NCBI GenBank assembly: GCA_947037115.1
Contig: CAMQTN010000007.1
Coordinates: forward strand, 1 to 64,000
DNA length: 64,000 bases
Reading direction: 5' to 3'
Source: an uncultured Lachnospiraceae bacterium
GTDB lineage: Bacteria > Bacillota > Clostridia > Lachnospirales > Lachnospiraceae
Shown: in pieces, positions 1 to 64,000 of the stretch
How positions within the stretch are numbered: the first letter of the stretch is position 1
How the letters are laid out: each line of letters opens with the position of its first letter
Translations under genes and position numbers: made by a program
The notes under the pieces: model-generated
What the model was told of the DNA's origin: nothing
The model's input: only the letters and a program-made list of their open reading frames with translations
The model's database searches: none

Positions 1-45
1 GATGAGCGCTAGTCTCGTGGGCTCGGAGATGTGTATAAGAGACAG
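1..45. other. Illumina Nextera adapter contamination
   Basis: Bases 12-45 match the Nextera read-2 transposase adapter, ending with the 19-base mosaic end AGATGTGTATAAGAGACAG. Bases 1-3 (GAT) match the end of the P7 primer and bases 4-11 (GAGCGCTA) occupy the 8-base i7 index position. This is synthetic sequence at a contig end; genomic DNA starts at base 46. The ORF-track entry at 31-216 starts inside it and is an artefact. Confidence 0.97.
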
Positions 46-102
46 ATTTTAATATCATTAAAAACAGAAAAAAACGGAAGGATGTATATAAACTTAAGAA
101 AT

Positions 103-117
103 GATAAAACCTGTTAT
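103..117 (+). promoter_or_regulatory. operator-like box, repressor promoter
   Basis: GATAAAACCTGTTAT overlaps the -35 element of the putative repressor promoter. It shares the GATAAAAC core with two boxes upstream of the ABC transporter, which suggests autoregulation by the LacI-type protein. The palindrome is imperfect. The binding assignment is inference. Confidence 0.35.
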
Positions 118-146
118 TGCAAAAAATACAGATGCCGTCCTATAAT
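117..146 (+). promoter_or_regulatory. putative promoter of lacI-type regulator
   Basis: TTGCAA (117-122), 18-base spacer and TATAAT (141-146), about 65 bases upstream of the chosen regulator start. It fits a vegetative sigma-A promoter. Confidence 0.55.
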
Positions 147-212
147 CATAAAGGAAGAAGACAGTCAGGCCGGATTATGGCAGGGATATTACAGGAAAGG
201 AAGTCTGGGAAT

Positions 213-1241
213 ATGAGAGCGACAATTAAAGATGTGGCAAGGGAGAGCGGTGTTTCCGTCTCGGCGGTTTCGATGGCGCTTTCGGACAAGCCCAGCCGCA
301 TTTCCAAGGAAACGAGACAAAAGGTGAAAGAAGTGGCGGAGCGATTGCATTACCAGCCCAACAGAGCCGCGCTCAGCCTGGTGAATCGTGAAAGCAGAAT
401 GATTGGTATTGTCATGAATGATGTCCGCAACACGCACATTGCAGCGGAGTTTATGGCGATCAACAGGGAATTGTCGGGGAAAGGGTATTCTCTGCTCAGT
501 CATATCCTGGAAGAGCAGACCAGAGATTCCGGTCTGAAGCTGATCAGGCAGATTGCGGCGGAGAATGTGGCGGCCTTGATCTGGGCCAAGCCCTTGGAGA
601 CGGATAATCAGGAAGATCTGTTGAGCTTTCGCAAAAATGTGGAGGGTTTGGGAATACCGGTCATCACCATGGACGACTATGGATTTGACTGCCCGGGCGT
701 GGATGTTTGTTTTGACTATCGCCAGGGCGGATTTCTGGCTACAGAACATCTTCTGGAGCTGGGGCACAGAAGGATTGGATGTCTGGCGGGCGACAGGTCA
801 TATCAGGTGACACAAGAACGGATAGAAGGGTACCGGCAGGCTTTGGAGAAATTTGATGTTTCCTATGATGAAAAGCTTGTCTGCTATGGGGATTATACTA
901 TGGGAAGCGGTTACGAGGCTTTTTCCTATTTAATGGGACAGCGGGTGAGTGCTATATTTTCTTCCAATGATGAGATGGCTTTTGGGCTTTATCGGGCGGC
1001 AAGAAATTATGGGATTCATATTCCGGCAGATATTTCCCTGGTGGGATTTGATAATGTGCCCTTTGCGGATATAATGGAGACGCCGCTGACCACGGTGCGC
1101 GTTCCCAGCGTGGAGATGGGGAGCTTCATCGGAAGGACAGCCATAGAGTTATTGAGTAAAACGTGTGATGAAGAGAGGAAAAAGGTGCTGTATAAGCCGG
1201 ATTTGCTGCGGCGGGGCAGTGCGATCGCAAAAGAAATGTGA
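213..1241 (+). CDS. LacI family transcriptional regulator
   Basis: A sugar-responsive DNA-binding repressor of 342 residues, the usual length for the family. An N-terminal helix-turn-helix (about residues 3-25, TIKDVARESGVSVSAVS) is followed by the hinge helix and a periplasmic-binding-like effector domain from about residue 60 (GIVMNDVRNT at the start, SLVGFDNVPFAD near the end). The ORF track starts it at 117, but the protein similar to the family begins at the ATG at 213, which has AGGAAAGGAA upstream, so the shorter start is preferred. It stands directly upstream of an RbsA-type importer and two glycosidases, so it most likely controls that operon and itself. The effector is unknown; a fructose- or glucoside-derived sugar is an inference from the neighbours. 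Confidence 0.93.
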   Translation: MRATIKDVARESGVSVSAVSMALSDKPSRISKETRQKVKEVAERLHYQPNRAALSLVNRESRMIGIVMNDVRNTHIAAEFMAINRELSGKGYSLLSHILEEQTRDSGLKLIRQIAAENVAALIWAKPLETDNQEDLLSFRKNVEGLGIPVITMDDYGFDCPGVDVCFDYRQGGFLATEHLLELGHRRIGCLAGDRSYQVTQERIEGYRQALEKFDVSYDEKLVCYGDYTMGSGYEAFSYLMGQRVSAIFSSNDEMAFGLYRAARNYGIHIPADISLVGFDNVPFADIMETPLTTVRVPSVEMGSFIGRTAIELLSKTCDEERKKVLYKPDLLRRGSAIAKEM

Positions 1242-1344
1242 GAAGACAACAATATAGAAAATGAGAAAAGGAGACAAAAGGCGGGAGATGCGTATGACTC
1301 TCTCTTTTTTTAGTTATATTAAAAAATGACTAAAAAGGAAATAA

Positions 1345-1358
1345 GATAAAACGATTCA
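1345..1358 (+). promoter_or_regulatory. operator-like box upstream of ABC operon
   Basis: GATAAAACGATTCA shares GATAAAACG with the second box at 1486. The central CG is typical of LacI-family operators. It lies about 65 bases upstream of the -35 element. Confidence 0.4.
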
Positions 1359-1421
1359 ACTAATATTAGAAAGCTAAAAATGTAATTAATGCACAAAAAT
1401 ATGGAAATATAAAAAGAAGTG

Positions 1422-1450
1422 TTGAATATTTAGCGGTGATATTGTATACT
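1422..1450 (+). promoter_or_regulatory. promoter of sugar ABC transporter operon
   Basis: TTGAAT (1422-1427), a 17-base spacer and TATACT (1445-1450). It lies between two GATAAAACG boxes and 72 bases upstream of the GTG start of the ATPase gene. Confidence 0.65.
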
Positions 1451-1485
1451 GTTTTCACAAGAAACGAGTATCTAGGAAGAAAAAT

Positions 1486-1501
1486 GATAAAACGTTTTAG
1501 C
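1486..1501 (+). promoter_or_regulatory. palindromic operator downstream of promoter
   Basis: A perfect 12-base palindrome TAAAACGTTTTA (1488-1499) with a central CG, the layout of LacI-family operators. Being downstream of the predicted transcription start, it could act as a roadblock, and the copy at 1345 could allow looping. The likely ligand protein is the regulator at 213. Confidence 0.6.
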
Positions 1502-1521
1502 TGAATGAGAGGAGGGATAAA

Positions 1522-3015
1522 GTGGATCGAAAAACGGTTGTTGAATTGAAAAATATAAGAAAAGAATTTCCGGGTGTGGTAGCGCTTGATCAAGTCAATT
1601 TGCAACTGAAAACCGCAAGTGTCCATGCATTGGTAGGCGAGAATGGAGCAGGAAAATCAACCTTGATGAAAATTCTGTCAGGAACTTATACAAGTTATGA
1701 GGGCGCTGTACTCGTCAATGGGCAGGAAATTCATATGAAAAGTGAACGGGATGCCTTTGAACACGGAATCTCCATCGTGTCCCAGGAGCTGAATTTCGTG
1801 CCGGAGATGACGATTGCGGAGAATTTGTATCTGGGACGTGAACCTTTAAAAAGGGGATGTTTTCTGAATCAGAAAGAACGAAGTAAAAAGGCGGCAGAGT
1901 TAATCCGGATGATAGGATTGAATTTTGATCCGGAGATGAAAATGGGGGATTTGAGCGTTGCCTCCAGACAGATGATTGAAATCTTAAAAGCAATTTCAAG
2001 AGGCGGCAAAGTGATCATCATGGATGAGCCGACCTCTGCTTTGACAAATAAGGAGACGGAGATTTTTTTCCAGAAGGTCAGAGAACTGAGGGACCAGGGT
2101 ATTGCCTTTGTATTTATATCCCATAGATTGGAAGAGGTATTTTCTTTGTGTGACGAGTACACAGTGCTGCGGGATGGCAAATGGGTAGGGTCCGGACTGC
2201 TCCGGGATGTGAATGAGGAAAAACTGATTTCTCTTATGGTAGGACGGGATATTCAGGAGATTTATCCGCCGGTAAAACCGCATGGTGATCGAGCGGTCCT
2301 TCAAGTAGAAGGACTGACGGGAGAAGGATTTGAGGATATTTCCTTTTCTGTCAGAGAGGGAGAAATATTAGGATTTGCGGGTATGATGGGGGCGGGCAGG
2401 AGTGAGATTGCCAGAGCTGTTTTCGGTCTGGATCAGCCTGTGGCCGGGACCATTACAATGGAAGGAAAACTTTGCCGTTTCCGTTCTACGCAAGATGCCA
2501 TATCGGCGGGTGTGGCTATGGCAACGGAGGACCGGGCGGCCTATGGGTTTGTGGGGGTAAGGTCAATCCGGGAAAATATCATGCTTCCCAATGGTGACCT
2601 GTTTACTCGCTCGGGTTTCTGGCAGAAGGCAAAGATCAATGAGGCTGTTACCGGGATATGCAGTAATCTGGCAGTTAAGGCGCCGGATACGGATACACTG
2701 GTGGGAAATCTAAGCGGAGGCAATCAACAGAAGGTGGTGCTTGCCAAATGGCTGGTACGCGATGTCAAAGTCTTGATTTTAGACGAGCCGACCAGAGGGA
2801 TTGATGTTGGAGCCAAGCAGGAAATTTATAAATTGATTACGGAACTTGCACAAAAGGGTCTGGCTATTTTACTGATTTCATCAGATATGCCGGAAGTGCT
2901 TTCCATGAGTCACAGGGTGGCAGTCATAGCCCGGGGGAAGATGATCGGCGTACTGGAAAGCGGGGAAGCAACACAGGATAAAATTATGAAAATGATAGTG
3001 GAGGCGGATAAATGA
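1522..3015 (+). CDS. sugar ABC transporter ATP-binding protein (RbsA/MglA type)
   Basis: The cytoplasmic ATPase of a CUT2-type sugar importer, 497 residues with two ABC domains as expected. Domain 1 has GENGAGKST at residues 39-47 and a Walker B ending in DEPTSAL. Domain 2 begins at about residue 255, has the degenerate P-loop GMMGAGRSE typical of this subfamily, and a full signature LSGGNQQKV. The start is GTG, with GGAGGG about 8 bases upstream. The stop overlaps the permease ATG (ATGA), so the two are translationally coupled. Family knowledge says such importers usually take monosaccharides (ribose, galactose, xylose, fructose); the adjacent GH3 and GH32 enzymes argue for a short oligosaccharide or a fructose-containing sugar here. 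Confidence 0.95.
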   Translation: MDRKTVVELKNIRKEFPGVVALDQVNLQLKTASVHALVGENGAGKSTLMKILSGTYTSYEGAVLVNGQEIHMKSERDAFEHGISIVSQELNFVPEMTIAENLYLGREPLKRGCFLNQKERSKKAAELIRMIGLNFDPEMKMGDLSVASRQMIEILKAISRGGKVIIMDEPTSALTNKETEIFFQKVRELRDQGIAFVFISHRLEEVFSLCDEYTVLRDGKWVGSGLLRDVNEEKLISLMVGRDIQEIYPPVKPHGDRAVLQVEGLTGEGFEDISFSVREGEILGFAGMMGAGRSEIARAVFGLDQPVAGTITMEGKLCRFRSTQDAISAGVAMATEDRAAYGFVGVRSIRENIMLPNGDLFTRSGFWQKAKINEAVTGICSNLAVKAPDTDTLVGNLSGGNQQKVVLAKWLVRDVKVLILDEPTRGIDVGAKQEIYKLITELAQKGLAILLISSDMPEVLSMSHRVAVIARGKMIGVLESGEATQDKIMKMIVEADK

Positions 3016-3959
3016 AAAAACTAAAAGCAGATGAAATATATAGAAAATATGGGATAGTCTTAATTTTGATTATTTTATTTATTGCTTCTGCAATGATCAA
3101 CGGTAATTTTCTCAAACCTCAGAATCTGATCAATATTTTGAAGCAGATTTCAGTGGTCACGATCATTGCCTGTGGTGAGACCATGTTGATTGTCTCGGGC
3201 ATGATTGATCTGTCGGCGGGACTTTTGTGTACCACATCCATGTGCTTTGCAGCAGGGGTGCTGTCAGCCACAAATAATGTACCGCTGGCTGTATTTACAG
3301 GTATCTCTATTGGTGTAGTGTGCGGTTGGTTAAACGGCTTTATGATTACTCATTTTAAATTACAGCCCTTTATTGCAACGCTTGCTATGACCAATGTGTT
3401 ACAGGGTGTGGTACAGCTTTATACAAACGGTCAGAGTATCGGCGGGGTAGATAAGGTCCGGTTCCTTGGACAGGGGGCGATTCTGGGGATTCCGGTGCCG
3501 GTTATTATCATGATTGTTGTGGTTGTGATCATAGCAATGCTGATGAAGAATACGAAATTCGGAACTTGTATCTATGCTATCGGCGGCAGTGAGAAGACTG
3601 CCATAGCATCAGGAATTAATGTCAACAGGAAGAAACGATTGATATTTACCTTAAGCGGGGCTCTGACCGGGCTTGCAGGGGTAGTCCTGATGGCAAGGCT
3701 GATGGCTGGCATGCCGTCGGTGGGAAGCGGCTATGAGTTTGATGCCATAACGGCGGTTATCGTGGGCGGAACTAGTTTTCTGGGTGGAATCGGTACAGTG
3801 ACAGGCGCTTTGATCGGTTCCATCATCGTAGGACTCATCAATAATATTTTGAACCTGCTTCACGTCTCCACGCAGTATCAGCTTATCGTAAAAGGTTTGT
3901 TGATTGCCGGAGCGGTTATTATAGATATCAAAACAAAAGAGAACAAAAAGAGCAGGTAA
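3012..3959 (+). CDS. sugar ABC transporter permease (RbsC type)
   Basis: An integral membrane permease of 315 residues, BPD_transp_2 (RbsC/AraH) family, with many hydrophobic segments and the recognisable CGETMLIVSGMIDLS and AVIVGGTSFLGG stretches conserved in RbsC-like permeases. It probably forms a homodimeric channel with the RbsA-like ATPase. It starts inside the stop of the ATPase gene and is followed 45 bases later by the binding protein, so one operon is clear. Only one permease gene is present, normal for CUT2 systems. Confidence 0.94.
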   Translation: MKKLKADEIYRKYGIVLILIILFIASAMINGNFLKPQNLINILKQISVVTIIACGETMLIVSGMIDLSAGLLCTTSMCFAAGVLSATNNVPLAVFTGISIGVVCGWLNGFMITHFKLQPFIATLAMTNVLQGVVQLYTNGQSIGGVDKVRFLGQGAILGIPVPVIIMIVVVVIIAMLMKNTKFGTCIYAIGGSEKTAIASGINVNRKKRLIFTLSGALTGLAGVVLMARLMAGMPSVGSGYEFDAITAVIVGGTSFLGGIGTVTGALIGSIIVGLINNILNLLHVSTQYQLIVKGLLIAGAVIIDIKTKENKKSR

Positions 3960-4003
3960 AGGCAATATCATTTTTATGTGCAGGGGCACAGAAAGGAGAC
4001 ATT

Positions 4004-5041
4004 ATGAAAAGGAAAGTGTTAAGAGGTTTAATGCCGGCAGTACTTGCAGTAGCGTTGTTGACAGGATGTGGGGGATCCGGCGAGGATACCGGGGTGCAGG
4101 AGGCGCAGATGCTGGCAGCGGATCAGACGGCTTCTTCAGAGGAACAGAGTGATGGCGCCGGCGGGACGACAACTTCGGATGAAGCATATCTGGTTGGATT
4201 TGCCAATAACAGCGATACTTATAATTACTGTGCAAAGTTTCGTTCCTATTTAAAAGAAGAGACTGAAGCGAAGGGTATCCAGATTATGGTTACAGATGCG
4301 GCAGGTGATACCAATGTGCAGAATGGACAGATTGACGATTTTATCGTGCAGAATGCAAAAGCCGTTTCCGCCATCAGCAACGATCTGGATGGTTCGGTTC
4401 CGGCTCTGGAAGCGGCTAAGACCGCAGGTGTACCTTATATTTCTTTCCTGACTTCGGTTTCAGGAGGAGATGACTACGAGGGTTATATTTATGTAGGTTC
4501 TCCCAATACAGATGCCGGCAAGGCGCAGGGTGATTATCTGTGTGAGGTTCTTCCTGAAAATGCCAAGATACTGTATTTTACCGGTGAGCCTAATGACCAG
4601 CAGTACATTGACAGAAAGCAGGGGCTGACTGATGCTCTGGCGGCCCGCAGTGATGTTGAAATCATGGATGAGTATAATGTGAAAAATGCAAAGGATCAGG
4701 GAATGAGAACAGCGGAAGACTGTTTGATGTCTTATGACGTGATTGATGCGATTGTCTGCCAGAATGATGATGCGGCACTTGGTGTTGTGGAGGCGCTTAA
4801 ATCAGCCGGCAGGCTGGAAGGGATACTGGTTCTTGGCGTGGATGGCAGTGATGATGCACTGGCATCGATCAAGAATGGGGAGATGGCGATGACTGCACTG
4901 CAGGATGCGAGAGCACAGGCACAGGCGGGAGCTGATATTTTTGAACAGCTTAAAAACGGCACCAACCCTGCAGATATTGAAGACGTATATGTACCATTCA
5001 AGATTGTCTCTGCAGATAATGTAGATGAATATTTGAAGTAA
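4004..5041 (+). CDS. sugar-binding lipoprotein of ABC transporter
   Basis: The extracellular substrate-binding subunit, 345 residues, of the RbsB-like (Peripla_BP_4) family. A lipoprotein signal ends in the lipobox LLTGC with Cys22 as lipid anchor. It is followed by a low-complexity linker (about residues 23-60) and the mature domain starting AYLVGFANNSDTYNYCAK. LGVDGSDDALASIKNGEMAMTALQ near the C-terminus is typical of the family. RBS AAGGAGAC is close to the ATG. A hairpin directly downstream may raise its level over the enzymes behind it. The substrate cannot be read from sequence. Confidence 0.93.
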   Translation: MKRKVLRGLMPAVLAVALLTGCGGSGEDTGVQEAQMLAADQTASSEEQSDGAGGTTTSDEAYLVGFANNSDTYNYCAKFRSYLKEETEAKGIQIMVTDAAGDTNVQNGQIDDFIVQNAKAVSAISNDLDGSVPALEAAKTAGVPYISFLTSVSGGDDYEGYIYVGSPNTDAGKAQGDYLCEVLPENAKILYFTGEPNDQQYIDRKQGLTDALAARSDVEIMDEYNVKNAKDQGMRTAEDCLMSYDVIDAIVCQNDDAALGVVEALKSAGRLEGILVLGVDGSDDALASIKNGEMAMTALQDARAQAQAGADIFEQLKNGTNPADIEDVYVPFKIVSADNVDEYLK

Positions 5042-5050
5042 ACGGATGAG

Positions 5051-5080
5051 TGTCCTGCCGTTTGCGGCGGGACATTTATT
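5051..5080 (+). terminator. hairpin between binding protein and GH3 gene
   Basis: TGTCCTGCCG, loop TTTG, CGGCGGGACA forms a 10-pair stem with one G-U pair, followed by TTTATT. It could be a leaky terminator or a 3-prime stabiliser that gives more binding protein than GH3 enzyme. Confidence 0.6.
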
Positions 5081-5110
5081 ATAGGCCGTAAAAAGAAAGG
5101 TTAAATAGCG

Positions 5111-7519
5111 ATGGATAAATATAAAAATCCCAGCCTGTCGGCAGAGGAAAGGACAAAGGATCTGCTTGGGCGTATGACATTGGAACAGAAGATAGACCAG
5201 CTCACTTGTCTTGTGACGATTGAACCGGAAATTCCTGATTTTAAGAAATATGTGCCAACAGGGATAGGACATGTGGGCGCCTTCACCACGGCGTCATGTG
5301 TGGAAGAGATAGTCGAATATGTATATCAGTTACAGAAATTTTTGACACAGGAGACAGAACTGGGAATCCCGGCTTTGGTTCATTGTGAAGCAAGTTCTGG
5401 GGCGCAGTTTACGGAAGCGGATGTTTTTCCCAGTGCGATTGCCCAGGCTTCTACTTTTGAGCCGGAGCTGATTGGACGTATGGCGGAGATCATCCGCAGG
5501 CAGATGCTCGAAGTGGGATTTCGCCAGGCGCTTTCTCCGGTGGTGGATATTGCAAGAGATCCCAGGTGGGGCAGGGTTACGGAGACCTATGGGGAAGATG
5601 CGGCTCTGACATCCGCCATGGCCAGCGCCTTTGTCAAAGGGATTCAGACCGATGATCTGCGGAAAGGTATTGCGGCGACAGCGAAACATTATGTAGGGCA
5701 TGGCATCACGGAGGGCGGCATCAATATGGGGCGGAATATGGTTTCTGCCAGAGATTTGAAAGAAATCCATTGCAAGCCTTTTCAGAGTGCGATTACGGAA
5801 GCGGGGATGCAGGGCATTATGTGTTCCTATTGCTCCATGAACGGGGAACCGGTGGTGGCATCCAAAACACTGCTGACTGATATTTTAAGAGATGAGATGG
5901 GATTTGAGGGGATAGTGGTATCCGATTATGTGGCTGTTGACAGGCTGGTGGATCCTTTCTGCGTGACGGACAGCTTTGAAGAAGCCGGCAATCTGGCTAT
6001 CAGAGCAGGGCTTGACGTAGAGTATCCAAGGCCTAAGGGATTTACGTATGCCATGAAGGATGCGGTAGCGGCAGGAGAGCTTCCCCTGGAAGTGATTGAC
6101 CGGGCGGTGATGAGGGTGCTGAAACTAAAATTTGAACTGGGGCTGTTTGAAAACCCTTATCCGAATATCGAGGAGTTAAAGAAAAACCTGCACTGCAAAG
6201 CCACAGAAACATTAAATGAGGAACTTGCCAGGAAGAGTTTTATCCTCTTAAAAAATGAACATAAGCTGCTTCCTCTTTCCAGAAACCTTAAGAAGATTGC
6301 GGTTCTGGGGCCTCATGGGGATAATGTACGCAGTTATTTTGGAACCTTTTCTTATCCGGCTGCGCTGGATATGTCGCTGGCCAGAGAAGAGGACGGGCAG
6401 GAGTTCGAGGAGCCTGGTCTGATTATTTATGATATCAAACAAAATTATGTGGGGCAGGTCAGAGAGGTTTCTCCCAGAATCGGAAAGCGGATTACCAGAG
6501 AATTTCCTGTGGTCAGAAGTCTGTACCACGCGTTGCAGGAGTATCTGCCGGACAGCCAGATAGTCTATGCGCAGGGCGTTAACTGTGCCGGCAGTGATGT
6601 GGCTGGCATGGAGGAGGCGCTTCGTGTAGCAGCGGATGCGGATGCGGTCATCCTGACCCTGGGGGGAAAGAATGGCTGGGGCATTACCTCTACCGTAGGG
6701 GAGGGTGTGGATTCCACGGACATTGATCTGCCGGGCAGACAGGAAGAATTTGCCCGCAGGGTTTATGAACTGCATAAAAAGACAGTGGTGCTTCATTTTG
6801 ATGGCAGACCGCTCTCAAATGCATATGTGGCAAGTCATTTTGATGCCATTCTGGAAGTTTGGCAGCCAGGTGTCATGGGTGGTCAGGCTCTGTGTAAGAC
6901 TTTGTTTGGAGCATATAATCCAGGCGGCAAGCTTCCTGTTACGGCGGCAAGGAATGCCGGGCAGCTTCCGGTATATTATGGGCTGCCCAGGGGAAGCGGC
7001 TATGTAGCTGCCGGGCATACAGGTATGATACGCAATAAGAACGGCTACATTAATGACACCGCTTATCCTCTGTATTATTTTGGGCACGGATTGTCTTACA
7101 CGACCTTTGATTACAGTGATGCGCGGATTGACCGAACAGAGGTTGTGGCGAAGGATATTATGAACATCAGTGTTACGGTTGAGAATACAGGGAATGTGGC
7201 TGGGGATGAGGTGGTGCAGCTCTATTTCACTGACCAGACGGCGTCGATGGTGCGGCCTACCATGGAACTGGCAGGGTTTAAGAGGATTTCTCTGGAACCG
7301 AGAGAAAAGAAAGAGGTTATATTTCAGATGAAGGTAAGTCAGATGGCCTTTTTGGACCGGGATAACCGCTGGGTTGTGGAAAAGGGGGCGGTTACCTTTT
7401 CCATTGGTTCATCCTGTGCAGATATCCGGCAGAGACTGCATGCGGAAGTGACGGAAAGTGCGCAGGTTGATGAGAGAACCAGAGGATTTTATGCGCAGGC
7501 GGTGGAAAAGAGGATTTAG
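5111..7519 (+). CDS. glycoside hydrolase family 3 beta-glycosidase
   Basis: A retaining beta-glycosidase of 802 residues with full GH3 architecture: an N-terminal barrel with AKHYVGHG and the nucleophile Asp272 in VVSDY, a C-terminal sandwich domain from about residue 400 (KIAVLGPHGDN), and a fibronectin-III-like tail (GDEVVQLYFTD, LAGFKRISL). No signal peptide is visible, so it should act in the cytoplasm on an imported glycoside. The usual SDW after the strand is SDY, a common variant. It is in line with the ABC genes, 69 bases downstream of the binding protein. Exact specificity (glucoside, xyloside, other) cannot be told from sequence. Confidence 0.93.
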   Translation: MDKYKNPSLSAEERTKDLLGRMTLEQKIDQLTCLVTIEPEIPDFKKYVPTGIGHVGAFTTASCVEEIVEYVYQLQKFLTQETELGIPALVHCEASSGAQFTEADVFPSAIAQASTFEPELIGRMAEIIRRQMLEVGFRQALSPVVDIARDPRWGRVTETYGEDAALTSAMASAFVKGIQTDDLRKGIAATAKHYVGHGITEGGINMGRNMVSARDLKEIHCKPFQSAITEAGMQGIMCSYCSMNGEPVVASKTLLTDILRDEMGFEGIVVSDYVAVDRLVDPFCVTDSFEEAGNLAIRAGLDVEYPRPKGFTYAMKDAVAAGELPLEVIDRAVMRVLKLKFELGLFENPYPNIEELKKNLHCKATETLNEELARKSFILLKNEHKLLPLSRNLKKIAVLGPHGDNVRSYFGTFSYPAALDMSLAREEDGQEFEEPGLIIYDIKQNYVGQVREVSPRIGKRITREFPVVRSLYHALQEYLPDSQIVYAQGVNCAGSDVAGMEEALRVAADADAVILTLGGKNGWGITSTVGEGVDSTDIDLPGRQEEFARRVYELHKKTVVLHFDGRPLSNAYVASHFDAILEVWQPGVMGGQALCKTLFGAYNPGGKLPVTAARNAGQLPVYYGLPRGSGYVAAGHTGMIRNKNGYINDTAYPLYYFGHGLSYTTFDYSDARIDRTEVVAKDIMNISVTVENTGNVAGDEVVQLYFTDQTASMVRPTMELAGFKRISLEPREKKEVIFQMKVSQMAFLDRDNRWVVEKGAVTFSIGSSCADIRQRLHAEVTESAQVDERTRGFYAQAVEKRI

Positions 7520-7869
7520 AAAATTTTCAGGATAAATCCAGGCTCATCAAAGGGGTGCATAATCTGTCAGGTGATTATTATAACAAGTTTATTATGATAT
7601 GAAAATATAGGTTGACAGTTGCCTACCAAAATAGGATATTTTAGTGTATGGGAGTTATTATTCCACAAATGTTATGTTTTGGTGTCCCACGGAATCGCCC
7701 ATCGTGTTTTTGCAGCAGATGAAGGATATATGGGAGTATCGCACGATGGAATATTATCGGAGGAGATATGCAGATACCGAATGGGGATAATGAGAAATAA
7801 ATATGGATTCTGCTCCGGTATTGGGTTATGATAGAACATAATAATAATTCTGACGGGGAGGTATCATTT
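7520..7869 (+). other. intergenic stretch before GH32 gene
   Basis: About 350 bases without a convincing gene. The track ORF at 7619-7831 (70 residues) has no RBS and no recognisable domain. The stretch holds a putative promoter (7612-7640) and a long-looped inverted repeat CCATCGTG (699-706 of the 7-kb block) with CACGATGG (742-749), 35 bases apart, of unknown meaning. Confidence 0.5.
7612..7640 (+). promoter_or_regulatory. possible promoter of GH32-fructokinase genes
   Basis: TTGACA (7612-7617), 17-base spacer and a weak -10 GATATT (7635-7640). It is about 230 bases upstream of the GH32 start, so a long leader would result. It suggests the GH32 and kinase genes can be transcribed separately from the ABC operon. 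Confidence 0.4.
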
Positions 7870-9354
7870 ATGATAAGCCAGACTTTGCGTGACGCGAGAA
7901 AATATGAGGAGACCACGGAGAGAAAAATCGGGCGGGAGGACAAGCCGGACTTTCACCTGTCCACCCGTGTGGGCTGGATGAACGACCCCAACGGATTTTC
8001 CTTTTACAAAGGGGAATACCACATGTTTTATCAGTATCATCCCTACGATTCCCACTGGGGGCCGATGCACTGGGGACATGCGGTTTCCAGGGATCTGCTG
8101 CACTGGGAGTACCTTCCGGCGGCACTGGCGCCTGATATGGCATATGACAGAGACGGATGTTTTTCCGGCAGCGCGTTGGAACTGCCCGACGGAAGACATC
8201 TGCTGATGTACACGGGAGTGGAAAAGGAGACGCAGCCTGACGGCGGCGACAGAGAGGTCCAGACCCAGTGTATCGCCGTGGGGGATGGCATTGATTATGA
8301 AAAATATGCGGGTAATCCGGTGCTGACAGAAAAGGATCTTCCCGGGGACGGCAGCAGGTTTGATTTCCGGGATCCGAAGATGTGGCAGAAACCGGATGGC
8401 TCCTACAGGTGCGCCATTGGCAACTGTACACAGGAGGGAGACGGGCGGATTCTCCTCTACAGCAGTTCTGACGGCATCCACTGGAAGTATGAGAAGATAT
8501 TGGCGGCTAACGATAAGCGTTTCGGGAAAATGTGGGAGTGCCCGGATTTCTTTTCCCTGGATGGCAGGGCGGTTTTGATTACAAGCCCGCAGGATATGCT
8601 GCCCCACGGTTTTGAGTATCATAACGGCAACGGGACGCTCTGTCTGATCGGTTCCTATGACGAGGAGAAGGAAACATTTACAGAAGAGCATAACCAGTCG
8701 ATTGACTACGGTATCGACTTCTATGCGCCCCAGACCATCCTCACACCGGATGGCAGGAGAATTATGATCGGCTGGATGCAGAACTGGGATACCTGCAATC
8801 TGCATACGCCTGACCAGCCATGGCAGGGACAGATGTCGCTGCCGAGGGAGCTCTCCGTGAAAGACGGCCGTCTGTATCAGAATCCGGTCAGGGAGCTGGA
8901 GACGCTGCGGGGAGAGAAGGTGCGGCACGAGAATGTAACTTTCTCAGACGTGATCAGTCTGGCTGGCGTGGAGGGCCGGAAGGTCGATATGGAACTGTCG
9001 GTCCGTCCGGCGGATGCAGGGAATATTTACCGCAAGTTTGCGGTCAGGTTTGCCCAGAACGACATTTATCAGACCTCCGTCAGTTTCCGGCCTTATGAGT
9101 CTATCGTGAAGGTGGACAGAAAGTTTTCGGGTTCCAGAAGGGCTATCATCCATCAGAGACGCTGTCTGGTAAACAACAGGGACGGAAACATTAAGATGCG
9201 GATCATTCTGGATAAATTCAGTGTGGAAGTGTTTGTGAACGACGGGGAATATACGCTGACGGCGACATTGTACACAGAGCTTTCCGCGGACAGGATTTCC
9301 TTTTTTGCCGATGGCGAAGTGACTATGGATGTGACAAAATATGAGTTGAGATGA
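7870..9354 (+). CDS. glycoside hydrolase family 32 beta-fructosidase
   Basis: Sucrose, sucrose-6-phosphate or fructo-oligosaccharide hydrolase of 494 residues. The three GH32 acidic residues are visible: nucleophile Asp39 in GWMNDPNGF, Asp168 in FRDP, and acid/base Glu223 in WECPDFF. A beta-propeller is followed by the beta-sandwich ending SVEVFVNDGEYTLTATLY. The start at 7870 is preferred over 7828 because GGGGAGG stands just upstream and family similarity begins soon after. There is no signal peptide, so it acts on imported substrate. With the PfkB kinase 39 bases downstream it forms a hydrolysis-plus-fructose-phosphorylation module. Confidence 0.95.
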   Translation: MISQTLRDARKYEETTERKIGREDKPDFHLSTRVGWMNDPNGFSFYKGEYHMFYQYHPYDSHWGPMHWGHAVSRDLLHWEYLPAALAPDMAYDRDGCFSGSALELPDGRHLLMYTGVEKETQPDGGDREVQTQCIAVGDGIDYEKYAGNPVLTEKDLPGDGSRFDFRDPKMWQKPDGSYRCAIGNCTQEGDGRILLYSSSDGIHWKYEKILAANDKRFGKMWECPDFFSLDGRAVLITSPQDMLPHGFEYHNGNGTLCLIGSYDEEKETFTEEHNQSIDYGIDFYAPQTILTPDGRRIMIGWMQNWDTCNLHTPDQPWQGQMSLPRELSVKDGRLYQNPVRELETLRGEKVRHENVTFSDVISLAGVEGRKVDMELSVRPADAGNIYRKFAVRFAQNDIYQTSVSFRPYESIVKVDRKFSGSRRAIIHQRRCLVNNRDGNIKMRIILDKFSVEVFVNDGEYTLTATLYTELSADRISFFADGEVTMDVTKYELR

Positions 9355-9392
9355 GCAAAGCTCTGACAGAGCGGTGAATGGAGGCGTGAAGC

Positions 9393-10355
9393 ATGAAAAA
9401 ATATGATGTGGTGACATTGGGAGAGCTGTTAATTGATTTCACGGAAAACGGTGTGAGCGGACAGGGGAATCCGATCTATGAGGCAAACCCCGGCGGGGCG
9501 CCTTGTAACGTGCTGGCCATGCTGACAAAGCTGGGCAGAAAAACGGCCTTTATCGGCAAGGTGGGCAGGGACATCTTCGGCAATCGTCTGAAAGCAACGC
9601 TGGAGGAGGTTGGGATTGACACAACGAATCTGGTGATGGACGGGGAGGCGCGCACGACGCTGGCGTTTGTGGAAACCTTTGCGGATGGTGACAGGGACTT
9701 TTCCTTTTACAGGAATCCCGGTGCGGATATGATGTTAAAAGAGACGGAAGTCGATATGGGGCTTGTGAAGGATGCGGAAGTGTTTCATTTCGGTACGCTT
9801 TCCATGACTCACGAGGGTGTGCGGGAAGCCACGAAGAAGGCTGTTGCGGCGGCGAAGGAAGCGGGGGCGGTGATCTCCTTTGATCCGAACCTGAGAGAGC
9901 CACTGTGGAAGTCTCTGGAGGAGGCAAAAGAACAGGCGGCCTACGGTTTTTCCCAGTGCGACGTGCTGAAAATTTCGGATAATGAAATCCAGTGGTTTAC
10001 GGGCGAGGAGGATTATGACGCCGGAATCCGTAAGCTGCGGGAGCAGTATGATATTCCGTTGATCCTGTTCTCCATGGGGAAAGACGGAAGCCGCGCATAC
10101 TATAAAGATCTGCGTGTGGAGGTGAAACCCTTCCTGCAGGAAAAGACGATTGAGACGACGGGGGCGGGAGATACCTTCGGCGGAAGCTGTCTGCATTACG
10201 TCCTGCAATATGGTTTACATAATTTAGATGAGGAGAAGCTGACTGAAATGCTGACCTTCGCCAATGCGGCGGCATCCATTATCACGACCCGCAAGGGAGC
10301 ACTGCGCGTAATGCCAGAAGAGAAGGAAGTGCGGGACTTCATAGAGACTTTTTAG
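9393..10355 (+). CDS. PfkB family fructokinase
   Basis: A cytoplasmic sugar kinase of 320 residues, most likely ATP:fructose 6-phosphotransferase (ScrK type). It has the N-terminal GGAPCNVLAMLTKLG motif and the C-terminal TTGAGDTFGG motif with catalytic Asp260. Start ATG follows GGAGG. Placement right after a GH32 hydrolase is the classic context for fructokinase. Other PfkB substrates (for example 2-keto-3-deoxygluconate) are possible but less likely here. A strong terminator follows. Confidence 0.93.
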   Translation: MKKYDVVTLGELLIDFTENGVSGQGNPIYEANPGGAPCNVLAMLTKLGRKTAFIGKVGRDIFGNRLKATLEEVGIDTTNLVMDGEARTTLAFVETFADGDRDFSFYRNPGADMMLKETEVDMGLVKDAEVFHFGTLSMTHEGVREATKKAVAAAKEAGAVISFDPNLREPLWKSLEEAKEQAAYGFSQCDVLKISDNEIQWFTGEEDYDAGIRKLREQYDIPLILFSMGKDGSRAYYKDLRVEVKPFLQEKTIETTGAGDTFGGSCLHYVLQYGLHNLDEEKLTEMLTFANAAASIITTRKGALRVMPEEKEVRDFIETF

Positions 10356-10394
10356 CCGGTGCTTCATTAGCCGTGAAAATGCAGTTATACCTAT

Positions 10395-10421
10395 GGCCGG
10401 GATTTTTTCCGGCCTTTTTTT
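10395..10421 (+). terminator. intrinsic terminator of the sugar locus
   Basis: GGCCGG, loop of 8 bases, CCGGCC, then seven T. It ends the fructokinase transcript and separates the sugar locus from the aminoacyl-tRNA synthetase genes. Confidence 0.88.
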
Positions 10422-10439
10422 CATTTCATCTTACGCATC

Positions 10440-10468
10440 TTGAAAATCTTTCCAAAACAGTGTAAAAT
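10440..10468 (+). promoter_or_regulatory. promoter of hisS-aspS operon
   Basis: TTGAAA (10440-10445), 17-base spacer, TAAAAT (10463-10468), about 60 bases before the hisS ATG. The leader is too short for a T-box riboswitch. Confidence 0.6.
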
Positions 10469-10529
10469 CTAACAAGCATATATATTGGAAAAGAAAATTG
10501 CGGAAAAATACTCTGACACGGAGGTAACT

Positions 10530-11792
10530 ATGGCACTCAGCAAAAAACCGACCACCGGCATGAAGGATATTCTGCCGGAAGAAATGGAAATCCGGGACTA
10601 TGTGATCGGCATTATCAAAGAAACTTATGGAAATTTCGGGTTTACTCCGATAGAGACGCCCTGCGTGGAACATCTTGCCAACTTAACCTGTAAGGCGGGC
10701 GGTGAAAATGAAAAACTGATTTTTAAAATCTTAAAAAGAGGAGAAAAACTGCGTCTGGAGGATGCGAAATGTGAGGAGGATCTGACAGACGGCGGCCTGC
10801 GGTATGACCTGACGGTTCCCCTGGTACGCTACTATGCGGCCCATTCCAATGAACTGCCCTCACCCTTCAAGGCCTTGCAGATAGGAAATGTATGGCGGGC
10901 AGACAGGCCCCAGAGGGGGCGTTACCGCCAGCTTGTGCAGTGCGATATCGATATTCTGGGAGAGGCGGGGAATCTGGCGGAGATCGAGCTGATTCTGGCT
11001 ACCACAACCACGCTGGGTAAGCTTGGCTTTAAAAACTTTCAGGTTCGTATTAACGACAGGCAGATCTTAAAGGCCATGGCGGCCTACAGCGGTTTTTCGG
11101 AGGACGACTACGACCAGGTGTTCATCATTCTGGACAAGATGGACAAGATCGGAAAAGAGGGCGTGGAAGCGGAGCTTCTGGAAGCCGGCTTTGCAAAGGA
11201 GACTGTGGAGAAGTATCTGTCTTTGTTTCAGGGAATGGAGACGGCAAAAGACGCCATCGCTTTTATTACGGACGAGATTTCAGGTGTGCTCCCGGAGGGT
11301 GTAAAAGAGAGCTTTCAGGAGATCATAGACAGTGTGGAGGCCACAAAGGGCGATTTCTTCGATCTGGTGTTTGATCCCACGCTGGTGCGGGGGATGTCCT
11401 ACTACACGGGAACAATCTTTGAAGTGGCAATGCCGGAGTTTGGCGGCAGCTGCGGCGGCGGCGGAAGGTACGATAAGATGGTGGGGAAATTCACGGGTAA
11501 CGATGTGCCGGCCTGCGGTTTTTCCATCGGTTTTGAGCGGATCATCCTGCTGCTTCTGGAGAGCGGTTTCAAGGTGCCGAAGGCCGGAAAGAAAATCGCC
11601 TATCTTATGGAAAAAGGTCTGTCCTCCGATAAGCTGTGCGCGGTCATGGCGCAGGCTCAGGCGGAGCGGGAGAAGGGCAACCGGATTCTGGTGGCGCGCA
11701 TGAACAAGAACAAGAAGTTCCAGAAGGAACAGCTCACCGCGCAGGGATATGAGGAGTTTCAGGAGTTTTACAGAGAGGAACTGAAAAGATAG
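10530..11792 (+). CDS. hisS: histidyl-tRNA synthetase
   Basis: Charges tRNA-His with histidine; class II synthetase of 420 residues, usual length. Motif 2 region RADRPQRGRYRQLVQCDIDILGE and motif 3 region CGGGGRYDKMVGKF...GFSIGFERI are clear. The ORF track begins at 10485, but the ATG at 10530 has GGAGGT just upstream and gives the family N-terminus (KKPTTGMKDILPEEM), so it is chosen. The C-terminal anticodon-binding domain is short but present. It shares an operon with aspS, which starts 11 bases later. Confidence 0.96.
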   Translation: MALSKKPTTGMKDILPEEMEIRDYVIGIIKETYGNFGFTPIETPCVEHLANLTCKAGGENEKLIFKILKRGEKLRLEDAKCEEDLTDGGLRYDLTVPLVRYYAAHSNELPSPFKALQIGNVWRADRPQRGRYRQLVQCDIDILGEAGNLAEIELILATTTTLGKLGFKNFQVRINDRQILKAMAAYSGFSEDDYDQVFIILDKMDKIGKEGVEAELLEAGFAKETVEKYLSLFQGMETAKDAIAFITDEISGVLPEGVKESFQEIIDSVEATKGDFFDLVFDPTLVRGMSYYTGTIFEVAMPEFGGSCGGGGRYDKMVGKFTGNDVPACGFSIGFERIILLLLESGFKVPKAGKKIAYLMEKGLSSDKLCAVMAQAQAEREKGNRILVARMNKNKKFQKEQLTAQGYEEFQEFYREELKR

Positions 11793-11803
11793 AGGAGGAA
11801 ATC

Positions 11804-13609
11804 ATGGCAGAATCAATGAAAGGCTGGAAAAGGTCGCACCGCTGTGCGGAGCTCTCCTTACAGAATGTGGGTGAGGAAGTTACGGTTATGGGATGGGTGC
11901 AGAAGCAGAGGAACAAAGGCGGCATTATCTTTGTCGATCTGCGCGACCGCTCCGGCATTTTACAAATTATTTTTGAGGAGAATGACTGCGGAACGGAGGC
12001 TTTTGCCAGGGCGGAGAAGATGAGAAGCGAGTTTGTCATTGCCGTGGTGGGAAAGGTGGAAAAGCGCTCCGGCGCTGTCAATGAGAATCTGGCGACGGGC
12101 GAAATCGAAATCCGCGCCGCGCAGGTGCGCATCCTGTCCGAGTCCGAGACGCCGCCGTTCCCGGTGGAGGCGGACTCCCGGACGAAGGAGGAGATCCGTT
12201 TAAAATACCGTTATCTGGATCTGAGAAGACCGGATCTGCAGGAGAAGCTGATGCTTCGGAGTAAGATTGCATCCGAGATGCGTGCCTTTATGGCGAAGGA
12301 GGGATTTCTGGAGATCGAGACGCCGATTCTCTGTAAATCCACGCCGGAGGGGGCAAGGGACTATCTGGTGCCCAGCCGTGTGCATCCGGGCAGTTTCTAT
12401 GCGCTTCCCCAGTCACCGCAGCTTTACAAACAGCTTTTGATGTGCTCCGGGTATGACCGGTATTTCCAGATTGCGAAGTGTTTCCGAGATGAGGATCTGC
12501 GCGCCGACAGACAGCCGGAGTTTACCCAGGCGGACATGGAGCTGTCCTTTGTCGATGTGGACGACGTGATCGAGGTGAATGAGAGGTTGATTGCCCATGT
12601 CTGCAAGGAAGCCATTGGGCTGGAGATACAGCTTCCCCTGCCCCGTATGACATGGCAGGAGGCTATGGACCGTTTCGGCTCTGACAAGCCGGATACACGC
12701 TTTGCCATGGAGTTGACGGACGTATCCGAGGTGGTTGCGGGCTGTGGCTTTGGGGTGTTTACTTCTGCATTGGAGAACGGCGGTTCCGTCCGCGGCTTAA
12801 ATGTGAAGGGACAGGCGGCCATGCCCCGGAAGAAAATTGACGCGCTGGTGGATTTTGCCAAGGGCTACGGCGCGAAGGGGCTGGCTTACCTGAGCGTGCA
12901 GGAGGACGGCACTTATAAGTCCTCTTTTGCTAAATTCATGACAGAGGAAGAGTTGGACAGTCTTGTGAAGGCCATGCAGGGCGAGAAGGGGGATCTGCTT
13001 CTCTTTGCGGCTGACAGGAAAAATATTGTCTACAGCGTGCTCGGTGCGCTGCGTGTGGAGCTTGGTAAGCAGCTTGGGCTGATCGACGAGTCGAAGTTTC
13101 ACTTCCTGTGGGTGGTAGAATTCCCGCTCTTAGAGTGGAGCGAGGAGGAGAACCGTTTCATGGCGATGCACCATCCGTTCACCATGCCCATGGAGGAGGA
13201 CTGGCAGTACATTGACTCCGATCCGGGAAGGGTGCGCGCCAAGGCCTACGATATCGTGTTGAACGGTGTGGAGCTGGGCGGCGGCTCTGTCAGAATCCAT
13301 CAGAATGACATACAGGAGAAAATGTTTGAGGTGCTTGGTTTTACGAAGGAGCAGGCGTGGGAGCAGTTTGGCTTCCTGCTAAGTGCGTTCAGGTACGGTG
13401 TGCCGCCTCACGCGGGACTGGCTTACGGTCTTGACCGCTTTGTGATGTTGCTGGTCGGTGCGGACAACATCCGGGAGGTCATCGCCTTCCCGAAGATGAA
13501 GGACGCCTCCTGTCTCATGACGGAGGCGCCGGGTACGGTGGATGATAAGCAGCTTGCGGAGCTGCAGATTGCGATTACACCTGCGCCTGAAAAAGAAGAA
13601 AATGCGTAA
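11804..13609 (+). CDS. aspS: aspartyl-tRNA synthetase
   Basis: Bacterial-type class II synthetase, 601 residues. N-terminal OB-fold (VTVMGWVQKQRNKGGIIFVDLRDRSG), catalytic core with the flipping-loop region and motif 2 (CFRDEDLRADRQPEFTQ), the bacterial GAD insertion in the middle, and motif 3 (GLAYGLDRFVMLL). RBS GAGGAGGAAATC. It follows hisS by 11 bases, a pairing frequent in Firmicutes. Whether it also charges tRNA-Asn cannot be decided from the window. Confidence 0.97.
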   Translation: MAESMKGWKRSHRCAELSLQNVGEEVTVMGWVQKQRNKGGIIFVDLRDRSGILQIIFEENDCGTEAFARAEKMRSEFVIAVVGKVEKRSGAVNENLATGEIEIRAAQVRILSESETPPFPVEADSRTKEEIRLKYRYLDLRRPDLQEKLMLRSKIASEMRAFMAKEGFLEIETPILCKSTPEGARDYLVPSRVHPGSFYALPQSPQLYKQLLMCSGYDRYFQIAKCFRDEDLRADRQPEFTQADMELSFVDVDDVIEVNERLIAHVCKEAIGLEIQLPLPRMTWQEAMDRFGSDKPDTRFAMELTDVSEVVAGCGFGVFTSALENGGSVRGLNVKGQAAMPRKKIDALVDFAKGYGAKGLAYLSVQEDGTYKSSFAKFMTEEELDSLVKAMQGEKGDLLLFAADRKNIVYSVLGALRVELGKQLGLIDESKFHFLWVVEFPLLEWSEEENRFMAMHHPFTMPMEEDWQYIDSDPGRVRAKAYDIVLNGVELGGGSVRIHQNDIQEKMFEVLGFTKEQAWEQFGFLLSAFRYGVPPHAGLAYGLDRFVMLLVGADNIREVIAFPKMKDASCLMTEAPGTVDDKQLAELQIAITPAPEKEENA

Positions 13610-13628
13610 ACGCTGAAAAGGAGTCGAT

Positions 13629-14561
13629 ATGGCGGAACAAAGACAAGATAACAAAGCGCTGGAAGAGGCGATAGCCACATTTCGTGAGGACAAAGAGCGG
13701 GACAGCTATGTGAAGGTGATGGAACTTCTGGAGCGTTCCATTGTGCTGGTACCGGCGATGCCGCCGAAAGACCTTCCGGCAGAAATAATGGAACAGATGC
13801 AGGCCGGAAAACCCGTGAAACTCCCGAAGGAAGCAAAGATTGTGCCCTGTCTGCTGCGCAAGGAGACGGGAGAGCAGGCACTTCCTGTCTTTACCTCGCC
13901 ACAGCAGATTCCGCCTGACAAAAAGAGCCCTATGGTGGCTGCCATGCCTTTTATGGGCTGTGTTGCCATGGCTGCGGCCAATCAGGACAAGGTGGCGGAG
14001 ATTGTGGTAAACCCCTTTACCGGCATTATGGTTCTCAACAAGTCTGTTCTGGAGGTTGCGGAAAAGCGCAGACAGGCGGCAGGGCAGATCAAGACCGTTC
14101 AGCTTACGAAGGAGCAGTTTCAGGATCTTGCCCACAACAGGGTAGCTCTCTCGCTTTTACCGAAATACCTGTTTGAAAACAGGGAAGAGGGGCTTAAAAA
14201 GCTGCAGCAGGAGGAGGGCGATTTCCTTATGCACTTCTACGACGAGGTTTACCCGAAGGGACAGAAAGCCCCCTGCCGGCCGGATGATTTTTCGCTGATG
14301 ACGCTCAATGTCACGGACACATTACAGCTTACCCGTGTGGACATGCCGGACGAGGTGGCAAAGAAAAACCTGTGCTACAGAGTCTATGCCGTGTGGAAGC
14401 GGGACACGGAGGAACTGTTGTACTATACACTGGAAAAGACGAAGGACGGCAGTTTTATCGCCAGGGTCACGGCGGACGGCAAACACGAGGTGGTGGAGCC
14501 CGCGCCGGAAAACGGAGCGGAAATCGAGGCCATCATGTCACTGTCCGCAAAGGAAAAATAA
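13629..14561 (+). CDS. SseB family protein
   Basis: A soluble protein of 310 residues. The region of about residues 35-150 (VLVPAMPP..., LPVFTSPQQIP, VVNPFTGIMVLN) resembles the SseB N-terminal domain found in many Firmicutes proteins of unknown function. The C-terminal half is not recognised. No signal peptide or membrane segment is visible. It lies 19 bases after aspS and 22 bases before the HAD gene with good RBS AAAGGAG, so it is probably co-transcribed with them. No function is claimed. Confidence 0.7.
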   Translation: MAEQRQDNKALEEAIATFREDKERDSYVKVMELLERSIVLVPAMPPKDLPAEIMEQMQAGKPVKLPKEAKIVPCLLRKETGEQALPVFTSPQQIPPDKKSPMVAAMPFMGCVAMAAANQDKVAEIVVNPFTGIMVLNKSVLEVAEKRRQAAGQIKTVQLTKEQFQDLAHNRVALSLLPKYLFENREEGLKKLQQEEGDFLMHFYDEVYPKGQKAPCRPDDFSLMTLNVTDTLQLTRVDMPDEVAKKNLCYRVYAVWKRDTEELLYYTLEKTKDGSFIARVTADGKHEVVEPAPENGAEIEAIMSLSAKEK

Positions 14562-14583
14562 GCGACGCGATGGAGAGAAAAAT

Positions 14584-15249
14584 ATGGACACAGTTATTTT
14601 TGATTTGGACGGGACGCTTCTCAATACACTGGAGGATTTGACGGACAGCGTCAATCACGCCATGGAAGAATTTGGATTTCCCCTGCATACGATTGAAGAA
14701 ATCCGCAGTTTTGTGGGAAATGGCGCTCCCACACTGATTGAGCGGAGCATCCCGCAGGGGAAGGGGAATCCCTCTTACGATGCGGTCCTTGCAGCCTTCA
14801 AGGAGCATTATGCCGCCCACTGCGAGGATAAGACAAACCCTTACGAGGGGATTATGGAACTTTTGGCGCAGCTGAAGGAGAAAGGCTATCGGATGGCTGT
14901 CGTCTCCAACAAGTTTGACGGGGCGGTCAAGCGGCTGTGTGGAAAATATTTTGGGGACTATATTGAGGCCGCCATCGGGGAGAGCGCCGATGTAAAAAGA
15001 AAACCGGCGCCCGATACCGTGTACCAGGCGCTTCGTGAACTTTCCTGCGATGCCTCCCGCGCAGTTTACGTGGGGGATTCCGAGGTAGATATACAGACGG
15101 CGAAAAATGCGTCTCTGCCCTGCATCAGCGTCACCTGGGGATTCCGGACCGAAGAGCGGTTAAAGGACGCCGGAGCGGACGGGAAACTTATGATCAGGAC
15201 TCCTCAGGAACTTGTTCCTCTGCTTCTGAAACTTCAGGGGGAAGGGTGA
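14584..15249 (+). CDS. HAD family hydrolase, phosphoglycolate phosphatase-like
   Basis: Haloacid dehalogenase phosphatase of 221 residues. Motif I FDLDGTLLNT (Asp7, Asp9), motif II VVSNK, motif III RKPAPDT, and motif IV VGDSEVDIQTAKNA are all present with an alpha-helical cap between I and II (subfamily of Gph/PpaX). The track ORF starts at 14308 inside the previous gene; the ATG at 14584 gives the proper N-terminus. Its last 56 bases overlap the end of the convergent hlyC-like gene. Substrate (phosphoglycolate, pyrophosphate or other) is not determined. Confidence 0.92.
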   Translation: MDTVIFDLDGTLLNTLEDLTDSVNHAMEEFGFPLHTIEEIRSFVGNGAPTLIERSIPQGKGNPSYDAVLAAFKEHYAAHCEDKTNPYEGIMELLAQLKEKGYRMAVVSNKFDGAVKRLCGKYFGDYIEAAIGESADVKRKPAPDTVYQALRELSCDASRAVYVGDSEVDIQTAKNASLPCISVTWGFRTEERLKDAGADGKLMIRTPQELVPLLLKLQGEG

Positions 15250-16495
15250 TCAACACCTTCACGATGTGGTTATCCTGTATGCCGCAGGCCTGTAGGGTGA
15301 TACCGTTTTCTAATGTGATGGTCTCCTGATCCTGAGGCAGGCGGTCAAGCTGCTCCAGCATAAGGCCGCCGATGGAGTCATAGTCTTCGGAGTCGAGGGA
15401 GATTTCCAGAGCGTCGTTTATGTCGTCGAGCTTCATGCCGCCCTCAACCAGATATTGGCCCTCCTCCGTTTCCTGAATCAATTCTTCCTCGTCTGCGTCG
15501 TATTCGTCGCGGATTTCACCTACCAGCTCCTCGATGATATCTTCCATGGTGATCATGCCGACGGTTGCGCCATATTCGCTCAGGACGAAAGCCACGGTGC
15601 AGGATTTTTCACGTATTTCCATCAGCAAATCGGACACATTCTTATATTCATATGTATAGTAAGCCTCGCGCAGGATCTTCTTGAGGCTGAACTTTTCCTT
15701 ATCTTTTACAAGAATAAAATCTTTGATGTTGACGATGCCGATGATATGATCCGGGTCATCGCCATAGACAGGAATTCTCGTAAACATACTTGACTGGAAT
15801 GTGGAGAGCAGCTCCTGATAGGTGGCGCTTATGGGGACGGTGGTCATCTGGATACGGGGAATCATAATGTCCTTTGCGACAGTGTCGCCGAAGTCAAACA
15901 CATTGTAGATCAGAGTCCGCTCCTCCGACTCAATCACGCCGCCCTCATGGCTCACGTCCACATAGGTTTTGAGTTCTTTTTCGGAAATGCTGAAATTGTT
16001 CCCTTCGGAGCTGATATGTAACAGCCGGAGAATCCAGTTGGAGAGCATATCCACCAGGAAAATGACCGGGGTGAGGACGGTCATCAGCAGACGGATGACA
16101 GGCCCGAACAGAAGCGTGATAAACTCTGCGCGCTGCATGGCCCAGGTTTTAGGGATGATCTCCCCGAACATCAAAACCACAAAAGTCAGAATGCCGGTGG
16201 CGATTCCGACCGCCCTGCTTCCCCAAAAATTTATGGCAAAGGTGGTGGCTACGGATGAGGCGGAAAGATTCACAATATTGTTGCCGATCAGAATGGCGCT
16301 CAGCATTTTGCCGTACTGATCCAGAATGGCCAGTACCCGGGCGGCCTTTTTATTGTCTTCTTCGGCCAGCGTGCGAAGCCGTACGCGGTTTACGGTGGAA
16401 AAGGCAGTTTCCGCCGAGGAAAAAAAGGCCGACAGGAAAACGAGAGCGGCCAGAGAAGCAAGTTGTATGACACCTGAGGTATCCAAAACGATCAT
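15194..16495 (-). CDS. CNNM/CBS domain CorC-HlyC family protein
   Basis: Membrane protein of 433 residues in the hemolysin-C/CorC family linked to Mg2+/Co2+ homeostasis. About residues 1-190 form the CNNM (DUF21) transmembrane domain (FFSSAETAFSTVNRVR), followed by a CBS pair (about 205-330, DIMIPRIQMTTVP, GIVNIKDFI) and a C-terminal CorC_HlyC transporter-associated domain (EGGMKLDDINDAL). On the minus strand, with AAGGAG immediately before the ATG. The 3-prime end runs 56 bases into the HAD gene. A strong minus promoter and a 5-prime leader hairpin precede it. Confidence 0.93.
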   Translation of the reverse strand: MIVLDTSGVIQLASLAALVFLSAFFSSAETAFSTVNRVRLRTLAEEDNKKAARVLAILDQYGKMLSAILIGNNIVNLSASSVATTFAINFWGSRAVGIATGILTFVVLMFGEIIPKTWAMQRAEFITLLFGPVIRLLMTVLTPVIFLVDMLSNWILRLLHISSEGNNFSISEKELKTYVDVSHEGGVIESEERTLIYNVFDFGDTVAKDIMIPRIQMTTVPISATYQELLSTFQSSMFTRIPVYGDDPDHIIGIVNIKDFILVKDKEKFSLKKILREAYYTYEYKNVSDLLMEIREKSCTVAFVLSEYGATVGMITMEDIIEELVGEIRDEYDADEEELIQETEEGQYLVEGGMKLDDINDALEISLDSEDYDSIGGLMLEQLDRLPQDQETITLENGITLQACGIQDNHIVKVLITLPPEVSEAEEQVPEES

Positions 16496-16524
16496 TCACT
16501 CCTTATTTTTAATGATTGTAATAG

Positions 16525-16574
16525 CAGTTCAGACGTGCCTGTCTTTCTTTCACGCGTCATGCATGGCTGAACTG
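16525..16574 (-). promoter_or_regulatory. leader hairpin of CNNM/CBS gene
   Basis: CAGTTCAG and CTGAACTG pair perfectly (8 bp) across a 34-base interior, which itself can pair through CGTG/CACG. It would lie at the very 5-prime end of the minus-strand transcript. It does not look like the known M-box, which is longer. Confidence 0.45.
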
Positions 16575-16582
16575 TTAGAAAA

Positions 16583-16611
16583 ATATTACTAGAAGCATAA
16601 GATTGTGTCAA
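16583..16611 (-). promoter_or_regulatory. promoter of CNNM/CBS gene
   Basis: On the minus strand TTGACA (16606-16611), 17-base spacer and TAATAT (16583-16588). A near-consensus sigma-A promoter about 90 bases from the start codon. Confidence 0.75.
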
Positions 16612-16669
16612 GTTTTTATACCAAAAGGAATACATTATGTATAGAGGAAGAAAGGACAAGGGGATTGTG

Positions 16670-17044
16670 ATGGGAAAAAAAGAACTCTATACGGAAAAGG
16701 CAGTTTTTATCATTAAATGTATGCTGGGAGCTTACATTCTGACGGCGGGCCTGCTTTTACTGCTGGCTTTTATCCTGTACCGTTTCGGTCTGTCCGAAAA
16801 GGTGGTGTCTGTCTGTATCATTGCGATTTACATAGTGGTTACGTTTCTGGCGGGCCTGCTTGCGGGGAAAAAGGAGGGCCGGAAAAAATTTCTGTGGGGA
16901 CTGATCATGGGCGTCCTTTACTTTGGGATCCTGGTGGCCGTATCTCTGGTAGTGAACAAAGGTGTGGAGGACGTGGCCGGAAATATGCTCACGGTGTTCT
17001 TTCTGTGCGCAGGGAGCGGGATGCTTGGCGGTATGGTCAGTTGA
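16670..17044 (+). CDS. TIGR04086-like small membrane protein
   Basis: A four-helix integral membrane protein of 124 residues resembling the TIGR04086/YrzE family of Firmicutes. Hydrophobic segments lie at about residues 12-35, 43-63, 72-92 and 100-122, with a glycine-rich end (SGMLGGMVS). The upstream ATG at 16637 would add 11 residues; the ATG at 16670 with AAGGGGA before it is preferred, but both are possible. Function is unknown. In Clostridia this family is often found just before the SCIFF gene, as here. Confidence 0.7.
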   Translation: MGKKELYTEKAVFIIKCMLGAYILTAGLLLLLAFILYRFGLSEKVVSVCIIAIYIVVTFLAGLLAGKKEGRKKFLWGLIMGVLYFGILVAVSLVVNKGVEDVAGNMLTVFFLCAGSGMLGGMVS

Positions 17045-17056
17045 TGAAAAAAGTCT

Positions 17057-17084
17057 TTGCGTATCTTGGAATCTGTGTTATACT
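17057..17084 (+). promoter_or_regulatory. extended -10 promoter of SCIFF operon
   Basis: TTGCGT (17057-17062), 16-base spacer, TATACT (17079-17084) preceded by TGT, giving an extended -10. The predicted start is near 17091, about 105 bases before scfA. Confidence 0.5.
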
Positions 17085-17087
17085 TGA

Positions 17088-17107
17088 CGCAGACTCTGTA
17101 GTCTGCG
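17088..17107 (+). promoter_or_regulatory. inverted repeat at SCIFF transcription start
   Basis: CGCAGACT, CTGT, AGTCTGCG forms a perfect 8-base inverted repeat centred just after the predicted start site. It is more likely an operator than an RNA hairpin, because the predicted start falls within the left arm. A second, weaker repeat CCGCA/TGCGG follows. Confidence 0.45.
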
Positions 17108-17196
17108 CCGCAGGAATTGTGCGGTAAAATCCTGCTGAAGCTGCAGAGGATTACAGTATTTGAGAATATTTTTTATTACATAAGGAGGAGATATTG

Positions 17197-17340
17197 ATGA
17201 AGCATATTAAGACTTTAACTACCAGAGATTTAAAGGAATCCATGAAGAAGGGCGGCTGTGGCGAGTGCCAGACATCCTGCCAGTCTGCCTGCAAGACCTC
17301 TTGTACCGTGGGAAACCAGAGCTGCGAGAAGGCAAGATAG
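17197..17340 (+). CDS. scfA: SCIFF ranthipeptide precursor (six cysteines in forty-five)
   Basis: A 47-residue ribosomal peptide precursor too short for the ORF track. The protein starts MKHIKTLTTRDLKESMKKGG and continues with a core containing six cysteines (CGECQTSCQSACKTSC, then QSC). This is the near-invariant SCIFF peptide of Clostridia. The neighbouring radical SAM/SPASM enzyme installs Cys-to-gamma-carbon thioether links in this family. RBS AAGGAGGAG stands 7 bases before the ATG. Between it and the maturase gene is a strong hairpin. The biological role of SCIFF peptides is not settled. Confidence 0.95.
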   Translation: MKHIKTLTTRDLKESMKKGGCGECQTSCQSACKTSCTVGNQSCEKAR

Positions 17341-17468
17341 GCTTTTTTCAGGCGGCAGAAGCCGCAGAACAGATCGGGAAAATCAGGCAGACTCGACATG
17401 CGGCGCATGGCGGGTCTGCTTGTGTGCTGAACTGTAGTTTGGTATGGGAATATTAAGGAGAAAAATCA
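17341..17468 (+). other. scfA-scfB spacer
   Basis: A 128-base spacer with a small GCGGC-AGAA-GCCGC hairpin (17352-17365), a large hairpin (17387-17419) and the RBS AAGGAG of the maturase. The track ORF 17265-17456 here is a shadow of scfA and is rejected. Confidence 0.6.
17387..17419 (+). terminator. large hairpin between SCIFF peptide and maturase
   Basis: GCAGACTCG pairs with CGGGTCTGC (9 bp, one G-U). Inside it, CATGC pairs with GCATG around a GGC loop, giving about 14 pairs with one A-G mismatch. Only a weak U-rich tail (TTGTGTG) follows, so partial termination or a 3-prime RNA end protecting the short peptide message is more likely than full termination. Confidence 0.6.
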
Positions 17469-18866
17469 GTGATACACAGATATATCAATAATGGCTTCCA
17501 TATTGTGATGGATGTCAACAGCGGCAGTGTGCATGTGATGGACAAGTCTGCCTATGATGCGGTTCCCGTGGTGGAACGGCTGATTGATCAGGGGAAAGAG
17601 GATAAGGAAGAAATTGCCCGGGCGGTGGCACAGGAGCTTTCCATTGCGCTTTCCGATGCGGAGGAGCTTTCGGAGGAGCTTCTTGCCCTGAAGGAGGCGG
17701 GACAGCTCTTTGCACAGGATATCTACGAGAATTATATAGATACGTTCAAGGACAGGGAGACTGTGGTGAAAGCGCTCTGCCTGCACATTGCCCACGACTG
17801 CAATCTGGCCTGCAGATACTGCTTTGCGGGGGAGGGCGAATACCACGGGAGACGTGCGCTGATGAGCCTCGAGGTAGGGAAAAAGGCACTGGATTTTCTG
17901 GTGGCAAATTCCGGGAACCGTGTCAATCTTGAGGTGGATTTCTTTGGCGGGGAGCCCCTCATGAACTGGCAGGTGGTCAAGGAGCTGGTAGCTTACGGCA
18001 GATCGCTGGAGGAGCCTCACCATAAGAAATTCCGTTTTACGCTGACCACCAACGGCGTACTGCTTACCGATGAGGTTATGGACTTTGTAAATAAGGAAAT
18101 GTCGAATCTGGTACTGAGCATAGACGGTAGGAAGGAGATTCATGATCTCATGCGGCCTCACCGGGGCGGGCAGGGAAGCTATGACGAGATTCTGCCAAAG
18201 TATAAGAAGGCTGCCGAAAGCAGAAACCAGATGAACTATTATGTGCGGGGCACCTATACGCGAAACAATACGGATTTTTCCGAGGATGTGATTCATCTGG
18301 CCGACGAGGGTTTTGAGCAGATTTCCGTGGAACCTGTGGTGGCGGATAAGAAAGAAGACTACGCGCTTCGTATGGAGGATGTGCCGAAGCTCCTCTCAGA
18401 GTATGACAAACTTGCGCTGGAATATATTGACAGAAAAAGAGAAGGAAAGGGTTTTCAATTCTTTCATTTTATGATAGATTTAGAGGGTGGCCCTTGCGTG
18501 GCAAAGCGATTGTCGGGCTGTGGGTCCGGCACGGAATATCTTGCGGTGACTCCCTGGGGAGACCTTTATCCCTGTCATCAGTTTGTGGGGCAGGAGGAGT
18601 TCCTTATGGGAAATGTGGAGGACGGGATCGTCCGAAAGGATATTCAGGATAAATTTAAGGCGTGCAATGTCTACTCGAAAAAGGAGTGCAGGGATTGCTT
18701 CGCGAAATTTTATTGCAGCGGCGGCTGTGCGGCGAACGCCTACCATGAGTGCGGCGACGTGAACGGTTCCTATGAGCTTGGATGCGAGCTCCAGAGGAAG
18801 CGGGTGGAATGTGCCATCATGATTAAAGCGGCGCTTGCCGATGAAGAAAGGGAGAATTATCTATGA
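17469..18866 (+). CDS. scfB: SCIFF peptide radical SAM/SPASM maturase
   Basis: Radical S-adenosylmethionine enzyme of 465 residues that forms thioether cross-links in the SCIFF precursor. An N-terminal peptide-recognition region (about 1-95) precedes the radical SAM core with CNLACRYC (Cys111, Cys115, Cys118). The C-terminal SPASM domain binds further Fe-S clusters (CGSGTEYLAVTPWGDLYPCHQ, CRDCFAKFYCSGGC, CELQRKRVEC). Start is GTG with AAGGAG 8 bases upstream. Its stop overlaps the secDF ATG (ATGA), which links peptide maturation with protein export at the transcript level. Confidence 0.95.
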   Translation: MIHRYINNGFHIVMDVNSGSVHVMDKSAYDAVPVVERLIDQGKEDKEEIARAVAQELSIALSDAEELSEELLALKEAGQLFAQDIYENYIDTFKDRETVVKALCLHIAHDCNLACRYCFAGEGEYHGRRALMSLEVGKKALDFLVANSGNRVNLEVDFFGGEPLMNWQVVKELVAYGRSLEEPHHKKFRFTLTTNGVLLTDEVMDFVNKEMSNLVLSIDGRKEIHDLMRPHRGGQGSYDEILPKYKKAAESRNQMNYYVRGTYTRNNTDFSEDVIHLADEGFEQISVEPVVADKKEDYALRMEDVPKLLSEYDKLALEYIDRKREGKGFQFFHFMIDLEGGPCVAKRLSGCGSGTEYLAVTPWGDLYPCHQFVGQEEFLMGNVEDGIVRKDIQDKFKACNVYSKKECRDCFAKFYCSGGCAANAYHECGDVNGSYELGCELQRKRVECAIMIKAALADEERENYL

Positions 18867-21124
18867 AAAAGAGCAAAGCGGTTGTCAGTCTGATCGTTTA
18901 TCTGCTGATCCTTGGGCTTTTGGGATACACGGCGGTTTTCGGTGTGGGATCGGACAAGTCCGGCGCGGCGGGAAGTATCAAGCTGGGCCTTGACCTGGCG
19001 GGAGGCGTCAGTATCACCTATCAGGTGGTGGGAGACGCAAATCCCAGCGCGGAGGACATGAACGATACCATCTATAAGCTGCAGCAGCGTGTGGACGGTT
19101 ACAGCACGGAAGCGCAGGTATATCAGGAGGGCAGCGACCGGATCAATATCGAAATCCCCGGCGTTACCGATGCAAACGCCATTCTGGAGGAGCTGGGCAA
19201 GCCCGGCAGCCTCTATTTTATCGCGCAGACGGACAGCGAGGGGAATAATAACTATGAGATGGGCTACGGAATCGACAGCGAAGGAAATATCATTCCGCAG
19301 TACCAGTTGACAAAGACGATTGAAGAATTGCAGGCGGACGGCTCCATCGTCCTAAGCGGTACCGAGGTGGAAGGCGCACGGGCGGGAAGCCAGGAAGACT
19401 CTATGGGGAACCGGGAAAATGTGGTGTCCCTTTCCTTTAACGAGCAGGGCAAACAGGCCTTTGCGGACGCTACCACCAGAGCTTACCAGAATGGGGAGTC
19501 CATTGCGATCTACTATGACGGCAGGCTGGTGAGCGTGCCGAATGTGCTTTCGGCGATTACCGACGGCAATGCCGTTATCACAGGACAGAGCACGGCGGCG
19601 GAAGCAGAGCAGCTTGCATCCACCATCCGTATCGGCGGACTGAAGCTGGAGCTGGAGGAGCTTCGCTCCAACGTGGTAGGCGCGCAGCTCGGTTCGGCGG
19701 CGATTGCGTCCAGCCTGAAAGCGGCGGCGGTTGGTTTTGCGCTGGTTGTTATCTTTATGATTGCCGTGTACTACGTGGCAGGTTTTGCGGCGTCTCTGGC
19801 GCTTTGCCTGTACACGGAGCTTTTGGTTATTTTGATGTATGCGTTTGAAGTGACATTGACACTGCCCGGTATTGCGGGTATTATCCTCACCGTCGGTATG
19901 GCGGTGGATGCGAACGTGATTATTTTCGCCCGTATCAGGGAGGAACTTGCCGCAGGCAAAAATGTGGAAAATGCGATAAAAATTGGTTTCAGTAAGGCGC
20001 TGCCTGCTATTTTGGACGGCAATATTACGACGCTCATCGCAGGCCTGGTGCTCTACTTTATGGGAAGCGGTACGATCAAGGGCTTCTCTGTTACCCTTAT
20101 GTTAGGTATTATTCTCTCCGTGTTCACGGCGCTTATGGTTACGAAGTTTTTGATCAATATCTTTTATGCGCTGGGGATTCAGAGCGAAAAGGCCTACGGT
20201 GTTGCGAAGGAGAGAAAGACCATCAACTTCCTTTCCAGAAGATACCTTTTCTTCGGAATCTCCGTTGCGGCGGTTCTGGCGGGATTCATCGCTATGGGCG
20301 TCAATAAGTCAAGCCTGGATATGCCTTTGAATTTCAGTCTGGATTTTGTGGGAGGCACTTCCACGACAATGACCCTCAATGAGGATATGAGCATTGAGGA
20401 TATCGATGCACAGATTGTACCTTATGTGGAGGAAATCACAGGGGACGGCAACGTGCAGTCCACAAAGGTGGCAGGCTCCAATCAGGTGATTATCAAGACC
20501 AGGACCCTGAATGTGGAGGAGCGGGAAAAGTTTAACGATGTGATGGTGAATAACTTCGGTGTGGATGAGAGCAGTATTACGGCGGAGACCATCAGCGCGA
20601 CGGTCAGCTCCGAAATGCAAAGAGACGCCATTCAGGCGATCCTTGTGGCGACCGTGCTGATGCTTTTATATATCTGGTTCAGGTTCAAGGATATCCGTTT
20701 CGGCGCAAGTTCCGTGATCGCGCTGCTGCACGATGTGCTGGTGGTGCTCGCTTTTTACGCGATTGTACGGGTTTCCGTGGGTAATACCTTTATCGCATGT
20801 ATGCTGACGATTGTGGGTTACTCGATCAACGCCACCATTGTAATCTTCGACCGTGTGCGTGAAAACCTGCGGGAGATGAACAGCAGGGAGGCACTGGATG
20901 AGATGGTCAACCGGAGTATTACTCAGACACTGACGAGAAGTATTTTTACTTCCCTGACCACCTTTTTCATGGTGGCGGCGCTGGAGGTGTTTGGCGTATC
21001 TTCCATCAGAGAGTTTGCTCTGCCCCTGATGGCAGGTATTATCTGCGGTACCTATTCGTCCATCTGCCTGACAGGTGCGCTCTGGTATGTGTTCCGCACG
21101 AAGTTTGTGAAGAAGGCAAAATAA
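18863..21124 (+). CDS. secDF: protein translocase subunit SecDF
   Basis: SecD and SecF fused in one protein of 753 residues that uses the proton gradient to assist Sec export. The SecD half has the LGLDLAGGVSITY motif near residue 45, a large extracellular P1 domain, and GMAVDANVIIFARIREEL in its membrane part. The SecF half begins at about residue 455 with FSLDFVGGTSTTM and ends in VGYSINATIVIFDRVREN. Each half contributes six membrane helices. Fused SecDF is known in Firmicutes. It overlaps scfB by four bases. Confidence 0.96.
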   Translation: MKKSKAVVSLIVYLLILGLLGYTAVFGVGSDKSGAAGSIKLGLDLAGGVSITYQVVGDANPSAEDMNDTIYKLQQRVDGYSTEAQVYQEGSDRINIEIPGVTDANAILEELGKPGSLYFIAQTDSEGNNNYEMGYGIDSEGNIIPQYQLTKTIEELQADGSIVLSGTEVEGARAGSQEDSMGNRENVVSLSFNEQGKQAFADATTRAYQNGESIAIYYDGRLVSVPNVLSAITDGNAVITGQSTAAEAEQLASTIRIGGLKLELEELRSNVVGAQLGSAAIASSLKAAAVGFALVVIFMIAVYYVAGFAASLALCLYTELLVILMYAFEVTLTLPGIAGIILTVGMAVDANVIIFARIREELAAGKNVENAIKIGFSKALPAILDGNITTLIAGLVLYFMGSGTIKGFSVTLMLGIILSVFTALMVTKFLINIFYALGIQSEKAYGVAKERKTINFLSRRYLFFGISVAAVLAGFIAMGVNKSSLDMPLNFSLDFVGGTSTTMTLNEDMSIEDIDAQIVPYVEEITGDGNVQSTKVAGSNQVIIKTRTLNVEEREKFNDVMVNNFGVDESSITAETISATVSSEMQRDAIQAILVATVLMLLYIWFRFKDIRFGASSVIALLHDVLVVLAFYAIVRVSVGNTFIACMLTIVGYSINATIVIFDRVRENLREMNSREALDEMVNRSITQTLTRSIFTSLTTFFMVAALEVFGVSSIREFALPLMAGIICGTYSSICLTGALWYVFRTKFVKKAK

Positions 21125-21137
21125 ACGGGAGCTCCCC

Positions 21138-21206
21138 CAGTCCATATTCTGTCTGCCAAATTCATGCAGACATGATTTGTCAGTTAGATTTGGTCTGGCT
21201 GGACTG
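21138..21206 (+). ncRNA. candidate structured leader before recJ
   Basis: CAGTCCA (21138-21144) and TGGACTG (21200-21206) pair perfectly and enclose an internal hairpin TCATG-CAGA-CATGA, extended by CAAA/TTTG with a one-base bulge. An alternative pairing CCAAAT/ATTTGG competes with the last part. It fits no riboswitch class that I recognise. Termination of the secDF message is another possibility, though no T run follows. Confidence 0.35.
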
Positions 21207-21275
21207 AAAATAAGGTACTATAAATTACCCTCTGAAAATGTTACAATGAATGTGACTTTTTCGGAGGGCATTTTT

Positions 21276-23066
21276 ATGGGAAAATGGATGGTATCCGCCA
21301 AGAAGGCGGATTTTAACGGAATAGCGGAGCGGTTTCACATTGATCCGGTGATTGCCAGAATCATACGGAACAGAGATGTGGTGGGGGAGGAAGAAATGCA
21401 AAAATTCCTTCACGGCACAGTGGCGGATCTGTACGATCCGGCGCTTCTGAAAGATGCTGATAAGGCGGCGCGGATTCTGTGCGAAAAGACAGAGGGAAAG
21501 AGCAGGATACGCGTGATCGGGGACTATGACATCGACGGTGTCTGTGCCACTTATATACTGACGGCCTGTCTGGAAGCCTGCGGCGCGGCAGTGGATGCGG
21601 TGATTCCCCATCGCATTACGGACGGATACGGATTGAGCGAGAGGCTGATTGAAGAGGCGGCCCATGATGGTATAGAAACGATTCTGACCTGCGATAACGG
21701 CATTGCAGCCCTCTCCCAGACCGCCTGTGCGAAAGGGCTTGGCATGACGGTGATCGTGACGGATCATCATGAGGTGCCCTATGAGGTACGGGAGGACGGC
21801 AGCCGGACAGAGACGCTGCCGGAGGCAGATGCGGTGGTTGACCCGAAGCAGAGCGGCTGTCCCTATCCTTTTAAGGGAATCTGCGGTGCAGTGGTAGCCT
21901 ATAAACTGATGCAGATTTATCTTGAGAGGATGTGTCAGGCGGGTGCGGTGACAGAGGAAGGGAAAATAGCACTTATGCGGGAGCTTCTGGCTTTTGCCGG
22001 GTTTGCCACAGTGGGAGATGTGATGGAGCTCACCGATGAAAACCGTATTGTGGTGAAATACGGGCTCAGGCAGATTGAACAGTCGGCCAATCCGGGGCTG
22101 AGGGCGCTGCTTGCCGTGAATGAGCTGACGGATAAGAAACTGACAGGGTATCATATCGGGTTTATTCTGGGGCCCTGCCTGAACGCTACAGGGCGGCTTG
22201 ATACGGCGGCGAGGGCGCTTGCCATGTTCCGCACGAAGGATCAGGCCGAAGCCTTTACCATAGCGGGAGAACTCAAGGCGTTGAACGACAGCCGGAAGGA
22301 AATGACCAGACAGGGGACGATACAGGCCATTGACATGATTGAGAACTCGGCGCTTAAGGAGGATAAGGTGCTGGTGGTTTTTCTTCCGGACTGCCATGAG
22401 AGCCTGGCGGGGATTATAGCCGGGCGGATCAGGGAGCGCTATTATAAGCCGGTTTTTGTCCTGACCCGGGCGGAGGAGGGTGTGAAGGGATCAGGCCGCT
22501 CCGTGGAGGCATATCATATGTATGATAAGATGAGTGAATGCAAGGAGCTGTACATAAAGTATGGCGGGCATAAGATGGCGGCCGGACTGTCCCTGCCGGA
22601 GGAAAATGTGGAGGCTTTCCGCAGCTTCCTGAACGCCCACAGCGGTTTGCGGGAGGAGGATCTTACCGAGGTGGTTCACATCGACGTTCCCATGCCCATG
22701 TCCTATGTAACGACGGCTCTGATTAACCAGTTTTCGCTTCTGGAGCCTTTCGGTAACGGCAATCCCAAGCCGGTTTTTGCGCAGAAATCGGTCAGGGTAT
22801 GCAGAGGGCGCATTTTGGGAAAAAATAAAAATGTGGGGAAATACAGGGTGGCCGATGAGGCCGGGCATGAGTATGATATGATGTATTTCGGGGATTTGGA
22901 GGGATGGCATGGTTTTCTTGCCTCACATTTCGGTGAAGAGGAGGTGTGCAGGCTTTATGACGGAGGCGCCAGTGAAATCATCATCAGCGTGATTTACTAT
23001 CCCGATCTCAATGTATTTCGGGGACGGGAGCAGTTACAGATGATTATGCAGGACTATAGAGCATGA
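21276..23066 (+). CDS. recJ: single-stranded-DNA exonuclease RecJ
   Basis: 5-prime to 3-prime ssDNA exonuclease in recombination and mismatch repair; DHH/DHHA1 phosphoesterase of 596 residues. Motifs DYDIDGVCATYIL, TCDNGIAA, TDHHE, DPKQ and the DHHA1 region (GSGRSVEAYHMYDKM, YGGHKMAAGLSL) are present, with a C-terminal OB domain. The track ORF starts at 21177, but ATG 21276 has CGGAGGG 8 bases upstream and gives the usual N-terminus, so it is chosen. It follows secDF after a 151-base structured gap. Confidence 0.95.
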   Translation: MGKWMVSAKKADFNGIAERFHIDPVIARIIRNRDVVGEEEMQKFLHGTVADLYDPALLKDADKAARILCEKTEGKSRIRVIGDYDIDGVCATYILTACLEACGAAVDAVIPHRITDGYGLSERLIEEAAHDGIETILTCDNGIAALSQTACAKGLGMTVIVTDHHEVPYEVREDGSRTETLPEADAVVDPKQSGCPYPFKGICGAVVAYKLMQIYLERMCQAGAVTEEGKIALMRELLAFAGFATVGDVMELTDENRIVVKYGLRQIEQSANPGLRALLAVNELTDKKLTGYHIGFILGPCLNATGRLDTAARALAMFRTKDQAEAFTIAGELKALNDSRKEMTRQGTIQAIDMIENSALKEDKVLVVFLPDCHESLAGIIAGRIRERYYKPVFVLTRAEEGVKGSGRSVEAYHMYDKMSECKELYIKYGGHKMAAGLSLPEENVEAFRSFLNAHSGLREEDLTEVVHIDVPMPMSYVTTALINQFSLLEPFGNGNPKPVFAQKSVRVCRGRILGKNKNVGKYRVADEAGHEYDMMYFGDLEGWHGFLASHFGEEEVCRLYDGGASEIIISVIYYPDLNVFRGREQLQMIMQDYRA

Positions 23067-23111
23067 CGCAAAGGAAAAACAAGCGGCAGCGAAGCTGGGG
23101 CATGACGCAAA
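23061..23111 (+). repeat. 12-base direct repeat after recJ
   Basis: GCATGACGCAAA occurs at 23061-23072 and again at 23100-23111. The first copy includes the recJ stop codon region. It may mark a small duplication. Confidence 0.5.
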
Positions 23112-23123
23112 AGGGCACGAAAA

Positions 23124-23141
23124 AGCCCGGTTGCCCGGGCT
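23124..23141 (-). terminator. strong hairpin, terminator reading on minus strand
   Basis: AGCCCGG, TTGC, CCGGGCT is a perfect 7-pair stem. Read on the minus strand it is followed by TTTTTCG, a good intrinsic terminator; on the plus strand the tail is only TCTTCC. It probably works in both directions or blocks antisense transcription into recJ. Confidence 0.55.
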
Positions 23142-23327
23142 CTTCCGCAGTTTTCTTATGAGGGGGAGATAGTGAATTCATCAACTATCTTGATATTTAT
23201 CATAAGGGGAAATTGTGTTCAAAATGTGTTTAGAATATGAAGGAAAAATAAAAAAACATTAAGAATCTTTAAAAACCATGTTTTTCGTGCTATCTTAATG
23301 TGAGAGAGTGTGGATATGGAGGTGACT
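23142..23327 (+). other. upstream region of murE
   Basis: An AT-rich stretch with a weak possible promoter TTTAAA (23268-23273), 17-base spacer, TATCTT (23291-23296), then the RBS GGAGGTGACT. Nothing else was recognised. Confidence 0.35.
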
Positions 23328-24797
23328 ATGACAGTTTTAAGTGAGTTGTTAAAAGAGATATCCTATGAGTGCGTCTGCGGCACGCTGGAACGGGAGATAT
23401 CGGATGTTGTCTATGATTCCAGAAAGGTACAGGAGGGCTGCCTGTTTGTCTGTATTTCGGGAGCCAGGGCGGACGGCCACAAGTATGCGGCGGAGGCAGT
23501 GAAGGCAGGCGCAGCGGCGATTTTGACGGAGCGGGAGGTGGAGATTCCGGAGGGGGCAGACGTGACAGTGATCCGTGTTGATAACACGTGTTACGCAATG
23601 GCCTTTGTGTCAGCGGCCTATTTTGATTATCCCGCAGAGCAATTAAAGATTATCGGGGTCACGGGTACGAAAGGAAAGACCACCACGACCTATCTGGTCA
23701 GATCCATTCTGGAGCAGGCGGGAAGAAAGGTGGGACTCATCGGCACCATTGAGATTATCATAGGAGAGACCCATATCCATGCGGAGAATACCACCCCCCA
23801 GTCCTATCTGGTACAGAAGTATTTCCGAATGATGGCGGACGCAGGCTGCGATACGGTGGTGATGGAGGTCTCCTCCCAGGGGCTGATGCTTCACAGAACC
23901 CAGGGATTTGTCTTTGATTTCGGGATTTTCACGAATCTGGAGCCGGATCATATCGGGGAGAACGAGCACAAGGATTTTGACGACTATCTGCACTGTAAGA
24001 GTCTGTTGTTTAAGCAGTGTAAAGTGGGAATTGTCAATCAGGACGACGCCCATTGGAAAGAAATCACCAGAGACTGTACATGTAAACTTGAAACTTACGG
24101 GATCGATACGGCGGCGGATCTGCGGGCGGCGGACATTTCCTTCTTAAATGAGGGAGGAAGCCTTGGCATGGCATTTACGGTGAAAGGACTTGTGGAATTT
24201 CACGTAAAGATCACTTCGCCGGGCCGGTTCAACGTCTATAACGCCCTTACGGCTATTGCCATATGCCGCCATTTCGGCGTCGCCGATGAGGATGTCAGGC
24301 GGGCACTTTCCGATGCGAAGGTGAAGGGCAGGACGGAGATGATAAAAGTCTCCGATGATTTTACGCTGATGATCGACTACGCCCACAACGCCATGGCGCT
24401 AAAGAGTCTGCTGGAAACGCTGCGGGCCTACAATCCACACCGGCTGGTCTGTCTCTTCGGCTGCGGCGGCAACCGGGCAAAATCCCGGCGCTATGAGATG
24501 GGAGAAGTCAGCGGCAATATGGCGGACTTGACGATCATTACCTCCGACAATCCGCGCACGGAGGAACCGCAGGCGATTATTGATGATATCAAAATCGGGA
24601 TTGGCAGGACACAGGGGAAATACGTGGAGATTTGCGACAGAAAAGAGGCCATCGCCTACGCCATTGATCATGGCGAGCCGGGGGACATTATTGTGCTTGC
24701 AGGCAAGGGGCATGAGGATTATCAGGAGATAAACGGAGTGAAATATCCGATGGATGAGAGAGTGTTGATACAGGAAATTTTAGAGGAGCGGGCATGA
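23328..24797 (+). CDS. murE: UDP-MurNAc-tripeptide synthetase (MurE)
   Basis: Adds the third residue to UDP-MurNAc-L-Ala-D-Glu in peptidoglycan synthesis; cytoplasmic Mur ligase of 489 residues. N-terminal UDP-binding domain (SDVVYDSRKVQEGCLFVCISG), central ATPase (GVTGTKGKTTTTY), and C-terminal domain with DNPRTEEP, the form associated with meso-diaminopimelate. The start at 23328 has GGAGG just before it, better than the GTG at 23310. The stop overlaps the priA start (ATGA). MurE is normally in the dcw cluster; here it is 30 kb away. Confidence 0.93.
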   Translation: MTVLSELLKEISYECVCGTLEREISDVVYDSRKVQEGCLFVCISGARADGHKYAAEAVKAGAAAILTEREVEIPEGADVTVIRVDNTCYAMAFVSAAYFDYPAEQLKIIGVTGTKGKTTTTYLVRSILEQAGRKVGLIGTIEIIIGETHIHAENTTPQSYLVQKYFRMMADAGCDTVVMEVSSQGLMLHRTQGFVFDFGIFTNLEPDHIGENEHKDFDDYLHCKSLLFKQCKVGIVNQDDAHWKEITRDCTCKLETYGIDTAADLRAADISFLNEGGSLGMAFTVKGLVEFHVKITSPGRFNVYNALTAIAICRHFGVADEDVRRALSDAKVKGRTEMIKVSDDFTLMIDYAHNAMALKSLLETLRAYNPHRLVCLFGCGGNRAKSRRYEMGEVSGNMADLTIITSDNPRTEEPQAIIDDIKIGIGRTQGKYVEICDRKEAIAYAIDHGEPGDIIVLAGKGHEDYQEINGVKYPMDERVLIQEILEERA

Positions 24798-27031
24798 CGG
24801 AGCGCTACGCGGATGTCATTATAGATATCGCACATGAAAAAGTAGATAAGGTTTTCCAGTACAGAATCCCAGCCGGGCTTGCACAGTCGATATATCCGGG
24901 GGTGCGGGTGCATGTGCCTTTCGGCAGGGGGAATCAGGAAAAGATTGGATATGTGGTAGATATTTCCAGTGAGACGGACTATCCCGCAGAGAAGATCAAG
25001 ACGGTCAGCGCGGTGGATGAGAAGGGAATGTCTGTGGAAAGCAGGCAGATTCAGATTGCCTATTGGCTGAAAAGCCAGTATGGTTCCACGATGATTGCGG
25101 CTTTGAAGACCGTGCTTCCCGTCAGACAGAAACAGAAACCACTGGAAAAAAAGAGAGTGCTGCGATGCCTTTCCCCGTCAGAGACGGCACAGGCGGCTGT
25201 CATGTGTGCGGAGAAGCACCAGCGGGCGAAAGCCCGTATGCTGGAGGCCTTGGCGACCGAGGAGGAACTGCCCTATGAGCTGGTCAGACAGAAGCTGAAT
25301 GTGGCGGCTTCCACCTTACAGGCATTGGAGAGGCAGGGGTTACTTAAGATTGAGAAAAAGACCTGCTATCGGAACCCGGTCAGGGTGGCGGACAGACAGG
25401 AGAACCGGCCTGCCTTAAATCCGGTGCAGCAGCAGATTATTGACGCGGTAGTAAATGCTTACAGAGAGGGGCATCCCGGCGTACATCTGGTGCACGGCGT
25501 CACGGGAAGCGGCAAGACGGAGGTGTATCTGGGCATTATTGAGCAGATGATCGCCATGGGAAAACAGGCCATTATGCTGATTCCGGAGATTGCGCTGACC
25601 TACCAGACACTTCTGCGGTTTTATAAACGGTTTGGAGATCGGGTGTCGGTGATGAACTCCACCCTGTCCGCGGGGGAAAAGTACGATCAGATCGAGCGGG
25701 CGAAGGCAGGAGAGATCGATGTGATTATCGGGCCCCGGTCGGCGTTGTTTACGCCCTTTCCCAATCTTGGCGTCATTGTGATGGACGAGGAGCATGAAAA
25801 CAGTTATAAGAGCGAGACGAGTCCCAAATATCATGCCAGGGAGACAGCCATTCAGATTGCATCCATGTGCGGCGCAGGTGTGGTGCTGGGTTCGGCAACA
25901 CCCTCTCTGGAGGCATATTACAGAGCCAGACAGGGACAATATCAGTTATATGAGATGAAAGAACGGCCCGGTAACAGTGTGCTGCCGGCGGTGCATATCA
26001 CAGATCTGCGAAAGGAGTTAAAGGAGGGAAACCGCTCCATATTCGGCAGAAGACTGCGGGAGCTGATGGAAGAGAGACTGTCAGGGAAGGAGCAGACGAT
26101 CCTGTTTTTAAACCGGAGAGGCTATGCGGGTTTTGTATCCTGCAGGGCCTGCGGGCATGTGATGAAATGTCCCCACTGCGATGTATCTCTATCAGAGCAC
26201 AAGAACGGCATGCTTATCTGTCATTACTGCGGGTATCAGGAGAGAAAGCCCGGAAAATGTCCGGAATGCGGCTCCCCTTACCTGCTGGGGTTTAAGGCCG
26301 GCACGGAGCAGGTTGAGGAGGCGATTCACAGAGAATTTCCGGGTGCGAGGGTACTTCGCATGGATGCGGATACCACGAGGAAGAAGGAGAGCTATGAAAA
26401 GATCCTTTCCGCTTTTGCGGATGAGGAGGCGGATATTCTGGTGGGGACGCAGATGATCGTGAAGGGCCACGATTTCCCGGGCGTGACGCTGGTAGGGGTG
26501 CTGGCTGCGGATCTGTCCCTGAACCGGAATGATTACCGGGCCGGAGAGAGGACTTTCCAGCTTTTAACCCAGGCGGCAGGCCGTGCCGGACGGGGAGAAA
26601 GACCTGGCGAGGTGGTGATCCAGACCTATCAGCCGGAGCATTACAGTGTGGTGTATGCGGCGGGGCAGGATTATGAAGGCTTTTACGGGGAGGAGATTGC
26701 GTACAGGGCGCTATTGGGCTATCCGCCCGTGGAACATATGCTGGCAGTGCTCATTGTCTCCCGCGTGCAGGAGGAGGGAGAACGGCTTGGAGAGAAGATG
26801 ACGGAGCTGGTCAAAAAAGAGATGGGAGGGACCGATGGGCTTCGGGTGATTGGACCCGCGGAGGCATCGATTGGGAAGCTGTCCGACCTGTACCGCCATA
26901 CGCTTTATCTGCGGCATGGGGATTATCAGGTGCTGGTAGAGGCAAAGGACAGGTTGGAACGCTTTTGCAGGGAACATGAGCAGAGGGAGCAGACGGTACA
27001 GTTTGATTTTGATCCAATGAATACATACTAA
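24794..27031 (+). CDS. priA: primosomal replication restart helicase PriA
   Basis: 3-prime to 5-prime superfamily 2 helicase of 745 residues that reloads the replisome at stalled forks. The N-terminal 3-prime-end binding domain (ADVIIDIAHEKVDKVFQYRIP) is followed by the helicase core with Walker A GVTGSGKTEVY, DEEHE box, and the insertion with zinc-binding cysteines (CRACGHVMKCPHCD, CHYCGYQ, CPECGS). QAAGRAGRGERPGEV is motif VI. It starts within the murE stop and is followed 82 bases later by def, fitting the Firmicutes order priA-def-fmt-rsmB. Confidence 0.97.
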   Translation: MTERYADVIIDIAHEKVDKVFQYRIPAGLAQSIYPGVRVHVPFGRGNQEKIGYVVDISSETDYPAEKIKTVSAVDEKGMSVESRQIQIAYWLKSQYGSTMIAALKTVLPVRQKQKPLEKKRVLRCLSPSETAQAAVMCAEKHQRAKARMLEALATEEELPYELVRQKLNVAASTLQALERQGLLKIEKKTCYRNPVRVADRQENRPALNPVQQQIIDAVVNAYREGHPGVHLVHGVTGSGKTEVYLGIIEQMIAMGKQAIMLIPEIALTYQTLLRFYKRFGDRVSVMNSTLSAGEKYDQIERAKAGEIDVIIGPRSALFTPFPNLGVIVMDEEHENSYKSETSPKYHARETAIQIASMCGAGVVLGSATPSLEAYYRARQGQYQLYEMKERPGNSVLPAVHITDLRKELKEGNRSIFGRRLRELMEERLSGKEQTILFLNRRGYAGFVSCRACGHVMKCPHCDVSLSEHKNGMLICHYCGYQERKPGKCPECGSPYLLGFKAGTEQVEEAIHREFPGARVLRMDADTTRKKESYEKILSAFADEEADILVGTQMIVKGHDFPGVTLVGVLAADLSLNRNDYRAGERTFQLLTQAAGRAGRGERPGEVVIQTYQPEHYSVVYAAGQDYEGFYGEEIAYRALLGYPPVEHMLAVLIVSRVQEEGERLGEKMTELVKKEMGGTDGLRVIGPAEASIGKLSDLYRHTLYLRHGDYQVLVEAKDRLERFCREHEQREQTVQFDFDPMNTY

Positions 27032-27113
27032 GATGAATATAGATTACCAATGGAGATCCGCGTGAGTGCTCCGAAAGGGAGACGGAAAACGGAAAGACAG
27101 GAGGAAAAACAGC

Positions 27114-27596
27114 ATGGCAACCAGAAAAATCAGGGAGATCGGAGATCCCGTACTGACAAAGAATTCGAAGGAGGTGACGGAGGTCACACCAAGGCTTAAG
27201 GAGCTGATCGACGACATGTTTGAGACGCTTTATGAGGAAAACGGCGTGGGTCTTGCGGCGCCTCAGGTTGGTATTTTGAAGCGTATTGTGGTGATTGATA
27301 CTACGGGAGAAGACCCGCTGCTTTTGATTAATCCCAAAATACTGGAGACCAGCGGGGAGCAGGAGGGCTATGAAGGCTGCCTGAGCGTCCCCGGAAAAAC
27401 AGGACGTGTGAAACGGCCTAACTATGTGAAGGCGCTGGCATACGATGAGAACATGCAGCCCTTCGAGGTGGAGGGGACGGAGCTTCTTGCCAGAGCCATC
27501 TGCCATGAGCTGGATCATCTGGAGGGGCATCTCTATGTGGAGAAGGTGGAAGGCCCTTTAATGAACACGGAGGATCTGGAAGAGGAGGAAGCGTGA
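27114..27596 (+). CDS. def: peptide deformylase
   Basis: Removes the formyl group from nascent N-terminal methionine; metal hydrolase of 160 residues. Motif 1 GVGLAAPQ (44-51), motif 2 EGCLSVP with metal ligand Cys89, and motif 3 HELDH (131-135) are complete. The ATG at 27114 with AGGAGG upstream is preferred over the track start at 27066. It is immediately followed by fmt, three bases later, pairing deformylation with formylation. Confidence 0.96.
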   Translation: MATRKIREIGDPVLTKNSKEVTEVTPRLKELIDDMFETLYEENGVGLAAPQVGILKRIVVIDTTGEDPLLLINPKILETSGEQEGYEGCLSVPGKTGRVKRPNYVKALAYDENMQPFEVEGTELLARAICHELDHLEGHLYVEKVEGPLMNTEDLEEEEA

Positions 27597-27599
27597 CGG

Positions 27600-28565
27600 A
27601 TGAAGATTGTATTTATGGGAACGCCGGATTTTGCGGTGGGTGCACTTGAAGCCATCGTGGAGGCCGGCCATCAGGTGACGGCGGTTGTGACCCAGCCGGA
27701 TAAGCCAAAGGGGCGGGGCAAGGAGATGCAGATGACGCCTGTGAAGATATGTGCACTCTCTAACGGGATCCCTGTCTTCCAGCCGATGAAAATCAGGGAG
27801 CCGGAGGCGGTGGAACGCCTGCGGGGCTACGAGGCGGATCTTTTTGTGGTGGCGGCTTTCGGGCAGATTCTCCCGGAGGAGATTCTCACCATGCCAAAGT
27901 ACGGCTGTGTGAATATTCATGCCTCTCTTCTGCCAAAATACCGAGGAGCGGGGCCAATCCAGTGGTCTATCATCAACGGAGAAAGAATAACAGGTGTTAC
28001 TATTATGCAGATGGAGAAGGGGCTGGATACCGGAGACATGCTCTTTCGGACAGAGGTGGAGATTGCCCCCGGCGAGACGGCGGATACGCTTCATGATAAA
28101 TTGGCGGCTGCGGGCGCGGAGCTGATTGTGGAAGCGATTCCCAAAATAGAGGCGGGGGAGGTAATGCCCGAAAAACAGCGGGACGAGGATTCCTCCTACG
28201 CAAAGATGCTGACAAAGGCCATGGGGAAGATTGACTGGAGCCTGGAGGCGGGGAAGCTGGACTGTCTGATCAGGGGGGTGATTTCATGGCCCGGCGCGTC
28301 CACGGTCTTTCGCGGAAAAACTCTGAAAATATGGGAGGAGGAGCCTGTGGATGCGGCCTCTTTTACAGGGGGAATACAGGGAGCGCAGCCTGGTACTGTG
28401 GTGCTGGTGGAAAAGGACGCCTTTTATGTACAGACCGGCAGCGGTGCGCTTAAGGTGAAGACGGTGCAGCCGGAGGGGAAGAAAAGGATGGCGGTGAAAG
28501 ATTTCCTGCTGGGATATCCGGTGAAAGCAGGCGATGCGTTTGAATCGTCCGAGAAGAGCTTTTAG
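27600..28565 (+). CDS. fmt: methionyl-tRNA formyltransferase
   Basis: Formylates initiator Met-tRNA using 10-formyl-THF; 321 residues. N-terminal Rossmann-like domain with FMGTPDFAV, the catalytic stretch NIHASLLPKYRGAGPIQW, and ITGVTIMQMEKGLDTGDM; the C-terminal OB-fold domain begins about residue 210 (LIRGVISWPGA). The start codon is 3 bases after the def stop, so they are coupled. Confidence 0.97.
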   Translation: MKIVFMGTPDFAVGALEAIVEAGHQVTAVVTQPDKPKGRGKEMQMTPVKICALSNGIPVFQPMKIREPEAVERLRGYEADLFVVAAFGQILPEEILTMPKYGCVNIHASLLPKYRGAGPIQWSIINGERITGVTIMQMEKGLDTGDMLFRTEVEIAPGETADTLHDKLAAAGAELIVEAIPKIEAGEVMPEKQRDEDSSYAKMLTKAMGKIDWSLEAGKLDCLIRGVISWPGASTVFRGKTLKIWEEEPVDAASFTGGIQGAQPGTVVLVEKDAFYVQTGSGALKVKTVQPEGKKRMAVKDFLLGYPVKAGDAFESSEKSF

Positions 28566-28667
28566 CACCATGCGGCAGAGGACGCTTCGCTTTGAAGTTC
28601 CAGGCCTAAAACCGGAGAGTGCCTGAAAGGAAAGGGATTCTCCGCAAAAATCTTTGGAGGAAAAGAT

Positions 28668-29378
28668 ATGGGATATTATGGTTATGGATATTATTTTGAC
28701 CCGACTTATTTGCTGGTTTTGATCGGAGCCGTTCTGTGCATCTGGGCACAGACGAGAGTGAAATCAACCTACAGAAAGTATTCCAGAATAGTAAGCCGGA
28801 CGGGGATGACAGGCGCGCAGGCGGCGCAGCGGATTTTACAGTTGTCGGGCATCTACGATGTCCGTATTGAGCATGTGGCAGGAAACCTGACAGATCACTA
28901 TGACCCGGCAAACAAGGTGCTGCGGCTCTCGGATTCGGTGTACGCTTCCCCTTCCGTTGCGGCCATCGGTGTGGCAGCCCATGAGTGCGGACATGCGGTA
29001 CAGCACGATAAGGGCTATGCACCTTTGAAGTTCCGCTCTGCGCTTGTACCTGTGGCAAATATCGGCTCCAAGGCGGGCATTCCGCTGATTATTCTGGGCG
29101 CGATTCTGGGAATGAACCAGACATTGATCCATATCGGGATCTGGGTGTTTGCGTTTGCGGTGTTGTTTCAGGTGGTGACCCTTCCCGTGGAGTTTAACGC
29201 CTCTGGCAGGGCGCTTGCCATGCTGGGAGATTACGGCATGCTCGACAGGGAGGAGACGAACGGCTGCAGGAAGGTGCTGCAGGCCGCGGCCCTGACCTAT
29301 GTGGCAGCGGCAGCGTCGGCAATTTTACAGCTCCTCCGACTGGTGCTTCTGTTCGGCGGCAACCGAAGACGGGACTAG
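28668..29378 (+). CDS. YugP-like zinc metallopeptidase
   Basis: Membrane-bound protein of 236 residues from the neutral zinc metallopeptidase (Peptidase_M48-like, YugP) family. One membrane segment at the N-terminus (about 12-28), the metal motif HECGH at 105-109, and two or three further membrane segments after it. The very N-terminus is unusually tyrosine/glycine rich. RBS GGAGG. It is regularly found between fmt and rsmB in Clostridia. The substrate is unknown. Confidence 0.85.
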   Translation: MGYYGYGYYFDPTYLLVLIGAVLCIWAQTRVKSTYRKYSRIVSRTGMTGAQAAQRILQLSGIYDVRIEHVAGNLTDHYDPANKVLRLSDSVYASPSVAAIGVAAHECGHAVQHDKGYAPLKFRSALVPVANIGSKAGIPLIILGAILGMNQTLIHIGIWVFAFAVLFQVVTLPVEFNASGRALAMLGDYGMLDREETNGCRKVLQAAALTYVAAAASAILQLLRLVLLFGGNRRRD

Positions 29379-29418
29379 TGTGAAATAATTTAGTACAAAG
29401 CAGACGGGAGAGGGAAAC

Positions 29419-30783
29419 ATGGCGGGAATCAATGTGCGAGAGGTGGTTCTGGATATTTTGCTGGAACTTTCCGGACAAAATGAATACAGTAATGTCCTGA
29501 TTGCGTCGGCGCTTGATAAATACGACTATCTGGAGGGCAGGGAGAAGGCCTTTATCAAGAGGGTCTGCGAGGGGACGATTGAGCGGAGGATACAGATTGA
29601 CTATGTGCTGGACCAGTATTCAAAAACACCTGTTACGAAAATGAAGCCTCTGATCAGGGAACTTCTGCGCATGAGCGTTTACCAGCTCCTTTTTATGGAG
29701 CATGTTCCCTCCGCGGCGGTCTGCAACGAGGCGGTGAAGCTGGCGAAAAAGCGGCGGTTTCAGCAGTTACAGGGATATGTGAACGGTGTCCTCAGAAACA
29801 TTGCCAGAGGAAAGGACAATCTTTCCTTTCCTGACAGGGAGAAGGATCTGACAGCCTGTCTTTCCGTGCGCTATTCCATGCCGGTCTGGCTGGTTGAGCA
29901 TTTTACGAACGCCTATGGGCAGGAGTCCTGCGAAAAGATTCTGCACGCTTTTCTGGAGAGAGAGGCGGTCAGCGTCCGTTTACATGAGCGGCTTGCCGGT
30001 AAGGAGCGGGAGGCCCTTCTGGCGGCCTGGGAAGGGGAAGGAGCAGAGGTGGAGGGACACCCGTATCTGTCCTATGCCGTGAAGTTATGGAAAGTGGCGG
30101 GTATTCGCAGTCTTGCCGGGTATAATGAGGGAAGTTTTGCGGTGCAGGACGTAAGCTCCATGCTGGTGGTGGAAGCGGCGGGGATCTGTCCCGGTGACAC
30201 AGTGCTTGATGTTTGTGCCGCGCCCGGGGGAAAGGCCCTCCATGCGGCGGAAAAACTACAGGGAACGGGACAGGTCATCGCCTGTGACGTGAGCAGCTAT
30301 AAAACAGCAAAGATTGAGGAAAACCGCGCGCGCCTTGGCCTAAAAAATGTGACTGTCAGAGTGCAGGATGCGAGGGTGAGGGAGGAATCCCTTGTGGGAC
30401 AGGCGGATATCCTTCTGGCTGATGTGCCCTGTTCCGGGCTTGGTGTAATCGGCCACAAGCAGGATATCAAATACCGGGTGACGGCGCAGTCGCTGACAGA
30501 GATTGTAAACTTACAGAGAGAAATCATAACAAATGTGATAGACTATATCAAACCGGGCGGAATTCTGATGTACAGTACCTGCACCATGAATCCCGGGGAG
30601 AATGAAGAGATGGCTGGCTGGATCTGTGAAACCTTCGGTCTGGAAAAGGTAAGTATGGCGGAAGAATTACCGGAACCGCTCAAAGAGGAGGCAGAACAGG
30701 GAATGGTTCAGCTTTTGCCGGGGATTCACGAGACGGACGGGTTCTTTTTTGCGAAATTTCGGAAAAAGGAGAGTCCCGCATAG
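29419..30783 (+). CDS. rsmB: 16S rRNA (cytosine-967-C5)-methyltransferase RsmB
   Basis: SAM-dependent RNA methyltransferase of 454 residues. A NusB-like RNA-binding domain (about 1-140) precedes the Rossmann methylase with DVCAAPGGKALHAA (SAM site), LADVPCSGLGVI and STCTMNPGENEE, where the two cysteines serve as catalytic and release residues. The last bases lie only 25 bases before the rlmN start, so the two rRNA-modification genes are one unit. Confidence 0.95.
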   Translation: MAGINVREVVLDILLELSGQNEYSNVLIASALDKYDYLEGREKAFIKRVCEGTIERRIQIDYVLDQYSKTPVTKMKPLIRELLRMSVYQLLFMEHVPSAAVCNEAVKLAKKRRFQQLQGYVNGVLRNIARGKDNLSFPDREKDLTACLSVRYSMPVWLVEHFTNAYGQESCEKILHAFLEREAVSVRLHERLAGKEREALLAAWEGEGAEVEGHPYLSYAVKLWKVAGIRSLAGYNEGSFAVQDVSSMLVVEAAGICPGDTVLDVCAAPGGKALHAAEKLQGTGQVIACDVSSYKTAKIEENRARLGLKNVTVRVQDARVREESLVGQADILLADVPCSGLGVIGHKQDIKYRVTAQSLTEIVNLQREIITNVIDYIKPGGILMYSTCTMNPGENEEMAGWICETFGLEKVSMAEELPEPLKEEAEQGMVQLLPGIHETDGFFFAKFRKKESPA

Positions 30784-30808
30784 ACTGAGGGGAGAAAACG
30801 GGTTCCTG

Positions 30809-31855
30809 ATGGAGAAAAGAGAGATAAAATCCTTTACGCTCGCAGAGCTGAAAGAAGAGATGGAACAGCTTGGAGAGAAGCCTTTCCGCGCGGTGCAGAT
30901 GTATGAGTGGATGCACAGGAAACTTTCGCGGGGATACGGGGAAATGAGTAATATTCCTGCGGCTATGAAAGCAAAATGTGGGGAAAACTATAGCTATACG
31001 GCGCTGAGAACTGTGGCGGTGCAGGAGTCCGGCCTTGACGGTACGAAGAAGTTCCTGTTTGCGCTGGCTGACGGCAATGTGGTGGAGAGTGTGTGGATGC
31101 GCTATAAGCATGGCAACTCGGTCTGTATCTCTTCTCAGGTTGGATGCCGGATGGGATGCCGTTTCTGCGCCTCCACGCTGGACGGGCTGGTGCGGAATCT
31201 GACGCCGGCGGAGATGCTTGACCAGATCTACGCGATTACGCTGGAGACGGGGGAGCGGGTGTCGAATGTGGTGGTGATGGGAAGCGGGGAACCTCTGGAC
31301 AATTACGAGAATCTTTTGCGCTTTATCACGTTGCTCACGGATGAAAACGGCCTTCATGTAAGCCAGAGGAACATAACGGTATCCACCTGCGGCATTGTGC
31401 CTGTGATGAGAAAGCTGGCGGAGGAAAGGCTGCAGATTACGCTGGCGCTTTCCCTCCATGCGGCTACGGATGAAAAACGCAGGGAGCTCATGCCCATCGC
31501 AAATCAGTACACGCTTGCGGAGCTGATGGAGTGCTGCGCTTATTATTTTGAACAGACCGGAAGACGGATTACCTTTGAGTACAGTCTGGTGCGGGATGTA
31601 AATGATGGGCAGACTGATGCGCAGACGCTGGCCTCTCTGATCAGGGGATTAAACTGTCATGTGAATCTGATACCGGTAAACCCTGTCAGGGAGAGAGCGT
31701 ATGTACAGTCAGAAAAGCGCTCGGTGGAAGCTTTTGCGGCATTCCTTCAAAAAAGAGGGATAAACGCGACGGTCCGCCGGGAGATGGGCAGAGATATCGA
31801 CGGTGCCTGCGGCCAGCTCAGACGGCGGTTTTTAGCAGAAATGAATGAGGGCTGA
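30809..31855 (+). CDS. rlmN: 23S rRNA (adenine-2503-C2)-methyltransferase RlmN
   Basis: Radical SAM RNA methylase of 348 residues. The cluster motif CRMGCRFC has Cys113, Cys117 and Cys120; GSGEPLDNYEN and the C-terminal GRDIDGACGQL, with the second methyl-carrying cysteine, are typical. The track ORF at 30749 starts inside rsmB; the ATG at 30809 gives the family N-terminus. Cfr-type resistance methylases are similar, but the housekeeping neighbourhood and sequence favour RlmN. Confidence 0.94.
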   Translation: MEKREIKSFTLAELKEEMEQLGEKPFRAVQMYEWMHRKLSRGYGEMSNIPAAMKAKCGENYSYTALRTVAVQESGLDGTKKFLFALADGNVVESVWMRYKHGNSVCISSQVGCRMGCRFCASTLDGLVRNLTPAEMLDQIYAITLETGERVSNVVVMGSGEPLDNYENLLRFITLLTDENGLHVSQRNITVSTCGIVPVMRKLAEERLQITLALSLHAATDEKRRELMPIANQYTLAELMECCAYYFEQTGRRITFEYSLVRDVNDGQTDAQTLASLIRGLNCHVNLIPVNPVRERAYVQSEKRSVEAFAAFLQKRGINATVRREMGRDIDGACGQLRRRFLAEMNEG

Positions 31856-31935
31856 ATATTTAATTTGCTTGCTCTTTTAAAGGTAATATGCTAACATTGG
31901 TAATTGGTAAAATATACAAAATGGAGGAATGAGCC

Positions 31936-32682
31936 GTGCTCAGGTCTTATGCGCTGACAGATATCGGGCGAAGAAGACAATTAAATCAGGATTATATTTA
32001 TATCACCGAAAATTCCATCGGGAATCTGCCCAATCTTTTTATTGTGGCGGACGGTATGGGCGGCCACAAGGCGGGGGACTATGCTTCTGATCTTGCAGTG
32101 GAAACGGTGATGAAGGAAGTGGAGGCCTCACTGGAGAAGAATCCCGTGAAGATACTGAACCACGCGATTTCCAGAGCGAATACAGTTCTGCGGGAACGGG
32201 CCAGCCAGGACTTTGCCCTGAACGGTATGGGTACGACGCTTGTTGCGGCTACCTGCATCGGCCGGTTTCTGGAAGTGGCTAACGTGGGAGACAGCCGGCT
32301 CTATGTGATAGGCGACGGGATTACGCAGATAACGGAGGATCATTCCCTTGTGGAAGAGATGGTCAGGATGGGCGGTATCGGCCGGGAGGAGGCCAGAAAC
32401 CACCCGGATAAGAATATCATCACCCGGGCGGTGGGCGCCAGGGATGATGTGGAGGTTGATTTCTTTAATCTGGAATTACAGACAGGGGATATGGTGTTAC
32501 TTTGTTCGGATGGTTTGACTAACATGGTGGACGATGAGACGATATGCCAGATTCTGAAAAATGGCAGGAGTCTCAAGGACAGGGTAGAAGAACTGGTACA
32601 GACGGCCAACAGGAACGGTGGCAGGGACAATATATCGGTGATCGTTATCGAAACGTTAGCAGACGAGGTAGAACATGATTAA
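31936..32682 (+). CDS. prpC: PP2C family serine/threonine phosphatase
   Basis: Metal-dependent protein phosphatase of 248 residues, the partner of PrkC. The PP2C motifs DIGRRRQLNQD, VADGMGGHKAGDYAS, NVGDSRLYV, and CSDGLTNMV are present. Start is GTG with GGAGGA upstream. The prkC start lies inside its 3-prime end, giving an 8-base overlap and coupled expression of kinase and phosphatase. A possible weak promoter TTGCTC/TAACAT is seen at 31869-31897. Confidence 0.95.
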   Translation: MLRSYALTDIGRRRQLNQDYIYITENSIGNLPNLFIVADGMGGHKAGDYASDLAVETVMKEVEASLEKNPVKILNHAISRANTVLRERASQDFALNGMGTTLVAATCIGRFLEVANVGDSRLYVIGDGITQITEDHSLVEEMVRMGGIGREEARNHPDKNIITRAVGARDDVEVDFFNLELQTGDMVLLCSDGLTNMVDDETICQILKNGRSLKDRVEELVQTANRNGGRDNISVIVIETLADEVEHD

Positions 32683-34789
32683 GATAGGTATGATGATAGT
32701 GGATCGGTACGAGATCCTGGAAAAGATCGGTACTGGCGGCATGTCAGATGTATATAAGGCGAAAGACCATAAACTGAACCGTTTTGTGGCGGTAAAGGTT
32801 TTAAAGCAGGAATTCAGTGAAAATGCCAACTTTGTGTCCAAGTTCCGGATAGAGGCGCAGGCGGCAGCGGGCCTCATGCACCCCAATATTGTCAATGTCT
32901 ATGATGTAGGAGAGGAAAACGAGAATCATTACATCGTCATGGAGCTTGTGGAGGGGATCACCCTCAAGAAGTATATCGAAAAGAAGGCGAGGCTTTCCGT
33001 CAAGGAGGCTGTGAGTATTGCAATCCAGGTTTCCATGGGTATAGAGGCAGCCCATAACAATCATATTATCCACAGGGATATCAAACCGCAGAACATTATT
33101 ATTTCCAAGGAAGGCAAGGTGAAGGTGACGGATTTTGGGATCGCCAAGGCGGCCACCAGTAACACCATTACTTCCAATGTCATGGGGAGCGTGCATTACA
33201 CTTCGCCGGAGCAGGCAAGAGGCGGATACAGCGACGAGAAGAGCGATATTTATTCTCTCGGTGTGACCATGTTCGAGATGCTCACAGGCAGAGTGCCCTT
33301 TAACGGGGAGACCACGGTTGCCATTGCGATCAAGCATATTCAGGAAGAATTTCCGTCACCCAGAGAGTATGTGGGAGAGATTCCGATCTGTGTGGAGCAG
33401 ATCGTATTAAAGTGCTGTCAGAAAAGTCCGGACAGAAGATATCAGTCCATGGCTGAGCTGATTGCGGATCTGAAACAGTCGCTGATCAGTCCGGACGAGG
33501 ATTTTGTCAAGGTGGCTGACCCCGATGAGGAGGCGTCCACCCGCATGATTACGGACAGGGACATGGTGCAGATTAAGCGCCAGTCGGAGAGCCGGGATTC
33601 CCTGGACGAGGCGATGCGCCTGAAAAAGGATGTCCGCGACAGGGACAGAGAGAGAAATAACGATCACTATTATGAGGATGACGATGACGAGGATTGGGAT
33701 GATGACGATGAAGATTATGATCCCAAGATGGAGAAGATTACTACCATACTGGCGGTGGTGGCTGCTCTCCTGATCGGCTGTATCCTCATCTTTCTGGTGG
33801 GAAGGACCATGGGAATCTTCAACTTTGGAGCGACCGGCGAGGAGAGCCAGGAGCAGGAGACAGAACAGGTGGAGATGATCCGCGTGGTCGGCATGCATGT
33901 GGATGAGGCAAAGAAAGCCCTTCTGGATCTTGGCCTTTCGCCAGAGATCAAGTATGAAGAGAGCAGATCCTACGACGCGGGAACGGTACTTCGTGCGAGT
34001 GTTCAGGACGGACTGATGATAGACAAGGGAACCAATATTGTCCTCACGGTGGCGGAAGCCGTGGAGGGAGTGCAGGTTCCTGATGTGACAGGAAAATCGC
34101 AGACAGAGGCGGAGTCTGTTCTGACGAAAGAGGGATTCGTCGTAACTGCGGTGGGGAATCCTGACGCGACTGTGGAGAAAGGCCTTGTGATTTCTCAGTC
34201 GCCGGAGGCAGATACAAAGGCCGCTGCCGGTTCCAACATTACCATCCGTGTGAGTCTGGGAGCGGAGGATAACAAAGTCAGAGTGCCGAAAGTGATGGAC
34301 ATGACGGAAATGGACGCTACGGCCATACTGACGGAGAGCGGCCTTACCGTGGGAACGGTAACCCAGGTCGAGAATGAAGAGACAGAGGCAGATCTGGTGT
34401 GCTACCAGAGTTATTCAGAAGGCTCCTACGTAGATAAAGGAACAGCGGTGGATCTGCGTGTCAGTGCAGGCCCTTCGCAGAAGACGTACCGTTATTCCGA
34501 AGGAATTACGGCGCCGACTGAGGCTCCGGAATACAGGAATGGCATGGAGGTGGCGGTAGAACTGACCGCTCACGACGGAACGGTGATTCTGAGCACAAGG
34601 ACCACCACTTTTCCGGTGGCGACAAACTATACGGGGATCAAATCCCCTTCGGGGGTCATCCGCTTCACCTTTACGGTGCAGACGGAGCCGACGACAGTCA
34701 CGAATCCGGAGACCGGGGAGCAGACCACCGAGGGCGGCGGAATGGTGGATAAGGTAGTGGAGAGACAGGTTAATTTCACAGAAGAATAA
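32675..34789 (+). CDS. prkC: PASTA-domain serine/threonine kinase PrkC
   Basis: Membrane receptor kinase of 704 residues that senses cell-wall fragments in its family. The cytoplasmic Hanks kinase domain (about 10-270) has GTGGMSDVYKA, VAVKVLK, HRDIKPQN and DFGIAK. A linker with a very acidic stretch of Asp/Glu (about residues 329-350) precedes one membrane helix (TTILAVVAALLIGCILIFLV). Three PASTA repeats follow outside, each with VP.V/G...A...L patterns, then a Thr/Glu-rich end domain. The acid stretch next to the membrane is unusual. Adjacent rsgA completes the prpC-prkC-rsgA order known from Firmicutes. Confidence 0.95.
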   Translation: MIKIGMMIVDRYEILEKIGTGGMSDVYKAKDHKLNRFVAVKVLKQEFSENANFVSKFRIEAQAAAGLMHPNIVNVYDVGEENENHYIVMELVEGITLKKYIEKKARLSVKEAVSIAIQVSMGIEAAHNNHIIHRDIKPQNIIISKEGKVKVTDFGIAKAATSNTITSNVMGSVHYTSPEQARGGYSDEKSDIYSLGVTMFEMLTGRVPFNGETTVAIAIKHIQEEFPSPREYVGEIPICVEQIVLKCCQKSPDRRYQSMAELIADLKQSLISPDEDFVKVADPDEEASTRMITDRDMVQIKRQSESRDSLDEAMRLKKDVRDRDRERNNDHYYEDDDDEDWDDDDEDYDPKMEKITTILAVVAALLIGCILIFLVGRTMGIFNFGATGEESQEQETEQVEMIRVVGMHVDEAKKALLDLGLSPEIKYEESRSYDAGTVLRASVQDGLMIDKGTNIVLTVAEAVEGVQVPDVTGKSQTEAESVLTKEGFVVTAVGNPDATVEKGLVISQSPEADTKAAAGSNITIRVSLGAEDNKVRVPKVMDMTEMDATAILTESGLTVGTVTQVENEETEADLVCYQSYSEGSYVDKGTAVDLRVSAGPSQKTYRYSEGITAPTEAPEYRNGMEVAVELTAHDGTVILSTRTTTFPVATNYTGIKSPSGVIRFTFTVQTEPTTVTNPETGEQTTEGGGMVDKVVERQVNFTEE

Positions 34790-34846
34790 AGTGAGAAGAG
34801 CTTTTAAAGCCTGGAGGAAGAGACGGCATCGGGCTGGTTGGAATGT

Positions 34847-35746
34847 ATGCAGGGAAAAATCATGAAAGGGATCGCCGGTTTCTACTATGTGCATGTGGAA
34901 GGGCACGGCGTCTATGAGTGTAAGGCAAAGGGAATATTCAGAAAAGAGGGCGTCAGGCCGTTAGTAGGGGATGATGTAGAGCTGGATGTGCTGGATGAGA
35001 CAGGCAGACTTGGCAATATCCGTCAGATCTTACCGAGGAAAAGCGCGCTGGTGCGCCCGGCTGTGGCCAATGTGGATCAGGCGCTGGTTCTCTTTGCCAT
35101 CGTGAAGCCCAATCCGAATTTTAATCTGCTGGACCGGTTTTTGATCCGCATGGAACAACAGGAACTTCCCACGGTTATCTGCTTTAACAAGGAGGACATC
35201 GCTTCCGCGCAGGAGAAGGAAGCCCTGCAGAGGGCCTACGAGACCTGTGGGTATCAGGTGTTATTTATAAGCGCGCTGGAGAACCGGGGTGTAGATCAGG
35301 TGAGGGCGATCCTTGCGGGGAAGACGACCACGCTGGCAGGTCCCAGCGGCGTCGGAAAGTCGTCTCTGATCAATCAGCTCTCGCCGGATACACACATGGA
35401 GACGGGAGAGATCAGCGAAAAGATCGAGAGGGGACGGCACACCACCAGACATTCGCAGATCATTGCGCTGGGCGGGGAAACTTACATCGTTGATACGCCC
35501 GGTTTTACTTCTCTGGACATCCCTGACATTACCAAGGAAGAGCTGGGGGGATATTACCCGGAGTTTCGGGCGTATGAGCCTGTTTGCAAATTCCGGGGCT
35601 GTGCGCATTTGAGCGAGCCGTCCTGTGGGGTGAAAGAGGCTGTGGAGGCGGGAAATATCAGCCCTGTGCGGTATGAGAATTATAAAATTCTGTATCGGGA
35701 ACTGAAAGAGATGAAAAGAGAAAGGCACAAAAGGCTTTCTGTGTAG
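34847..35746 (+). CDS. rsgA: ribosome small subunit-dependent GTPase RsgA
   Basis: Circularly permuted GTPase of 299 residues that matures the 30S subunit. An N-terminal OB-fold (GIAGFYYVHVEGHGVYECKAKG), G4 FNKEDI before G1 GPSGVGKSS, G3 DTPGF, and a C-terminal zinc site with CKFRGCAHLSEPSC. The track start is a TTG at 34838. The ATG at 34847 matches the usual MQGKI(I)KGIAG start, and an ATG at 34862 with AGGGA before it is another option. It is the last core gene before the accessory island. Confidence 0.95.
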   Translation: MQGKIMKGIAGFYYVHVEGHGVYECKAKGIFRKEGVRPLVGDDVELDVLDETGRLGNIRQILPRKSALVRPAVANVDQALVLFAIVKPNPNFNLLDRFLIRMEQQELPTVICFNKEDIASAQEKEALQRAYETCGYQVLFISALENRGVDQVRAILAGKTTTLAGPSGVGKSSLINQLSPDTHMETGEISEKIERGRHTTRHSQIIALGGETYIVDTPGFTSLDIPDITKEELGGYYPEFRAYEPVCKFRGCAHLSEPSCGVKEAVEAGNISPVRYENYKILYRELKEMKRERHKRLSV

Positions 35747-35780
35747 AAAAAGAACAACAGTTAGTAGTTAATCAGAGGTC

Positions 35781-35815
35781 AGAAAGGTTCTGTGTAATGC
35801 AGGGCTTTTCTTTTT
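35781..35815 (+). terminator. probable terminator after rsgA
   Basis: AGAAAG pairs with CTTTTCT (one extra T) with an internal CTG/CAG pairing, followed by TTTTTG. It is imperfect but well placed at the end of the prpC-prkC-rsgA unit. Confidence 0.45.
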
Positions 35816-35901
35816 GATTTTGATAAAGATCAAATGAATAAATGGGATTTTGGCGTAATCGGCATTGTGGAAACACGCCTTGGAGAGGAGAGCATCACTC
35901 T

Positions 35902-37152
35902 ATGAAAAACGAAAAACTTCTTAATGCGATTGGAAAAATCGATGATAATGTTATTTTTGGCGCAGGCAACGATACGAAAGTAAAGAAAAAGCATGTTTGG
36001 CTAAAATGGGGGTCTGCGGCAGTTTGCCTTGCTTTGGCCGTATTTGCTGGTATACGGTTAATTCCAAACAGCAATTCCCCGGAAGAAATTGAAGATACGC
36101 AGTTAATTCCAGACAGCAATTCTCCAGAAGAACTGCCCACACTTCCCATGCTTTCTGTTTCAGAGAGCACAAATGCAGCAACGGGGTTTGAGGGGTATAT
36201 GGTCTATGAAATATCTGAATTGGTCAATGCAAATCCTTGGAATGAAGACACGGAAATATCCGCCTTACCCGTTTATCAAAACCCACTATCGTATGATGAA
36301 AATTTGATTGTGCATGGTGCAGACTTTGAAGTAATGAAAGACGTTTTGCTTGAAATTGCAGACCGTTTTGGCATGGATACGGACAATCTTACTATTTCAG
36401 ATAATTCCATGAGTGCTGAAGACCAGGCTGCTGTATTGGAAAAGACCGATGGGGATGTTCCTGACGGTTATTTCAATCCGACAGAGGTTATTGTCAGAGA
36501 AAATGGTATAAAAATTGAAGTTGATACTGCTCTGACCGCAACTATTACCTTTGACCCGGCAGTCACACTTCCAGACGGATATGAGTTTTCTCACTATTCG
36601 TCCTATGACGATATAGTTTCCGTTGCCGAATATTTGAAAGAAGCATATAAAGACTTATTGGGAATGGATCGTCCCCAAATCAGCATTGCTGGCGGCGATT
36701 ATAATATTTATTTGCAGCAGGGCTATCACATTGAATTTTATAATGCGGCTGACAATATGACAGAGCAAATTCTCAATTATAATTTCAACCGGGCAGCGTT
36801 TTATTGCGATGACAACGGTGACTTGTATATGGCAAGAATTTATCAGCCGGATCTGTCTGAAAAAGTTGCAGATTATCCCAGTATTTCCGCAGGGAAAGCA
36901 GAGGAACTTTTGCTGAACGGAAACTATGTCACCACTGTCCCTTATGAAATGCCCGGAAAAAAGTATATTGCGAAAAGTGAACTTATATATCGGACAAGTA
37001 ACTATGAGGAATACTATATGCCATATTATCGATTCTATATTGAATTGCCCGACATGGAAAAAGATAACGGGATAAAGCATTATGGGGCATATTATGTGCC
37101 TGCCGTTAATGAGTCATATATTACGAATATGCCTGTATGGAAGTCGAACTAA
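35902..37152 (+). CDS. anti-sigma-like single-pass membrane protein
   Basis: Protein of 416 residues with a short cytoplasmic start (MKNEKLLNAIGKIDDNVIFGA), one membrane helix at about 34-52 and a large outside domain. The N-terminus resembles that of clostridial ECF anti-sigma factors, but no sigma factor gene is adjacent. After the helix a 15-residue unit (LIPNSNSPEE...) is repeated. The outside part has no recognised domain; it is rich in aromatic and acidic residues. The ATG at 35902 with GGAGAGGAG is chosen over 35842. The lower GC marks the start of the island. A sensor or lipid-facing role is only inference. Confidence 0.6.
   Translation: MKNEKLLNAIGKIDDNVIFGAGNDTKVKKKHVWLKWGSAAVCLALAVFAGIRLIPNSNSPEEIEDTQLIPDSNSPEELPTLPMLSVSESTNAATGFEGYMVYEISELVNANPWNEDTEISALPVYQNPLSYDENLIVHGADFEVMKDVLLEIADRFGMDTDNLTISDNSMSAEDQAAVLEKTDGDVPDGYFNPTEVIVRENGIKIEVDTALTATITFDPAVTLPDGYEFSHYSSYDDIVSVAEYLKEAYKDLLGMDRPQISIAGGDYNIYLQQGYHIEFYNAADNMTEQILNYNFNRAAFYCDDNGDLYMARIYQPDLSEKVADYPSISAGKAEELLLNGNYVTTVPYEMPGKKYIAKSELIYRTSNYEEYYMPYYRFYIELPDMEKDNGIKHYGAYYVPAVNESYITNMPVWKSN
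36058..36132 (+). repeat. tandem 45-base repeat in membrane protein gene
   Basis: TTAATTCCAAACAGCAATTC (from 36058) recurs as TTAATTCCAGACAGCAATTC (from 36103), a 45-base period that doubles a Pro/Ser/Asn/Glu-rich linker next to the membrane helix. Confidence 0.8.
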
Positions 37153-37223
37153 CGGATTATAGTTTGTGTTCTGACCAGAAAACAGCTATTTTTGAGGATG
37201 CCTGCTCTGCACTCATGTCACGA

Positions 37224-37252
37224 TTGACATTTGGTGTACAAAATGTTATCCT
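37224..37252 (+). promoter_or_regulatory. promoter of BlaI/M56 operon
   Basis: TTGACA (37224-37229), 17-base spacer, TATCCT (37247-37252). It overlaps the first of two repressor-like boxes. Confidence 0.75.
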
Positions 37253-37276
37253 CTAGTAGAGTACAAAGTGTAATCC
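37236..37276 (+). promoter_or_regulatory. paired BlaI-type operator boxes
   Basis: GTACAAAATGTTATCC (37236-37251) and GTACAAAGTGTAATCC (37261-37276) differ at two positions and are 25 bases apart. The TACA...TGT(A) pattern is that of BlaI/MecI operators. The first covers the -10 element and the second covers the predicted start region, a layout expected for autorepression by the BlaI-type protein downstream. Confidence 0.65.
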
Positions 37277-37289
37277 ACTGGAGGAGGAA

Positions 37290-37387
37290 GGTTGAATAAA
37301 TTCTCTGATGAGCAATTTATTCAACCAGAAATTTGTGCAGAAGCATCACAAATTCTCTTGAGCGCAGAGCAGAATCTGATATTCTGC
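37290..37387 (+). promoter_or_regulatory. three-hairpin leader of the BlaI-type gene
   Basis: Hairpin 1 (37290-37326): GGTTGAATAAATT and AATTTATTCAACC form 13 perfect pairs, plus CTC/GAG inside. Hairpin 2 (37330-37354): AATTTGTG/CACAAATT, 8 pairs. Hairpin 3 (37369-37387): GCAGAAT/ATTCTGC, 7 pairs. A small GCAT/ATGC hairpin follows before the RBS. None has a clear T run. It may be a regulatory leader or a small repeat element. Confidence 0.6.
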
Positions 37388-37428
37388 CCGCGTTCCTCGG
37401 CATAGAATGCTTCGGAATGGAGGTAAAA

Positions 37429-37806
37429 ATGCAGCAAATATCAGATTATGAATTGGAACTTATGAAAATTATTTGGGCTAACGGCGGCACAGCTTTATAT
37501 GCGGAAATTGTCAAGGCGTTAGAGGATAAAGGGACTCCGTGGACGAAAAACACAATTATAACGTTGCTCTCGCGTCTGACTAATAAGGGCTTTTTGAAAG
37601 CAAGTAAAACAGGTTTTCGCAATCGGTATATTGCGGTTGTTTTAGAAACGGACTATCAGGAGGAGCAGACAAAAACCCTGCTGGATAAACTCTATGAAGG
37701 CAATGCGAAAGGTCTTGTTTCCACGCTTATTCAAAAAGACTTGCTTTCCCCTGATGATTACGAGGATTTGAGAAGATATTGGAAGGGCGGTGAAGGTGAT
37801 AAATGA
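37429..37806 (+). CDS. BlaI/MecI family transcriptional repressor
   Basis: Winged-helix repressor of 125 residues, the usual size. The DNA-binding part (SDYELELMKIIWANGG...TPWTKNTIITLLSRLTNKGFL) and a C-terminal dimer part are clear. In the family, the partner M56 protease triggers cleavage of the repressor and so derepression. ATG at 37429 with GGAGGT is chosen; the track start at 37333 lies in the hairpin leader. It overlaps the M56 gene by 4 bases (ATGA). Confidence 0.93.
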   Translation: MQQISDYELELMKIIWANGGTALYAEIVKALEDKGTPWTKNTIITLLSRLTNKGFLKASKTGFRNRYIAVVLETDYQEEQTKTLLDKLYEGNAKGLVSTLIQKDLLSPDDYEDLRRYWKGGEGDK

Positions 37807-39803
37807 GGGAAACACTAAAAGTTGTTTTATCGCTTTCCCTTTCCGGGACTCTGCTGATTCTTTTGCTTTTCCTGCTCCTTTCTTTGCTCAAAGGGCGGTT
37901 GAGCAAACGATGGCAGTATTATATCTGGCTCGTGGTGGTTGCCCGGCTGTTGTTTCCATTTGCGCCGGAAACAAACCTGATGGCAGCCCTTTTTCAAGGG
38001 ATTGACCAGGCAGCGGAACAGGCAGAGGGAGTTTCCACTTATACGCAGCAGGGCAGCATAGTTGATAAATCTCAAACAGACGAAGTGACAGATGGGAAAA
38101 ATAATCTGTATAGTGAACAAACAGATCCGGCGGAATCGGTCAATAGTCCTGTTAGAAGCAGCGTATCAACGGTATGGCAAAGCCTTTGGATCGGCTGGCT
38201 GGCAGCAGCGCTCATTCTGTTTGTTCGGAAAATCACGATTTATCAGGACTTTGTTAAATATATTCGGGCTGGTTGTGTGGAAGTGGCGGATATTGATTTG
38301 TTGGAACGGTTTGGAAAACTGGTGGAGCAAAACCGGATAAAAACCACGGTAGAGCTATGCGCGAATAATCTGATTTCCTCACCGTTGTTGATTGGGTTTT
38401 TCCGCCCCTGCATTATGCTTCCTGCTGCTGACCTGCCGCCTGCAGATTTTGACTATACCATCCGGCATGAATTGATGCACTTCAAGCGGCGGGATATGTT
38501 TTATAAATGGCTGGTACAGTTTACTGTCTGTATACATTGGTTTAATCCGTTTGTTTGCCTGATGAGCCGGGAAATAGGCAGGTTATGTGAGCTTTCCTGT
38601 GATGAGGCTGTCATATGGGAACTTGACACACAGGGGCGGCGTGCCTATGGAGATACCTTACTAAATGCCATAGGGATCGGTGGAAGCTATAAGGATTCTC
38701 TTGTTTCCCTGACATTGAACGAAAGCAAGGAATTATTGAAAGAAAGGCTGGATGCAATTAAGAATTTTAAGAAAATACCCCAATGGGCAGTTTTTACATC
38801 CCTGTTTCTTACGGTTATGCTTGTCTGTAGTTTTAGCTTTCTGGGAGCGTATGCAGCTAATACACATAATGGGGCATATCTTGATGCCGGGGCGAATACC
38901 GTTTCTTTACGTACACATTCGGTTGAACTCATCGGCTTTCGACAAGGGGAAGAGACAACAACCAAAGAAGTTGCAATTCACATTACAGAAGACGATGCTA
39001 AAATTCAGTTAAATGCGGCTGCCGACGGGGACAGCCACAGAACGCTTGAAGTGATTGATCCAAATGGTGAAGTGGTAAGAACATATACATTTAATCAAGA
39101 TGGATTTATAGCAGGAAGTCAGGAGTACCTTTATGGAAAGGATATGATTATGGTGACAGATGTTGTGTATCCCGGCACCTGGTATGTGCGGTTAAGTACA
39201 GATCAGACACCGGCTGAAAAAACATCTGTAACCGCAAAGCTGATTGCTCCATTTGTGTGGGGGTTTGCATCTGATGCGGATGAAGCATCTGCTGAGATTG
39301 CGGATGATTCTCCGCTGTCAGGTCAGAGGTATGATTATTACAGATCTTACGAGCAAACGAAAGAGGATATTCAAAATGGCTATATCGTGAATACAGGTGT
39401 TTCCTTTTCAGAACAGGCCATGCCAACGGTAATAGACGGGCGGGGAACCCGCTTTTATGTGAATCATGACAATAGTATCGATATTTCAATCACACTAAAA
39501 AATCTTATAGATGGAACTGGTCGTGATAGCTGGATGCCTGATTCCTTTGTAAGTTTTGAGGTGTATGACCCGTCAGGTAAAGTCGCCTATTCTTTTTATA
39601 AGGAAGGAACAGACATAGAAAATGCGGTTGACATAAATACTGAATTAGAGGTATATCCGGGAGAGTGGCAGTATAAAATTTCTTTTGCATATACGACGAA
39701 TGGCATCGATCCGTCGGACATGGAAATTGCAGTTAGGTATAAAACCATATTTGAGGATGATATTCAATGGCTTGTTGATAACAAACTTAATATGGTTAAT
39801 TAA
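37803..39803 (+). CDS. M56 (BlaR1-like) sensor peptidase with non-PBP outer domain
   Basis: Membrane sensor protease of 666 residues. Two N-terminal membrane helices, a third at about residue 120, then the M56 zinc protease with HELMH at 222-226 and the second motif ELSCDEAV, and a last membrane helix at about 325-348. In BlaR1/MecR1 the outside part is a penicillin-binding domain with STxK. Here the last 310 residues contain no such motif; they look like two beta-sandwich units (THSVELIGFRQGEETTTKEVAIHI...; YVNHDNSIDISITLKNLIDG...). So the signal is unlikely to be a beta-lactam. Coupled to the BlaI-type gene by ATGA. Confidence 0.85.
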   Translation: MRETLKVVLSLSLSGTLLILLLFLLLSLLKGRLSKRWQYYIWLVVVARLLFPFAPETNLMAALFQGIDQAAEQAEGVSTYTQQGSIVDKSQTDEVTDGKNNLYSEQTDPAESVNSPVRSSVSTVWQSLWIGWLAAALILFVRKITIYQDFVKYIRAGCVEVADIDLLERFGKLVEQNRIKTTVELCANNLISSPLLIGFFRPCIMLPAADLPPADFDYTIRHELMHFKRRDMFYKWLVQFTVCIHWFNPFVCLMSREIGRLCELSCDEAVIWELDTQGRRAYGDTLLNAIGIGGSYKDSLVSLTLNESKELLKERLDAIKNFKKIPQWAVFTSLFLTVMLVCSFSFLGAYAANTHNGAYLDAGANTVSLRTHSVELIGFRQGEETTTKEVAIHITEDDAKIQLNAAADGDSHRTLEVIDPNGEVVRTYTFNQDGFIAGSQEYLYGKDMIMVTDVVYPGTWYVRLSTDQTPAEKTSVTAKLIAPFVWGFASDADEASAEIADDSPLSGQRYDYYRSYEQTKEDIQNGYIVNTGVSFSEQAMPTVIDGRGTRFYVNHDNSIDISITLKNLIDGTGRDSWMPDSFVSFEVYDPSGKVAYSFYKEGTDIENAVDINTELEVYPGEWQYKISFAYTTNGIDPSDMEIAVRYKTIFEDDIQWLVDNKLNMVN

Positions 39804-39869
39804 GTCACTATTTCTATTTTACCGCGGCTGTGGATATTTCATCTGAGACTATTGCCGAAAGAGGTTTCC

Positions 39870-39974
39870 ATGCCTGTATATGTCGGGGCTGATTTCAGTG
39901 GAATGTCAGTAACCGTGCAGGAGCCTGTGGGCATGGGTATCAACGGAATTGAGAAAGGAGAGGTCATGTTATGA
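39870..39974 (+). pseudogene. small frame after M56 gene, coupled to lipoprotein gene
   Basis: A 34-codon frame (MPVYVGADFSGMSVTVQEPV...EKGEVML) in the same frame as the M56 gene after its stop. Its stop overlaps the next gene by ATGA, as real upstream genes do in this window. No RBS was seen for its own ATG. It could be the tail of a lost or shortened gene, or chance. Confidence 0.3.
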
Positions 39975-40681
39975 AGAATAGAATGATATTATTGTTTGCT
40001 GCGGCAATAATGATTTTTGCAAACAGCGGATGTACTGCCCAGGCGGGTGTTTCGTCCGGCGTTACTTTGGATAGAAAAGAAAGAACAAATTATGATATTG
40101 CGGCTGAAAATATTCACCATGTTAATATCAGCGGCAATGCCCGCTCTGTTATTATCAGGCAGAGTGAAAATGATTATTTTGAATTTTATAATGGGGATCT
40201 GAACACCGGTCATACATATGAAGTCCGATGTGAGGAGAATGGTGATACGGTTGACATCAACATTTTGATGGAAAATGCGGAAGACGATAATGATGTTCTA
40301 GGCTCTCCCGTTATTGCCATACCTCAAAAAGAATTTGAAAAAATTGAAGTGACAGGCGATTTCAGCCATATATCTTTATACACTATAAACGCAGATGTGC
40401 TGGTTCATGCAAACAAATCATTTGTATATCTTGATTTAGAGGCTGATCATTTAGAACACAATATCACGCTGGATGGTTCGGAAGCAGATGCATTTAGAGG
40501 TGTTTCGGTTTATTTGGATAAATTATCTAATAATGTAAGAATGGAGTTGAACGTCATTCAAGGTGGTACAATAAACGATCCGCAGAGCATGCTTAAAGAG
40601 AACATACTTGAATCAGATTCAGGGAAACCGGTCATAAGTATCAATAATACAAAAGAAATAAATCTTTATAGAAAAGAATGA
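39971..40681 (+). CDS. DUF4097-like lipoprotein
   Basis: Exported protein of 236 residues with a lipoprotein signal ending FANSGC (Cys21). The mature part is beta-rich with repeated short strands (NIHHVNISGNARSVIIRQSENDYFEFY, EFEKIEVTGDFSHISLYTI), as in DUF4097 beta-helix proteins. RBS GAAAGGAGAGG. It follows the M56 sensor, so it is likely in the same regulon. Function is unknown; a surface or sensor-accessory role is inference. Confidence 0.7.
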   Translation: MKNRMILLFAAAIMIFANSGCTAQAGVSSGVTLDRKERTNYDIAAENIHHVNISGNARSVIIRQSENDYFEFYNGDLNTGHTYEVRCEENGDTVDINILMENAEDDNDVLGSPVIAIPQKEFEKIEVTGDFSHISLYTINADVLVHANKSFVYLDLEADHLEHNITLDGSEADAFRGVSVYLDKLSNNVRMELNVIQGGTINDPQSMLKENILESDSGKPVISINNTKEINLYRKE

Positions 40682-41023
40682 AAGAATACAGTCTTCCCCT
40701 CTGGTAAGGGAGTGGCTTCCGGCTTTCCACTGTGGGAGCAGTGACTATGCTGGCTTTAATTGTATTGTCAGCCCGTCCAGTGCCACCTTTGAGGGAATTA
40801 TGGATCTGGCGGACGGCAGTATGGCAGCGGCAGGCAGGGATATGCCGCTTTGCGGCTGCGGTGGGTGCGATACTCACGGCAGATTTTGTCTGTCGTAAGT
40901 ATCTATTTCCAGAAAATGAACAGGTCGGACAAAAGTAGATAAAAAATTGGAATTTATATGTTACATTATGTTAATGAATAATGACCTGAAAAGAGATGAC
41001 AAACCATTTATCATAATCAGATT
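40682..41023 (+). other. gap with protein-like but unrecognised frame
   Basis: About 340 bases without a confident gene. One frame, open up to the stop at 40896-40898, reads SSDYAGFNCIVSPSSATFEGIMDLADGS..., ending in a cysteine-rich CGCGGC stretch. It is more protein-like than the overlapping track ORF at 40732-40938. It has no start with RBS and may be a gene remnant. Confidence 0.35.
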
Positions 41024-41233
41024 TTGTGCGCCCAAGGGAAGGCAAAGAAGGAAGATTTAGACCACATTGAGCAGAAATTTCATGTAAAAATCCCTGCGGA
41101 AGTGCGGGAACACTATCTGATGTATAATGGCGGTTATCCGGGAAAGCCTGTTTTCATGGACAAAAACGGTGAAGAATACATCATAGGCTGGTTTATTCCT
41201 ATACGGCGCGGGAAAGGACGGTCGGGAAGATGA
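41024..41233 (+). pseudogene. truncated SMI1/KNR4 (SUKH) immunity-like fragment
   Basis: A 69-residue frame whose middle (DLDHIEQKFHVKIPAEVREHYLMYNGGYPGKPVFM) matches the N-terminal part of SUKH/SMI1-KNR4 domains, which are about twice as long. The start is an unsupported TTG without an RBS, and the end is lost after IIGWFIPIRR. SUKH proteins often give immunity to contact-dependent toxins. It overlaps the next gene by 4 bases. Confidence 0.6.
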
Positions 41234-41577
41234 TGATGAGTAAGTGGTTTAAATATATCGTCGGTTTTGCGGCGCTCTTTTTGGTGATCTGCCTCTTTCG
41301 GGGGTGCTGTGATGCCTTATTTGTCGCAAGCCGGGAGATTTATACCTCGCCCCGGGGGACAAACACCATTATCATTGAGTATGACCATGTATGTCGTCCG
41401 TATGTCTATCAAAAGACATGGTGCGGGAAGCGGAAGATCTGGACCTATCCGGGAGGAGGCTTTATGGAAACAGTTTCTTTCGGTGTGGAATGGCTGGCGG
41501 AGGACGAATTCCGAATGACCTACGATGATAAAGATGATGAATTTGACGAGGAGTATATCATTACAATACCAAAATAA
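41230..41577 (+). CDS. membrane-anchored hypothetical protein
   Basis: Protein of 115 residues with an N-terminal hydrophobic segment (about 5-24, FKYIVGFAALFLVICLF) and an outside domain (TSPRGTNTIIIEYDHVCRPYVYQK...WTYPGGGFMETVSFGVEWL...). The ending DKDDEFDEEYIITIPK is acidic. I do not recognise a named family. It lies in a run of small proteins with immunity-cluster character, so a toxin-immunity role is possible but not shown. Confidence 0.6.
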   Translation: MMMSKWFKYIVGFAALFLVICLFRGCCDALFVASREIYTSPRGTNTIIIEYDHVCRPYVYQKTWCGKRKIWTYPGGGFMETVSFGVEWLAEDEFRMTYDDKDDEFDEEYIITIPK

Positions 41578-41597
41578 ACACTATGGAGGGAATGCGG

Positions 41598-41948
41598 ATG
41601 GGGCAAAACATTCTTGAATTTATGCGGGAAAACGGCATTGCAGTTTTTGCGGAGGCTGACCGGGAGACAGGGGCCGTCCACATAGAAAAACTGGGCAGCC
41701 TGGAAAGCTGGGATTTATTTCAGCAGCTGGTGCTGTTTTCCGATACGGATACCCTGTGTGACAGTACCCGAAGCCAGTTCCCCTTTCAGGTCTTGGGGCA
41801 GGGGGATACCGGATGCCTGCTCTCCTGGCTGGACGGCGGCAGGGCTGCTGCGTTGTTTTTCGACTGCAAGCTGACAGGGGCAGCGTTTACGAAGTGGGTC
41901 AGAGCGCTGGATCAAAGGGTGCGCCAGATGTATGAGCCGGAGAAATAG
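41598..41948 (+). CDS. small hypothetical protein
   Basis: Soluble protein of 116 residues (GQNILEFMRENGIAVFAEADRETGAVHIEK...). The ATG at 41598 with GGAGGG 7 bases upstream is preferred to the one at 41583. No domain is recognised. Its neighbours are a SUKH fragment and other small proteins, suggesting an immunity-gene array. Confidence 0.55.
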   Translation: MGQNILEFMRENGIAVFAEADRETGAVHIEKLGSLESWDLFQQLVLFSDTDTLCDSTRSQFPFQVLGQGDTGCLLSWLDGGRAAALFFDCKLTGAAFTKWVRALDQRVRQMYEPEK

Positions 41949-41996
41949 GCAGCAGCGAATTGAGGGAGTACCGCCTCGCCTTTAGGAGGAACTGTC

Positions 41997-42835
41997 ATGT
42001 TCAGGGACGATATCAAACGGACGATTGGTACTGTGTTGAAGGCAAACGGACACAAGATGACGGAACTGGGGAGCGGGTGTATCTATTACATGAAACGCTT
42101 CTCACCTGAGCTGGCATACTACATCCGATGCAGCGATAACCGAAGCGGTCAGGGAGACATCTCCTTTGATCTGTTCTTTACAGTGGTTGATGTACCCTGC
42201 GATGTCTTTCTCACGTTCGGAGTCGGCCTGCATGTGAAGATCCTGTCCATCTATGAGGGGGTCACGGATGATTTTATGTGCACAAACGAACTCATGACAA
42301 ACGCGGGAGAACAAATCATCGTCATAGAAAACAAGATTGGAAGTCTTGCTCCGGTCATTTTGGATGAATTGGAAAAACCTTACTATATGAACCGAAAGAT
42401 CCCTCATTACCGGCTGGAACGGGAGATTTACCGTCAGGTGGAGGGAGACGAATACGTCCGTCCGGAATTTGACACGCTGAAAAAAGAGATGTGCCGGATC
42501 ATCAAGCGAGGCGGGAAGATATCCTGGCCCATCTGCGGGATTGTGGCTTTCAAAAGGAAATACTGTTGGAAAAATTCTCAAAGGTCAGTCGGGACAAAAA
42601 ATACAAAGCGATGGTGTACCGCTGTATGGGTTATGGGATCGGGGATGCCGTGAAGGTGGAGCTGGTGCGCCGTTCCTCAGGTGAGGTGCTTGTATCAAAG
42701 TGGATGGCAGAGCTGCCCTGCAACGGTTACAGCTCAGAAGGACTCTACCGAACCTATTGGGAGGGTAAGCAGTTTTATATGGTATTCTGGAAAAGCGAGC
42801 CGCATTTAACGGAGGTTGTGGAGATTCCCTTTTGA
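41997..42835 (+). pseudogene. frameshifted hypothetical gene
   Basis: Two track ORFs (41997-42653 and 42491-42835) read as one protein broken by a frameshift near 42490-42530. The first carries MFRDDIKRTIGTVLKANG... to LKKEMCRIIKR, and the second continues with DILAHLRDCGFQKEILLEKFSKV...TEVVEIPF. The sequence needs either one lost base or two extra bases. RBS TAGGAGG precedes the first ATG. The intact protein would be about 275-280 residues, soluble, family not recognised. A sequencing or assembly error is also possible. Confidence 0.6.
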
Positions 42836-42854
42836 CCGGATCGAAAGGTAGGTA

Positions 42855-43550
42855 ATGAAACTGATAACATTAAAACAAGTAATAACCATGCTGTGCTGTT
42901 GTTTGGCATGGGTAAGCGCATCAACAGCTATCCCCAAAAATGACACGGTGGGTAAACCTGCGGACACTGCTGTTGAAGCGGACAGCGGTTTGTCCACCGG
43001 GAGCAATTTGAAAATCACGGCTGAAAACGCAACTGTGGAGGTTCAGACGGCCGGTGACGGACAATACCGCTGCGACTATGATGAAAATAATTGTACTGTG
43101 ACCACGGTTACAAGCGATGACGCCTTTGAAATTACGGTGACAGGGAAGCCGGACGCCGCATTCGGGTGGGAGGACCGTGTGATGGTCTACATTCCCGCTC
43201 AAACCTATGACCTGATCACAGGCGTTTCGGAAAAGGGCGGGCTGAAGCTGTCTGGCCTCAATACCGATATTGATGTAACAAACAACGCAGGTTCCGTCAT
43301 GATAGATCTTCCGTCTGACTATGACAGGATGCTGAACTATACAGGAATTTCGGCTTCCGGCGCGGTGATCCTGAACGGGAATTCGGATTTTACCGTCAGC
43401 GCGAAGTTTACTGCCTGCTCAGTTACCGTTCCCGACACCTGGCCCCCGTGCGGGAATGGCAGTTCGGAATACAGCTACACAAGCGGCAGCGGTACAGCGA
43501 AGGTCAATATTGAGCTTACCAGCGCTTCATTTTCTCTCAATAATGAATAG
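42855..43550 (+). CDS. exported DUF4097-like protein
   Basis: Protein of 231 residues with an N-terminal signal-like segment (ITMLCCCLAWVSASTA) including three adjacent cysteines. The rest is beta-rich with short strands (NLKITAENATVEVQTAGDGQYRCDY..., GGLKLSGLNTDIDVTNNAGSVMIDL), as in DUF4097 proteins that normally continue with a long beta-helix. It resembles in style the lipoprotein at 39971. RBS AAAGGTAGG is weak. It is followed by the tail of a lost permease gene. Confidence 0.6.
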   Translation: MKLITLKQVITMLCCCLAWVSASTAIPKNDTVGKPADTAVEADSGLSTGSNLKITAENATVEVQTAGDGQYRCDYDENNCTVTTVTSDDAFEITVTGKPDAAFGWEDRVMVYIPAQTYDLITGVSEKGGLKLSGLNTDIDVTNNAGSVMIDLPSDYDRMLNYTGISASGAVILNGNSDFTVSAKFTACSVTVPDTWPPCGNGSSEYSYTSGSGTAKVNIELTSASFSLNNE

Positions 43551-43574
43551 GCAGTTTTACCATCGTCCTGTATC

Positions 43575-43706
43575 ATGTGGACACCGCCAGCCACCCGGGT
43601 GCTGATCGTTGTCCTGTTTGTGATTGTGGCAACCCTTGCCGCCATCTATGCCCCGGCCAAACGGATGCGGAATATGGCGGTGACGGAGACCATCAACGAG
43701 TTATAA
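43575..43706 (+). pseudogene. C-terminal remnant of FtsX-type ABC permease
   Basis: An open frame of 43 codons ending RVLIVVLFVIVATLAAIYAPAKRMRNMAVTETINEL-stop. This is the last membrane helix and tail of MacB/BceB-like permeases (AxYAPxxRxxxMxVxExI(N/R)xx). The rest of the gene is missing. Together with the P-loop scrap at 47666 it implies that an ABC exporter was once encoded around the two-component system. Confidence 0.7.
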
Positions 43707-43777
43707 GTGTACAGGAATGTATTGGCGGATAAAAAGATGAACCTTTCCCATTAAATTAGCCCGTAGGAGGTGACGTA

Positions 43778-44452
43778 ATGGACTATAAACTATTGCTCGT
43801 GGACGATGAACCGGACATCGTCACCATGCTTGCCAGCTTCTTTTCTGGAAAGGGCTATCAGGTTCTAACTGCCCACAGCGGAGCGGAAGCTCTCAATAAA
43901 ATAGAGCAGGCCCCGGACATTATCCTGATGGACATCAATATGCCGGATATGGACGGCTTGGAAGTCTGTGAACTGATCCGGGATCGTGTCTTCTGCCCTA
44001 TCCTCTTCCTAACAGCCCGGATTGAAGATGCTGACAAGGTGAAGGGCTTTTCTGTGGGCGGAGATGATTATATCCTGAAACCATTTTCATTGATGGAGCT
44101 GGAGGCGAGAGTCTGCGCCCACCTGCGGCGGGAGGCGCGGCACAAGGCGGATACCCGGTTAAAGTTTGCCGGAGACCTTGCCATAGATTATACGCAGCGT
44201 CAATTGTTCTATGGGAAAGAGGAAATTTCCGTGACGAAAAAGGAATTTGACATTGTGGAGTTGCTGTCCCAAAATCCAGGGCAGGTGCTTGACAAGGAAC
44301 GAATTTACGAGAAGGTCTGGGGCTATGACAGCGAGGGGGACAGTAGCGTGGTGGCGGAGCATATCCGCAGAATCAGGACAAAAATCGCCGCTTATACAGA
44401 CCAGCCTTATATTGAAACAGTTTGGGGGTGTGGCTATAAATGGAGCCGTTAA
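43778..44452 (+). CDS. OmpR/PhoB family response regulator
   Basis: Response regulator of 224 residues. Receiver domain (1-118) with acidic pocket VDDEP, phosphoacceptor Asp52 in LMDINMP, conserved Thr in FLTAR and Lys in LKPFS; winged-helix DNA-binding domain (about 128-224, ISVTKKEFDIVELL...VVAEHIRRIRTKI...VWGCGYKW). RBS AGGAGG. The kinase gene starts 13 bases before its stop. In Firmicutes this type often controls neighbouring ABC exporters for antimicrobial peptides. Confidence 0.95.
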   Translation: MDYKLLLVDDEPDIVTMLASFFSGKGYQVLTAHSGAEALNKIEQAPDIILMDINMPDMDGLEVCELIRDRVFCPILFLTARIEDADKVKGFSVGGDDYILKPFSLMELEARVCAHLRREARHKADTRLKFAGDLAIDYTQRQLFYGKEEISVTKKEFDIVELLSQNPGQVLDKERIYEKVWGYDSEGDSSVVAEHIRRIRTKIAAYTDQPYIETVWGCGYKWSR

Positions 44453-45618
44453 AACGTCGGTGGCGCGATCTCTCCCTTCGGAAGACCTTGGTGGTCTATA
44501 TCACCGCCGCCGCCCTTCTGGCCCTGATCCTCTGTGGGATGACCAATGACCTGTGCGGCATGGGGATTAGGGAGATCCACGCCGGCTACCTGGACGGAAT
44601 GGAGAAATACTACCTCACCAACGAGCAAGGGGAGCGGCTGGGGCAGGCGGCCTACATCGGCGCCGATGCGATCCCCTTGTCCCCCGAGGACCAGCGGACA
44701 GTGGACATCCTCCGGGCCCTGCCCACGGTGACGGCGCCGGTGTGGTCCGCCCTCTGCATCCTGGGGGCGGCGCTGCTTTTCTACCAGAACAAGCTGAAAC
44801 GGCCCCTGGCAGAGCTGCGGCTGGCATCGGAAAAAATCTCCCAAAACGACCTGGACTTTACCGTCACCGCTCACAGCAGGGATGAGCTGGGGCAGCTCTG
44901 CGCCTCCTTTGAGACCATGCGGGCGGCCCTGGCCCAGAACTTCTCGGAGATGTGGCGGCAGATGGAGGAGCGCAAGCGGCTGAATGCCGCCTTTGCCCAT
45001 GATCTTCGGACACCGCTCACTGTCCTGAAGGGATACAATGAAATACTGCAGGCCAGCGGAGACGAACAGACCCGCACCACCGCCATCACCATGCAGCGGC
45101 ATATCTCCCGGTTGGAGCACTATGTGGACACCATGAGCCGGCTGCGCCGGCTGGAGGACACACAGCCCACCTGCCGGCAGACACCGCTGAAAGCTCTCGC
45201 GGCCTCTTTGTATGAAAGCGGGACGATCATCTGTGAACGGGCAGGAAAATGTTTCTCCATACAGAACCGGACAACCTCTCTGGCCCTGCTATTGGACGGA
45301 GATCTGATCTCCCAGGTATACGGTAATTTGATGACGAATGCCTCACGGTACGCTGCCTCACGGATCGAGCTCTGTCTGGAAGAAACACAGGAGGGGCTGT
45401 TGCTGTCTGTATCGGATGACGGACCCGGTTTTGATAAAACCAGCCTGGAAAAAGCGGTTGATCCTTATTTCACCAGGGAAAAGGCAGACCACTTTGGCAT
45501 TGGCCTCTACACCAGCAAAATGCTCTGTGAACATCATGGCGGTTGGCTGCGCCTTGAGAATACCCCTTCCGGGGCCAGGGTAAGATGTTTTTTCAACACA
45601 CGTTTTTTTCAAAAGTAG
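44440..45618 (+). CDS. sensor histidine kinase
   Basis: Membrane kinase of 392 residues. Two membrane helices (about 16-36 and 102-120) enclose an outside loop of about 65 residues. A HAMP domain follows, then HisKA with His187 in FAHDLRTPLTVLKGY and HATPase with NLMTNASRYA, DDGPGF and GIGLYTSKMLCEHHGG. The first 700 bases are markedly GC-rich compared with the end of the same gene and with neighbours, suggesting mosaic origin. It overlaps the regulator gene and probably forms one signalling pair with it. Confidence 0.95.
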   Translation: MEPLKRRWRDLSLRKTLVVYITAAALLALILCGMTNDLCGMGIREIHAGYLDGMEKYYLTNEQGERLGQAAYIGADAIPLSPEDQRTVDILRALPTVTAPVWSALCILGAALLFYQNKLKRPLAELRLASEKISQNDLDFTVTAHSRDELGQLCASFETMRAALAQNFSEMWRQMEERKRLNAAFAHDLRTPLTVLKGYNEILQASGDEQTRTTAITMQRHISRLEHYVDTMSRLRRLEDTQPTCRQTPLKALAASLYESGTIICERAGKCFSIQNRTTSLALLLDGDLISQVYGNLMTNASRYAASRIELCLEETQEGLLLSVSDDGPGFDKTSLEKAVDPYFTREKADHFGIGLYTSKMLCEHHGGWLRLENTPSGARVRCFFNTRFFQK

Positions 45619-45644
45619 ATAGAATATTGGAAATTGTCTTCTAT

Positions 45645-45675
45645 ACTCTCTATGTACCCCACAGAGAGTATTTTT
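45645..45675 (+). terminator. terminator between kinase and ABC genes
   Basis: ACTCTC and GAGAGT (with a two-base bulge, then TGT/ACA around ACCCC) followed by ATTTTTG. It would make the downstream ABC genes partly independent of the two-component operon. Confidence 0.6.
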
Positions 45676-45710
45676 GTTCCTGAAAATCTGGACAAAGGAG
45701 GAGTTTTTAT

Positions 45711-46583
45711 ATGGAACTGAGCGCAGTCGATCTGACAAAACGATATGGCTCAAAAACAGCCGTGAATCGTCTGAATGCTACATTGACGAATGGCGTGTAC
45801 GGACTGCTCGGTGCGAACGGCGCAGGAAAGACGACCTTCATGCGCCTCTTATGCACTGTCCAACGCCCTACCTCTGGAAAAATTGTTTTAGATGGCAAGA
45901 GTATTTGGAAGCTTGGAGAGCGGTATCGGGATGTTTTGGGCTATCTGCCCCAGCACTTCGGATACTATCCCGATTTCACCGCTTTGGATTTTTTGCTGTA
46001 CGTTGCGGCATTAAAAGGGCTTGACAACAGGAAGGCAAAAAAAGTTTCCAGCGAATTACTGGAAGAGGTGGGCCTGTCCGGGGAAAGCCGATGCAAGATC
46101 AAAACCTTTTCTGGCGGCATGAAACAGCGTCTGGGAATTGCGCAGGCCATGCTGAATGACCCATACATTTTGATTCTGGATGAGCCGACAGCAGGACTTG
46201 ATCCGAAAGAGCGTGTGCGTTTCCGCAATCTCATCAGTGCCTTTTCAAAGGACAGGATCGTGATTCTATCAACGCACATTGTTTCTGACATAGAATTTAT
46301 TGCAGAGAGGATCATGATGATGAAAGCCGGCGAGATCATTCACTTCGGCAGGCCCCATGAGATCACTTCCAGGATCAGCGGCTGTGTCTGGGAGTGTTCT
46401 GTCCCCACAAGCCGGGCGGAGCAATATACCGTTTCTCTGAATATCAGTAATTTGCGAAATGAAGAGAACGGCAGAACGGTACTGCGGGTGATCGCAGATC
46501 AGCCTCCTGTGGCCGGCGCAGTCAAGGTGCAGCCCAATTTGGAGGATTTGTTCTTATATTACTTTAAGGAGGAGGAACAATGA
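45711..46583 (+). CDS. ABC transporter ATP-binding protein (BcrA/CcmA type)
   Basis: ATPase of 290 residues for an ABC-2 exporter. Walker A GANGAGKTT, Q-loop YLPQHFG, signature FSGGMKQRL, Walker B ILILDEPTAGLD, and switch His in ILSTHIV. A C-terminal extension (about 215-290) is typical of the bacitracin/lantibiotic resistance subgroup. RBS AAAGGAGGAG. Its stop overlaps the permease ATG. Regulation by the adjacent two-component system is likely by context, not shown. Confidence 0.93.
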   Translation: MELSAVDLTKRYGSKTAVNRLNATLTNGVYGLLGANGAGKTTFMRLLCTVQRPTSGKIVLDGKSIWKLGERYRDVLGYLPQHFGYYPDFTALDFLLYVAALKGLDNRKAKKVSSELLEEVGLSGESRCKIKTFSGGMKQRLGIAQAMLNDPYILILDEPTAGLDPKERVRFRNLISAFSKDRIVILSTHIVSDIEFIAERIMMMKAGEIIHFGRPHEITSRISGCVWECSVPTSRAEQYTVSLNISNLRNEENGRTVLRVIADQPPVAGAVKVQPNLEDLFLYYFKEEEQ

Positions 46584-47656
46584 AACAGCTGATTCGACTT
46601 GAATTACGAAAAATCTTTTCCAAACGTCTTACGCAGCTTGATTTGGCTATGGTGCTGCTCCTGTCGGCGTTCCTTGCCTTTTCGACCTATCAGAATAAGT
46701 ATGCCTCTGACGGTGCGGGCAATGAGGGAACCGGCCGGACTGCCGTAGAAATTGATAAGGCGGTTGCCGCAAGATATTCCGGGATTTTGACAGACGAGAA
46801 GGTACAGCAGATGATTTCAGAGATTGTCCCTAAATCTGGAGAGAATGGACTCAACGCAATATACATTTACCGAAACACCATACAGTCCGCTGTGTCTGCC
46901 CGCTTTTCTGACATATACGGGAACTGGAATGGTCTGCGGGTTTCCGATGTGTTTGGCAACGAGACCATTAAAATCGGATATGTGGATGGCTGGCTGAGTA
47001 CAAGTCAGAACCTGGTAAAAATATTGACGATCTTCTCCTTTTTTATCATCATGATGATCGCTCCGGTTTTTTGCGGAGAATACAGCGGAGTTGACAATAT
47101 CATCCTGTCCACCAGATACGGCAGGACGAAATGTGCAATGGCAAAGGTGATTGCAGGCGTTCTTGCCGCTCTGATTACATCCATTGTGGTTTTAGCGGTG
47201 AATCTCCTGATGGCATTTGCATTTTACGGAAGCGAAGGCCTGGATTGCAGCATTCTGTTTGCCCAGCTGACTTACATTGAGGGAAGCATCCCGTTCAATA
47301 TCACATGTGGCACACTGTTGGCATATCAAGCGATATTGGCTGTTACAGGCGCGCTTGGGGTGACTGGCATTACACTGATCTTCTCCGCTGCCTGCAAAAA
47401 TCAGATGATTGCATTCGTAGTCTCTGCCGCTGTATATGGGCTGCCTCTTTTCTTTCCGGCTGCGGAAACGAGCGCACTGTTCAGGTTGGCTGTACTTCTT
47501 CCTGCCTACCATGCGCAGTTCGTTTCCCTCATGTCTGTGGGGCAGATGAGCGGTATATTTCTGTATGCAGTCTGGGCTGTCCCTGCGGCATTGACTTTCA
47601 TTGTGGCTGGGAGTATTTTCTCCCGCAAAGTTTTCGCAAAGCATCAGGTCTCATAG
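46580..47656 (+). CDS. ABC-2 type transporter permease
   Basis: Membrane protein of 358 residues, partner of the ATPase upstream (ATGA overlap). One N-terminal helix (about 18-36) is followed by an outside domain of about 110 residues and then five helices (KILTIFSFFIIMMIAPVFCG...GKVIAGVLAALITSIVVLAVN...). GEYSGVDNIILSTRYGRTK is typical of clostridial ABC-2 permeases. The exported substrate is not known. Confidence 0.88.
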   Translation: MKQLIRLELRKIFSKRLTQLDLAMVLLLSAFLAFSTYQNKYASDGAGNEGTGRTAVEIDKAVAARYSGILTDEKVQQMISEIVPKSGENGLNAIYIYRNTIQSAVSARFSDIYGNWNGLRVSDVFGNETIKIGYVDGWLSTSQNLVKILTIFSFFIIMMIAPVFCGEYSGVDNIILSTRYGRTKCAMAKVIAGVLAALITSIVVLAVNLLMAFAFYGSEGLDCSILFAQLTYIEGSIPFNITCGTLLAYQAILAVTGALGVTGITLIFSAACKNQMIAFVVSAAVYGLPLFFPAAETSALFRLAVLLPAYHAQFVSLMSVGQMSGIFLYAVWAVPAALTFIVAGSIFSRKVFAKHQVS

Positions 47657-47665
47657 ATATACTCA

Positions 47666-47716
47666 AGCTCCGGCAAATCCACCCTGCTCCACATGTTAGG
47701 TGGCCTGGATGATTAA
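47666..47716 (+). pseudogene. P-loop scrap of a second ABC ATPase
   Basis: The frame SSGKSTLLHMLGGLDD-stop is the Walker A segment of LolD/MacB/BceA-type ATPases (usually GxSGSGKSTLLHxLGGLD). Upstream and downstream parts are lost; the frame is closed by stops on both sides. It matches the FtsX-type permease remnant at 43575 as the missing partner. Confidence 0.7.
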
Positions 47717-48031
47717 GTGTGGGCAGCTATGAAAGTGAAATCTGCGCGGATGGAAGACAATCTTTTCTATATGAGACAGTTCCGGCCGCTAAATGCTGAA
47801 GAACAGGCCGCCATCCGAAAAGTACAGGAAGTGATTAACGGCGTAAAGTCCATCCCCTGCACAGGGTGTCATTATTGTACCGCCGGATGTCCGAAACAAA
47901 TCCCGATTCTGGAGATTTTTGAGGCAAGGAATAAACAATTGGTGTGGGGACAATTGGAAGAGGGAAAAGCCAGCTATGCAGGTGCCATTGCAGACGGCGC
48001 CACTGAATTGAAGAGAGAATTTGGCGTATGA
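47717..48031 (+). pseudogene. aldo/keto reductase C-terminal remnant fused to antitoxin tail
   Basis: A 104-residue frame. RMEDNLFYMRQFRPLNAEEQAAI and the ferredoxin-like CTGCHYCTAGCPKQIPI match the C-terminal part of 4Fe-4S-containing aldo/keto reductases; the barrel that should precede it is absent. The last ten residues (ATELKREFGV) look like the end of a RelB-type antitoxin, and its stop overlaps the toxin start by ATGA as an antitoxin would. I infer a deletion that joined the two genes. Confidence 0.6.
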
Positions 48032-48300
48032 GCTGGTATATTGTATATACAGCACAGGCAAGACAGGACTTGCATGATATTTATGAATATATAGCATTAG
48101 AGCTGCTTGCGCCGGAAACGGCAAACGGGCAAACTCAGCGGATTATAAAAACGATTTGTTCCCTTGGAGAAATGCCTATGCGTCATCAACTTTATGGAGA
48201 AGAACCGTGGCATAGTCGGGGAGTCCGTTTTTTGCCTGTAGATAATTATCTGATATTTTATCTGCCGGAGGACTTGCCAATACCGCAGAAAAGCATTTAA
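48028..48300 (+). pseudogene. truncated RelE/ParE family toxin
   Basis: A 90-residue frame starting MSWYIVYTAQARQDLHDIYEYIALELL and reaching PWHSRGVRFLPVDNYLIFYL, typical of ParE/RelE toxins. The last strand, normally V.I.RIMYGGRDI, is missing and replaced by PEDLPIPQKSI. With its antitoxin reduced to a tail, it is probably inactive. Alternatively a shorter form may retain activity. Confidence 0.65.
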
Positions 48301-48353
48301 GAGATTGAGAGAGGACAGATGGCAGGATTGCAGGCGAAGGCGAAGCTACCGCA

Positions 48354-48716
48354 TTACATAGGTGTCCCTACCTCAATCAAATTACCGTCCAAATCATAAA
48401 AACGGATTACCTTTTGTCCCCAGCTATGCCTCATAAGTCGATTTACATACTGGATTGAGGGATATAATTTTTCCAATTTTTCAATAAATACCTCTATATC
48501 CTGTTCTTCAAAATACAGTTCACAAGAATTGCTTTTCGGAATAATATCGTTTTCCAAAAACTTTCTCCAAATTTTTTCATCTTGAAGTACAAGACCTTCT
48601 GTTAAAATCATATTGCCATCATTATCAAGTATCATATCAAGACCGAACAAGTCGTGATAAAATTGCTTAGATTTTTCGATATCTTTGACAACAATCAAAA
48701 TGTTCTTTAATTTCAT
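48354..48716 (-). CDS. VOC family (glyoxalase/bleomycin resistance-like) protein
   Basis: Soluble protein of 120 residues on the minus strand with one vicinal-oxygen-chelate fold (KNILIVVKDIEKSKQFYHDLFGLDMIL at the start, VIRFYDLDGNLIEVGTPM at the end). The ATG at 48716 with GGAAGGAT upstream is preferred to the start at 48740. It has its own strong promoter. In the family, such proteins can be metal enzymes or bind antibiotics; the activity here is not known. Confidence 0.88.
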   Translation of the reverse strand: MKLKNILIVVKDIEKSKQFYHDLFGLDMILDNDGNMILTEGLVLQDEKIWRKFLENDIIPKSNSCELYFEEQDIEVFIEKLEKLYPSIQYVNRLMRHSWGQKVIRFYDLDGNLIEVGTPM

Positions 48717-48752
48717 TGCCAGTATCCTTCCAACGTCCAATTTATATACTTG

Positions 48753-48781
48753 ATTATAAAATATTTGCCTGCTACCTGCAA
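48753..48781 (-). promoter_or_regulatory. promoter of VOC protein gene
   Basis: On the minus strand TTGCAG (48776-48781), 17-base spacer, TATAAT (48753-48758), 36 bases from the start codon. Confidence 0.75.
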
Positions 48782-48909
48782 TGTATATTTATTAACTCAA
48801 TTTCAGCGGAAAATTCAATTTGAATATTCCAAAATGATAGATGGTAAGCTATAAGATTAGCTTGTATCAGACTCTTTTTGTTGGAATACAACAGAAAGGA
48901 GCTGATTTT

Positions 48910-49009
48910 ATGGGTAAAGACTTAAAAGGTAAAGAACTTGGAGCCGGTATCTGTCAAAGTATCGTAATGTACCTTTAACGGAAGAAGCGAAAGCGCCTTA
49001 AAAATTGTG
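48910..49009 (+). pseudogene. internally deleted tyrosine recombinase remnant
   Basis: ATG with AAAGGAG upstream begins MGKDLKGKELGAGICQ, the standard N-terminus of clostridial ICE/transposon integrases, then stops at 48978. From 48951 another frame reads LSKYRNVPLTEEAKA, similar to a C-terminal segment of the same enzymes. So only the two ends remain, joined at about 48950. It marks the island as formerly mobile. Confidence 0.6.
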
Positions 49010-49200
49010 TAGCAGATTGTGTAGTAAAAATATAGAGAAAGGCGAAAACCCTTGTAAATAGAGGGCACTGAAAAAGCCCAGTGTTTTCGATGCTTTGCGG
49101 GATTTGAGGTCTCATAAAATTCATGCAGATTTCTATATATCCATGTCAAATCGGTGCGGAATTGGTGCGGTAATATTCAGGAGAAGGAGTGTCAACACAA
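49010..49200 (+). other. non-coding stretch after integrase scar
   Basis: About 190 bases. One frame (DALRDLRSHKIHADFYISMSNRCGIGAV) is open but not recognised; it may be further integrase-end debris. No attachment-site repeat could be identified. Confidence 0.3.
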
Positions 49201-49230
49201 AGAGTTAATAACTTAAAAGTTATTGACTCT
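49201..49230 (+). promoter_or_regulatory. operator palindrome of toxin-antitoxin operon
   Basis: AGAGTTAATAACTT, AA, AAGTTATTGACTCT: 14-base arms with one mismatch. The right arm contains the -35 element, and the half-site TTAATAACTT occurs again at 49231-49240. It is the expected site for autorepression by the XRE antitoxin. Confidence 0.7.
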
Positions 49231-49251
49231 TTAATAACTTCAAGGTATAAT
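49223..49251 (+). promoter_or_regulatory. promoter of toxin-antitoxin operon
   Basis: TTGACT (49223-49228), 17-base spacer, TATAAT (49246-49251), directly before the toxin gene. Confidence 0.85.
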
Positions 49252-49277
49252 TTATCTACAGCAGGAGGAAAATAAGC

Positions 49278-49643
49278 TTGTACGAGATCCATTTTTATAG
49301 AGATAAGAACGGTAAAGAGCCGGTAAAAGAATATATTGCAAGGCTGGCTGCGAAGAAGGATAAGGACAGCCGGATCAAACTGAATAAAATCATGGATTAT
49401 GTAAAAACCCTTAGTGAGTATGGTACGAGGGCAGGGAAGCCGTATGTAAAACATATTGATGGGGATATATGGGAACTGCGGCCATTGAGAGATAGAATCT
49501 TATTTGCCGCGTGGGACGGCAGCGGTTTTGTTCTATTACACGTTTTTATGAAACGGACACAAAAAACTCCACAGAAGGAAATAGAACGGGCAAAACGAAA
49601 TTTAGATGATTATCAAGGGAGGAAACATCATGAGGACAAATAA
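49278..49643 (+). CDS. HigB/RelE-like toxin
   Basis: Protein of 121 residues of the phage-derived Gp49-like (HigB) family: [23 protein letters not shown] at the start, [35 protein letters not shown] in the core, the usual toxin strand pattern. The family cleaves mRNA on the ribosome. Start is TTG, with GGAGGA 9 bases upstream. The toxin comes first and the antitoxin second, the HigBA order. The antitoxin start lies 14 bases before its stop. Confidence 0.88.
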
Positions 49644-49998
49644 AGAATATTCACAAGCTGTGAAACAGGCGAAAAAGAATCTGGCCGATCTGAATGAGCG
49701 TGGAATAGACGCTGTTGGTGGGAATGTTCTGGAATTTATGGAAAGTATTCTTACGCCGGATGAGATAGCGGAGAGCGAGTTGCGGGTGTCTATTATCGGG
49801 GAGCTGATAAAGGCGAGGCAGGAAATGGGGATAAGTCAAAAAAAGCTGGAAGAATTAAGCGGGGTAAAACAGCCTGTTATTGCAAGAATGGAAAAGGGAA
49901 GTACCAGTCCGCAGTTGGATACCATTTTGAAGGTATTGGCTCCTTTAGGGAAGACGCTGGCGGTTGTCCCTTTGGAAATGGCAAAAGAAAAAGCGTAA
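49630..49998 (+). CDS. HigA-like XRE antitoxin
   Basis: DNA-binding antitoxin of 122 residues. The N-terminal half probably covers the toxin; the C-terminal half is a helix-turn-helix ([52 protein letters not shown]). ATG at 49630 with GGGAGG is chosen over 49606. It overlaps the toxin gene and likely binds the palindrome at 49201. Both genes look intact, unlike the ParE locus. Confidence 0.9.
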
Positions 49999-50016
49999 AA
50001 AAGCCGGCAGAAAGCA

Positions 50017-50154
50017 ATGGTATCAGGTGAACATCTTACAGGAAAATCTAATATTCTTTTGGCACTGAACTTATTTTACACAAGTCTAACCACAGAACAG
50101 AGGGAAGAAAATATTTTTGATGCCAACAATCTTGTCAAAATGGACAATATATAA
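50017..50154 (+). pseudogene. fragment resembling an ATPase N-terminus
   Basis: A 45-codon frame (VSGEHLTGKSNILLALNLFYTSLTTEQREENIFDANN...). The GKSNILLALN piece resembles the P-loop of OLD/SMC-like ATPases (normally GxNGSGKSNIL), but the preceding part is degraded. No RBS. A guess only. Confidence 0.35.
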
Positions 50155-50410
50155 GTGCCATAAATCAGGCGCGGGGTTAAAGGATAAAAGGAGTAATGAG
50201 CGGGCAGAATATCAGATGTACATTCATCAGGATCAAGAGGAGCATCTTGGCCTTCAATTTCTGCTAAAAGGGATTCTGGATGTTTACTACAGTGTGGAAA
50301 GAAACCATGGGGAGCAACCGGGATTTTTCAGTTTTCCTAAAGGAATGCATTATAACTGGAAGTCAAGAGAGATATATTGCGATAAGACTTCGGCACAGAG
50401 GTGTTTATAA
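50117..50410 (+). pseudogene. unrecognised 97-residue frame
   Basis: An open frame reading ...RSNERAEYQMYIHQDQEEHLGLQFLLKGILDVYYSVERNHGEQPGFFSF.... The composition is protein-like, but it has no RBS and no recognised domain. It overlaps the ATPase-like scrap in another frame, so it is probably another remnant at the right edge of the island. Confidence 0.35.
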
Positions 50411-50472
50411 TTGTGATAACGATATAAATTCCTTTTGATGGTCGAAATTAAATATATTACACAATCCCACAA

Positions 50473-50501
50473 TTTACTTTTGAGCCTTACTATGCTATAC
50501 T
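50473..50501 (+). promoter_or_regulatory. extended -10 promoter of ychF
   Basis: TTTACT (50473-50478), 17-base spacer, TATACT (50496-50501) preceded by TGC. The -10 lies within the inverted repeat GAGCCTTA (50482-50489) and TAAGGCTC (50513-50520). Confidence 0.6.
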
Positions 50502-50520
50502 ATCATAGCTGTTAAGGCTC
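50482..50520 (+). promoter_or_regulatory. inverted repeat over the ychF -10 element
   Basis: GAGCCTTA and TAAGGCTC, 8 perfect bases with 23 bases between, plus an inner TATG/CATA. It could be an operator or the terminator hairpin of the preceding region, but no T run follows. Confidence 0.4.
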
Positions 50521-50555
50521 ATTTATTGATAGGAAACACGGAGGATTAGAATATC

Positions 50556-51653
50556 ATGAAACTCGGAATCGTAGGGCTCCCCAATGTGGGCAAGAGCACC
50601 CTTTTTAATTCACTTACAAAGGCGGGAGCAGAATCCGCAAACTATCCCTTCTGCACCATTGACCCAAACATCGGTATTGTGACGGTGCCGGACGAGCGCT
50701 TAAAGCTTCTGGGAGACATGTACCACTCTAAAAAGGTGACTCCTGCAACGATAGAGTTTGTGGATATTGCCGGGCTCGTGAAGGGCGCTTCCAAAGGAGA
50801 GGGGCTGGGGAACCAGTTTTTGAGTAACATCCGTGAGGTGGATGCCATTGTCCATGTGGTGAGATGCTTCGAGGACAGTAATATCGTCCATGTGGACGGT
50901 TCCATTGATCCCATCAGGGATATTGAGACCATTAATTTAGAGTTGATTTTTTCTGATATTGAGATTTTGGAGCGCAGGATGGCCAAGACGGCCAAGATCG
51001 CAAAGATGGATAAGACGGCGGCCAAAGAATATGCGCTGTTGGAGCGGATCAAGGCCCATCTGGAGGAGGGAAAGCTCGCCCGGGTGTTTGAGACGGAGGA
51101 CGAGGACGAACTTGCTCTTCTTACGTCCTATAATCTGCTCACTTACAAGCCGGTGATTTTTGCGGCAAATGTGGCGGAGGACGACCTTTCGGATGATGCT
51201 GTGGACAATGCAGGCGTAAGCAAGGTCAGGGAGTTTGCGGCGGCAAACGGCAGCGAGGTGTTTGTGATCTGCGCCCAGATCGAGCAGGAAATCGCGGAGC
51301 TGGATGAGGAAGAGACGGCTATGTTCCTGGAGGATCTGGGGCTTAAGGAATCCGGACTGCAGAAGCTGATCCGTGCAAGTTACCAGCTGCTGGGGCTTAT
51401 GAGCTTCCTGACAGCAGGTGAGGACGAGACGAGAGCCTGGACGATCAAGGTGGGAACCAAGGCGCCTCAGGCAGCCGGGAAGATACATACCGATTTCGAG
51501 AGGGGCTTTATCAAGGCGGAGGTAGTCAACTACAAAGATCTGCTGGAGCAGGGCTCTCTTGCGGCGGCCAGAGAGAAGGGCCTTGTAGGTATGGAAGGAA
51601 AAGAGTATGTGGTGCAGGACGGGGATGTGATCCTGTTCCGGTTTAACGTCTGA
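50556..51653 (+). CDS. ychF: redox-regulated ATPase YchF
   Basis: Obg-related P-loop protein of 365 residues that binds ribosomes and prefers ATP. G1 GLPNVGKSTLFN, G3 DIAGLVKGASKGEGLGNQFL, a coiled-coil insertion (about 130-200) and a C-terminal TGS domain (TAGEDETRAWTIKVGTKAPQAAGKIHTDFERGFIKAEV). Good RBS GGAGG. It marks the return to core genes. Confidence 0.97.
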   Translation: MKLGIVGLPNVGKSTLFNSLTKAGAESANYPFCTIDPNIGIVTVPDERLKLLGDMYHSKKVTPATIEFVDIAGLVKGASKGEGLGNQFLSNIREVDAIVHVVRCFEDSNIVHVDGSIDPIRDIETINLELIFSDIEILERRMAKTAKIAKMDKTAAKEYALLERIKAHLEEGKLARVFETEDEDELALLTSYNLLTYKPVIFAANVAEDDLSDDAVDNAGVSKVREFAAANGSEVFVICAQIEQEIAELDEEETAMFLEDLGLKESGLQKLIRASYQLLGLMSFLTAGEDETRAWTIKVGTKAPQAAGKIHTDFERGFIKAEVVNYKDLLEQGSLAAAREKGLVGMEGKEYVVQDGDVILFRFNV

Positions 51654-51689
51654 TGTAATGATCAGCAGCGTCTGACAGGGAGATTTGGT

Positions 51690-52580
51690 ATGCAGGATAT
51701 CATGGGCAATATGGATATTGCATTTCCCAATCTGGGAATCTATTTGCAGAATGTGCCGAAGTCGTTTTCTGTTTTTGGTTTTTCGATTGCATTTTATGGT
51801 GTGATCATAGCCACAGGTGTGCTGGGGGGTGTGCTTCTGGCGGCGCATGTGGCGAAACTGGAGAAGCTGGATGCGGATGTGATCTGGGATTTTGCCATTT
51901 ATGCGATCATCTTCTCGATTATAGGGGCGAGGGTCTACTATGTGGTATTTTCCTGGGACAGATATAAGGATGACCTGCTCGGCGTGTTTAACCTGAGAAA
52001 CGGTGGACTTGCCATTTATGGCGCGGTGATTGCGGCCTTTCTTACCCTGTGGATTTACTGCCGGAAGAAAAAACAGAGCTTTTTACAGCTTGCGGACATC
52101 TGTGTGCCGGGGCTGGTGCTCGGTCAGGTTATCGGCCGGTGGGGCAATTTCACAAACAGGGAAGTTTTCGGGGAGTACACGGACAGTCTTCTTGCCATGC
52201 GGCTTCCCGTACAGATGGTCAGGGCGGGAGATATTTCCGAGACGATCGCGGCCCATATGGCGGAGGGAACGAATTACATTCAGGTGCACCCTACGTTCCT
52301 CTATGAGAGTCTGTGGAATCTGGCGCTGCTTGTGCTGCTTCTTTGCTATCGGAAGCATAAGAAATTTGAGGGAGAGCAGTGGCTTTTGTATCTGGGAGGC
52401 TACGGCCTTGGCAGGGCATGGATTGAAGGTATCCGCACCGATACCCTGTTTATCCCCCACACGACAATAGCGGTATCGCAGGTTTTGGCGGTTGTCCTTT
52501 TTGCCGTGGCGCTGGCGGCGGACATTTTCATCCGGTACCGGCTGGGAAAAAATACAACCCCGACGGTTAAAACAGAGTAA
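51690..52580 (+). CDS. lgt: prolipoprotein diacylglyceryl transferase
   Basis: Membrane enzyme of 296 residues that attaches diacylglycerol to lipobox cysteines, needed for the lipoproteins in this window. Seven helices; conserved signature GRWGNFTNREVFGEYTD and HPTFLYESLWN; the last part GRAWIEGIRTD is typical. It follows ychF by 36 bases. A strong terminator follows before mraZ. Confidence 0.96.
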   Translation: MQDIMGNMDIAFPNLGIYLQNVPKSFSVFGFSIAFYGVIIATGVLGGVLLAAHVAKLEKLDADVIWDFAIYAIIFSIIGARVYYVVFSWDRYKDDLLGVFNLRNGGLAIYGAVIAAFLTLWIYCRKKKQSFLQLADICVPGLVLGQVIGRWGNFTNREVFGEYTDSLLAMRLPVQMVRAGDISETIAAHMAEGTNYIQVHPTFLYESLWNLALLVLLLCYRKHKKFEGEQWLLYLGGYGLGRAWIEGIRTDTLFIPHTTIAVSQVLAVVLFAVALAADIFIRYRLGKNTTPTVKTE

Positions 52581-52613
52581 ATACAGGAAAAAACGGCATA
52601 GAAAAGGAAACGG

Positions 52614-52648
52614 AGACACATGGTTGAGAGATCATGTGTCTTTTTTTT
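52614..52648 (+). terminator. intrinsic terminator after lgt
   Basis: GACACATG and CATGTGTC (8 pairs, extendable to 10) followed by eight T. Confidence 0.9.
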
Positions 52649-52694
52649 GTGCATCTTACAGCGCGCATTGTTGAAATATTTCTTTGGATTTTCC

Positions 52695-52723
52695 TTGCAT
52701 TATCCCCCTAAATGAGATAGAAT
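52695..52723 (+). promoter_or_regulatory. promoter of dcw cluster
   Basis: TTGCAT (52695-52700), 17-base spacer, TAGAAT (52718-52723). The predicted start falls at the edge of the MraZ repeats. Confidence 0.7.
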
Positions 52724-52730
52724 TGGGTTA

Positions 52731-52767
52731 AAAGTGGTGAAAAGTGGAGTGAAGTGGTTTAAAGTGG
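52731..52767 (+). promoter_or_regulatory. MraZ operator, four repeats at 10-base spacing
   Basis: AAAGTGG at 52731, 52741 and 52761, with GAAGTGG at 52751, all exactly 10 bases apart so that they face the same side of DNA. Known MraZ proteins bind such GTGG/TGGG repeats to control their own operon. Confidence 0.88.
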
Positions 52768-52851
52768 AATCCAAATCCCTTTTCGTGGCAGACCACTTTC
52801 TTTCGGAGAAAGCGCAGTGTACGGTGCTACATGCGGGCAGGGTGATTGCAC

Positions 52852-53283
52852 ATGTTCATGGGAGAATACAATCACACAATCGACGCGAAAGGCAGGCTGA
52901 TCGTTCCCTCAAAATTCAGGGAAATCCTGGGGGATGTATTTGTGGTAACCAAGGGACTGGACGGCTGCCTGTTCGTGTATGATAACGAAGAGTGGAAGCT
53001 CTTTGAAGAGAAATTGAGAGCCCTGCCTATCACCAATAAGGAGGCCAGACAGTTCGTAAGGTTTTTTCTGGCGGGAGCCACGGAAGCGGAAGTAGACAAA
53101 CAGGGACGGATCCTGATACCCAATGTGCTGAGGGAGTTCGCGGGAATCACAAAGGATGTGGTGCTTGTGGGCGTAGGCAGCAGGATAGAGATCTGGGGCA
53201 GAGAACGGTTTGAGGATACGGCATCCTTTGACGACATGGATGAGATCGCGGAGCACATGGCGGAGCTTGGACTCGGGATATAA
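52852..53283 (+). CDS. mraZ: transcriptional regulator MraZ
   Basis: AbrB-fold ring-forming DNA-binding protein of 143 residues controlling the dcw cluster. Two SpoVT/AbrB-like units: [23 protein letters not shown] and [20 protein letters not shown]. The ATG at 52852 matches the usual MFMGEYxHxID start and is chosen over 52846. It lies 85 bases after its own operator repeats and is the first gene of the cluster. Confidence 0.97.
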
Positions 53284-53336
53284 TAGCCGCCAGGAAAAAA
53301 CAAGCGACAATAGCCGTGAAGGTGAGGAACGATAAC

Positions 53337-54284
53337 ATGGAATTTAAACACACCTCAGTGCTCCTCGGGGAAACCGTGGAAAATTTGGATATCAGGCCGG
53401 ATGGAATATACCTGGATGGGACCCTGGGCGGGGGAGGACATGCCTTTGCAGTTGCCTCCGGACTAAAAGGGACAGGCAGGCTTATCGGTATCGATCAGGA
53501 TGAGGATGCCATCGCGGCGGCAAAGGAAAGGCTTGCTCCTTATAAAGAGCGGGTTACGCTGATTCGGGATAATTACGCCAATGCAGTGGAAGCGCTTGCA
53601 GGGATCGGCATTCATGGGGTGGATGGCATTGTGCTGGATCTTGGGGTATCCTCCTATCAGTTGGACAATGAAGAGAGAGGGTTTTCCTACCGGTATGATA
53701 CTGTCCTCGACATGAGGATGGACAGAAGGCAGTCTTTAAGCGCAAGGGAAATTATAAATGAATATCCGGAGGCGGAGCTGATCCGTATCCTGCGGGATTA
53801 CGGAGAAGAAAAATTTGCCAGGAATATAGCAAAACATATTGTGGCGGCCAGAAGGGACAAGCCTCTGGAAACTACGGGAGAGTTAAATGAGATTATTAAG
53901 GCGGCGATCCCGGCCAAGATGAGAGCCGTGGGGGGACACCCCTCAAAGCGGACTTTTCAGGCGGTCAGGATCGAGTGTAACAGGGAACTGGAAGTATTAA
54001 AAAGTTCTCTGGATGGACTGATTGACCTTTTGAATCCGGGCGGAAGGTTCTGTGTGATCACGTTCCACTCACTGGAGGACCGGATTGTGAAATCCGCCTT
54101 TCGGAAAAATGAGCATCCCTGTACATGTCCGCCCGATTTTCCGGTGTGTGTGTGCGGACGGGCGTCGAAGGGCACTGTGATAACGAGAAAACCGATCCTG
54201 CCGACAGCACGGGAGGCGGAGGAAAATAACCGGGCTAAGAGTGCAAAGCTCCGGGTTTTTATGAAAAAAGCTGAAAAAGAATAA
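53337..54284 (+). CDS. rsmH: 16S rRNA (cytosine-1402-N4)-methyltransferase RsmH
   Basis: SAM-dependent methylase of 315 residues (MraW). [40 protein letters not shown] and the end segment [12 protein letters not shown] are all typical. The ATG at 53337 with GAGGAA is preferred to 53316. Position between mraZ and ftsL is standard. Confidence 0.97.
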
Positions 54285-54300
54285 AGGGGAAGTAAAGGAA

Positions 54301-54759
54301 ATGGCAGCAGCGCGGCAGAATGCATATTATGTGCATGGCAATACGGTGAGAAAGGTCCGGCCGGATCAGGAGATCACAAGAGAACCGAAGAAAAAAGTCA
54401 ATAACAGTGTGAGAAGAAACAGGGACAGGGCGAAACATATGAATGCCGGTTATGTGCTGTTTTTGGGTATGGCTCTTGTTGCCACAGGCATGATTCTGGT
54501 ATACTATATTGGCCTGCAGTCGGATATCACGAACAGCGTGAAGCATATTTCCACACTGGAGAGCCAGTTGAATGCTTTAAAGGTTGCGAATGAGGAGAAT
54601 TACAGCAGAATTTCAAGCAGCGTGGATCTGGAGGAAATCCGCAGGATTGCGATACAGGAGCTTGGGATGCAGTATGCGCAGGAGGGACAGATTATTTCCT
54701 TCACCAGCGAGAACAATGATTATGTGAAGCAGATGGCGGAGATCCCGAAACAGGAATAA
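54301..54759 (+). CDS. ftsL: FtsL-like cell division protein
   Basis: Bitopic membrane protein of 152 residues: a basic cytoplasmic part (1-48), one helix (about 50-70, YVLFLGMALVATGMILVYYIGL) and an outside coiled coil (SVKHISTLESQLNALKVANEENYSRI) with IAIQELGMQYAQEGQIISF, the usual FtsL ending. Sequence conservation is low in this family, so the call rests on layout and position between rsmH and the PBP. Confidence 0.85.
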   Translation: MAAARQNAYYVHGNTVRKVRPDQEITREPKKKVNNSVRRNRDRAKHMNAGYVLFLGMALVATGMILVYYIGLQSDITNSVKHISTLESQLNALKVANEENYSRISSSVDLEEIRRIAIQELGMQYAQEGQIISFTSENNDYVKQMAEIPKQE

Positions 54760-54771
54760 GTAGGTGGTTTT

Positions 54772-57036
54772 TTGGCTGGACAGAGAAAAAATGCCGTATT
54801 AAAATTTACGATCAAAATGCAGAAAAAACTGGTGGTTTTGTACCTGTTTATTCTGGGAGCCTTTGTGGGACTCAGCGTACGGCTGTTTTTGATCAACAGA
54901 GATAACGGGGAAGAGTATAAAAAACAGGTATTGTCACATCAGGAGTATGATTCTGTGACAATACCTTTTAAACGTGGCGAAATATTGGACGCCAACGGTA
55001 CGGTTCTTGCGGTGAGCAATAAAGTCTATAATGTTATTCTGGACACGAAGCTTCTGCTGCGCAAGGAGGATTATCTGGAGCCTACCCTGAGTGCGCTGAA
55101 ACGTTTTTTTGATATAGATACAGACGCGGTGAGAGCTTATATTGCTGAACATCCGGAATCTTCCTACTATGTCATGGCAAGGCGGGTAGAGTATGAGAAG
55201 AAGACTGCCTTTGAGGAGTTCTGCGAGGAAGAGGAGGAAGAAGAAGGCAAGAAGGTAAAGAAAGGAAGGAATATCAAAGGCGTCTGGTTTGAGGACGAGT
55301 ATAAAAGGGAGTATCCAAACGGTTCCCTTGCCTGTGATGTGATCGGGTTTACCACGGGCGACAACGCGGGAACCTATGGTCTTGAGGAATACTACAATGA
55401 TACTTTAAGCGGCGTCAACGGGCGTCAGTACGGGTATTTGAACGACGACTCCACGCTGGAGCGCACCACCATAGCGGCCAGGGACGGCAATAATATTCAG
55501 ATTACCATAGACGCGAATATCCAGACCATTGTGGAAAAATACCTGAAAGAGTTTAATGAAGAGTATAAGGACGGCGCGCATCCCGGCAACGGCGCGGAAA
55601 ATGTCGGCTGCATTATCATGGAGCCGGACACGGCGAATATACTGGCTATGGCCAGTTATCCGGGTTTTGACTTAAACGACGTCAGAAATACGGAAAACCT
55701 GCTGGGTATGCCTCTGCTTGACAAAGACGGAAAACAGGTAAAACCGAGAGAGTATGTGACCGAGGAATCCATAGAGGCGATGAATGACGAGGTTATGTAC
55801 CAGCACCTGAATGCATTGTGGAAAAATTTCTGTATTGTAGATTCCTATGAGCCCGGATCGGTGGCAAAGCCTTTCACGGTGGCGGCTGCTTTGGAGAGCG
55901 GCTCCATCACCGGAAACGAGACTTATCTTTGCGAGGGCGAGCTCCATGTGGGAGAACACGATATCAGCTGCCACCAGATATATGGAGACGGCGTTCTCTC
56001 GGTGCAGCAGGGCATTGAGCGCTCCTGCAACGTGGTTTTGATGAATGTGGCTTTCGCCATCGGGAAGGATAAGTTTATCGATTATCAGCATGCCTTCAAC
56101 TTCGGTTTGCGGACGAATATCGATCTGGCAGGTGAGACGAGGACGGACTCCGTGGTCTTTAATAAAAACACCATGGGTATAACGGATCTTGCCACCAACT
56201 CCTTCGGACAGGGCTTTAACGCCACCATGATTCAGATGATTACGGGGTTCTGTTCCCTGATTAACGGCGGCTATTATTACGCGCCCCATCTGGCCAGCAG
56301 GATCACTACGGCGGACGGCGCTACCATTGAAAATATTGAACCGAGACTTTTAAAACAGACCATATCCCAGTCTACGAGTGAGACGGTGAAGGAGTTTTGC
56401 AATACGGTGGTGACCGGGGAGTTCGGTACCGGTAAGACCGCCAGGCCCGCAGGGTATATGATCGGCGGGAAGACAGGGACAGCCGAGACCCTGCCTCGAG
56501 GCAACCATGAGTATGTGGTTTCCTTCATGGGTTATGCGCCGGCGGACGACCCCCAGGTTGTCATTTATGTGGTAGTGGACAGGCCAAACGTGGCGATTCA
56601 GGATAATGCCAGATATGCAACCATAATTGTCAAAAAGATTCTGACAGAGGTTCTTCCTTATATGAATATCTTTATGACGGAGGAACTTAGCGACAAGGAG
56701 AGGGAGGAGCTGGAAGAGCTCCAGATCCAGATCAGACAGCCCCAGACAACGGATACGGAGAATGAAGGGGAAGAGGGAGATCCAGACGCATCCGGGAATG
56801 AAGGAGATCCCGCAGAGGGTGAAGAAGGCGGGGAAAACCAGCCGGAGGTGAATGAAGAGTGGAAAAACTTCCCCGTGGACCCGGAGACCGGATATCTGGT
56901 AGACCCGGCAACGGGAAATTATATCGACCCCCAGCTTGGCACCGTGATGGGCGGTGGAAGCCTTCTGGGGGAGACGCCGGAAGCCGGCCCCGGAGAAACG
57001 GACGACGGGGAAGGCGAACCTGAGGGAACAGAATAA
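54772..57036 (+). CDS. class B penicillin-binding protein (FtsI/PbpB type)
   Basis: Division transpeptidase of 754 residues. N-terminal membrane helix (about 18-40), dimerisation domain with an unusual Glu/Lys-rich run (about 148-165, CEEEEEEEGKKVKKG), and the transpeptidase with SVAK (Ser363), SCN and KTGTAE. After the domain comes a long acidic Glu/Gly/Pro-rich tail of about 110 residues. Start is TTG, with AGGTGG before it, 12 bases after ftsL. FtsI for vegetative septation is the most likely role, since a SpoVD-like PBP follows. Confidence 0.92.
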   Translation: MAGQRKNAVLKFTIKMQKKLVVLYLFILGAFVGLSVRLFLINRDNGEEYKKQVLSHQEYDSVTIPFKRGEILDANGTVLAVSNKVYNVILDTKLLLRKEDYLEPTLSALKRFFDIDTDAVRAYIAEHPESSYYVMARRVEYEKKTAFEEFCEEEEEEEGKKVKKGRNIKGVWFEDEYKREYPNGSLACDVIGFTTGDNAGTYGLEEYYNDTLSGVNGRQYGYLNDDSTLERTTIAARDGNNIQITIDANIQTIVEKYLKEFNEEYKDGAHPGNGAENVGCIIMEPDTANILAMASYPGFDLNDVRNTENLLGMPLLDKDGKQVKPREYVTEESIEAMNDEVMYQHLNALWKNFCIVDSYEPGSVAKPFTVAAALESGSITGNETYLCEGELHVGEHDISCHQIYGDGVLSVQQGIERSCNVVLMNVAFAIGKDKFIDYQHAFNFGLRTNIDLAGETRTDSVVFNKNTMGITDLATNSFGQGFNATMIQMITGFCSLINGGYYYAPHLASRITTADGATIENIEPRLLKQTISQSTSETVKEFCNTVVTGEFGTGKTARPAGYMIGGKTGTAETLPRGNHEYVVSFMGYAPADDPQVVIYVVVDRPNVAIQDNARYATIIVKKILTEVLPYMNIFMTEELSDKEREELEELQIQIRQPQTTDTENEGEEGDPDASGNEGDPAEGEEGGENQPEVNEEWKNFPVDPETGYLVDPATGNYIDPQLGTVMGGGSLLGETPEAGPGETDDGEGEPEGTE

Positions 57037-57050
57037 CGGGAAGTGAGAAT

Positions 57051-57099
57051 AACCTCATAAAAAGGATAATAGATTATATTAATACCTTTTTGTGAGGTT
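57051..57099 (+). promoter_or_regulatory. long hairpin masking the spoVD ribosome binding site
   Basis: AACCTCATAAAAAGG pairs with CCTTTTTGTGAGGTT (15 pairs, one G-U) around a 19-base AT-rich loop. The only Shine-Dalgarno-like sequence of the next gene (GTGAGG) is inside the right arm, 9 bases before the ATG. TTTTCTTT follows, so it may also be a terminator. Confidence 0.7.
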
Positions 57100-57105
57100 T
57101 TCTTT

Positions 57106-58836
57106 ATGGATGATAAGATGAACCACAAAACCTATCACAGGAGCAAGACAGTGACTGTTTTTTTCCTGTGTGCGCTGGTGCTTTTCGGCCTGGCCGGGAG
57201 ACTGGTCTATCTGATGGTGTTTCAATCGGAATACTATACGCTCAGGGCCAGGGAGCTTCACGAGAGGGAGAGGACCATAAAGGCGGCGAGGGGACGTATC
57301 ATAGATGCGAACGGGAAAATTCTGGCGGATAATAAGACGGTCTGCACGGTTTCTGTGATTCACAGTCAGATTACTGACGCGGAGAAAGTGATCGCCGTAC
57401 TTTCGGAAGAGCTTGGACTGTCACAGGATTATGTCAGAAAGCGGGTGGAGAAATATTCTTCCATTGAAAAGATAAAGAGTAATGTGGACAAAGCAACGGG
57501 GGATGTGATCAGAAGCTACGCTCTTGACGGCGTCAAGGTGGATGAGGATTACAAGCGCTATTACCCTTACGATACGCTGGCCTCCAAAGCGCTCGGTTTT
57601 ACCGGCGGGGATAATCAGGGCATCATAGGGCTTGAGGTAGTCTACGAGGAATATCTTAAGGGAGAATCGGGAACGATCTTAACGGTGACCGACGCCAAGG
57701 GCGTAGAGCAGGATGAGGAGGGGGAAGAGAGAGTGGAACCCGTCAGCGGCCGGGATCTCTATATCAGCCTCGACATCAATATTCAGAGCTATGCCACTCA
57801 GCTTGCAAAACAGACGATGGAGACCAAGGAAGCTGAGCGTGTGTCCATTCTGGTCATGAATCCGCAGAACGGGGAAATTCTGGCTATGGTGGATGTGCCC
57901 GAATTTGATTTAAACAACCCCTACACGCTGCAAAACGGGATGGACGCCTATTCCTTTTCCGAGAAGAAGCGGCAGGAGCTTTTAAACGCCATGTGGAGAA
58001 ACGGCTGTATCAACGACACCTATGAACCGGGCTCCACTTTCAAGATTATCACGGCGGCGGCCGGACTGGAGTCGGGTGTGGTGAAACCCACAGACACCTT
58101 TAGCTGTCCAGGGTTTATCATGGTGGAGGACAGGAAGATCCGCTGTCATAAGGTGGGAGGCCACGGTGCGGAGGACTTTGTACAGGGCACCATGAATTCC
58201 TGTAACCCTGTCTTTATCACGGTAGGGATGAGAATCGGTGTGGAGCGGTATTACTCTTATTTCAGGCAGTTTGGACTTCTGGAAAAGACGGGGATCGACC
58301 TGCCGGGTGAGGCCGGAACCATTATGCATAAGATGGAAAATATCGGACCCGTGGAGCTGGCGACCATCTCCTTTGGACAGTCCTTCCAGATTACGCCGAT
58401 CCAGCTTGCCACGACAGCGTCTTCCATCGTGAACGGAGGCAGGCGTATCACGCCCCATTTTGCCGTGAGAGCGGTGTCTGCGGACGGCACGGACAGCCAG
58501 TCTTTTACTTACCCGGTGAGAGAGGACGTAGTGTCTGCAGAGACTTCCGAGACCATGCGGTATATTTTGGAGCAGGTGGTGGCGGAGGGAAGCGGCAAAA
58601 ACGGCGCTGTGGAAGGTCACCGCGTGGGAGGAAAGACAGCCACCAGCCAGACGCTGCCCCGCGGGAGCGGCAAATATATTGCTTCATTCTTGGGATTTGC
58701 GCCGGCTGATGATCCACAGGTCCTTGCACTGGCAATCATTCATAATCCGCAGGGAACTTACTATGGAGGGCAGATCGCCGCGCCGGTGGTCAGACAGCTC
58801 TTTGAGAATATTCTTCCATATTTGGAAAAAAAGTAA
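57106..58836 (+). CDS. spoVD: SpoVD-like class B penicillin-binding protein
   Basis: Transpeptidase of 576 residues: one membrane helix (about 15-37), dimerisation domain, and catalytic domain with STFK (Ser310), SCN (NSCNPVF), and the third motif written KTATSQ (510-515), where the usual KTG has Ala512 in place of Gly. There is no PASTA domain at the end, unlike Bacillus SpoVD. Position directly after the division PBP and before mraY matches spoVD. The hairpin before the gene may limit its expression outside sporulation. Confidence 0.85.
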   Translation: MDDKMNHKTYHRSKTVTVFFLCALVLFGLAGRLVYLMVFQSEYYTLRARELHERERTIKAARGRIIDANGKILADNKTVCTVSVIHSQITDAEKVIAVLSEELGLSQDYVRKRVEKYSSIEKIKSNVDKATGDVIRSYALDGVKVDEDYKRYYPYDTLASKALGFTGGDNQGIIGLEVVYEEYLKGESGTILTVTDAKGVEQDEEGEERVEPVSGRDLYISLDINIQSYATQLAKQTMETKEAERVSILVMNPQNGEILAMVDVPEFDLNNPYTLQNGMDAYSFSEKKRQELLNAMWRNGCINDTYEPGSTFKIITAAAGLESGVVKPTDTFSCPGFIMVEDRKIRCHKVGGHGAEDFVQGTMNSCNPVFITVGMRIGVERYYSYFRQFGLLEKTGIDLPGEAGTIMHKMENIGPVELATISFGQSFQITPIQLATTASSIVNGGRRITPHFAVRAVSADGTDSQSFTYPVREDVVSAETSETMRYILEQVVAEGSGKNGAVEGHRVGGKTATSQTLPRGSGKYIASFLGFAPADDPQVLALAIIHNPQGTYYGGQIAAPVVRQLFENILPYLEKK

Positions 58837-58865
58837 TATAATAGTAGCCGCATAGGAAAAACATA

Positions 58866-59000
58866 GCACTGTCGCAGCAATAGAACTGCGACTGAAGCAG
58901 GCATTTGTTTTTCAGAAGAATCAGAGATTCTTCACGGCACATAACGAGCAAATGTCCGATGGAATCGGACGGAAAGCGCGCGAGCGCGGATTTGCGAGGT
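58866..59000 (+). ncRNA. multi-hairpin intergenic element before mraY
   Basis: Four stems in a row: GTCGCAG/CTGCGAC (58871-58892), GAAGAATC-AGA-GATTCTTC (58915-58933), GTCCGAT-GGA-ATCGGAC (58954-58970) and CGCGC/GCGCG near 58976-58988. GCAAAT (58948-58953) and ATTTGC (58990-58995) close the last two into a three-way-junction shape. It has no coding frame and is unlike known riboswitches I can recognise. It may be a dispersed repeat or a small RNA. Confidence 0.5.
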
Positions 59001-59025
59001 TGAACGATTTAATTTTGGAGGAAGC

Positions 59026-59982
59026 ATGAACAGCGTAATTCTAATTTCTGTATTGGTATCTTTTGCGATCAGTGTACTGCTCGGGCCGGTGGTGATCCCG
59101 TTTCTGCGCCGGCTGAAGATCGGGCAGACGGAGCGGACGGAGGGGCCGGAGAGCCATTTGAAGAAAAACGGCACGCCCACCATGGGAGGGATTCTGATTC
59201 TGATCAGTGTGGTGATCACGTCCCTTCTTTTTGTGCGGGATTACCCGCGGATCATCCCGGTGCTGTTTCTCACGCTGGGCTTCGGTCTTGTGGGTTTCCT
59301 GGATGACTATATCAAGGTGGTTTTGAGACGGTCTATGGGACTTCGGGCCTGGCAGAAGTTTGTCTTACAGATTGTGGTGACGGGGATTTTTGTGTTTTAT
59401 CTGCTGCATTACACGGATGTGTCTCTGACGATGAAAGTGCCTTTTTTTGCGGAGCTGTATCTGGATTTCGGCTGGCTTAATATTCCGATTCTGTTCTTTG
59501 TTGTGATCGGCACGGTAAACGGTACGAACTTCACGGATGGCCTGGACGGCCTGGCAAGCTCCGTGACGGTGCTGGTAGCGACTTTCTTCACGGTGGTGGC
59601 TATCGGGACGAACAGCGGCATTGAACCGATCACCTGTGCGGTGGTGGGTGCGCTTCTTGGATTTCTGCTGTTTAATGTGCACCCGGCCAGTGTGTTTATG
59701 GGAGATACGGGGTCCCTTGCGCTTGGCGGTTTTGTGGCGGCGGCGGCCTATATGATGCAGATGCCGCTTTTTATCGTAATCGTGGGGCTGATCTATCTGG
59801 TAGAGGTGTTGTCCGTTATCATACAGGTCACCTATTTTAAGGCCACCGGCGGCAGACGGATCTTTAAGATGGCGCCGATTCATCATCATTTTGAACTCTG
59901 TGGGTGGTCGGAGACGCGGGTGGTTGCGGTGTTCTCAATTGTTACGGCGCTGCTTTGTCTGGTGGCGCTGATGGGTATATAG
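59026..59982 (+). CDS. mraY: phospho-MurNAc-pentapeptide transferase MraY
   Basis: Integral membrane enzyme of 318 residues that makes lipid I. FLDDYIK, NFTDGLDGLA and APIHHHFELCGWSETRVV are the known catalytic and signature loops; about ten helices. RBS TTGGAGGAAGC. It follows spoVD after the multi-hairpin gap. No murF lies between PBP and mraY as in some species. Confidence 0.97.
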   Translation: MNSVILISVLVSFAISVLLGPVVIPFLRRLKIGQTERTEGPESHLKKNGTPTMGGILILISVVITSLLFVRDYPRIIPVLFLTLGFGLVGFLDDYIKVVLRRSMGLRAWQKFVLQIVVTGIFVFYLLHYTDVSLTMKVPFFAELYLDFGWLNIPILFFVVIGTVNGTNFTDGLDGLASSVTVLVATFFTVVAIGTNSGIEPITCAVVGALLGFLLFNVHPASVFMGDTGSLALGGFVAAAAYMMQMPLFIVIVGLIYLVEVLSVIIQVTYFKATGGRRIFKMAPIHHHFELCGWSETRVVAVFSIVTALLCLVALMGI

Positions 59983-60080
59983 CAGTTCAGTCAGTCCAGA
60001 GAAGCTGTGAAACAGCTGCGGGCGCCGGGGTACGGTTTGTGAATCAGCGGCGGCTGAATGATTGTCGGGAGGAATCAATC

Positions 60081-61445
60081 ATGGAATTACAGGGAAAGAA
60101 AGTCCTGGTGGTCGGTACGGGTATCAGCGGGATCGGGGCTGTGGAAGCTCTGCATCATGTGGGAGCGGTTCCCATTTTGTTTGACGAAAATGAAAAGCTT
60201 CGTATGGAGGATGTGCGGGCGAAGCTGAGGCAGGGCGTTCAGGCGCAGATTGTGATCGGAAGTCTGGATGAGGAGATAAAAAAGGATGTGGATCTGGTGG
60301 TGTTAAGTCCCGGTGTGCCCACGGATACGGAATTTGCAGAGGCGTTCCGAAAAAGGGGTGTAAAGATCTGGGGAGAGATCGAGCTGGCCTATGAGATAGG
60401 GAAAGGTTTGGTGATCGGCATTACGGGGACAAACGGAAAGACCACGACCACTTCTTTGGTGGGAGCGATTATGGCGGCCTACTGCAGGGATGTGGATGTG
60501 GTAGGGAATATCGGAAATCCCTATACACTGACAGCGCTGGATTCCACGGAGGAGACGGTGACGGTGGCGGAGATCAGCAGTTTCCAGCTGGAGACGGTGG
60601 ATCAGTTTAAGCCGAAGGTTTCCGCAATTCTGAATATCACGCCGGATCATTTAAACCGTCATCACACCATGGAGAATTATGCGGCGGCGAAGGAAGCCAT
60701 CTGCAGGAACCAGACAAAAGAAGAAACCTGTGTATTAAATTATGAAAACAGTTATACGAGAGCGTTCGGGGAGCGGTGCCCCGCGCGGGTGGTGTGGTTT
60801 TCCTCGGAGAGGAAGCTTACGGACGGGTTTTATCTTGAAGGGGAGGAAATCTTTCGGGCGAAGAGCGGTGTGAGCGAAAGGCTCATGAACATACATGATA
60901 TGAAACTGGTCGGCGTCTGTAATGTGGAGAATGTAATGGCGGCCATGGCGGTTACAACAGCCTGCGGTGTGCCCATGGAGGAAATTCTGTCAGTGGTCAG
61001 AGGATTTCAGCCAGTGGAGCACAGGATTGAATTTGTGGCGACAAAGCGCGGAGTAGACTATTACAATGATTCCAAGGGAACCAATCCCGACGCAGCCATT
61101 CAGGGAATCCGCGCCATGGACCGGCCCACGGTGCTGATCGGGGGCGGTTACGACAAGCAGAGCGAGTATGACGAGTGGATTGAGGCTTTCGATGGCAAAG
61201 TCAAGTGCCTGGTGCTGATTGGACAGACAAGGGAAAAGATTGCGGCGTGTGCGAGAAAACACGGCCTGAAAAATATTGTATTGGCAGATACTTTCGAGGA
61301 GGCATTCAGGGTCTGTGTGGAGCAGGCTGCTTTTGGGGATGCGGTTTTATTGTCACCGGCCTGCGCAAGCTGGGGCATGTTCCCGAACTATGAGGCCAGA
61401 GGGCAGATATTTAAGGAAATGGTCAATCAGATGGAGGATAACTGA
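60081..61445 (+). CDS. murD: UDP-MurNAc-L-alanine:D-glutamate ligase MurD
   Basis: Cytoplasmic Mur ligase of 454 residues. N-terminal GTGISGIGAVEAL, ATPase GITGTNGKTTTTSLVG, NITPDHLNRH, and C-terminal YYNDSKGTNPDA...LIGGGYDK and LLSPACASWGMFPNYEARG. The track ORF at 59904 starts in mraY; ATG 60081 with GGGAGGAA is the right start. Confidence 0.97.
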   Translation: MELQGKKVLVVGTGISGIGAVEALHHVGAVPILFDENEKLRMEDVRAKLRQGVQAQIVIGSLDEEIKKDVDLVVLSPGVPTDTEFAEAFRKRGVKIWGEIELAYEIGKGLVIGITGTNGKTTTTSLVGAIMAAYCRDVDVVGNIGNPYTLTALDSTEETVTVAEISSFQLETVDQFKPKVSAILNITPDHLNRHHTMENYAAAKEAICRNQTKEETCVLNYENSYTRAFGERCPARVVWFSSERKLTDGFYLEGEEIFRAKSGVSERLMNIHDMKLVGVCNVENVMAAMAVTTACGVPMEEILSVVRGFQPVEHRIEFVATKRGVDYYNDSKGTNPDAAIQGIRAMDRPTVLIGGGYDKQSEYDEWIEAFDGKVKCLVLIGQTREKIAACARKHGLKNIVLADTFEEAFRVCVEQAAFGDAVLLSPACASWGMFPNYEARGQIFKEMVNQMEDN

Positions 61446-61448
61446 TCA

Positions 61449-62615
61449 GTGGCACAGAGAAATGCTTCCCGTAGAGGGCAAAAAAAAGGCGAGAGCTTCA
61501 TGGACTACAGTCTGTTGTTCATTGTGCTGTTTCTCGTGGGATTCGGCATGGTTATGGTGTTTTCCTCAAGTTCCTACGAGGCCAACTTAAAACTTGGGGA
61601 TTCCACCAGATACTTAAGGCAGCAGCTTTTCGCGTCCATTCTGGGACTTGTGGCCATGATGGTGGTGGCGAACATACCCTTTCATTTTTGGGAAAGGTTT
61701 GCAGTGCCGGCCTATATCGGTTCGGTGGTGCTGATTCTTTTAATCATTCCTTTCGGGTACAGTTCCGGCGGCGCTACGCGCTGGCTTTACATAGGACCCA
61801 TCTCCCTGCAGGTGGCGGAGGTGGCAAAGCTTGGTATGATTTTGTTCCTGTCCAGCCTGATCTGTACGCTGGGAAAGGGCATACGGACAAATAAGGGGTT
61901 TATGCTCGTTCTGCTTTCTCCTGCGCCGGTAGCCCTTATGCTGTGGCAGATTACCAATAACCTGAGCTCTGCGATTATTGTCATGGCGATTGCCGTGCTG
62001 ATGCTGTTTGTGTCCTGCCCGGACTATAAGCGGTTTTTTCTGCTGGGGCTTATCGTGCTGGCCGTGGCGGCTGTGGTGATCTTTTATGTGGTGCAGACGG
62101 CACAGGCCCACGTGGACGATCTGAATTTCCGGGGCGCCCGTATACTGGCCTGGCTGGATCCGGAGGCTTATTCCGACGACACGGGATTCCAGACCATACA
62201 GGCGCTCTACGCCATAGGAAGCGGAGGCGTGCTGGGGAAGGGGCTCGGGCAGAGCATGCAGAAGAGAGGGTTTCTGCCGGAGGCGCAGAACGATATGATT
62301 TTTTCCATTATCTGTGAAGAGCTGGGGCTTTTTGGCGGGATCGCCGTCATCGTCATGTTTTTGCTGTTAATCTGGCGGCTGATGATTATAGCCAACAATG
62401 CGCCGGATCTCTACGGTGCGCTTCTGGTGGTGGGAGTGATGGGACATATTGCCGTGCAGGTGATCCTGAATATTGCCGTGGTAACCAACACGATCCCAAA
62501 CACTGGTATCTCGCTTCCTTTTATCAGTTACGGAGGCTCGTCAGTCATGTTCCTTCTGATAGAAATAGGACTGACTTTGAGTGTAGCCAAGGGCATCCAC
62601 CTAAAAGATTTATGA
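61449..62615 (+). CDS. ftsW: FtsW/SpoVE family glycosyltransferase
   Basis: SEDS-family membrane protein of 388 residues with ten helices, peptidoglycan polymerase partner of the class B PBP. GYSSGGATRWLYIGPISLQ and the last part NTGISLPFISYGGSSVMFLL are typical. Start is GTG three bases after murD, with GGAGGA upstream. SpoVE cannot be excluded, since both have similar sequence and context. Confidence 0.93.
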   Translation: MAQRNASRRGQKKGESFMDYSLLFIVLFLVGFGMVMVFSSSSYEANLKLGDSTRYLRQQLFASILGLVAMMVVANIPFHFWERFAVPAYIGSVVLILLIIPFGYSSGGATRWLYIGPISLQVAEVAKLGMILFLSSLICTLGKGIRTNKGFMLVLLSPAPVALMLWQITNNLSSAIIVMAIAVLMLFVSCPDYKRFFLLGLIVLAVAAVVIFYVVQTAQAHVDDLNFRGARILAWLDPEAYSDDTGFQTIQALYAIGSGGVLGKGLGQSMQKRGFLPEAQNDMIFSIICEELGLFGGIAVIVMFLLLIWRLMIIANNAPDLYGALLVVGVMGHIAVQVILNIAVVTNTIPNTGISLPFISYGGSSVMFLLIEIGLTLSVAKGIHLKDL

Positions 62616-62686
62616 GGACAAGATAATTTTTGGTCGAAAATCCATATAGATAGAATAGGTCATAATTTGAGATTTGAGGTAAATTT

Positions 62687-63937
62687 ATGGACGCTGTTCG
62701 TATCTATGGTGGAAAAAGTCTTTCGGGACGGACGAAGATACAAGGTTCCAAGAATGCTTCGCTGCCCATTCTGGCGGCGACTCTGTTGATAGACGGTACC
62801 TGCGAGATAGAAAACTGCCCGGACATCGCGGATGTATTTCACATGCTGCGGCTTCTGGAGAGTCTGGGCTGTCAGGTAACCAGAGAGAAGGAGCTCATCC
62901 GTGTGGATACGGGTGGGGTGGCTGAATGTGACATGCCGGCCGATTCCGTGGGAGTTATGCGTTCCTCCATCATGCTTCTGGGTGCGCTGCTTGCGAGAAT
63001 GGGCGAAGTGTCCATGGAGTATCCGGGCGGCTGTGTGATCGGAAAACGCCCCATCGACCAGCATCTGTGCGCACTGCGGCGCATGGGTGTGGAGATTGCC
63101 GAGGGGCGGGAGGAGTTTCAGGCCAGAGCAGGAAAGCTGCACGGCGCGGTGCATGAACTTCCTTTTGTCAGCGTGGGTGTGACGGAAAATCTGATTCTGG
63201 CGGCGGTTCTGGCGGAGGGGGAGACTATCATCCATCCGGCGGCCAGAGAGCCGGAGATACAGGCCCTGTGTGAATTTCTGGTAAAGGCCGGAGGCCGGAT
63301 CCAGGGTGCAGGGACGGACCGTCTGGTTATTGAGGGCGTAGAAAAGCTCCATCCTGTGCGCTTTCGTGTACCGGCGGACAGGATTGTTGCGGGCACTTAC
63401 CTGACTGCCTGTCTGTGTGCGGGCGGCAATGTCTTTTTGGAGGATGCGCCCTGTGAGCAGATGCAGAGTGTGCTTGCCTGCGCAAAGGGATTGGGGGCGG
63501 GGCTTACGGTATGGCCCGACGGCCTGTTTGTGGAAGGCAGGGCCTGTAACAGGCTGGAGGAAGATCTGGTAACGGAGGTCTATCCGGGATTCCCGACGGA
63601 TTTACAGTCCCTTTTTATGGTGGCGATGGCACTGTCGGGACAGGAAGGCCGGATTCGGGAGACTGTCTTTGAAAACCGGTTCCGGATTGTGCCGGAGCTT
63701 GTAAAGATGGGAGCGGATATCAGAGTCGAGGGAAACAGGGCCTGTATCCGGGGTGACAGACCGCTTCACAATACCATTGTGGAGGCGCAGGAGCTTCGGG
63801 GCGGAGCAGCGTTAGTGGTGGCGGCCCTTGCGGCGGAAGGCACCGGCATTGTGACAAACCGCCATTATATAGACCGGGGATATGAGGATATTACGCTGAG
63901 CCTGCGTGAATTGGGCGCGGATATCGAGCTGGCTTAA
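62687..63937 (+). CDS. murA: UDP-GlcNAc 1-carboxyvinyltransferase MurA
   Basis: First committed enzyme of peptidoglycan synthesis, 416 residues with two inside-out barrels. GSKNASLPILAA near the start, active-site Cys116 in PGGCVIGKRP (so fosfomycin-sensitive by family knowledge), and PGFPTDLQSLFMVA, REGD-type end (HNTIVEAQELRGGAALVVAAL). RBS GAGG. It follows ftsW by 71 bases. Another murA copy elsewhere is possible in Firmicutes. Confidence 0.95.
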   Translation: MDAVRIYGGKSLSGRTKIQGSKNASLPILAATLLIDGTCEIENCPDIADVFHMLRLLESLGCQVTREKELIRVDTGGVAECDMPADSVGVMRSSIMLLGALLARMGEVSMEYPGGCVIGKRPIDQHLCALRRMGVEIAEGREEFQARAGKLHGAVHELPFVSVGVTENLILAAVLAEGETIIHPAAREPEIQALCEFLVKAGGRIQGAGTDRLVIEGVEKLHPVRFRVPADRIVAGTYLTACLCAGGNVFLEDAPCEQMQSVLACAKGLGAGLTVWPDGLFVEGRACNRLEEDLVTEVYPGFPTDLQSLFMVAMALSGQEGRIRETVFENRFRIVPELVKMGADIRVEGNRACIRGDRPLHNTIVEAQELRGGAALVVAALAAEGTGIVTNRHYIDRGYEDITLSLRELGADIELA

Positions 63938-63980
63938 AAAGCGTGCGCGCAGCTGGCGTATTAGAGGATGAGGTTTGCGG

Positions 63981-64000
63981 ATGGGAAACAAAAAAACCGT
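63981..64000 (+). CDS. start of next gene, cut by window edge
   Basis: ATG with GAGGATGAGG upstream begins MGNKKT and runs off the end. Its place after murA suggests a division protein such as FtsQ/DivIB, but six residues cannot identify it. Confidence 0.45.

Follow-up and report, generated by a model that had tools for sequence, protein, structure and literature searches.

A predicted BlaR1/BlaI-type switch with a beta-sandwich-like outer part, and a structured leader repeat, in Lachnospiraceae

The window, a stretch of 64,000 nucleotides from the draft genome (3.77 Mb, 86% complete) of a gut bacterium of the Lachnospiraceae, carries a short operon whose first two genes are related to those of the BlaR1-type switch with which staphylococci detect penicillin. 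A gene for a blaI-type repressor of 125 amino acids (37429..37806, + strand; Penicillinase_R E 1e-28; MecI 1sd6 E 8.5e-14) shares four bases (an ATGA overlap) with a gene for a 666-amino-acid M56 protein (37803-39803, +; Pfam Peptidase_M56 E 2.5e-60, residues 8-319), and a gene for a lipoprotein of 236 amino acids follows (39971..40681, +). All three are open reading frames, and an ORF check confirmed the genes and the span 37429-40681 given in a preliminary description of this DNA. blaI and the M56 gene are paired in every relative with a readable upstream side, in unrelated neighborhoods. The closest named source of a relative of the outer part of the M56 protein is an Acetatifactor metagenome-assembled genome (L001). 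A defence or phage function of the operon was rejected, since PADLOC gave no match and PHROGs matches are confined to the M56 core and the repressor. Elsewhere in the window, at 42855-47656, a DUF4097/LiaG-like gene (Pfam E 1.6e-7) is followed by genes for a response regulator, a histidine kinase, and an ABC transporter, which are possibly a Lia-like envelope stress cluster near the M56 operon.

The operon is preceded by a promoter, TTGACA-17-TATCCT with an extended -10 element (37224..37252, +), that is conserved in six orthologous loci. Sequence comparison locates two putative BlaI operators there, which are likewise common to the six loci. Box 1, GTACAAAATGTTATCC (37236..37251, +), overlaps the spacer and the -10 element, and box 2, GTACAAAGTGTAATCC (37261..37276, +), has a TACAnnnTGTA core. 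In a seventh genome (G060), an identical A-to-G change is present in both boxes (TACAGAATG...), as expected if one protein binds both. The intact pair has no second occurrence in its own draft genome, from which distant sites may escape at 86% completeness, and the circuit therefore looks local and self-controlling. Among the sites examined in that genome, no further one is intergenic, and a regulon elsewhere was rejected because the near-perfect matches examined (C12, C26) fall within genes. The simplest reading is that the blaI-M56 switch mainly controls itself, and no dedicated output gene is conserved with the pair among relatives. L001, L004, and L005 each have a divergent ABC transporter gene whose start lies on the other side of this short intergenic region, and we infer that it could be co-controlled there by the operators. 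The divergent genes in L004 and L005 encode a lantibiotic-type ABC transporter and a two-component system.

The membrane metalloprotease part of the M56 protein (residues 1-350; 37803..38852, +), delineated by Pfam and by alignment with BlaR1 (PMC9834060), is intact, in agreement with the preliminary description: HELMH lies at residues 222-226 and ELSCD at 263-267. In an alignment with Staphylococcus aureus BlaR1 (8exp; E 8e-9), H222, E223, H226, D231, E263, D267, Y282, and R315 correspond to H201, E202, H205, D210, E242, D246, Y261, and R294, whose roles in BlaR1 have been described (PMC9834060), so that the BlaR1 catalytic residues are all kept. An M56 gluzincin core whose catalytic residues are identical, an adjacent BlaI repressor, and TACAnnnTGTA-type operators at the promoter are shared with the BlaR1/BlaI and MecR1/MecI systems of staphylococci and bacilli (MEROPS M56). 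Unlike BlaR1 and MecR1, however, the protein has no C-terminal class D-like penicillin-binding sensor with SxxK and KTG, and no gene for a beta-lactamase or PBP2a as output is nearby; no beta-lactamase gene was recognized when the ORFs surrounding the operon were read. Against the NCBIfam blaR1_generic equivalog, the M56 protein scores 145.5 bits, below the 400-bit cut-off.

The two cleavage sites can also be predicted by alignment. The BlaR1 self-cleavage site, Ser283-Phe284, aligns with Thr304-Leu305 of the M56 protein, and the BlaI site, Asn101-Phe102, aligns with Thr99-Leu100 of the blaI product. Thus, the predicted P1' residue is Leu in both sites (T-L twice), whereas in S. aureus it is Phe in both. 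Among paralogues and relatives, the P1' residues of the M56 self-site and the BlaI site are Leu/Leu in L025, L043, and L077, Met/Met in L029 and L094, and Met/Leu in L073. Small as this sample is, it suggests that the two sites are matched to one pocket.

The remaining 316 residues (351-666) form the part predicted to lie outside the cell; Pfam gives nothing above cut-off for them, and no PDB sequence matches. The preliminary description reported that STxK, SxN, and KTG motifs are lacking. SxN and KTG/KSG are indeed absent, but a single S-x-x-K (SFYK, 597-600) had been missed; it is not conserved, and reads SFYR in L001 and SFYE in L002. A PBP-like outer domain, which would have run counter to the original proposal, was rejected: neither sequence nor predicted fold matches a penicillin-binding protein, whereas the same Pfam scan, with the M56 relative L067 as positive control, finds a transpeptidase domain with an E-value of 3.8e-41.

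Structure prediction, as had been proposed, yields two beta sandwiches. Domain 1 (approximately residues 366-481; 38898..39245, +) is predicted from the model and its Foldseek matches to be a PPC-like beta sandwich, and domain 2 (approximately residues 508-666; 39324..39800, +) is, by profile comparison, a probable repeat of it. The AlphaFold model, based on an alignment of six similar sequences, is weak as a whole, with an overall pLDDT of 52.6, with approximately 65-84 in most blocks of domain 1 and less than 50 in much of domain 2. Its best Foldseek match is the tandem collagen-binding domains of ColG (5iku, E 2.4e-7), and a PPC domain (5sv5) also matches, with a TM-score of 0.62 by target length. 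Pfam PPC (PF04151) is detected in two of seven members with an E-value of 0.0014, which is below the curated cut-off. Domain 1 can be aligned with domain 2 (probability 90, E 1e-6), whereas 30 column-shuffled controls reach a probability of at most 1.5, and reversed or unrelated profiles give nothing. With the domains of clostridial collagenases (PF04151; 5iku, 5sv5), the outer part shares the tandem beta-sandwich fold in the model and a DPxGxV...YPGxW strand pattern, in addition to the sub-threshold Pfam match, although here the sandwiches sit on a membrane protease sensor. We therefore propose, with low to moderate confidence, that the outer part is a tandem pair of beta-sandwich repeats similar to PPC/collagen-binding domains.

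The outer part is 73-89% identical across six other loci, and its dN/dS of 0.13-0.18 indicates that it is under purifying selection. It is rare, with matches in 4 of 299 genomes in an even draw from the family, two of which are to the C-terminal part only. A search for this region on other M56 proteins had been called for in the preliminary description: of 33 compared by hhalign, a different M56 protein (L010/L042) alone matches, through domain 2, with a probability of 98.8. Domain 2 is also found as a stand-alone secreted protein of 228 amino acids (L011/L043) near a blaI-M56 pair that has a different outer part. These two occurrences point to a module that moves among such systems. Plasmid copies match in the core and not in the outer part.

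A sensor other than a penicillin-binding domain is, on the sequences compared, the rule in this group, and the idea that the outer domain is unique in kind does not hold. Only 1 of 20 scanned M56 relatives (L067) has a transpeptidase domain, and the other 19 show no named sensor domain above cut-off. The genome itself encodes eight M56 proteins, one of which (L038) carries DUF4825. Such Lachnospiraceae M56 proteins have the same core, with 40-52% identity in the nearest, and usually a blaI gene, but their outer parts have no similarity detectable by profile comparison. A non-penicillin M56 sensor is thus ordinary in the group, and the novelty of the system lies in the outer module. The part of the literature that we covered does not describe any M56 sensor carrying this outer module.

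The lipoprotein was originally presented as a partner in the set; comparison of loci does not bear out a fixed role. Its gene is behind the M56 gene in three of eight readable loci (the window, L001, and L007) and absent from that position in L002, L003, L005, L006, and L009; L004 is left out of this count because its sequence ends too soon. Homologues with 57-63% identity occur in other genomes, by themselves or downstream of other genes, and we therefore rejected the lipoprotein as a fixed partner. On this comparative evidence, the gene does not define the system but is optional, either a passenger or an output. Its assignment as DUF4097-like stands by fold only: neither Pfam DUF4097 (PF13349) nor any other HMM matches, and the top Foldseek match of a model with pLDDT 56 is 4qrk (E 7.7e-4), annotated as a Clostridium sporogenes "putative cell adhesion protein". 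The protein thus resembles DUF4097/LiaG-type surface proteins in its model fold, but differs in lacking an HMM match and in being mobile and optional here. It is less constrained than the outer part (dN/dS 0.31-0.37 versus 0.13-0.18). The gap between the two genes is 167 bases in the window (39804-39970), 18 in L001, and approximately 210 in L007; that in the window appears to contain the end of a lost coding sequence, which L007 also has.

We consider it probable that the operon is a self-regulating proteolytic switch of the BlaR1/BlaI type in which a tandem PPC-like beta-sandwich sensor takes the place of the penicillin-binding domain. BlaI would repress its own operon by binding the two tandem boxes that cover the -10 element and the start region. 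The M56 protein would reside in the membrane with its zinc protease (HExxH...E) in the cytoplasm and the two sandwiches outside. Binding of a surface ligand to the sandwiches would shift the membrane part, and the protease would then cut BlaI at Thr99-Leu100 and so derepress the operon, including the lipoprotein gene in this clade. The genes, the catalytic residues, the operators with their conservation, and the selection on the outer part are read from sequence, whereas topology, BlaI cleavage, and derepression are inferred by analogy with the BlaR1 mechanism. Acylation by a beta-lactam is unlikely because the outer part has no catalytic serine motif, and with the penicillin-binding part replaced, the switch almost certainly detects a signal other than penicillin. 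An envelope signal is a reasonable guess; a surface polymer, a peptide, or a cell-envelope component as the ligand is likewise a guess. The earlier proposal of a proteolytic circuit responding to something other than beta-lactams stands as regards an intact BlaR1-type circuit and a conserved non-PBP outer part under selection, and fails in that the outer domain is not unique in kind and the lipoprotein is not fixed.

In a different and unlikely arrangement, the sandwiches would anchor the protein to the cell wall or surface, and the trigger would be the state of the membrane or another protein, for instance the lipoprotein in a co-sensor role. Polymers are the usual ligands of PPC-like domains, and the lipoprotein is itself under constraint and follows the M56 gene in three loci, most closely in L001; yet it is missing behind M56 in five loci and occurs alone elsewhere, and the outer part is the more strongly constrained of the two. 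Very improbably, the operon is a cassette that has no function at present, being silent or in decay: its rarity, its varied neighborhoods, and the repeat inserted in its leader would be compatible with this, but the frames are open, catalytic residues and operators are intact in relatives, and dN/dS is well below 1. We regard as least probable of all that a diverged sensor domain still detects beta-lactams or other cell-wall antibiotics, as M56/BlaI homology and the antibiotic-peptide-type transporter and two-component genes adjoining in L004 and L005 might suggest, given that conserved SxxK, SxN, and KTG are all absent, that a true PBP relative was found at once where this domain gave no match, and that no beta-lactamase gene was recognized around the operon.

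Between the operators and blaI lies a structured repeat of 137 nucleotides (about 37288..37424, +), which forms the 5' leader of blaI and whose end supplies the Shine-Dalgarno sequence of that gene. It was delineated with a covariance model and by comparison of orthologous operons: the site is filled in the window and L002 and empty in L001, L004, L005, L006, and L009 (L009 by position). The repeat has no match in Rfam 15, and the part of the literature that we covered contains no description of it. Five copies in the genome of the window precede blaI, nth, hom, ilvB, and clpX (names read from translations). The covariance model detects the repeat in 48 of 60 genomes of the same genus, with a maximum of at least 55 copies per genome, and, across the family, in 37 of 249 genera. 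The repeat loci are 37286-37428 of the window, L125-L153, and L159-L198.

In an alignment of 69 rows, 95.7% of cells pair, double changes occur in 28 of 44 pairs, and the covariation score is 0.38, versus 0.125 for shuffled and 0.04-0.07 for slid alignments; these values come from rows fitted to the covariance model, which favors structure. Double changes were already present at 16 pairs when the first five copies were aligned without the model. Directly downstream of the repeat, 62 of 68 copies have the start of an open frame of 60 codons or more, with identical spacing in 48. In every copy that has sequence at these positions, the last helix pairs CUUC with the Shine-Dalgarno GGAG. GGAG also occurs in 64% of left flanks, compared with 5% of random 14-mers, and the left and right flanks of a copy share longer words than re-paired flanks (1 of 500 shuffles is as high), a pattern that target duplication would produce. 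Some copies lie within the tail of another; L002 (4296-4578) has two in tandem, the second having entered the first at its GGAGGA end.

These sequence patterns give the repeat the appearance of a mobile element that targets ribosome-binding sites. It is similar in kind to the pneumococcal BOX, RUP, and SPRITE repeats (PMC3049150), but strict placement at Shine-Dalgarno sites is not reported in the part of the literature that we covered. Our tentative proposal, held at somewhat less than even confidence, is that the repeat belongs to an undescribed family of structured mobile elements that target Shine-Dalgarno sequences. An insertion would leave translation possible and set a conserved CUUC/GGAG hairpin over the Shine-Dalgarno sequence, and dozens of unrelated genes per genome, in this case a blaI-M56 operon, would come under one type of RNA leader. 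The leader repeat may be a more novel find than the sensor and, if its mobility and its targeting of ribosome-binding sites are confirmed, would be the more widely interesting of the two.

For the sensor, the clean promoter, the two operators, and the predictable cleavage sites make the system directly testable. Penicillin sensing by BlaR1 appears as one case of a modular family that, in gut Lachnospiraceae, keeps core and repressor and exchanges the outer sensor. With eight M56 proteins of unrelated outer parts in one genome, M56/BlaI pairs are a candidate general class of surface sensing beside two-component systems.
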